Position numbers and translations under genes: made by a program | Shown here: positions 1 to 36,018 of the stretch, piece by piece | Layout: the number at the start of each line of letters is the position of its first letter | How positions within the stretch are numbered: the first letter of the stretch is position 1 | Source: Cardiobacteriaceae bacterium | GTDB lineage: Bacteria; Pseudomonadota; Gammaproteobacteria; Cardiobacteriales; Cardiobacteriaceae | NCBI GenBank assembly: GCA_030527905.1 | Contig: JAUMZX010000003.1 | Coordinates: 1-36,018, forward strand | Reading direction: 5' to 3' | DNA: 36,018 bases | The notes under the pieces: generated by a model | What the model was told of the DNA's origin: nothing | Databases searched by the model: none | The model's input: only the letters and a program-made list of their open reading frames with translations

Positions 1-195
1 TCCCTTGGGGGCAAACGTCTTGAGAACAGCCTGAATTTTGTCCCTTACGCCTAAACCTACTCAAAGCGGGGAACAGGATAGAGATGGTTTCTCCTGTCTA
101 AAAGGCGGGGAATCGCCCAGATATTGGGTGGTTCAGGGATGATGATGCAAGAAAATGAGCAGAAAACAGGTTCATTTGTGTTGAAAAATGAATGA

Positions 196-669
196 GTGGA
201 TGAGTTGGAGGGTTTTGCACAGGTCTCAAGTTATTTTTGTGGCAAACACAAAGGGAAAAAGCAGAAGGACGGCAGAAAAAGTAATGAGCTTTGGTATTCT
301 CAATATGCGGAGGCAAGTTTTATACAGTTGTTGGGGACAATGCGAGCAGAGGAAGCAGGTTTCCCATTATGGAAAAGAAATTCTGCCAGATAGAATAGTT
401 TATACAGACAGCCTGAACAGTGATAACGTGCTGGATGTAGACGTTTTTACTATCACTATATCTGTTACGACAAGGCGTTTATTGCCCGTCACGACCACAC
501 ATAAATGGCATTGAGAATTTTTTGGAGTCAGACGGAACGTGTACTACGCAAGCACAATGAAATTAAACGGAAGTTTTTTACGCTGTTTTTGAAGAAATGC
601 GAGTTTCGGTTTTATTTTGGGACACCAAGTCAGCCGCTGAAAATCTTGTGGCTTTGGGGTGACATTTAG
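196..669 (+). pseudogene. Decayed IS1016-like (IS1595 family) transposase
   Basis: This is the remnant of a DDE transposase. Family-typical pieces appear in order but in different reading frames: SYFCGKHKGK (usually ESYFGGKRKGK) near 220-260, then AEKVMSFGIL and ILPDRIVYTDS in the next frame, then HINGIENF at 498-521, then FWSQTERVLRKHNEIKRK through to WLWGDI and a TAG at 667-669. At least three frame breaks are needed, near 270, 495 and 520. The catalytic Asp expected just before SYF is gone, and the N-terminal helix-turn-helix part cannot be found upstream. A family-typical terminal repeat lies at the stop codon. The copy cannot be active by itself. The assignment rests on recalled IS1016 family motifs. 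Confidence 0.85.
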
Positions 670-689
670 GGCTAATCTACTCCAACCCC
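669..689 (-). repeat. Right terminal inverted repeat of the decayed IS1016-like element
   Basis: Read on the minus strand this 21-base segment starts GGGGTTGGAGTAGATTAG and ends CCC. It lies at the transposase stop codon, as expected for a compact IS. It matches the terminal repeat at 35965-35985 at all but three or so positions, and the ATTAGCCC end is shared exactly. The matching left end of this copy was not found in bases 1-190. Confidence 0.75.
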
Positions 690-722
690 ATAAATTATTT
701 TCAGCTTGACTTGTTTTTCCAT

Positions 723-748
723 AAAGAGCTCCCTTACGGGAGCTCTTT
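723..748. terminator. Hairpin terminator downstream of lpdA
   Basis: There is a perfect 11-bp stem (723-733 with 738-748) around a TTAC loop, with A-rich and T-rich flanks on both sides. It sits about 75 bases past the lpdA stop codon on the minus strand, so it most likely ends trxB-lpdA transcription. It could also work from the plus side. Confidence 0.7.
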
Positions 749-820
749 TCAAGATTTAAGTACTTAACGACTGCTTTAGCTTAGTGTATAGCATCGTAGT
801 AATTTAAAGTACCTGCTTAT

Positions 821-2581
821 TCAAGCCTTTTTTTGTGGTGGTAGATCCGTGCAGCTACCTTCCGCAACTTCTGCTGCCATACCAATAGATTCGCCTAGGG
901 TTGGATGCGGATGAATGGTAAAGGCAATATCTTCAACGGTAGCATCCATTTCAATAGCAAGTGCAACTTCCGAAATCATATCGCCTGCATTCGGTCCCAC
1001 TAGAGCGCCGCCTACAACACGGTTAGTATTCTTATCAATGATTAATTTGGTAAATCCGTAGTCACAGCCATTAGCAATCGCACGACCTGAAGCAGCCCAT
1101 GGGAATATCGCTTTTCGAATGCTGAGGTTTTGTGCGGCTGCTTGTAGCTCCGTAACGCCTGCCCAGGCGACTTCAGGTGAGGTGTAGGCAACGCTGGGAA
1201 TTACACGGGCATCAAAGTAACTATTGCTATCTCCCGCGGCGACTTGGGCAGCTACATGCGCCTCATGTACGCCTTTATGAGCCAACATCGGTTGACCAAC
1301 AATATCACCAACCGCGAAAATATTGGCTTGGGTAGTACGCATTTGTTTATCTACTTTGATAAAGCCACGTTCGTTAACGTATACACCAGCTGCTTGCAGA
1401 TTTAGTTCATGGCCATTAGGAGCACGCCCAACGGCAACGAGAACACGATCATAACACTGTGGTTCAGTTGGTGCCTGCGTCCCCTCGAAGGTCACATGAA
1501 TACCATTTTTCTCGGCAGTTGCAGCAACTGTTTTTGTACTCGTCATAATGTTGTTGAAGCGATGGTTATTACGTTTTTCCCAAACTTTAACCAGATCTTT
1601 ATCTGCTCCAGCCATTAGCGTATCTGCCATTTCAACGATATCAACTTTTGAACCTAAAGTCGCATAAACGGTTGCCATTTCCAACCCGATGATACCACCG
1701 CCAATAATGAGTAAGCGTTTAGGCACGTCTTGTAAAGCGAGAGCACCTGTGGAGTCCATGACGCGCGAATCATCATTGGGCATAAAGGGAAGTTTGATGC
1801 TACGCGAACCTGCCGCAATGATACATTGTTTGAACGGAATATTTTGTGTGGAACCGTCTTTATCAGTCACGATAACTTCATTAGCATTTGCAAACTTGGC
1901 AGTTCCATGAACGACATTGACTTTACGGCCTTTAGCCATACCTGCTAAGCCACCGGTCAGTTTATTAATCACGCTTTCTTTATGCGCGCGTAGCATGTCA
2001 ATGTTGACTTTTGGGGCTTCAAAAGTAATGCCTGTATTCGAAATATCGTGAGCTTCTTCAATAACTTCACAGACATGTAAGAGTGCTTTAGATGGGATAC
2101 AGCCGACGTTAAGACACACACCACCTAACGTGTTATGCCGTTCGATTAAGGTAACTTTCATGCCAAGGTCAGCTGCGCGGAAAGCAGCCGAATAACCAGC
2201 AGGTCCAGCACCAATAACGAGCATATCTACCGCACCTTCTGGTGCAGAAGACGCTATTGTGTTAACAGGTGTAGGCTGTTTGTTTTCTACCGTTTGGTCG
2301 TCTGTCACAGGTGAAGCCGTTGAAACTGAAGTGGCTGAACCGCCCTCCGATTCCAACGTACCAATGCTATCGCCAGCCGAAACCTTATCGCCAACTTTGA
2401 CAGTAAGTGTGGCAATAACACCATCGGCAGGAGCGGGTACTTCCATTGAGGCTTTGTCTGTTTCTAGCGTGATAAGAGAGTCTTCTTTTTTTACGCTGTC
2501 TCCTACTTTTACGAGCACTTCAATTACATCAACAGATGAAAAGTCCCCAAGATCAGGGACAATAATTGATTGTGTTGCCAT
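821..2581 (-). CDS. lpdA: Dihydrolipoamide dehydrogenase (E3) with N-terminal lipoyl domain
   Basis: E3 reoxidises dihydrolipoamide in the pyruvate or 2-oxoglutarate dehydrogenase complexes, using FAD and NAD. The 586-residue protein starts with a biotinyl-lipoyl domain (about 1-78; lipoylated Lys43 in ETDKAS). A flexible Thr/Ser/Pro linker follows (about 80-115). The flavoprotein then has the FAD motif GAGPAG at 124-129, the redox disulfide CLNVGC at 156-161, an NAD-binding IGGGIIG stretch, and the C-terminal His559/Glu564 pair in HPHPTLGE. Lipoyl-plus-E3 fusions are known, for example neisserial P64k. The ATG at 2581 has a good ribosome site (GAGGT). It lies 54 bases after trxB and is probably co-transcribed with it. 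aceE and aceF are not in the window, so which complex it serves cannot be read here. Confidence 0.95.
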   Translation of the reverse strand: MATQSIIVPDLGDFSSVDVIEVLVKVGDSVKKEDSLITLETDKASMEVPAPADGVIATLTVKVGDKVSAGDSIGTLESEGGSATSVSTASPVTDDQTVENKQPTPVNTIASSAPEGAVDMLVIGAGPAGYSAAFRAADLGMKVTLIERHNTLGGVCLNVGCIPSKALLHVCEVIEEAHDISNTGITFEAPKVNIDMLRAHKESVINKLTGGLAGMAKGRKVNVVHGTAKFANANEVIVTDKDGSTQNIPFKQCIIAAGSRSIKLPFMPNDDSRVMDSTGALALQDVPKRLLIIGGGIIGLEMATVYATLGSKVDIVEMADTLMAGADKDLVKVWEKRNNHRFNNIMTSTKTVAATAEKNGIHVTFEGTQAPTEPQCYDRVLVAVGRAPNGHELNLQAAGVYVNERGFIKVDKQMRTTQANIFAVGDIVGQPMLAHKGVHEAHVAAQVAAGDSNSYFDARVIPSVAYTSPEVAWAGVTELQAAAQNLSIRKAIFPWAASGRAIANGCDYGFTKLIIDKNTNRVVGGALVGPNAGDMISEVALAIEMDATVEDIAFTIHPHPTLGESIGMAAEVAEGSCTDLPPQKKA

Positions 2582-2635
2582 GATGTTTTACCTCAGAATT
2601 TAAGCTTAAACAAAATATTAATTAACGCTATTATA

Positions 2636-3740
<1,105 letters not shown>

Positions 3741-4142
3741 GTGACAGCAAAATGGATTCTAGCGCTGGATGTAGGTCAGCGTAAAACGGGCGTCGCTGTC
3801 GGGCAAACGTTAACGCAAACGGCAAAGCCAATAGCGGTACTAAGGCATCCTATTCATTCATTGGATGCCAATCATTTCTCTGGATGGGTAAAAGAATGGT
3901 TCGTTTCAACGATAGTCATTGGTTTACCGCAATTGCGAGATGGCAATACGCATCCTTTAGCGCCTTTTATTTATCGGTTAGGGGAACAGTGCCACGAAGT
4001 ATTTGGCTTACCTGTATATTTTATTGATGAATATTTAAGTTCGCATGAAGCACGGGCTCGGTTGCCGAAAACCAAAGAGGTTGATGCGATGGCTGCTGCT
4101 ATCATTGCAGAAGACTGGTTAACCAGTAATAGAGGGGCATAA
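3741..4142 (+). CDS. ruvX: YqgF/RuvX-family RNase H-fold nuclease (pre-16S rRNA processing)
   Basis: The family has an RNase H fold resembling RuvC and is linked to 16S rRNA 5'-end maturation. The frame is open from 3660, but the true start is the GTG at 3741. A strong AAGGAGG lies just upstream, and this start gives 133 residues, close to the usual 138. Family motifs are all present: LALDVGQRKTGVAVG at the N-terminus (first catalytic Asp), VIGLPQLRDG in the middle, FIDEYLSSHEA (catalytic Glu region) and EVDAMAAAIIAEDWL near the end (last Asp). It stands alone upstream of the pil-chp operon, with a 77-base gap. Confidence 0.9.
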   Translation: MTAKWILALDVGQRKTGVAVGQTLTQTAKPIAVLRHPIHSLDANHFSGWVKEWFVSTIVIGLPQLRDGNTHPLAPFIYRLGEQCHEVFGLPVYFIDEYLSSHEARARLPKTKEVDAMAAAIIAEDWLTSNRGA

Positions 4143-4163
4143 TAGCGTGGAAACATCGCATTT

Positions 4164-4193
4164 TTGATAGTAATCCGTTATTCTATGTCTAAT
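4164..4193 (+). promoter_or_regulatory. Candidate sigma70 promoter of the pil-chp operon
   Basis: TTGATA (4164-4169) and TCTAAT (4188-4193) are separated by 18 bases and lie 27 bases ahead of the pilG start. Both hexamers are close to consensus. The call is from pattern only. Confidence 0.45.
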
Positions 4194-4219
4194 GTATTAG
4201 CGAAAATTAAGGAGTTCGC

Positions 4220-4597
4220 GTGTCTGATAAAAAATCCGTGAAAGTGCTCGTGGTGGACGATAGCGGCACAATACGGAAAACTGCCGAGGCTATTCTTAGT
4301 AAGGAAGGCTATACCGTAGCAACCGCAGAAGACGGTTTTAGCGCCTTATCAAAAGTTATGTCGTTCAAACCCGATCTGATTTTCCTCGATATTATGATGC
4401 CGCGTCTGGATGGATATCAGGTTTGCTCTGTTATTAAAAGTAACGCAACATTTGCTAAAACGCCCATTTTAATGCTCTCAAGTAAAGATAGTATCTTTGA
4501 TAAGGCGCGTGGGCGAATTGCAGGTTCAGAATACTTTATGACGAAACCTTTCTCGCGTGATGAACTGCTCAATGCGATTCGCACGCACGTTAAATAA
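4220..4597 (+). CDS. pilG: Twitching motility response regulator PilG
   Basis: This is a stand-alone CheY-like receiver of 125 residues. It has the acidic pair DD at 13-14, the phospho-acceptor Asp57 in IFLDIMMP, and the conserved Lys in MTKPF. In Pseudomonas, PilG is phosphorylated by ChpA and promotes pilus extension; the role here is by homology. The GTG start at 4220 has AAGGAG at 4209-4214. It is the first gene of the cluster, followed 18 bases later by pilH. The order pilG-pilH-pilI-pilJ-chpA supports PilG over a generic CheY. Confidence 0.93.
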   Translation: MSDKKSVKVLVVDDSGTIRKTAEAILSKEGYTVATAEDGFSALSKVMSFKPDLIFLDIMMPRLDGYQVCSVIKSNATFAKTPILMLSSKDSIFDKARGRIAGSEYFMTKPFSRDELLNAIRTHVK

Positions 4598-4615
4598 GAT
4601 TATAGGAGCCGCCGA

Positions 4616-4975
4616 ATGGCTACGATTTTGATAGTAGACGATTCTCCAACCGAAGCGGAAATTGTGCGCGTTATGCTGGAAAGCGAAGGATATAGCGTGT
4701 TATGGGCTGATACAGCAGATAAAGGCATCAAAACCGCAGAAGAAAAACGGCCTGACCTAATTCTTATGGATGTTGTGATGCCAGGAATGAGTGGTTTCCA
4801 GGCAACACGTAAACTCATGCGGAATCCTGATACTCGCGATATCCCAATCCTTATGTTAACTACCAAGGATCAGGAAAGTGATCGCGCTTGGGGCTTGCGC
4901 AATGGTGCGAGAGAATATTTTGTCAAACCGCCTGAAAAATCAGCGTTATTAGCACAAATTAAAGCGCTACTATGA
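4616..4975 (+). CDS. pilH: Twitching motility response regulator PilH
   Basis: This is a second single-domain receiver, 119 residues. It has the acidic pair DD at 8-9, phospho-acceptor Asp52 in LILMDVVMP, and the switch Lys in FVKPPEK. In Pseudomonas, PilH acts with PilG downstream of ChpA and is tied to retraction or to draining phosphate. The ATG has a clear AGGAG upstream. Its stop overlaps the pilI start by four bases (ATGA), which indicates translational coupling. Confidence 0.93.
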   Translation: MATILIVDDSPTEAEIVRVMLESEGYSVLWADTADKGIKTAEEKRPDLILMDVVMPGMSGFQATRKLMRNPDTRDIPILMLTTKDQESDRAWGLRNGAREYFVKPPEKSALLAQIKALL

Positions 4976-5508
4976 ATATCGAGAAATCAAAAAATGCTGA
5001 AATCAGCCCTTTTGCCATTTTGTGTGAGTACGTACAAAAAGCAGAAGAACGCAAAAAGGTTCTGGATAAATACCATGATTTTGGAGAAAGTTATCTGGCA
5101 TTCACTGCAGGAGATAAATACTATTTGCTTGATATGAAGATGGTACAGGAAGTTTCTACCAGTGTTCAGGAAATTACACCATTACCTTTTACACCGCATT
5201 GGTTATTAGGATTGGTGGGGATTCGCGGAGAGGTTTTTTCGGTCGTGGATTTTAAGCGTTTTGTAACGCCTTCTTTGCCAATACAAAATACAAAGAGCCA
5301 AAGCGGATTTATCATTCTTCATAATGAAGGGCAAGGATATATATTGAAAGTAGATTCCATACAAGGAATTCGTTCTTGTGAGGTGTCTAATTACCAGTCA
5401 ACGCGTAGCTGGCTTAATGGGCAAGCAGCCATGGATGGACTTCAGTGGTTGCGTATTGATCTAAAAAGTCTGGTAACAGATGCTTCGTTTATTCAAAATA
5501 TACAATAA
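4972..5508 (+). CDS. pilI: CheW-like adaptor PilI
   Basis: This 178-residue protein has a CheW domain at about 45-170. Recognisable stretches are the first strand YLLDMKMVQEV, the hydrophobic core LPFTPHWLLGLVGIRGEVFSV (a CheW hallmark) and the later VDSIQGIRS. It would couple the receptor PilJ to the kinase ChpA at the inner membrane. About 40 polar N-terminal residues precede the domain, as in other PilI proteins. It overlaps pilH by four bases and is 12 bases from pilJ. Confidence 0.9.
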   Translation: MNIEKSKNAEISPFAILCEYVQKAEERKKVLDKYHDFGESYLAFTAGDKYYLLDMKMVQEVSTSVQEITPLPFTPHWLLGLVGIRGEVFSVVDFKRFVTPSLPIQNTKSQSGFIILHNEGQGYILKVDSIQGIRSCEVSNYQSTRSWLNGQAAMDGLQWLRIDLKSLVTDASFIQNIQ

Positions 5509-5520
5509 ATTGGGTGGGTT

Positions 5521-6786
5521 ATGTTGAGTTCAAAAAATCGAGTTAGTGACAGAGCTAACAACAAAAGTGCATTTTTTATGCCTGCTATGGCTATTTCTGG
5601 GGTGGCGGGGGGTTTGTCTTTAATAAGTTTGTTTCAATTGTATTTTAGTGGTGGCAGCTTATTAACCATTATATTACCGATAACTCTCATTTCAGTTGCG
5701 ATAGCTGCTTTTTTCTGGTATCAAGTGGTCGGACAACAATATTCGAAAATACAACACGTATCTTCTGAGGCAGAGTTCCGTGTTAAACGAGATCAGGATG
5801 CTATTGTACGTTTAATGAGTGAACTTTCAGATTTTTCGAATGGTGATTTAACAGTAGAAGCACAAGTAACAGAGGACTTCACTGGAGCTATTGCCGATGC
5901 GGTCAATTACGCCATCGAATCGATGCGTGAGTTAGTTGGAACCATTAACCGTACATCTAGCCAAGTTTCTAATGCCTCTAATAGTACGCGTGTTATTGCA
6001 GAGCAAATGCAAAGTTCTTCAATAGAGCAAGCGCAAAAAATCCACTCTATTGCTAAAATTATCGGTGATATGGTTCGTTCATTAGATCGGGTTGCGATGA
6101 GTACGAATGATTCAGCAGAAATTGCCCATAATTCTGTAAGCATCGCTCGTGAAGGTGCGCAGCAAGTGCGTAATACGATCAATGGTATGAATAATATTCG
6201 CGGTAATATTCAAGAAACCCGAACACTGATTAAACGTCTGGGGGAAAGTTCACAAGAAATCGGTAATATTGTAGAAATTATTAAGAGTATTGCCGATCAG
6301 ACTAATATTCTTGCATTAAATGCGGCGATTCAGGCGAATTCTGCTGGTGAGGCAGGACGTGGATTTGCGGTGGTTGCTGACGAGGTGCAGCGTCTAGCAG
6401 AAAGATCGTCTAATGCAACTAAGCGGATTGAAGGGTTGGTTAAAACTATCCAAAATGATACCAATGCTGCGGTTTCATCGATGGAACGTTCTACTAAAGA
6501 AGTTGTAGACGGCGCTAATATTGCCGAAGAAGCTGGTACTGCCCTAAGTAAAATTGAAGATGTTTCAACATCACTTGCGTCCCTCATTGAACGTGTATCA
6601 GAGTCAACACGTAAGGTTTCGACTATGGCAGAAAATATTGCCAGTGACATGGCTCAGATTAATCAAATGACGGTAACGACAACAGAAAACGTTATTAAAA
6701 CTTCTGACTCTATCGAAAACTTAAGCCTGCTTTCGCAGGAATTGAAGAACTCCGTATCAGGCTTCAAATTGCCGGTAGGATATTGA
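5521..6786 (+). CDS. pilJ: PilJ-like methyl-accepting chemoreceptor lacking a periplasmic sensor domain
   Basis: This 421-residue receptor has two hydrophobic helices at about 20-42 and 47-68. A HAMP-like segment follows ([19 protein letters not shown]), then a long signalling coiled coil whose tip contains [21 protein letters not shown], the contact site for CheA and CheW. The ribosome site is GGGTGGG. Pseudomonas PilJ is about 680 residues because of a large periplasmic region between its two helices. Here only a few residues (around SGGS) separate them. The family call rests on position in the operon and the conserved tip. The signal is therefore probably not read through a folded periplasmic domain. 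Confidence 0.9.
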
Positions 6787-6835
6787 TTAATAAAGGTTTG
6801 GTTTTTATGCCGTTAACCAAGATACAGGAGTTTTC

Positions 6836-9800
6836 ATGGCAGGTGAATTAGGCAATCAACTATTGGCGCGAGTCCAAGATGAAATGGTGCGCAATATTTC
6901 AACAGCGAAACGGCAACTTATTGAATGGTTGGAACGCCCTGAATCGGGCGGGGTTGGCGCTTTACGTGAGAATTTGTCTGAGGTTAGTGGCGGTCTTTCT
7001 TTATTGGGAAGGAATGAAGCAGTCAATTTAGTAGAAACGATAGCTGCAAGTGTTGAAAGTTTGAATCATACTGTAACGCAGAATGGTGTGACACCATCAT
7101 TTGTTGAAAATGGTGCTGAAATTGCCTCTGGATTGCTGGTGCTGTCTGATTATATTGAACGTCTAGACCATATTACAGAAAACCAGAAAAAAGCGGTTGA
7201 ACAAGCGACAGAAGCTGTAAAAAGTATTGCTACAGAAGGTGCGGATAAAATTCCAGTTTCCGCGCAGCCATTTATTAATCGTGATACCTATCTGGCGTTA
7301 TCCGCTAAAGTTAACGAGATTATCGAAACCAGTCGTAACCAGATTGAACATCATGCGCGTAATCCCAGTGCGCCATTTAATGTAGAAAGCATTATTGGAC
7401 ATAATAAGAATCTCATTCATCTGTTTGAAGTGCTGAATCTTCAGACGCCTCAGTTATTACTCAAGCAGATTAATCAGATGTTAGCTGAGCAGTTGTCAGA
7501 TAAACAATGGATTGATGTGGCTGAGGCCATGATTTTGGTGCAGGAAACGCTCAGACAATTAGATAAAGATAAAAAAGTTAAGCAGGCAAGCAATTATCAA
7601 GAAGCATTGCAGTTACAGTCGGAACATTCTCGGCAATTAGAAATTGATAAATTGATTCGTGATACTGGCAAACTAGGCAAACGATTCTTTGAATCCTTAC
7701 GCAAAGAAGTTTTGCAAACGGAGACAATCAAATTAGCGCAACCGTGGCGTGAAGCTGCGATACAACTTCTCCATTATAGTGCGATCACAGCATTGGTTGG
7801 CTTCAAAGATTTAGCTATACAACTGCAACGTGTGGGATTATTGTTTACAGAATTCACGCTGCAAAATGATCAGGACTTGAATAAAGCGTATGTTCCAGTT
7901 GTCGATACGCTCGTTGCAGTGGAGTATCTGTTTAATGACTTAGCAGAGGCAGGTAAAATTTCATTACAAGATATCGCGTTTTTGTCTGAATCTGCAGAGA
8001 GTCTTGAAAAAATTAATCCGGTAAGTGCGAAAGCAAAATCGTTATTTGCTGGTTTTGCCAGCATGGCTCCTCAGGAAACAGAGGATGATCTAGTCGATAA
8101 TGGTGGTGATATCCAGCAGTTTAAAGATGTGCTGGATTCGTCTTTAGATGTTCTTGCAGATGACTTCTCCTCTCTTGAGAATATTGAAGAAAAACCTGAG
8201 GAAGAAGCAGAATTACCTTCTGTTTTGATCTCAGGTGTGCACTCTGCGTCAGCCACACAACAATCTCAATCTTCGACAGGTATAGGAAAGGCTCAATTAG
8301 AACATCACGATGATGCTCCTGTTGTACCGATGAATCAAGGTGGAGGCGAAAACCTCGCGAGCTCTGACATGAGCGGCGGTCAATCAATGTCATCTGTAGC
8401 ACCTGCGACGGCAACTGAACACTTACCGCCCGTTTCTCCCAGCCATACGGTACAAGCAACACAATCTCCTGAAGCAATTGATGACAGTCATGTAAGCACA
8501 AGCGTTGTAGAGCAGGAAGATGTTACTGATACGGAACATGTAGAAGCATCATCACTGACGAATGCTGCTGAATCAATGGCGGATGCAGCAGATAGACAAG
8601 ATGTTGATGGGCATGAACGAGCAGAATCAGGATATACTGAAACACTACCTGTAGATGATTCAGAAAATGCTTTAATAGATGTTGCTAAAGAAACGACAGC
8701 AATGGCATCATCTCGTCACGATGTAGCATCGCCTGCAATCAATATATCTGAGTATGATGAAAAGCTTCCAGTAGCAGGTTCAGCCGTACCTACGATTGCT
8801 TACTTCGCAGGAAAATCATTACCTGATTTACAGGCTATGGATGTTCCAGTTGAGAAAATGTCTTTCGTGGGCAGTCATGCCGATGCGGTAATGGACGATG
8901 AAATTCGCGAGTTCTTTAATGAAGAATTAGGTGAAATCGTCATCAGCATGAATGATGTGTATCCTCAATGGCGAAATAAGCCTGATGATAGCGCATTAAC
9001 AACCGATATTCGTCGTGCGTTCCATACGTTGAAAGGATCGGGTAGAACCGTAGGTTATGAAGCTCTGGGTGAGTTTGCTTGGCAACATGAACAGTTATTG
9101 AATCGTGTAATCGAAAAGGACTTTAACGCAAATTCTTTAGTCTGTGATACTGTTGGCGATGCTGTTTCTTTACTGAATGTTCTGCAAACAGGCAGTGAGT
9201 TTGTTGAGCATAAAGGTGCTTTATTACAACAAGCATTAGTTGCAGAACGAGTGCGCTTGTCGCTACTTGAAAATCCTGAAAGTGAACAATCAGCGCTTGA
9301 TAGTTTGTCGCGTAAATTACGTTTATCTGATGGTCAACAGGCGCAAGATATTGCAGATAATGCGGTGTCTCCAGTAACCGCGGGTGAATCTGATGGACTT
9401 AATGATTGGGCCGCTTTGTCTGATATCCGTCTTGAAGAAGAGAGTACAGATAAAGAAGTGCCTGCTATTACGTTAGAGACTGATGCAGTACATAAACAAG
9501 AGATATCCACAGCGCCTCTTTCGGAATTAGAAGATACTGTTGATACAACTTCGCATATCGGCTTGGCTGAAGATGACTTAGCTGCACATGATGCATTTGA
9601 CGATAGCCACACAGCCCCAGTTAGTGAGAGTGTCCATGAGTTAACAATTCTGCCAAATGAGTTACCTGCGAAAACGGAAGATGCTGTTATCGCAGAACAT
9701 AGCCCTTCTCCTCATGAAGGGAAAGAGGCCCTTAGTGCCAATAATTTTAGTGAGCAACCTAGCTATAATAAAGCGCTACATACGCTGCAACGCGGATTAC

Positions 9801-12800
9801 GTATGGGTGAACCAGATGCAGATATGCAGGCTGCTCTGGCAGAAACCATTCGCCGGCAATGGCAAGAAAATTTTGCGGATGATCCTGCATTAAGAGCGGC
9901 GATGGCGCAAAGCCTAATAGCTTCGTTCCAAAATAATGAGACGGAACAAGCTCAATGGGTAGCAGACATACTGGAACAAGCTAATAATGCAGGGACGTCA
10001 CCTGTTCCAGTGCAACCAGGACTGGTTCCTCAGATGGGTTTAGGTGTTCCTCGACATGAGGCACCTGTGGGTATCACACAGGAAGCCTATGACCGAATGT
10101 TGACGACTTTACGGCGCGGTCTAGCAGCAGGAACCGATGAGGACATGCAGACCGTATTGTCTGATACTATTAGTCGTCAGTGGCTACAACAAGGAATTAG
10201 TACAGAAGGAGAAACGCGCGACAACATCGTTCAACATCTGAAAGCTGCGTTGGCTAGTGAAGGAAGTGTTGATGAATCGTTGCTGGATAACATGCTGTCG
10301 AATGTGCCGCATCGTGTACCAAGCATTCTTCCAGAAGGTGTTCGTCAAGATTCTTATGGAGTCATGATGGAGACCTTGCGTAGTGGTCTTAACGATGCCT
10401 CTAATACAGAAATACAAGAAGCATTAGCGACCGCCATTGGTAACCAGTGGCAAAATCAGAATAGTTTGCAAGATAGTGCCATTCGAGCGGCTGTTGCCGA
10501 ACAAATGGCAGCAGTACTTGGCGGCAATGGACATGAAAATGCCGCATTAGTAGAAGCCGTACTGAATCGTGCTGCAGAAAAAGCGAAACAACCTCCTGCA
10601 GGAATCAATGAGGGCGATTACCAAGAGGTATTGGAGACCCTACGGACTCATCTTGGGGAAGCGCAAACAAGCGATGCTCAGGAAACATTAGCTGCACAGA
10701 TAGGTGCGCGTTGGCAGCAAGAAAGCTTACAAGATGAAGCAACCCGTGATGCTATTGCGCAACGCATTATTGCTGCGCTTGGTGGGAAAGGTGAAGCAGA
10801 TACTGCCGCTGTTGAAGCAATATTGAACCGTATTGCCGCACAAGTACCAAAACAAGAAGCTGGTACCTTACCTGTCGGAGTACGACAAGACGCATATGAC
10901 ACCATGCTGCAAACCTTACAAAGTGGGCTTGAGGCTGCGCAAGGTAATGCGGCGGCACAAGAAGCCTTGGCGGCAACGATTGGCGCCCAATGGCAAGAAC
11001 CGCATAGCTTGCAAGATAGCGAAACACGGGCAGCGGTTGCACAACAAATCGCGACGGCTTTAGGTGGCGAAGCGGATGCAGCAACGATAGGTGCGGTACT
11101 AGAGCGAGCGGCGGCACAGACAATACAATTACCGACGGGCGTAAAACAAGAAGCCTACGGAGCGATGTTGCAAACCTTGCAAAGCGGGCTTGGAGCTGCA
11201 CAAGGAAATGCGGCGGCACAAGAAGCCTTGGCGGCAACGATTGGCGCCCAATGGCAAGAACCACATAGCTTACAAGACAGCGAAACACGGGCAGTGGTTG
11301 CACAACAAATCGCAATGGCATTAGGCGAGGAAGCTGATGTTGCGGCTATAGAAGCAATATTGGAACGCGCTGCAGTAAAAAATGTGGCTATATCTCAATT
11401 ACCAGAAGCGTTTACACCAGATATTTATAATCGCTTGTTATCTATGTTACGCCGTGGACTGCTTGATGATGATGCAGATACACAATTTGCTATGGCAGCA
11501 ACATTGCAACGGCAATGGCAACAACAAGCATTACCAAGAGATACGGCTGCGATAGATCAGGTCAAGGAACATTTAAATGCATCGCTTTTGGCAGAAGGCA
11601 TTGATGCCGGTTCGCAATTAGCACAAATTTTTGCGGATGCTGAACTGGATGTAGCTAAAGATAGTGCTGCTAATGAGGTGGTCATTAAAGCAGTACTGTC
11701 ACATGACGAGACGTCTGTTCAAGATGATAGTAAGACTATTCTTGCAACCGTTTCATCAGCAGATATACAAGAGGATCAGGAGATAGATGAATCTCTGGTT
11801 AATCCGTCTATTGAGTCAGAACATGTGGAAACATCTGAAGAAAGCACATTTGTTGATATGGTTTCACAATCAGATGAGGAGAGCAAAGACGTGGCGACGG
11901 TTACTCTAGAGCCCCCCGTTTTTGTCGATGCTACTGTTGAACATGATCTTCATCTAGAAGATGCTGAAGTTTATCCCGAAAATATTGACTCAGATGTTGT
12001 GCTAGAAGAGCTCGAATCGGATACTCAGTTTATCGATACTGCAGTTGTTCCCGGAGATATAGCGCCAGATAGTATGACGGATATAGCAGCGGATAATCTC
12101 GATATTGTGTCACATGATACGAATATTGCCTCCCCTACAACACATGGTCGTGTGGCTGTACCCTTGAGCAGTTATCACAACGCTGCTCCAAATGCTGTTC
12201 GTCCTACGGTTAATCCTGCCGAACGCTTGAATCAAGAATTGGCTTCGTTAGCACAGCATCCTGGTTTGGATAATGCACTGAATCAAGATAGATATGGAGA
12301 ATCAGGCAGTGCAACGGCAAATCGTGCTGGTTTTCTGCGCGCGGTTGACCAGTTTGAGACCTTATCTCAGCTGGCAGATAAAAATGATGCACCAGAAGTC
12401 GTAGATGATTTACTGGATTCCGTTTATGAGATTGAAGATAGTATTGATAGTGAAGTTGCCCCTCCATGGATATGGCGCTTACTGGATTCTATCGAACAGT
12501 TATTGTTAACGCACAAGCATGAAGGTACACCGCTTAGTTTGAGCTGTGCCTCGGTATTGCGACAAAGTGCAGGACTCATTGAGAACTTTGAAGAAGAAGC
12601 TAACGAAGATGATGCGATAGAAGCAATCAATGCCTTGATGAATGCCCGTCGTGAAATGGGGGGAGCGCAAAGAAGTGGCGATGCTGCTGTAATGCCATAC
12701 AGTGGTGAACCTTTAGGTAGCGAGCTGGTTGCAGATCCTAATGCGAACACCATGTTAGCAGAGACGTTTATTGATGAGGCTATGTCGCTTTTCGCCCATA

Positions 12801-15800
12801 GTCAGGAAGAAGCGGAGCGCTGGGATGAAAACCGCGAACAGTTAAGCCGTTTGGATGCCGTGCGCCGTGATATGCACACGCTCAAAGGTAGTGCGCGCAT
12901 GGCAGGTTACAATGCGATTGGGGATTTAACGCACGGCGTAGAATCGTTGATTGATGGGATTGTCAGTGGACAGGTAGAAGCCAGCAGCAAAGCCACGGCG
13001 ATACTGGTTGGCGCGATGTGGCAAGGCATGTTGATGCTTGATACGGTACGTGATGGATACTTGCCACAGACAGATCCGTACATTCTCAACAATATTCATA
13101 GCTATCTCAATCAACCACTTCCATACCCACAAGTTGCAGAAGCAGCAGAGGCCGCCAGACAAGCACAGCAACAGGCGGCTATCAGCGATGCACAGTTCCG
13201 TGAAATGCCTGATAGCGTTGCAGATAAAGCAGCGGAACTTGCGGTAGAAGAAGTCCCGATAGTGACTGACTTTGATGACAATATTGATCCAGTTCTGGTC
13301 GATATTTTCACAGATGAGGCGCAAGAATTATTGCAAACAACCAGCCAACTCTTAGAGGATGATTTTAGTAAGAAAGAAGTGGTTGAAGAATTGCAGCGTA
13401 CTATGCACACCCTGAAAGGGGGAGCACGTCTAGTAGGATTTACCGCTATTGGCGATACGGCGCATTTGATGGAATCGGTTATTGACAAGATTCCAGATTT
13501 GGTAGAAAGCAAGGTACGTCAGGCGAAAACATTGCTGAACTTTGGTTTGGATGCGCATTATGAGATGTTAGACAGTGTCATGCGGCACGAAATGCCACAA
13601 CCAGCATTGGAAGTTAATGATTCATTGAAAATCTTTGCTGAAAGTGGTCAATACCGTGTTCCTGCACAAAGAGCAGGTAGTGGGCAGGACGATGTGGCTG
13701 AGCCAGATACTGCACCACAACAGCAAGAAGCCGCTCCAGAAGAAATGCCTGCTGCTCCGTTACCTGATGTGGCATCAGAATCACGCGGACAAGAGTCTCA
13801 AGCGTCACAAGCAAAAGAGAACACATCGCCTGCAACGGATAAAGCGGAACAACAGGTTGTGGAGCAATCTCAATCAGCTGCAAATGCAGAGACAGCGCAA
13901 CATGCTTCAACTAGCGCTGAAGCAACTGCACCAGTATCTGAACGCGGAGAAAATACGGCGGCACAGACTGCTCAGAGCGCTGCTACAACGGCCGCGGATC
14001 ATAAAGCTGACATAACAACGACAAGTGTTGCGGATACTGCCGCATCGAACGAAGTTGCCAGTAAACCGCCGGTACTGGATATTGAGCATGCGCACGAATC
14101 TCGCGATCTCAACCTGCCGCAAGAGAAAGCTGAAACGCCAAGAAAAGAAGATAAAGCTGTTAAGGAAAAAGAACCGCAGGAAACACCGACATCAAGTGGC
14201 GATTTACCGCGTTATGTGCGAGTTGATGCACAATTGCTGGATGATATGATCGCGATGACGGGTGAAACTGCGATTATGCGTTCACGTATGGAGAACGTTA
14301 TCAGCGAAGCAGAATTCAACTTGAACGAACTCACGCGCGTTACAATCCGTATTGCCGAGCAGATGCGGCGTTTAGATGGCGAAACAGAAGCGCAGATGCT
14401 TTATCGCCGCGAGCAACAGGGGGAAGATGATCTGCATTTTGACCCGTTGGAAATGGACCGTTTTTCTGAAATTCAGCAGCTTTCACGGCAGCTTTCCGAA
14501 GCCATTGATGACTTGAAAAACTTGCAGGATACCCTGAGTCAGGATAATACGACTTTACGTAATCTTTCTAACCAGCAAGGGATTATTCAGCGCAACATTC
14601 AGGATCACTTACTAACCACGCAGTTGATGCGCTTTGATGTACACGAAGCTCGTTTGCGCCGTTTGGTACGGCAAACGGCAAAGAGCGTTGGCAAAGAAGT
14701 CAATTTCCTTCTGGAAGGTGGAGAAGTAGAAGTTGAACGACGTCTGTTGGAAGATATTTTGCCTGCATTGGAACATATGATTCGTAATTCCTTGGCACAT
14801 GGTGTTGAAAAACCAGAAGTGCGGCGGGCAGCAGGTAAACCAGAAATAGGCACGATTAAAGTAGCTGTGTCGGTACATGCAGCAGAACTCTCTGTTCGCG
14901 TCATTGATGATGGTCAAGGACTAAATTACGATAGAATTCGTGAGAAAGCGGCGGCCAAAGGTATGCTTGATGCAGAAAGAGCTGATGACGAATCTTATCT
15001 AAGCAGCTTGATTCTACGTTCAGGCTTCTCAACTGCCGAGTCTCTGTCACAATTGGCAGGGCGCGGTGTTGGTATGGACGTCGTGAATGAGATGGTTAAA
15101 CAACGACGTGGTCAGATATCGGTTTACTCTATTCGTGATAAAGGAACAGAGTTTACGCTGAATATGCCATTCTCTATGAGTATTGCAGAAGTGTTGTTGG
15201 TAGAAATTGCAGGGCAAAATTTTGCGGCGCCGATGTCTTCAATTGCTGTTATCGGCCAGGTAGAGCGCGAATTGCTACAACGTAGTTATGACGGTGAAGT
15301 CGTTTATCAGCATTACAATGATCAGGATTATCGTCAATTCATTCTAGGCGCATACTTTAAACCAGAGCAGTATGTCTTCTCCATGGAAGAAAATAGTGCG
15401 CCCGCGCTATTTATTGATGCAGGGGGAGAGCCCGTTGCGTTCCATGTGGATCGTATCCTGAATCGACTAGAAATTATTGTTAAAAACGTCAACCGACAAG
15501 TTCTCAATATTCCGGGTATTTCGGGCGCAACCATTTTGGGTGATGGACGTGTCGTGCCTGTACTAGAATTGCTGGACTTATCACGTCGGATTGCGGATCT
15601 CAAGCCGATCCCAGATAGCGAACCGTTGATAGAAGAAATTAGTGTGCCGAATGTCTTGGTTGTGGATGATTCGGTCACGATGCGGAAAGTAAGTACCCGT
15701 TTGTTGGAGCGGCATCATTACAATGTTGCTACAGCGAAAGACGGTCTGGATGCGATTGAAGTCTTGGCGAACTTTAATCCTGATATTATTCTGCTTGATA

Positions 15801-16024
15801 TTGAAATGCCGCGTATGGATGGCTTTGAATTTGCAGCTTACGTACGGAAGAACAGTGCCGTTCCTCAAGTGCCTATCGTCATGATTACTTCACGGACGGG
15901 AGATAAGCACCGTGAGCGTGCAGATGCAATTGGCGTGCAGGGTTATCTGGGTAAACCATACAGTGAAGATGTATTAATCCAGACATTGGAATTCCTGCTG
16001 AAGAAACGGGGAGAAATACAATGA
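6836..16024 (+). CDS. chpA: ChpA/PilL hybrid chemosensory histidine kinase, giant form with an internal repeat array
   Basis: This is the central CheA-type kinase of the pilus chemosensory system, 3062 residues against about 2470 in Pseudomonas. In order: an N-terminal helical ChpA region with degenerate Hpt-like segments (about 1-410); an acidic linker (415-680); Hpt1 with FHTLKGSGR, His730; a linker; seven tandem repeats of about 90 residues (970-1610); an acidic linker (1610-1800); Hpt2 MHTLKGSAR, His2014; Hpt3 MHTLKGGAR, His2191; an Ala/Gln/Glu/Thr-rich linker (2260-2455); the dimerisation domain (from 2458); the ATPase with N-box HMIRNSLAHG at 2647, DDGQG at 2691 and GRGVGMD; a CheW domain (about 2785-2925); and a C-terminal receiver with Asp2988. 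All catalytic motifs look intact. It has a good AGGAG ribosome site and overlaps the next gene by four bases. I do not recognise the repeat array. Confidence 0.95.
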   Translation: MAGELGNQLLARVQDEMVRNISTAKRQLIEWLERPESGGVGALRENLSEVSGGLSLLGRNEAVNLVETIAASVESLNHTVTQNGVTPSFVENGAEIASGLLVLSDYIERLDHITENQKKAVEQATEAVKSIATEGADKIPVSAQPFINRDTYLALSAKVNEIIETSRNQIEHHARNPSAPFNVESIIGHNKNLIHLFEVLNLQTPQLLLKQINQMLAEQLSDKQWIDVAEAMILVQETLRQLDKDKKVKQASNYQEALQLQSEHSRQLEIDKLIRDTGKLGKRFFESLRKEVLQTETIKLAQPWREAAIQLLHYSAITALVGFKDLAIQLQRVGLLFTEFTLQNDQDLNKAYVPVVDTLVAVEYLFNDLAEAGKISLQDIAFLSESAESLEKINPVSAKAKSLFAGFASMAPQETEDDLVDNGGDIQQFKDVLDSSLDVLADDFSSLENIEEKPEEEAELPSVLISGVHSASATQQSQSSTGIGKAQLEHHDDAPVVPMNQGGGENLASSDMSGGQSMSSVAPATATEHLPPVSPSHTVQATQSPEAIDDSHVSTSVVEQEDVTDTEHVEASSLTNAAESMADAADRQDVDGHERAESGYTETLPVDDSENALIDVAKETTAMASSRHDVASPAINISEYDEKLPVAGSAVPTIAYFAGKSLPDLQAMDVPVEKMSFVGSHADAVMDDEIREFFNEELGEIVISMNDVYPQWRNKPDDSALTTDIRRAFHTLKGSGRTVGYEALGEFAWQHEQLLNRVIEKDFNANSLVCDTVGDAVSLLNVLQTGSEFVEHKGALLQQALVAERVRLSLLENPESEQSALDSLSRKLRLSDGQQAQDIADNAVSPVTAGESDGLNDWAALSDIRLEEESTDKEVPAITLETDAVHKQEISTAPLSELEDTVDTTSHIGLAEDDLAAHDAFDDSHTAPVSESVHELTILPNELPAKTEDAVIAEHSPSPHEGKEALSANNFSEQPSYNKALHTLQRGLRMGEPDADMQAALAETIRRQWQENFADDPALRAAMAQSLIASFQNNETEQAQWVADILEQANNAGTSPVPVQPGLVPQMGLGVPRHEAPVGITQEAYDRMLTTLRRGLAAGTDEDMQTVLSDTISRQWLQQGISTEGETRDNIVQHLKAALASEGSVDESLLDNMLSNVPHRVPSILPEGVRQDSYGVMMETLRSGLNDASNTEIQEALATAIGNQWQNQNSLQDSAIRAAVAEQMAAVLGGNGHENAALVEAVLNRAAEKAKQPPAGINEGDYQEVLETLRTHLGEAQTSDAQETLAAQIGARWQQESLQDEATRDAIAQRIIAALGGKGEADTAAVEAILNRIAAQVPKQEAGTLPVGVRQDAYDTMLQTLQSGLEAAQGNAAAQEALAATIGAQWQEPHSLQDSETRAAVAQQIATALGGEADAATIGAVLERAAAQTIQLPTGVKQEAYGAMLQTLQSGLGAAQGNAAAQEALAATIGAQWQEPHSLQDSETRAVVAQQIAMALGEEADVAAIEAILERAAVKNVAISQLPEAFTPDIYNRLLSMLRRGLLDDDADTQFAMAATLQRQWQQQALPRDTAAIDQVKEHLNASLLAEGIDAGSQLAQIFADAELDVAKDSAANEVVIKAVLSHDETSVQDDSKTILATVSSADIQEDQEIDESLVNPSIESEHVETSEESTFVDMVSQSDEESKDVATVTLEPPVFVDATVEHDLHLEDAEVYPENIDSDVVLEELESDTQFIDTAVVPGDIAPDSMTDIAADNLDIVSHDTNIASPTTHGRVAVPLSSYHNAAPNAVRPTVNPAERLNQELASLAQHPGLDNALNQDRYGESGSATANRAGFLRAVDQFETLSQLADKNDAPEVVDDLLDSVYEIEDSIDSEVAPPWIWRLLDSIEQLLLTHKHEGTPLSLSCASVLRQSAGLIENFEEEANEDDAIEAINALMNARREMGGAQRSGDAAVMPYSGEPLGSELVADPNANTMLAETFIDEAMSLFAHSQEEAERWDENREQLSRLDAVRRDMHTLKGSARMAGYNAIGDLTHGVESLIDGIVSGQVEASSKATAILVGAMWQGMLMLDTVRDGYLPQTDPYILNNIHSYLNQPLPYPQVAEAAEAARQAQQQAAISDAQFREMPDSVADKAAELAVEEVPIVTDFDDNIDPVLVDIFTDEAQELLQTTSQLLEDDFSKKEVVEELQRTMHTLKGGARLVGFTAIGDTAHLMESVIDKIPDLVESKVRQAKTLLNFGLDAHYEMLDSVMRHEMPQPALEVNDSLKIFAESGQYRVPAQRAGSGQDDVAEPDTAPQQQEAAPEEMPAAPLPDVASESRGQESQASQAKENTSPATDKAEQQVVEQSQSAANAETAQHASTSAEATAPVSERGENTAAQTAQSAATTAADHKADITTTSVADTAASNEVASKPPVLDIEHAHESRDLNLPQEKAETPRKEDKAVKEKEPQETPTSSGDLPRYVRVDAQLLDDMIAMTGETAIMRSRMENVISEAEFNLNELTRVTIRIAEQMRRLDGETEAQMLYRREQQGEDDLHFDPLEMDRFSEIQQLSRQLSEAIDDLKNLQDTLSQDNTTLRNLSNQQGIIQRNIQDHLLTTQLMRFDVHEARLRRLVRQTAKSVGKEVNFLLEGGEVEVERRLLEDILPALEHMIRNSLAHGVEKPEVRRAAGKPEIGTIKVAVSVHAAELSVRVIDDGQGLNYDRIREKAAAKGMLDAERADDESYLSSLILRSGFSTAESLSQLAGRGVGMDVVNEMVKQRRGQISVYSIRDKGTEFTLNMPFSMSIAEVLLVEIAGQNFAAPMSSIAVIGQVERELLQRSYDGEVVYQHYNDQDYRQFILGAYFKPEQYVFSMEENSAPALFIDAGGEPVAFHVDRILNRLEIIVKNVNRQVLNIPGISGATILGDGRVVPVLELLDLSRRIADLKPIPDSEPLIEEISVPNVLVVDDSVTMRKVSTRLLERHHYNVATAKDGLDAIEVLANFNPDIILLDIEMPRMDGFEFAAYVRKNSAVPQVPIVMITSRTGDKHRERADAIGVQGYLGKPYSEDVLIQTLEFLLKKRGEIQ
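9764..11665 (+). repeat. Seven tandem in-frame repeats coding an approximately 90-residue helical unit within chpA
   Basis: Repeat units begin at the conserved Tyr codons at 9764, 10088, 10355, 10619, 10895, 11156 and 11426 (residues 977, 1085, 1174, 1262, 1354, 1441 and 1531). Unit lengths are 108, 89, 88, 92, 87 and 90 residues, with a shorter last one. The shared pattern is Y..ML.TLR.GL, then an ALA.TI..QWQ block, then D...R..VAQ.I...L, then a final short helix such as AVLERAA. Repeats 5 and 6 are nearly identical in DNA, with 56 bases in a row unchanged (10946-11001 and 11207-11262). The outer units are diverged. This looks like repeated duplication with the youngest event in the middle. 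Confidence 0.9.
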
Positions 16025-16470
16025 AACAAATCAACATCATGCTTGTGCCTACTGAAGACGAATACCTCGTATTTCCAGCAGAAATTGTAGCTCATGTTTT
16101 TCCGTATGCGCCGCCGCTATTGGTCGATGATGCGAGTGAATTCGTCATTGGTGGGTTGCTTATTCAGAGCGATAAATTGCCTTTACTTGATTTGTTCGCG
16201 GATGAAAAATCAGCACAGAAGGATGGTCGCAGTAGCTTTCGAGTTGTTTTAATTTCAGCTATCAGTACACAGTCACGTTTTCGTCAGTATGCTATTCTGT
16301 CGCATGGCGAACCGTTGATTATGAACGCTGCCGAAGAAGATATAAAATCGTTGGGTAAAGGTAATCATCGTTATGCCTCACGCTACGTTTCTCTTGCAGG
16401 TCATGATGACGGTAAACGTATAATCCTTCCTAATCTAATGGCATTGGAAGCCGAACTGACAATGAGCTGA
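16021..16470 (+). CDS. CheW-like protein, probable ChpC counterpart
   Basis: This is a small protein of 149 residues with a weak CheW fold. The opening strand ([23 protein letters not shown]) and the middle stretch [18 protein letters not shown] match the layout of CheW domains that sit after ChpA. In Pseudomonas the gene after chpA and chpB is chpC, a CheW-like adaptor; here chpB is absent and this gene directly overlaps chpA by four bases (ATGA). It is probably an alternative adaptor linking a second input to ChpA. Identity with ChpC itself is inferred from position. Confidence 0.75.
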
Positions 16471-16474
16471 CCAC

Positions 16475-17434
16475 ATGAACCCTGACTATCTGGAATTTGA
16501 ACAACCGATTGCTGAACTTGAATATAAACTCGCGGAATTACGCCAGTTTAGTGATCAAAGCGAAGTGGACTTAAGCGAAGAAATCTTGCGCTTACAAAGT
16601 AAAACACAGACGCTTACGGAAAATATTTTTTCCGGCTTATCTGATTGGCAAATTGCACAATTGGCGCGGCATCCTAGACGTCCATACACACTAGATTACA
16701 TCAAAGAAGTGTTCACTGATTTTAATGAGCTGCATGGTGATCGTCATTATGGCGATGACTACGCGATTGTAGGTGGATTGGCGCGATTGGAAGAACATCC
16801 GGTTGTGATTATTGGTCACGAAAAAGGGCGCGACACTAAAGAAAAGGTGAAACGTAATTTTGGTATGCCTCGACCAGAAGGTTATCGTAAGGCACTACGC
16901 TTGATGCATTTGGCGGAACGCTTCAAACTTCCGTTGATTACCTTCATTGATACGCCTGGAGCTTACCCGGGGATTGGTGCGGAAGAACGTGGACAATCAG
17001 AAGCGATAGCTCGAAATCTCTATGAAATGGCAAAACTTAATATACCGACGATAGCCGTCGTTATTGGTGAAGGCGGTAGTGGCGGGGCGCTTGCGATTGG
17101 TGTTGCCGATCGCCTGTTGATGTTGCAGTACAGCATGTATTCGGTTATTTCGCCAGAAGGATGCGCTTCAATTCTTTGGCATAGTGCGGAGAAAGCGGCA
17201 GAAGCCGCAGAAATTATGCAAGTGACTTCTGCTAAATTGGAAAAACTGGGATTGATTGATGGCATTATTGCCGAACCGCTTGGCGGGGCACACCGTGATA
17301 AAAGCGCAATGGCCGCTACTTTACGCGATACTCTGATACAAGAGCTGACTCAATTGGCAAATGAGGATGATCATGAGCGGATGCAGAAGCGAATGGAAAA
17401 AATCCGACGTTATGGTCAATTCACTACCGCCTGA
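16475..17434 (+). CDS. accA: Acetyl-CoA carboxylase carboxyltransferase subunit alpha
   Basis: AccA is the alpha half of the carboxyltransferase that makes malonyl-CoA with AccD, the first step of fatty acid synthesis. The 319 residues equal the E. coli length. Seen are the N-terminal helical region, [24 protein letters not shown], the carboxyltransferase core [23 protein letters not shown], and the oxyanion-hole [16 protein letters not shown]. It begins four bases after the CheW-like gene, so it may be transcribed with the pil-chp operon as well as from its own promoter. It ends at a strong terminator. Confidence 0.97.
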
Positions 17435-17435
17435 T

Positions 17436-17466
17436 AAAAAACGCCCGCTTTAGCGGGTGTTTTTTA
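17436..17466 (+). terminator. Intrinsic terminator after accA
   Basis: A GC-rich stem (17441-17448 with 17453-17460, one G-T pair) with a TTTA loop is flanked by an A run before and a T run after. It starts right at the accA stop codon and closes the pil-chp-accA unit. Confidence 0.9.
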
Positions 17467-17858
17467 TTACCGCGCCTAAAACATAAGCCGTAAACGCCTA
17501 GGGTGTCAAACGGATGATGTTGTCGAAAATGGAACGAGATAGAAGATATAAGATATAAGATAACGCGTGGATAGTCATCGGCACTACAATGCCCTAATAA
17601 CTTACAGTCAATGCGTTGTATTTTTTCTCTGCTCTGTTCGATGGCATGATTTTTTTGAGTGCGGCGTTGATATGAGGGGTTTAGTGAGAAAAAATTTAGA
17701 CTCGAATTTACGGTAGCAGACTTTATCCATCATAAACAATGAAATACGATATTCATTATGAAAACAAAAGCTGGTTTTCCTTCTAGCATGATACAAAGTA
17801 AATGAGCCGATAATATGCACAATATCTACATAGCCTCGCAAGATAGCCGCCTTCGCTT
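17467..17858. other. Intergenic region between accA and tilS
   Basis: This stretch of about 390 bases has no convincing gene. It contains a short tandem repeat of AGATATA at 17544-17562 (nearly three units). A 77-codon minus-strand frame at 17608-17841 has no ribosome site or recognisable motif and is rich in Lys, His and Ser, so I do not call it a gene. The promoter for the tilS operon should lie here, but I could not pick it out with confidence. Confidence 0.5.
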
Positions 17859-19148
17859 ATGTTGAATGCTCAAGCCCCTTTCTGGCATTGGCAAAAAGAA
17901 AAGCAGGCAACCGCTTACCTTCTGGCACTCAGCGGCGGGCGTGATAGTATGGCCTTGTTGCATGCGTTGGTTGCACAACGCGAACAATTATGCGCACCGT
18001 TAATGGCCTGCTATGTTGATCATGGTTGGTCATCAGCGAGCGAAGAATGGGGAAATTTTTGTCAACAAGTAGCTGCAGCATATGCTGTTCCTTGTGAGAT
18101 AGTGAGGTTGGACTGGCCCACAGCTTATCGAGACAGTCCGGAAGCTTTAGCGCGTACTTTACGTTATCAAGCACTGGCGCAACATCTACCCGTTGGCGGG
18201 GTTCTGCTCACCGCTCATCATCACGATGATCAAGCTGAGACACTATTGTTACAGTTGCTACGTGGTAGTGGACTGGATGGTCTGGCCGCGATGCCAGCGC
18301 GTCGTCATTTTGCGCAAGGTGAACATTGGCGTCCGCTACTTTATACATCACGAGCTGCGATAAATGCCTATGTTGCTGCACAAGGAATCGCCTATCTTGA
18401 TGATCCCAGCAATCTGGATAATCGTTATTTACGTAATAAGTTGCGTCACTCGGTGCTGCCGGTGCTTACGGATACGTTTCCGCAGGCGATAACTGCGATT
18501 GCGCGTTCAGCCGATTGGTTGGCTGAGGCATTGACGCTACAACAGGCTTTGTTAGATGGTCTGCTCGGTTCGCCATTACCCGTTTTACCTTGGCAGCAGC
18601 TACAGATGACACACGGCATCACGACGGCAAAAGCCCTTTTACGGCGCTGGTTACAGCGAGCAGGGCAGTTGCCACCACCCGCAGCACGTTTACAAGCATT
18701 CGTGATTGCGCTCATGAGACCGCATAATCATGCAGAATTGTGTTATGCGAATACCGTAGTCGTGCGTCATAAAGATATGTTGCATCTGTATCAGGCCAGC
18801 ATACCGGATAGCGCACCTAGTTTTTCTGAAAACACAGAATGGGCAGGAATAGGGTCATTAACCTTACGAGCAGGGCATGATCTATTGGCGGGGAAAACAT
18901 GTCGTTGGGCCTTGTATCCTTGTGCGGCGCATTGGCATGCTTCGGGTCAACGCTATCCAACTTCATTGAAAAATTTTTTGCAAAATCATGATGTACCCCC
19001 GTATCTACGACGACGGTTACCGCTATTAATGGTGGATGATGTTTGTGTTTGGTTAGGCGGTTTTGGAGCCGCCGCAGGATGGGAAGCATTGGTGCTTGAC
19101 TGGCAAAAACAAGCACATTCTGTTAGTATTCCGCATCATTTTTTATAA
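17859..19148 (+). CDS. tilS: tRNA(Ile)-lysidine synthetase
   Basis: TilS uses ATP and lysine to convert C34 of tRNA-Ile2 to lysidine, so that it reads AUA. The 429 residues include the PP-loop SGGRDS at 25-30, the TAHHHDDQAETLLLQLLRGSG motif, the tRNA-contacting stretch DDPSNLDNRYLRNKLRHSVLP and a C-terminal TilS domain (about 355-420, with FLQNHDVPPYLRRRLPLL). The ATG at 17859 has no good ribosome site; no better in-frame start is visible. It is the first gene of a tight run with pyrG, kdsA, eno and ftsB, an order also known in Pseudomonas. Confidence 0.95.
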   Translation: MLNAQAPFWHWQKEKQATAYLLALSGGRDSMALLHALVAQREQLCAPLMACYVDHGWSSASEEWGNFCQQVAAAYAVPCEIVRLDWPTAYRDSPEALARTLRYQALAQHLPVGGVLLTAHHHDDQAETLLLQLLRGSGLDGLAAMPARRHFAQGEHWRPLLYTSRAAINAYVAAQGIAYLDDPSNLDNRYLRNKLRHSVLPVLTDTFPQAITAIARSADWLAEALTLQQALLDGLLGSPLPVLPWQQLQMTHGITTAKALLRRWLQRAGQLPPPAARLQAFVIALMRPHNHAELCYANTVVVRHKDMLHLYQASIPDSAPSFSENTEWAGIGSLTLRAGHDLLAGKTCRWALYPCAAHWHASGQRYPTSLKNFLQNHDVPPYLRRRLPLLMVDDVCVWLGGFGAAAGWEALVLDWQKQAHSVSIPHHFL

Positions 19149-22919
<3,771 letters not shown>

Positions 22920-22920
<1 letters not shown>

Positions 22921-23438
22921 TGAAGAAATCGTTTATCTACCTGATGCTTCTTGCGGTGGCGGCGGCATTAGGTCTTGTAAACGTTTACCTGTGGCATCTG
23001 CAAAAGAGTACACAGCATCGCATTGCCGACCTGCAACAGCAGGTCGGCTTGCATTTGCGTGAAAATAAAGCACTTAATGACCGCAACGATGCTTTGCGAG
23101 TTGATGTAGAGAATTTACGTTCGCCTGAATCTTATTATTCGTATGAAGAAAAAGCGCGTGAAGATTATGGCTTGATTGGTAAGAACGAAACCTACTTTGT
23201 GTTGCCTGCGCAGGAAATTGCTGGCATTCCGGATGTTCCGGGGTTAGTGGAGAAAGAGCGTAAGACAGAAAATTATGCGAAACAAACTGCACCCACATTA
23301 CCAAGTAATGCGCGCTCCCTAAATACAGAGCTAACGTTGGAATCGGTTGAGGAAGACAAAATTCCGCCTCCTAGTCATAAAACGGTTGAACCTATACCGG
23401 TTACACCCGTTCCACTGCAATTGGAATCGCTGCAATAA
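22920..23438 (+). CDS. ftsB: Cell division protein FtsB with a long C-terminal extension
   Basis: FtsB is a bitopic inner-membrane divisome protein acting with FtsL and FtsQ. The 172 residues start with a transmembrane helix (about 5-24), then a periplasmic coiled coil (about 30-68), then the conserved YEEKAREDYGLIGKNETYFVLP block (75-96). This matches FtsB, which normally ends soon after (about 100 residues). Here some 75 more residues follow, polar and Pro-rich toward the end (PIPVTPVPLQLE). The start overlaps the eno stop by one base. ispD, which often comes next in gammaproteobacteria, is not present in this window. Confidence 0.9.
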
Positions 23439-23721
23439 CAGATTGCCGCGAGGGTCTTGAGCATGTAACCCTACGGATAGGGCAATTATGCTTGTGGCGC
23501 AACATATGCGCTTTGCACGATTTTCATGTGTTACTTTAGCACCATGCGTCTTGGCTTTTAGTTTGTTTGTTTAAAGACATTTTTTCTGCGACTTCTAAAT
23601 GTTTGTCTTTTCTTATCGCCTTAGAATAGATAGATTCTGACGCGGTACTATGATAAAAATGCTACATATTTTCGCGTTATACGCGTGCTATTTTAAAATT
23701 ATAAATCTATAGGGGAATTAT
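23439..23721. other. Intergenic leader between ftsB and the ABC transporter
   Basis: This 283-base gap shows two adjacent hairpins. One at 23461-23491 has an inner stem CCCTA/TAGGG with a CGGA loop inside an outer GCAT..ATGC stem. The second, at 23497-23511, is GCGCA/TGCGC. Neither has a T tract, so they are not typical terminators. A short inverted repeat CGCGT-TAT-ACGCG lies at 23673-23685, near where a promoter for the transporter would be. No gene is seen. The leader did not match any riboswitch core that I know. Confidence 0.4.
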
Positions 23722-24696
23722 ATGAGATGGCTGAAAATGATTGTGTTGTCGGCATTATGGCTTTCATTTGCTGCAATGGCAGCAGAGAAAGTGAAGGTTG
23801 GCTATATTGCGCTCCCGTCGCAGGCGCCAACTTTTATTGCCTTGTCTAAAGGTTATTTTGCGACAGAAGGCTTGGATGCTGAGCTCGTTGCTTTTCAGGC
23901 GGCTCAAGCCATGGCAGTAGCGATTGCTTCTGGTGATATTGATTATGGTGTCACGGCAGTCTCCGGCGGTTTGCTTAACTTAGCCGCGCGTGGTGATACA
24001 GTACGCATTTTTGGTGGTGCTTTGCAGGAAGCGAGCGGTGTGCAGGGGCATAAAATTATCGCTTCCAAGCAGGCGTATGATGCTGATCTGACAAAGCCTG
24101 ATGCTTTAAACGGTAAGCGGTTTGCCATTACAACACAAGGTTCTTCATTTGATTATATGGGGCGGCAGATTGCTGCTCAATTAGGCTTTCAGATACAGAC
24201 GGTTGCGCTCAATAATATGCCGGCGATAGCCGCTGCTTTACAAGCTGGCAAGGTTGATGCAGCAGTAGCACAGCCCGGTATTGCCGATGATTTGATTGCT
24301 AAAGGTGCCGCAGTGCAGATTGGAAATGTTGTGGATTTCTTACCGGATTATCAGGTAACGGTTCTGTTTACTTCGGCCGCAAAGGTAAAAGAAAAACCAC
24401 AAGAGGTGGCTGCGTTCAAACGAGCGTTTGCTCATGGTGCCGCCGATTATAATGCCGCTTTTGTTAAGAAAACGTTGTCAGCTAAAGAAGCAGAGGCGCT
24501 GGTAGGGATTATTCATCAGTATGTCTATACAACGCATAGCGCGGCAGAAGCAGATAAATTGATTCGCGACAGCGCCATGTTGATAGCACCAGAAGCCGCG
24601 CTTAATCGTCGTGATGTCTTACAACAGATAGACTGGTTCAAGGCGCAAAAGATAGTGCCTGATACTTTGGATGGGAATGCTTTGTTGGTGGAGTAA
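23722..24696 (+). CDS. ABC importer periplasmic substrate-binding protein (SsuA/TauA/NMT1 type)
   Basis: This 324-residue protein has a signal peptide (MRWLKMIVLSALWLSFAAMA, cut near residue 20). A type II periplasmic binding fold follows: VGYIALPSQAPTFIALSKGYFATEGLDAELV opens it, as in binding proteins for sulfonates, nitrate, taurine and thiamine precursors. VAIASGDIDYGVTAVSGGLLNLAA and KVDAAVAQPGIADDLIAKG match further family positions. AGGGGA precedes the ATG. It heads a three-gene importer and overlaps the ATPase by one base. The substrate cannot be told from the sequence: no sulfonate, nitrate or thiamine genes lie nearby. Confidence 0.88.
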   Translation: MRWLKMIVLSALWLSFAAMAAEKVKVGYIALPSQAPTFIALSKGYFATEGLDAELVAFQAAQAMAVAIASGDIDYGVTAVSGGLLNLAARGDTVRIFGGALQEASGVQGHKIIASKQAYDADLTKPDALNGKRFAITTQGSSFDYMGRQIAAQLGFQIQTVALNNMPAIAAALQAGKVDAAVAQPGIADDLIAKGAAVQIGNVVDFLPDYQVTVLFTSAAKVKEKPQEVAAFKRAFAHGAADYNAAFVKKTLSAKEAEALVGIIHQYVYTTHSAAEADKLIRDSAMLIAPEAALNRRDVLQQIDWFKAQKIVPDTLDGNALLVE

Positions 24697-25460
24697 TGCG
24701 TCTAGTTGCTGACAGTATTTCGCATCATTATCAAGGTCGATTGGTTTTGCAAGCGGTTTCTTTTGCCATAGAAGCAGGAGAAATCGTCTGCATTATTGGG
24801 CCATCGGGATGCGGTAAATCAACGTTATTGCGCATGCTTGGCGGTTTGGAACGTGCTGATAGTGGTACCGTATGGATGGAAGGTGCGCCTCCTGTCAGTT
24901 CGTTGAATCCGCTGACTTATGTCTTTCAGGATTTTGCGTTGCTGCCGTGGCGTACCGTGTATGACAATATTGCGCTGGTATTAGAGCATCATCCTCTTTC
25001 TGCAGATGAACGGGCTGATCGTATTCGCGATGTGTTGGCACGGACGCAGTTAAGCGATTTTACACATGCTTGGATTCGTCAGTTATCTGGCGGCATGAAG
25101 CAGCGAGTGGCGATTGCCCGTGCACTGGTTGTCAATCCAGCCGTGATGCTGATGGATGAACCGTTATCGGCTCTTGATAGCCAAACAAAAGATTTGTTGC
25201 TGGATGATTTTGTCCGTCTTTGGACTGCCGCACCTTTTTCCGCAGCGTATGTCACACATAATTTGCGTGAGGCGGTGCGCTTGGGGCACAAGATAGTGGT
25301 CATGTCACGTCGTCCGGGGCGAGTGCATGAGATTGTACACATTGATTTGCCGTTGGCGGGACGCGATGAACATGATCCGGCTTTGTTAGAGATAGAACGA
25401 CAATTATGGCAAATGATGCGTGATGAAGCGCGTGCGGCGGAACGGGAGTTGGAAGGATGA
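24696..25460 (+). CDS. ABC importer ATP-binding protein (SsuB/TauB type)
   Basis: This 254-residue ATPase drives the importer. Seen are Walker A GPSGCGKST at 35-43, the Q-loop in YVFQDFALLPWRTVYDN, signature LSGGMKQR at 130-137, Walker B VMLMDEP at 150-156 with the D-loop SALD, and the switch His in YVTHNLREAV. The LPWRT after the Q-loop is typical of the nitrate/sulfonate/taurine subfamily. Its start shares one base with the upstream stop (TAATG), and its end overlaps the permease by four bases, so all three genes are probably translated together. Confidence 0.92.
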   Translation: MRLVADSISHHYQGRLVLQAVSFAIEAGEIVCIIGPSGCGKSTLLRMLGGLERADSGTVWMEGAPPVSSLNPLTYVFQDFALLPWRTVYDNIALVLEHHPLSADERADRIRDVLARTQLSDFTHAWIRQLSGGMKQRVAIARALVVNPAVMLMDEPLSALDSQTKDLLLDDFVRLWTAAPFSAAYVTHNLREAVRLGHKIVVMSRRPGRVHEIVHIDLPLAGRDEHDPALLEIERQLWQMMRDEARAAERELEG

Positions 25461-26248
25461 CAACAAAAATACCGGTTCCTCTTAGAGCGCGCACTTTTGG
25501 TGGAAAAGCACCCCGTTGGCAAGGTTGGTTGATGTTTGCCGCATTACTGTTGTTGTGGGAGCTAGTCGTACGTGCTGGCTGGATTAGCCGCACATTCATT
25601 GCATCACCAGCTGAAATACTTATCCAGCTGAAAAATCTCGTGGTGACAGGCGCATTATGGCAACATCTGTGGGCGAGCTTACGACGTTTGTTGTTAGGGT
25701 GGGGGCTAGGCAGTGTCATCGGGATTATCATTGGTCTGATGATAGGATTATGGCGTGATGCGCGTGGTACATTATTGCCGTTGGTATCAGCGCTATTTCC
25801 TGTTCCCAAAATAGCATTGCTACCATTATTTTTGGTCTGGTTTGGTATTGATGAAGGCTCAAAAGTGGCGACTATTTTGATAGGAACCCTCTTTCCTACA
25901 GTTATCGCAACTTATGCGGCGGTAGATCATGTCGATCGTAATCTGATTCGCATGGGGCAAGCATTTGGGTTACCACAAATGGCGGTTATCGGTAAAATTA
26001 TCTTGCCGGGGGCTATGCCTGGCATATTCGCTGGTTTTCGTATTTCCATTTCTATCGCTATCACAATGCTGGTGGTTGCAGAAATGATGAACGCAGATCA
26101 AGGTATTGGCGCTTATATTGCTTCGGCAGGGCAACTCTATCAGATGGATCAGTTGCTAGCGGGGGTAACCTTACTGTCATTACTTGGCCTCGTTTTATCT
26201 TGGCTGCTGGGCATATGTGAGCATTGGATATTGCGTTGGCGTGATTGA
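25457..26248 (+). CDS. ABC importer permease (SsuC/TauC type)
   Basis: This 263-residue inner-membrane protein has about six hydrophobic helices (for example WLMFAALLLLWELVV, LGWGLGSVIGIIIGLMIGLW and LLAGVTLLSLLGLVLSWLLG). The cytoplasmic EAA-type loop MGQAFGLPQMAVIGKIILPG would contact the ATPase. The spacing and the SPAEI and PVPKIALLPLFLVWFGI motifs fit the sulfonate/nitrate/taurine permease family. It overlaps the ATPase gene by four bases and ends 14 bases before the TPR gene. Confidence 0.92.
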   Translation: MTTKIPVPLRARTFGGKAPRWQGWLMFAALLLLWELVVRAGWISRTFIASPAEILIQLKNLVVTGALWQHLWASLRRLLLGWGLGSVIGIIIGLMIGLWRDARGTLLPLVSALFPVPKIALLPLFLVWFGIDEGSKVATILIGTLFPTVIATYAAVDHVDRNLIRMGQAFGLPQMAVIGKIILPGAMPGIFAGFRISISIAITMLVVAEMMNADQGIGAYIASAGQLYQMDQLLAGVTLLSLLGLVLSWLLGICEHWILRWRD

Positions 26249-26262
26249 ATAGGGAGAAAAGA

Positions 26263-27390
26263 ATGAAAAAGTTATGTTGCGTGATGCTACTGTGTTGGGA
26301 AAGTATGGCTCTAGCACAGAATGACCCTCCTGTTGCGTTGTTACCGGTACAACCCGATACGTTAACCCCTGAAAAAGCGCAGGCACGCGCGCATCTGCGC
26401 GCAGCCCCAGCTGCTAAAGCTGAAACCGGCAGTATGATTATTTCAGATGATGGCACACCGTTGATGGTTGAGAAACTATCTCCACCACCAGCAGGAGAAG
26501 GCAAGCCGCCGGTTGCTGACAATAATGCGGACAAGGATAAAGCTGCCACAGAAAAATCTGGTGAAAAGGATAAGAAAAATCGTAAGGGAAAGAAAAGTAA
26601 AGACCCTAAAGGTCAAGAGTCGAAAAAGGCCCACGGTGATACGGCTGCGAAAGAAACAAAACCTGCTGATGGTAAAGACAATCAAGCAGAAGTAGCTCAA
26701 ACCGAGGACAGTAAAAAAACAGCCGCTAACGCCGAATCAACAGGAACAGATAGTGAATCAGATACGGCAACACCTACAGCCGTGATGAATCATAGCACGG
26801 CAGCCCTCAGTGCAGTGCCGCCAACCACGGCAGCAGGCGCGGCAGCATCCGTACCTACAGATGTATTGCCACCAGCACCGGCAGAAGCGGTCGCGACGCT
26901 TGCCACAACCACCGTCCCCGCGAAAACCGCGGCAGAAGAAGAGAGCGATCCGGCGTGGGGAGGCTATGCACAGGCGCAATCCATGGCAGAGAATGGCAAC
27001 CCGCAAGGGGCATTGCGGCAATTAAATATACGGCTGGCCGCTCGACCGGATGATGGACGCGCCGCGTATTTAAAAGGATTGGTACTGATGCAGTTGGGGA
27101 AAGGCGAGGAAGCGGAGCGTTGGTACAAAATGATGCAGGTCAACTTCCCTGAGTTGCCTCAGTCTGGTAATGCGCTTGCCGTTATTTATGCAGGACGCGG
27201 TGATTTACCTGCAGCCGAGAGTGCTTTGCGCGATTTGCTGCAAAAACATCCGGAACATGTTTCTGCACGTGTGAATCTAGCGCGTCTGTATGTGCAAATG
27301 GCGCAGGCTGAATATGAAAAGGCGCTGAAAGGCGACCCTGATAATGCTATGATTGCGCGCAAATTAGAAGCCCTTAAGGCGATGCAGTAA
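26263..27390 (+). CDS. Exported TPR-repeat protein with a charged low-complexity segment
   Basis: The frame is open from a TTG at 26245, but the ATG at 26263 follows a good GGGAGA site and gives a sensible signal peptide ([18 protein letters not shown]). The 375 residues have three parts: a short mature N-terminus; a Lys/Glu/Asp-rich stretch then an Ala/Thr/Pro-rich stretch (about 70-225), likely disordered; and a C-terminal tetratricopeptide region (about 230-375, with [39 protein letters not shown]-type helices). It probably works in the periplasm as a protein-binding factor, but its function is unknown. Only 13 bases separate it from recA. Confidence 0.75.
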
Positions 27391-27403
27391 CTTTGGAAAA
27401 TCT

Positions 27404-28477
27404 ATGACAAAAAAACTCTCGGAAGAACAGCAGAAAGCACTGGCGGCAGTGCTCGCGCAACTGGATAAACAATATGGTAAAGGTACGGTCATGCGGCTTG
27501 GTGATCAAGCAGCAGTACACGATATTCAAGCGATTTCCACTGGCTCGCTGGGATTGGATATTGCTCTCGGTATTGGCGGGCTGCCTAAAGGGCGTATTGT
27601 AGAAATTTATGGTCCTGAATCTTCTGGTAAAACCACGCTAACATTACAAGTTGTTGCCGAAGCACAGAAAGCTGGTGGCATGGCAGCTTTCATTGATGCC
27701 GAACATGCGCTTGATCCGATTTATGCGCGAAAACTCGGTGTCGATACAGATAATCTCTACATCACCCAACCAGATACAGGAGAGCAGGCATTGGAAATTG
27801 CTGATGCGCTTGTCCGTTCTGGAACGTTTGACGTAATCGTCGTAGATTCCGTTGCTGCCCTCACGCCAAAAGCGGAAATTGAAGGAGAAATGGGCGACTC
27901 GCACGTCGGTTTACAGGCAAGATTAATGAGTCAAGCGTTGCGTAAACTGACCGCGAACATCAAAAAAGCCAACACACTGGTCATCTTTATTAACCAGATT
28001 CGGATGAAAATCGGCGTGATGTTCGGTTCACCAGAAACAACGACGGGTGGTAACGCGCTGAAATTCTATGCGTCTGTGCGTTTGGATATTCGACGTATTG
28101 GATCGGTGAAAGATGGGGATGAAGTGCTGGGTAACCAAACGCGGGTGAAAGTCGTAAAAAATAAAGTGGCACCGCCGTTCAAGCAGGCAGAATTCGAAAT
28201 TCTCTATGGCGAAGGTATTTCGCGGATGGGAGAAATTATTGATTTAGGTGTCATGGCGAATATTATTCAAAAATCCGGTGCTTGGTATAGCTATAATGGC
28301 GAGAAAATTGGGCAGGGTAAAGAAAAAGTGCGCGCTTTTTTGGCAGATAAGCCGGAACTTGCCACACAAATTGAAGCGCAAATCCGCGAACACTTTATCG
28401 GCAGTAGTGAGGCTATACCTCTTGTAAGCCATGATGGTGAAGATGGCGTGCCGGCAGCAGGCGATGAACCTTTCTGA
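27404..28477 (+). CDS. recA: Recombinase RecA
   Basis: RecA forms filaments on single-stranded DNA, performs strand exchange and promotes repressor self-cleavage. The 357 residues match the family. Seen are Walker A GPESSGKT at 70-77, [23 protein letters not shown], the DNA-binding loop region [29 protein letters not shown], and an acidic C-terminal tail. The ribosome site is weak (TTTGGAAAA). It directly follows the TPR gene, and no LexA-type box (CTG-N10-CAG) was seen in the 200 bases upstream. It overlaps recX by 14 bases. Confidence 0.98.
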
Positions 28478-28925
28478 AGTGTTGACCGATGAACAACGTG
28501 CCATAGAAGCGCGCTGTCTTGCCGCATTGGCACGACGCGAGCATAGCCGTGTCGAGCTAGCCGCAAAATTGCATGAATTCTCACCGCAAGCAATAGCTTC
28601 CGTATTGGATACATTGGCTGAACGTGGATGGCAAAGCGATCTACGCTTTGCTGAAAGTTACGTGCGTAGTCATGTATCACGTGGTCAAGGACGTTTGAAA
28701 ATCCGACATGAACTTGAAATGCGCGGTATTCGTGGCGAACTGTTACGTGATGTGCTTGATAGTACGGATTGGTATGCGGTGGCGCACGAGACATATCATA
28801 AAAAGTATGCAACGCCGGCACAAACACAGCAAGAGCGGGCAAAGCGGCAGCGCTTTATGGTGCAACGTGGCTTTACCTTTGATGAAATTCAGCAAGCAAT
28901 GAAAGCAACTCATAATGAAACATAA
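28464..28925 (+). CDS. recX: RecA regulator RecX
   Basis: RecX binds RecA filaments and limits their activity. The frame is open from 28431, but the ATG at 28464 is preferred, giving 153 residues and a normal start ([28 protein letters not shown]). Seen are the RecX helices [58 protein letters not shown] and the C-terminal [17 protein letters not shown]. It overlaps recA at its start and alaS at its end (11 bases), so recA-recX-alaS is one unit. Confidence 0.92.
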
Positions 28926-31548
28926 ACCTACCTCAACCGCCGAGATACGGCGCGCTTTTCTTAATTATTTTGCCGAACATGGCCACAAAATCGTTCATTC
29001 ATCCTCTCTGGTGCCGGGCAATGATCCAACCTTGCTCTTCACCAATGCCGGTATGGTGCAATTCAAAGATATTTTTACAGGTAGTGAAACGCGCGATTAT
29101 AAAAGGGCGACAACCTCGCAACGCTGCGTGCGCGCTGGTGGTAAGCATAATGATCTGGAAAATGTGGGATATACCGCGCGGCACCATACTTTTTTTGAAA
29201 TGCTGGGGAATTTTAGTTTTGGAGATTATTTCAAGGTAGAGGCTATTCCATTCGCTTGGAATTTATTAACGCAGGTATTTGGATTACCGCCAGAAAAGTT
29301 GTGCGTTACTGTTTATCACGAAGATGATGAAGCTTTCGCTATTTGGCGCGATGTCGTGGGTTTACCAGAAGAAAGAATTATTCGCATCGGCGATAAGCCG
29401 GGCAAAGCAAAATATGAGTCTGATAATTTCTGGGCGATGGGTGATACAGGTCCTTGCGGGCCGTGTACGGAAATTTTTTATGACCATGGCGAGCATATCT
29501 GGGGCGGGCCTCCGGGTTCAGCCGAGGAAGATGGCGATCGTTTTATCGAAATCTGGAATATCGTTTTTATGCAATTTGAACGGGATGCCAGTGGTGCCAT
29601 GAAGCCGCTGCCCAAACCTTCTATTGATACCGGAATGGGATTAGAGCGTATAGCTGCTGTTCTACAACATGTGCATTCCAATTATGAAATTGATATTTTC
29701 CGTCAGTTAATCGCGGCAGCTGCAGAAGCAACGGCATGTAGTGATTTAACGCAAACCTCTCTTAAGGTTATTGCAGACCATATTCGTGCGACGGTTTTTC
29801 TTATGGTAGATGGTGTGTTGCCAGGCAATGAAGGTCGTGGTTATGTTTTGCGCCGTATTATGCGCCGTGCAATCCGTCATGGTTATAAGCTGGGCATGAA
29901 TCAGCCATTCTTTTATAAGTTGGTTGCTCCATTGGTCGCGGAAATGGGCGAGGCGTATCCGGAAATTGTTGAAGCGCAAGAACGCATCACGCAGGCAGTA
30001 CGACGTGAAGAAGAACGTTTTGCACAAACGCTAGAGGCGGGGCTGGATGTGTTGGAGAAAGCGCTGAGTGATTTATCGAGTACAGTAATTCCTGGCGAGA
30101 CCGTATTTAAACTGTACGATACTTACGGTTTCCCCGTTGACCTTACTGCTGATATTGCACGGGAACGAGAATTAACGCTAGATATGGAAGGCTATGAAAC
30201 GGCGATGGCAGTACAGCGTGAACGTGCCAAGGCTGCCGGTAAATTTGATGCCGCTCAGAAGTTGGATGTAAACGGTAAGACTATTTTTGATGGCTATACG
30301 CAAGAAAGCGATCAGGCTCAGATTACTCAGGTCTTCTGTGATGGTATTGCCGTTACGACGTTAGATACGGGGGAACGTGGCGTTGTCATTCTGGATCGAA
30401 CGCCGTTTTATGGGGAATCTGGTGGACAGGTTGGTGATAGCGGTACAATTCGCACCGTTGGCGGTGTATTTACCGTTGAAGATACGCAAAAGCAGGGTGA
30501 CGCTTTTCTGCATATTGGTTTCGTGAGTAATGGAACAATTGAGACGGGGGTGAGTGCGCAAGCGGATATTGAACATGAGCGGCGTGCTGCTATCAAACGA
30601 CATCATTCGGCGACGCATTTATTGCATAAAGCATTGCGTAGCACTTTAGGTACGCACGTGCAGCAAAAAGGGTCGTTAGTGGATGAGCGTCGTACCCGTT
30701 TTGATTTTTCGCATGATCAGGCGTTGTCTGATGCAGAGATTGCTCAGGTTGAGGCGCTGATGAACGCTCAAATTCTTGGGAATGCTCCTGTTGTTATTGA
30801 GCAGATGAGCCGTGATGCGGCGCAGAAAAAAGGCGCCATGGCTTTATTTGGCGAGAAATATGGCGATGTTGTGCGTGTCGTCAGTATGGGCGATAACGAT
30901 TTCTCAATTGAGCTTTGCGGCGGTACGCATGTGAATCATCTTGGCGAAATTGGATTGGCGAAAGTGATATCACAGGGCGCGGTTTCTGCTGGAGTTCGGC
31001 GAATTGAAGTGGTTTGCGGGATGGCCGCGCTGGAATATCTTGCACATAGTGATGAGCTGTTAACACGTAGTGCAGCACTATTAAAAACAGATGGTGAACA
31101 TTTGCCTGAACGCATTCTCGCACTACAACAGCAATTAAAAACACAAGAAAAAGAAATACAGATGCTGAAGCGCCAAGTAGCGCAAGGTGGTAGTAGTGCA
31201 GCGGCTGATGCTCAAAACATCAACGGCTGGCGCGCTGTTATTGTGCAGCGCGATGGCTTGGATAATGAAACCTTGCGTGATACGGCGGATCAGTTGCGCG
31301 ATCAGCATTCAGCCGATATTGTCGTGATGGGAAGTGCAGATGGTGATACCGCACGTCTCATTGTTAGCGTCGGCAAACAAACCGTTGGATTGCATGCAGG
31401 AAACATTATTCGAGAACTGGCTGTGTATATTGATGGTAAAGGAGGCGGTCGCCCTGATTTTGCACAGGCAGGTGGCAAGAATCCAGCAGGGCTCACTACA
31501 GCGTTAGCTGCGCTGAATAAGGTTTTGCCTGAAAAAAACACTAAATGA
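28915..31548 (+). CDS. alaS: Alanyl-tRNA synthetase
   Basis: AlaRS charges tRNA-Ala and edits mischarged serine and glycine. The 877 residues match the usual length (E. coli 876). Seen are the class II catalytic core (FLNYFAEHGH, LFTNAGMVQFKDIFTG, the TSQRCVRAGGKHNDLENVG block), the tRNA-recognition region, the editing-site zinc motif HHSATHLLH with ELCGGTHV, and a C-terminal coiled coil plus a DHHA1-like GGRPDFAQAGG. It overlaps recX by 11 bases, and its stop lies 11 bases before lysC. The order recA-recX-alaS-lysC is shared with Pseudomonas. Confidence 0.97.
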   Translation: MKHKPTSTAEIRRAFLNYFAEHGHKIVHSSSLVPGNDPTLLFTNAGMVQFKDIFTGSETRDYKRATTSQRCVRAGGKHNDLENVGYTARHHTFFEMLGNFSFGDYFKVEAIPFAWNLLTQVFGLPPEKLCVTVYHEDDEAFAIWRDVVGLPEERIIRIGDKPGKAKYESDNFWAMGDTGPCGPCTEIFYDHGEHIWGGPPGSAEEDGDRFIEIWNIVFMQFERDASGAMKPLPKPSIDTGMGLERIAAVLQHVHSNYEIDIFRQLIAAAAEATACSDLTQTSLKVIADHIRATVFLMVDGVLPGNEGRGYVLRRIMRRAIRHGYKLGMNQPFFYKLVAPLVAEMGEAYPEIVEAQERITQAVRREEERFAQTLEAGLDVLEKALSDLSSTVIPGETVFKLYDTYGFPVDLTADIARERELTLDMEGYETAMAVQRERAKAAGKFDAAQKLDVNGKTIFDGYTQESDQAQITQVFCDGIAVTTLDTGERGVVILDRTPFYGESGGQVGDSGTIRTVGGVFTVEDTQKQGDAFLHIGFVSNGTIETGVSAQADIEHERRAAIKRHHSATHLLHKALRSTLGTHVQQKGSLVDERRTRFDFSHDQALSDAEIAQVEALMNAQILGNAPVVIEQMSRDAAQKKGAMALFGEKYGDVVRVVSMGDNDFSIELCGGTHVNHLGEIGLAKVISQGAVSAGVRRIEVVCGMAALEYLAHSDELLTRSAALLKTDGEHLPERILALQQQLKTQEKEIQMLKRQVAQGGSSAAADAQNINGWRAVIVQRDGLDNETLRDTADQLRDQHSADIVVMGSADGDTARLIVSVGKQTVGLHAGNIIRELAVYIDGKGGGRPDFAQAGGKNPAGLTTALAALNKVLPEKNTK

Positions 31549-31559
31549 GAGGAAATGCT

Positions 31560-32777
31560 ATGGCGTTAATTGTTCAGAAATACGGCGGTACTTCGATGGG
31601 TTCGGTTGAGCGCATCGAACATGTGGCAGAGAAATGTATTGCCGCACAAAAAGCAGGTAACGATATCGTGGTTGTTGTCTCAGCCATGAGTGGTGAGACT
31701 AATCGCTTGATATCCTTAGCACATGATATTAGTAAACGCCCAACCCCGCGCGAAATGGACGTACTGATGTCTACGGGCGAGCAGGTCAGTATTGCCTTGC
31801 TTGCCATTGCAATAGAAAAGCGTGGTGTGCCAGCGGTGTCTTATACGGGAGGGCAAGTCAAAATCTTGACGGATAGTGCTTTTATGAAAGCCCGTATCAA
31901 AGGGATTGATAACGAAAATATTCGTCGTGATTTACAAGCGGGCAAAATTGTCATTGTGGCCGGTTTTCAGGGGGCGGACGAGCACGGTAATATCACTACG
32001 CTGGGACGCGGTGGGTCGGATACGACAGCCGTTGCATTAGCTGCTGCTTTACACGCGGATGAATGTCAGATTTATACGGATGTGGATGGTGTATATACCA
32101 CTGACCCGCGTGTTGAACCCAAAGCGCGCAAACTTGATCGCATCACCTTTGAAGAAATGCTAGAAATGGCAAGTCTTGGTTCAAAAGTATTGCAAATCCG
32201 TTCCGTAGAATTTGCAGGAAAATATAAAGTTCCGTTACGTGTCCTCTCCAGCTTTGAGGAGGGGGAAGGTACACTGATTAGTTTAGAAGAGGAGAATCCC
32301 GTGGAATCAGCCATTATTACAGGAATTGCATTTAGTCGCGACGAAGCGCAAGTCAACGTTGTTGACGTTCCCGATCATCCCGGGATTGCATATAAAATTC
32401 TTGCGCCAGTGGGAGAAGCCAATATTAACGTTGATATGATTATCCAGAATATTGGCGTGGATGGTAAAAATGACTTTACCTTTACTGTACCGCGTGGTGA
32501 TTACGATGCTACCGTGGAAATCCTACGCAAAACCTTTCCACAAGAAAGCGGCGTAACTATTCATGGTTCGAATATTGCGAAAGTTTCTATTGTTGGGGTC
32601 GGTATGCGTTCTCATGCTGCGGTTGCCAGTACGATGTTTGAGGCATTAGCTAAAGAAGGCATCAACATCCATATCATTAGCACATCAGAAATCAAAATCT
32701 CTGTTGGTATTGATGAGAAATATCTGGAGCTTGCGGTACGCGCATTACATGAAGCCTTTGGATTAGAAAAAGTTTAA
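31560..32777 (+). CDS. lysC: Aspartate kinase
   Basis: Aspartokinase phosphorylates aspartate, the first step toward lysine, threonine, methionine and diaminopimelate. The frame opens at 31545, but the ATG at 31560 gives the family start MALIVQKYGGTS and has an AGAGGAAA site. The 405 residues carry the kinase core (LGRGGSDTTAVALAAAL and YTDVDGVYTTDPR) and two C-terminal ACT domains (about 265-400) that usually bind lysine and threonine. The size fits the single-function Pseudomonas-type enzyme. The terminator just beyond closes the recA-lysC unit. The csrA gene that often follows lysC in Pseudomonas is replaced here by acpS. Confidence 0.96.
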   Translation: MALIVQKYGGTSMGSVERIEHVAEKCIAAQKAGNDIVVVVSAMSGETNRLISLAHDISKRPTPREMDVLMSTGEQVSIALLAIAIEKRGVPAVSYTGGQVKILTDSAFMKARIKGIDNENIRRDLQAGKIVIVAGFQGADEHGNITTLGRGGSDTTAVALAAALHADECQIYTDVDGVYTTDPRVEPKARKLDRITFEEMLEMASLGSKVLQIRSVEFAGKYKVPLRVLSSFEEGEGTLISLEEENPVESAIITGIAFSRDEAQVNVVDVPDHPGIAYKILAPVGEANINVDMIIQNIGVDGKNDFTFTVPRGDYDATVEILRKTFPQESGVTIHGSNIAKVSIVGVGMRSHAAVASTMFEALAKEGINIHIISTSEIKISVGIDEKYLELAVRALHEAFGLEKV

Positions 32778-32792
32778 TCTTTCAAGCTAGGA

Positions 32793-32816
32793 AAAGCGGG
32801 CGCTAGAGCCCGCTTT
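32793..32816 (+). terminator. Intrinsic terminator after lysC
   Basis: A perfect 9-bp stem AAAGCGGGC / GCCCGCTTT (32793-32801 with 32808-32816) with a six-base loop is followed by CTTTATTTTT. It ends 10 bases before the acpS ATG. Confidence 0.85.
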
Positions 32817-32826
32817 CTTTATTTTT

Positions 32827-33207
32827 ATGATAGGCACAGATATTATTGATAAACGTCGTATTGCTGTATTGTGGCAAAAATATGGAAGAAGGTTAGCGGA
32901 AAAAGTCCTGCATCCTATGGAATTTGAGCAATTCGCGCTGCAAAAAGATCCTGTGCGATTTCTCGCGATGCGTTGGGCTGCTAAAGAAGCATTAGGAAAA
33001 TCACTCGGAATAGGAGTACGAGCGCCTCTTACTATGCCTGCAATTTGTATCACAAAAAATAAATTCGGTGCGCCTATTGTGGTTGATACAGATGTCGTTT
33101 GTACAATAAAAAAGACGCAAGGTATCGATAATATCCATTTAAGTTTAAGTGATGAACGTAATTATGCGGTTGCATTCGTTTGGTGCGAGCAAAAAAAATC
33201 GGATTAA
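32827..33207 (+). CDS. acpS: Holo-[acyl-carrier-protein] synthase
   Basis: AcpS transfers 4'-phosphopantetheine from CoA to a serine of apo-ACP. The 126 residues fit the family. The N-terminal IGTDIID (metal-ligand Asp5) and the second metal site WAAKEALGKSLGIG (Glu54) are present, as is the late LSLSDERNYAVAFV. MIGTDII must be at or near the real N-terminus. Unusually, the ATG follows a T-rich terminator tail, with no purine-rich ribosome site. Translation may be leaderless or weak, or may depend on read-through from lysC. Confidence 0.92.
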   Translation: MIGTDIIDKRRIAVLWQKYGRRLAEKVLHPMEFEQFALQKDPVRFLAMRWAAKEALGKSLGIGVRAPLTMPAICITKNKFGAPIVVDTDVVCTIKKTQGIDNIHLSLSDERNYAVAFVWCEQKKSD

Positions 33208-33323
33208 TACGTTGTTCTATTACATTATTATGGATAATGCTGTGCGCACGTTCTATCTAATAAGTAAATAATCGTAAGGTAGTTAGTTGCAAAATAACAA
33301 CAAAAAAAAATTTGTTGGTTTCT

Positions 33324-33341
33324 TGCAACAAAATGGTTGCA
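33324..33341. promoter_or_regulatory. Inverted repeat overlapping the porin -35 box, possible operator
   Basis: TGCAAC (33324-33329) and GTTGCA (33336-33341) form a perfect six-base inverted repeat with a six-base spacer. The right arm overlaps the -35 hexamer of the porin promoter. The arrangement is what a repressor site would look like, but the binding protein is unknown. Confidence 0.4.
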
Positions 33342-33365
33342 CGCATACCAAAAAGCCAGTATGAT
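33337..33365 (+). promoter_or_regulatory. Sigma70 promoter of the porin gene
   Basis: TTGCAC (33337-33342) and TATGAT (33360-33365) are separated by exactly 17 bases. This predicts a transcript start near 33372 and a leader of about 50 bases, ending with the AGGAG ribosome site before the ATG at 33423. Confidence 0.65.
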
Positions 33366-33422
33366 TGCCCTCGGATTAGGCGATCCGCGAAATTGAATTT
33401 AGCTATTGCTAGGAGACTTAAC

Positions 33423-34346
33423 ATGAAAAAATCACTGATTGCATTGAGCGTTCTGGCCGGTATGGTTGGTGTTGCCCAAGCAGAAAATACTACTACCCTT
33501 TACGGTTCTATGGCTCATTCAGTTACTGTAGCTGATGATTCTTCAGTGAATAAAACCACTTGGGATCTAAATCGTAGCGTTGCCCGCTTTGGTATCCGTG
33601 GTACCGAAGATCTGAACGGAGGTTTACAAGCATTTTACCGTTTTGAGTTTAATGCTTATGATAATGGTATTAGTGGCAAAGAAGGTACACGTCAAGCTTA
33701 TCTTGGTTTGAAAGGCGATTTCGGTACCTTGACTTTAGGGCGTCAAAAAACACTGTTTGCAACTGCAACAGACTTTAATGATAACTTCCAAGATGTATAT
33801 TTCGACTATCATCATGGTCCTAACCGTCTGAGCAAAGTTATTAGTTATGTGTCTCCTGATATGTCAGGCTTCAAGATTGGTGCATCTATGATATTAGATG
33901 GTAACAATGAAGTTATCTCGTCTTCAGATTCTAAAGGTATTGATGCTTGGGAAGGCGCCGCATTCTATGAGGCAAATGGTATTTTTGCAGGTGGTGCTTA
34001 CCAATATCGTGATGCAGGTAAAGGCTCTCAAGAGTTAATGGGTGGTTCTGTTGGCTATAAAAATGATGCTTTCAAAGTCGGCTTGGGCTATGAGCATGAA
34101 TCTAGTGCAGACAGCTACTATAACTTAGCTGGTGAATATTACCTTGATCCGAGCAATACCTTACGTGCTGGCTTCGGATATGATGATGGTAAAGGTAAAA
34201 ATGATTGGTATGAATACGCTTTAGGTTATCAATATAATTTGAGTGAGCGTACTTATACTTGGGTTGAAGGATCTTACTACGACCCGCGTCAAAAAGGTGC
34301 TGAGGATACATACAAAGTTGTTGTTGGTGTTCGCCACGACTTCTAA
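33423..34346 (+). CDS. Outer-membrane porin (neisserial/burkholderial type)
   Basis: This is probably a general diffusion porin of the Gram-negative 16-strand type. The frame is open from 33312, but the ATG at 33423 has AGGAG seven bases upstream and gives a clean signal peptide MKKSLIALSVLAGMVGVAQA, with the mature protein starting ENTTTLYGS. The 307 residues alternate polar and hydrophobic stretches typical of beta strands. They include the FGIRGTEDLNGGLQAFYRFEF and LGLKGDFGTLTLGRQ motifs of the family and end in Phe (VGVRHDF), the outer-membrane sorting signal. Its own promoter and terminator mark it as a single-gene unit. Confidence 0.92.
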   Translation: MKKSLIALSVLAGMVGVAQAENTTTLYGSMAHSVTVADDSSVNKTTWDLNRSVARFGIRGTEDLNGGLQAFYRFEFNAYDNGISGKEGTRQAYLGLKGDFGTLTLGRQKTLFATATDFNDNFQDVYFDYHHGPNRLSKVISYVSPDMSGFKIGASMILDGNNEVISSSDSKGIDAWEGAAFYEANGIFAGGAYQYRDAGKGSQELMGGSVGYKNDAFKVGLGYEHESSADSYYNLAGEYYLDPSNTLRAGFGYDDGKGKNDWYEYALGYQYNLSERTYTWVEGSYYDPRQKGAEDTYKVVVGVRHDF

Positions 34347-34364
34347 TAGTGTGTGAGACATTTC

Positions 34365-34408
34365 ATGCATTAAAAAAGCGAGTCCATTGACTCGCTTTTT
34401 TAATGCAT
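34365..34408. terminator. Long perfect hairpin terminator after the porin
   Basis: There is a perfect 20-bp stem (34365-34384 with 34389-34408) around a CATT loop. The core GCGAGTC/GACTCGC is followed by six T on either strand, so it can stop transcription from both sides. It starts 18 bases after the porin stop codon. Confidence 0.9.
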
Positions 34409-34750
34409 AGTATTGATGATAGGAGAAAAATACGTGAGCGGGAATGTAAAGTTGTATAAACTTAAGAGCAGCTAAGCAAAAAAGACCTCTATTCTAGGCT
34501 TAAAAATGTTGGCTTTCTACAACAAAAAACAAAAGATACGTCAATGCATAGAATATCAGTTCTGGATTTTATCTATAAGTCTAGATAAATTTATTGATAA
34601 TTTTAGATTTTGTTTTAATTTAGCGTTGCATGCAGATTAGAGTTAGAATTTGATAGATAATAATTTATCTGTTAGATGAAAAAAAAACAACTTAAGGAAC
34701 GCCTCCAATGTGATTAAAGAGGTCTAGAATCTCTTTTGTTTCGTTATAAG

Positions 34751-34968
34751 CATAATGTGTAGGAAATCGGAGCGTTGTTTACATTTTTGAGATTTGTTTG
34801 CTTTTATTTTTTGCATAAAGGATTTTTTAGGAATTTTTAGCTACCATCAAGAACCATGCGACTTTGTCGTGCCTTTGGCATTCTTGACAATAGCTAAAAA
34901 TGTCCAAATTTGGGCATCCATGCAAAAAGGAAAAGTGTAAACAACGCGATTAATTCTTACACATAATG
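34751..34968. repeat. Large imperfect palindrome, MITE-like
   Basis: The left side runs CATAATGTGTA, GCGTTGTTTACATTTTT, TTTTGCAT, TTTTTAGCTA, TCAAGAA to a GCGAC-TTT-GTCGT centre near 34864. The right side mirrors this with TTCTTGA, TAGCTAAAAA, ATGCAAAAAGG, AAAAGTGTAAACAACGC and TACACATAATG. The arms pair along almost the whole length with small internal loops. The compact non-coding size (about 218 bp) and long terminal inverted repeats fit a miniature inverted-repeat element. A structured RNA is the alternative. A similar GTGATTAAA motif lies outside each end (34710 and 35002). Confidence 0.6.
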
Positions 34969-35846
34969 TAAATATGGAAAAATAGTGGTTGGTGTTCACG
35001 AGTGATTAAAACGGAGTCTAAAGTTTATATATATACCACTTAATATAACCGCCTACAATAGGGATTGCTATTCCCTATTTGTTAAAATAAAAATATCAAT
35101 TGACACATAGAAATATTTCATTTTGAATAAATGAAGTCTCTATTTAATCCGTTTTAAATAATCATATCAAATTAGTAGAGCCTTTAGTAATTACGTTTTG
35201 TGCTAGTGGGATAATAGATTTTGTATCTCAGCAACAGAAAGAATTTTATTCCGTATATATTGGTAATATTTGTTTTGCTTCATTACTCGAATGCTTAAGG
35301 GCGGTTAATATAACTTAGTCAGTTGGCGCCCCCGTTTTTGTTAGATACATCTGTGGTGGTAGATAATCAAAACTGCTTAACTATGGGTTATTTTTGCTTA
35401 AGTTGTTTATCACGGGATAGTTTCTATATAAATTGAATTCTTGATAAAAATTAGCCCAAAGCCGCCTCTTTCTTAATGCTGTAAAAATTTGTTATCTAGG
35501 TTTTTAGCCACATTAAGAAAAACCATCATTCATTCTATACTCAATAATACCAAATATTATGGATTTTTTAAATAAGGTGTTATTTATTATCCAGAGATAA
35601 ATAGTAACTGAACATTTATCGTATTTTTATGATAGATCGTTGCGCTATTGACGGGAGGTGATCTATAATTAAGTTGGTTGATATTATTATCACTTCAAGT
35701 AAAAAATATGTGACTAGTTTACTTTTGTTTACTCTTTATTTAATTTAAATTAAGTAATTTATTATATTAAATTATTTATATAGTCTGATTAATTCAGAAG
35801 AATGTAAGCTATAGATATCTCTATTCAATAGATAAATATTCATGTC

Positions 35847-35907
35847 TTTAAATAAATATATTTTATTTAAAACACCCCGAGGAATATGTATTCTTTATTA
35901 AAGAATA
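35847..35907. repeat. Two AT-rich palindromes next to the IS edge
   Basis: A 10-bp perfect inverted repeat TTTAAATAAA / TTTATTTAAA (35847-35871, five-base loop) is followed by a 9-bp one, TATTCTTTA-T-TAAAGAATA (35889-35907). They lie 58 bases before the IS terminal repeat. Confidence 0.6.
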
Positions 35908-35964
35908 ATAAATTTTGCTGCAAGATTTCTTTCCTTTCTATTAATAAGACCAATAATTAATCGT

Positions 35965-36018
35965 GGGGCTGTATTAGATTAGCCCAAAAAACCACACCAA
36001 AATCGCAGAGTTTTAAGC
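35965..36018 (+). mobile_element. Left end of a second IS1016-like (IS1595 family) element, cut by the window edge
   Basis: The 21-base terminal repeat starts GGGGCTGTATTAGATTAG and ends CCC. It matches the right terminal repeat of the decayed copy at 669-689 read on its minus strand, with about three differences. The bases after it (AAAAAACCACACCAAAATCG) resemble the usual short leader before the transposase start in this family. The transposase itself would begin just past the window, on the plus strand. Whether this copy is intact cannot be seen. Confidence 0.75.

Follow-up and report, generated by a model that had tools for sequence, protein, structure and literature searches.

ChpA, the CheA-type kinase encoded in the window (the whole 36,018-nucleotide stretch of Cardiobacteriaceae DNA that was analyzed), carries an array of seven tandem units of about 87 residues each between its first two Hpt domains (residues 967 to 1607, window positions 9734 to 11656). 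The unit is predicted to be a compact four-helix domain and, within the sampled genomes, is limited to ChpA of the Cardiobacteriaceae. Beyond what an earlier, sequence-only reading of this DNA had described, we found that the copy number of the unit varies (7, 13, and 14 in the genus and 2 to 4 in other genera) and that the ends of the array are fixed while its middle is homogenized. In our main explanation, to which we give an even chance, the array would be a structured spacer or scaffold with a docking site, placed between Hpt1 and the kinase core.

The chpA locus and the repeat array

The chpA product has the domain order Hpt, dimerization, HATPase_c, CheW, and receiver, which matches the CheA kinases of the type IV pilus (Tfp) class in Pfam; the dimerization domain scores slightly below the curated Pfam cut-off (21.3 versus 23 bits). 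The pil-chp neighborhood was also present, with two receivers, a CheW-like protein, and a methyl-accepting chemoreceptor encoded immediately 5' of chpA (Table 1). On the 3' side, a 149-residue open reading frame without a Pfam match (16021 to 16470) occupies the chpC position and is followed by accA. The sequence-only reading had named histidines 730 and 2014 as the Hpt phospho-acceptors. Both were found by their HTLKG motifs and by Pfam, together with a third Hpt domain (His2191) that was absent from that reading.

The same reading had described seven tandem units of about 90 residues in ChpA. When each unit was searched with a profile built from the other six, 7/7 were recovered with E values of 5.9e-14 to 2.3e-32 (leave-one-out, Z=1000). 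The columns Y, L, L, Q, and W were invariant in 7/7 units, and the period was 85 to 91 residues, with a 20-residue insert separating units 1 and 2. The bounds given earlier for the array, 9764 to 11665, were correct to about 10 codons, but unit 1 begins by homology some 10 residues before the earlier start. Since close DNA similarity was found for units 5 and 6 only (81% over 245 nt) and Tandem Repeats Finder reported no repeat in the array DNA, the array appears to be an old, diverged repeat at the protein level. The source genome is a draft (263 contigs, 86% complete) in which near-identical copies may have been collapsed, and the seven units are thus a minimum.

Table 1. Features of the pil-chp locus and of the repeat array in ChpA (window coordinates)
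Feature	Position	Strand	Evidence
Response regulator, pilG position	4220..4597	+	Response_reg 1.6e-28
Response regulator, pilH position	4616..4975	+	Response_reg 1.1e-27
CheW-like adaptor, pilI position	4972..5508	+	CheW 7.9e-17
Methyl-accepting chemoreceptor, pilJ position	5521..6786	+	MCPsignal 4.5e-42
chpA, CheA-type kinase, type IV pilus (Tfp) class, 3062 aa	6836..16024	+	Pfam: Hpt x3, HATPase_c, CheW, Response_reg
Hpt1 phospho-acceptor His730 (HTLKG)	9023..9025	+	Motif and Pfam
Acidic low-complexity linker 5' of array, residues 816-966, pI ~4.2	9281..9733	+	~40% identity within genus
Unit 1, fixed N-terminal type, residues 967-1054	9734..9997	+	Leave-one-out E 2e-18; orthologue clade
Unit 2, fixed N-terminal type, residues 1075-1162	10058..10321	+	Leave-one-out E 3.2e-22
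Unit 3, fixed, most conserved (85-90% between species), residues 1164-1251	10325..10588	+	Leave-one-out E 5.8e-30
Unit 4, fixed N-terminal type, residues 1252-1338	10589..10849	+	Leave-one-out E 1.4e-23
Unit 5, central variable type, residues 1344-1430	10865..11125	+	Leave-one-out E 2.3e-32; groups with unit 6
Unit 6, central variable type, residues 1431-1517	11126..11386	+	Leave-one-out E 7.3e-31
Unit 7, fixed C-terminal type, residues 1521-1607	11396..11656	+	Leave-one-out E 5.9e-14
Acidic low-complexity linker 3' of array, residues 1608-1870, pI ~4.1	11657..12445	+	42-48% identity within genus
Hpt2 phospho-acceptor His2014 (HTLKG)	12875..12877	+	Motif and Pfam
Hpt3 phospho-acceptor His2191 (HTLKG)	13406..13408	+	Motif and Pfam
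Kinase core: dimerization, HATPase_c, CheW, receiver domain	14213..15988	+	Pfam

Predicted fold of the unit

With 42 natural units as the alignment, AlphaFold2 modeled the single unit as four helices at positions 8 to 22, 28 to 41, 51 to 65, and 69 to 87 (mean pLDDT 80, pTM 0.72). The hydrophobic positions of the unit recur at angles of 80 to 95 degrees, like those of amphipathic helices, and the conserved positions belong mainly to the hydrophobic core and follow a helical periodicity. A three-unit model, for which the alignment was built from same-genus sequences only, gave the same helices with a pLDDT of 78 and a pTM of 0.45, a low value that may stem from the shallow alignment. Because of this pTM, the relative orientation of neighboring units is not fixed by the model. 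A confident unit with an uncertain inter-unit orientation would fit linked beads, and a rigid solenoid would fit as well.

Fold prediction had been proposed earlier as a check on the repeat, and its outcome was a four-helix unit without a structural match: Foldseek searches with the one- and three-unit models found no match with E < 0.75 in the PDB, and searches with the unit models found no significant match in BFVD.

Comparison of the unit with known families

The repeat had been claimed to belong to no named domain, and the searches upheld this. Single units gave no confident match in Pfam, NCBIfam, or PHROGs (scattered matches, the best with an E value of 0.00068 in 1/42 units), the whole array had no match in NCBIfam, and the pass that it obtained against DUF3349 failed stricter tests. 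The literature searched contained no description of this array.

DUF3349 comprises mycobacterial, Rv0543c-like five-helix bundles, and membership of the units in this family is quite improbable. The DUF3349 profile (PF11829) matched the whole array with an E value of 6.3e-9 (36.9 bits against a cut-off of 28.3) and matched single units 3, 4, and 6 in a common register (E 0.011 to 0.032), and the DUF3349 structure 3ol3 was the top PDB match of the seven-unit profile (E 0.017). However, the whole-array score is a sum over related copies. No single unit reached the cut-off of 28.3 bits, the best in the window being 16.9 bits, and 8/42 single units matched with E values of 0.0033 or weaker. When the 42-unit profile was used, the 3ol3 match weakened to an E value of 0.53 and ranked under a designed helical repeat, and hhalign of the units against the four solved DUF3349 sequences returned a probability of 19%. 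The 50 fold matches listed, the best with an E value of about 1, included no DUF3349 structure, and the unit model has four helices and a short turn, compared with the five-helix fold of 2KVC/3OL3. On the sub-threshold single units, the weakened PDB match, and the hhalign result, we rejected membership in DUF3349. A very distant kinship is possible, since the match holds one register.

The units fill a stretch in which other ChpA proteins carry extra Hpt domains, and Pseudomonas ChpA has been reported to contain silent Hpt domains and an unrecognized Hpt-like domain (PMC10782961). It is nevertheless most improbable that the units represent highly degenerate Hpt domains comparable to the silent Xpt domains in ChpA of Pseudomonas. 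The unit profile matched 120 ChpA Hpt domains with a probability of 0.9% over 15 columns, Pfam Hpt matched only three stretches in the whole of ChpA, and the fold matches listed included no Hpt structure. The unit helices are 14 to 19 residues long in an 88-residue unit, and no histidine column is conserved, the best (16/42) lying in a loop of the central units. With this profile result, no conserved histidine, and no HxxKG acceptor, the degenerate Hpt was excluded as far as profiles tell.

Distribution of the unit

In its own genome, the unit was present in chpA only. It was found in ChpA of six genomes of the family, with 7, 14, and 13 copies within the genus and 4, 2, and 2 copies in three other genera; the same-genus open frames with 14 and 13 units span 3658 and 3503 codons. 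In the family members with certain units, the array always lay between Hpt1 and Hpt2 with acidic linkers on both sides, and the unit profile built from the genus matched the one built from the other genera at 98.6%. The ChpA proteins of genus g4 (G005 and G010) had no certain unit, with possible single units, which indicates that ChpA of the family can do without the module. In the remaining four genomes of the family, of which some are incomplete, no ChpA core was matched at the threshold applied.

In G005 ChpA, the corresponding linker contains a 56-residue repeat of helical appearance in two copies, and in G010 ChpA it contains acidic 84-residue repeats; both are unrelated to the unit. The polar hub FimV was found in 11/12 family genomes, array or no array, and the idea that the array exists because FimV was lost was rejected on this count.

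None of 80 named gammaproteobacterial ChpA loci, those of Pseudomonas included, contained the unit, and neither did the plasmid and phage collections. Among 369 Gammaproteobacteria genomes, it was found in the Cardiobacteriaceae only, and among 398 Pseudomonadota genomes, it was found in its own genome only, plus one partial match in G607 (38 columns, E 3e-4) that we took as chance among about 400 genomes. The genome collections are samples with one genome per species, and restriction to the family holds within what was searched. The sequence-only reading had predicted a unit limited to these kinases and had asked for a search outside ChpA; none was found in the own genome outside chpA or in plasmids and phages, and none that was convincing in the 369 and 398 genomes. 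Placement of the unit in a known family and the same array in Pseudomonas ChpA, the two results that it had named as speaking against the claim, were both looked for and neither was obtained.

Evolution of the array

Figures from three species gave cross-species positional clades for units 1, 2, 3, 4, and the last unit, with support of 100, 98, 99, 94, and 100, respectively. Most central units clustered by genome and not by position, both in the tree and in the best-match table. Since the end units cluster by position and the central units by genome, the arrays of the genus follow the plan 4 + n + 1, with n = 2, 9, and 8: four fixed N-terminal units, a variable central block that is homogenized inside each genome, and one fixed C-terminal unit. 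Central units 7 and 8 of G002 are identical in protein sequence and 97% identical in DNA, suggesting that unequal recombination or conversion took place recently.

Neutral unequal crossing-over also predicts fixed ends and a homogenized middle. The array could be a neutral expansion of repeats in a linker that tolerates them and could lack any role of its own, and the varying copy number, the recent near-identical copies in G002, and the occupation of the same linker by unrelated repeats in G005 and G010 are all consistent with this. However, the dN/dS values among paralogous central units were mostly 0.09 to 0.22, with no amino acid change in one recent pair. For the fixed units compared between species, synonymous sites were saturated (pS about 0.85) and pN was about 0.18. 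The units are under purifying selection.

The identity of G000 to its two relatives was 91% in the kinase, 89 to 90% in the receiver, and 82 to 85% in Hpt1, and it was 62 to 66% in the N-terminal domain and 34 to 48% in the linkers. Units 1 and 2 were 69 to 76% identical, unit 3 was 85 to 86% identical, and units 4 and 7 were 59 to 65% identical. Between species, the units were 59 to 90% identical, compared with 38 to 48% for the flanking linkers, and conservation so far above that of the linkers indicates that the units are not filler. Unit 3, at 85 to 90% in a comparison that rests on three species, came near the kinase core (91%) and the receiver (89 to 90%). It differed from the other fixed units with p = 0.0005 (Fisher's test on aligned positions of one species pair), and it evolved as slowly as Hpt1 or more slowly. 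Since neutral crossing-over leaves the low dN/dS and the slow unit 3 unexplained, such a process is insufficient, and we regard neutral expansion as unlikely. A pure spacer does not explain the slow evolution of unit 3 either, which makes a specific contact at this unit likely.

Proposed role of the array

Since the array supplies no site for phosphotransfer and is placed between Hpt1 and the two core-proximal Hpt domains, a folded spacer or scaffold is the simplest role for it. Such an array would join the N-terminal domain and Hpt1 to Hpt2, Hpt3, and the kinase core while itself carrying no phosphoryl groups. The central units would be interchangeable, with unequal recombination altering their number and this number setting reach or valency, and the fixed end units would cap the array. 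Unit 3 probably holds a specific contact, either with another Pil-Chp component or with ChpA itself. As part of the spacer reading, the length of the array could change without loss of function, and the array would be expected to have an effect on signaling.

Tandem domains frequently confer multivalent binding. Every unit might bind the same partner, such as a pilus-motor or polar protein, with the copy number setting the amount of that partner at the pole. The purifying selection on individual units and the near-invariance of unit 3 between species would suit a docking platform of this kind, but the conserved unit positions are chiefly those of the hydrophobic core, and FimV occurs in almost every family genome, whether the array is there or not. 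We consider such a platform rather unlikely.

For the spacer or scaffold with a docking site, a more specific form can be put forward tentatively, at somewhat less than an even chance: a new lineage-restricted family of helical repeats may make ChpA a length-tunable scaffold, in which the central copy number would set the distance or valency between Hpt1 and the core and the near-invariant unit 3 would recruit a pilus-polarity partner.

Comparison with known systems

The DUF3349 proteins (PF11829; 2KVC, 2LKY, 2M0N, and 3OL3) resemble the unit in a PEGV...Y..LL..LRR.L-like start and in their small, all-helical size. They are stand-alone mycobacterial proteins reported to form a five-helix bundle (PMC6151718), whereas the units described here occur in tandem inside ChpA. 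The Hpt domain (PF01627) is likewise a small helical domain of ChpA; the units differ from it in having no conserved histidine and no profile match. TPR, ARM, and designed DHR proteins are also tandem alpha-helical arrays. Their repeats are 34 to 42 residues long, whereas the units have about 87 residues and four helices, with no significant fold match.

In pilus chemotaxis, the large size of the ChpA kinases and their many phosphotransfer domains, among which several are silent, await an explanation (PMC12632253). The Xpt domains of Pseudomonas ChpA number eight or nine; several are silent, and a scaffold role has been proposed for these (PMC10782961, PMC12632253). The sequence-only reading had noted that Pseudomonas ChpA is shorter than the present protein. 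This is roughly true, but the array should not be read as a simple insertion, since many other ChpA proteins have further Hpt domains in the stretch that it occupies here (also PMC10782961).

ChpA of the Cardiobacteriaceae has kept three clear Hpt domains, and the corresponding stretch is filled by an expandable module with a predicted structure. Should the array serve as a spacer or scaffold, this would point to selection on distance or recruitment and not on the number of phosphotransfer domains, and the natural length variants with 2, 8, and 9 central units allow a test of this reading. Pseudomonas ChpA is alike in being a multi-Hpt CheA that also has HATPase, CheW, and C-terminal receiver domains, and in the gene order pilG-H-I-J-chpA. 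It differs in its eight or nine Xpt domains, with no such array in the loci examined, whereas the kinase described here combines three Hpt domains with seven units.

Other repeats and split frames in the ChpA of relatives

The ChpA linker also hosts other repeats in two genomes of the same family, G005 and G010; the G005 repeat may or may not be related to the array unit. The near-identical, acidic repeats of G010 occupy the linker position held in relatives by the helical array. In G006, a second Hpt-like stretch was found directly upstream of its two units of the array; it lacks the HTLKG histidine, with FSAIGSS at that place.

ChpA elements, frame breaks and chpC-position ORF
Feature	Locus	Coordinates	Location
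56-residue repeat, two copies, helical-looking, begins AAYQAGVEKLIAEGLGEAEATKVAQAMIE	L135 (G005)	ORF 3607-9993, residues 288-508	Same linker as array
84-residue tandem repeats	L136 (G010)	ORF 3409-11481, residues 769-961	Linker
Second Hpt-like stretch	L133 (G006)	ORF 3460-11133, residues ~850-960
chpA frame break	L134 (G007)	Around 8507-8552	After Hpt1
chpA frame break	L135 (G005)	Around 9858-9993	After Hpt1
149-residue ORF	Window	16021-16470	Between chpA and accA, chpC position

In both G007 and G005, chpA is made up of two overlapping frames, and a run of six A lies near the break in G005. The splits may reflect sequencing error, true frameshift or recoding.

A search for the ChpA core in family genomes G003, G004, G009 and G011 returned no match at the threshold used; either the assemblies have gaps there or the chemosensory kinase has been lost. 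The polar hub protein FimV was nevertheless present in three of these four genomes.

The ORF following chpA in the window had zero Pfam matches; similar ORFs occur at the chpC position in relatives.
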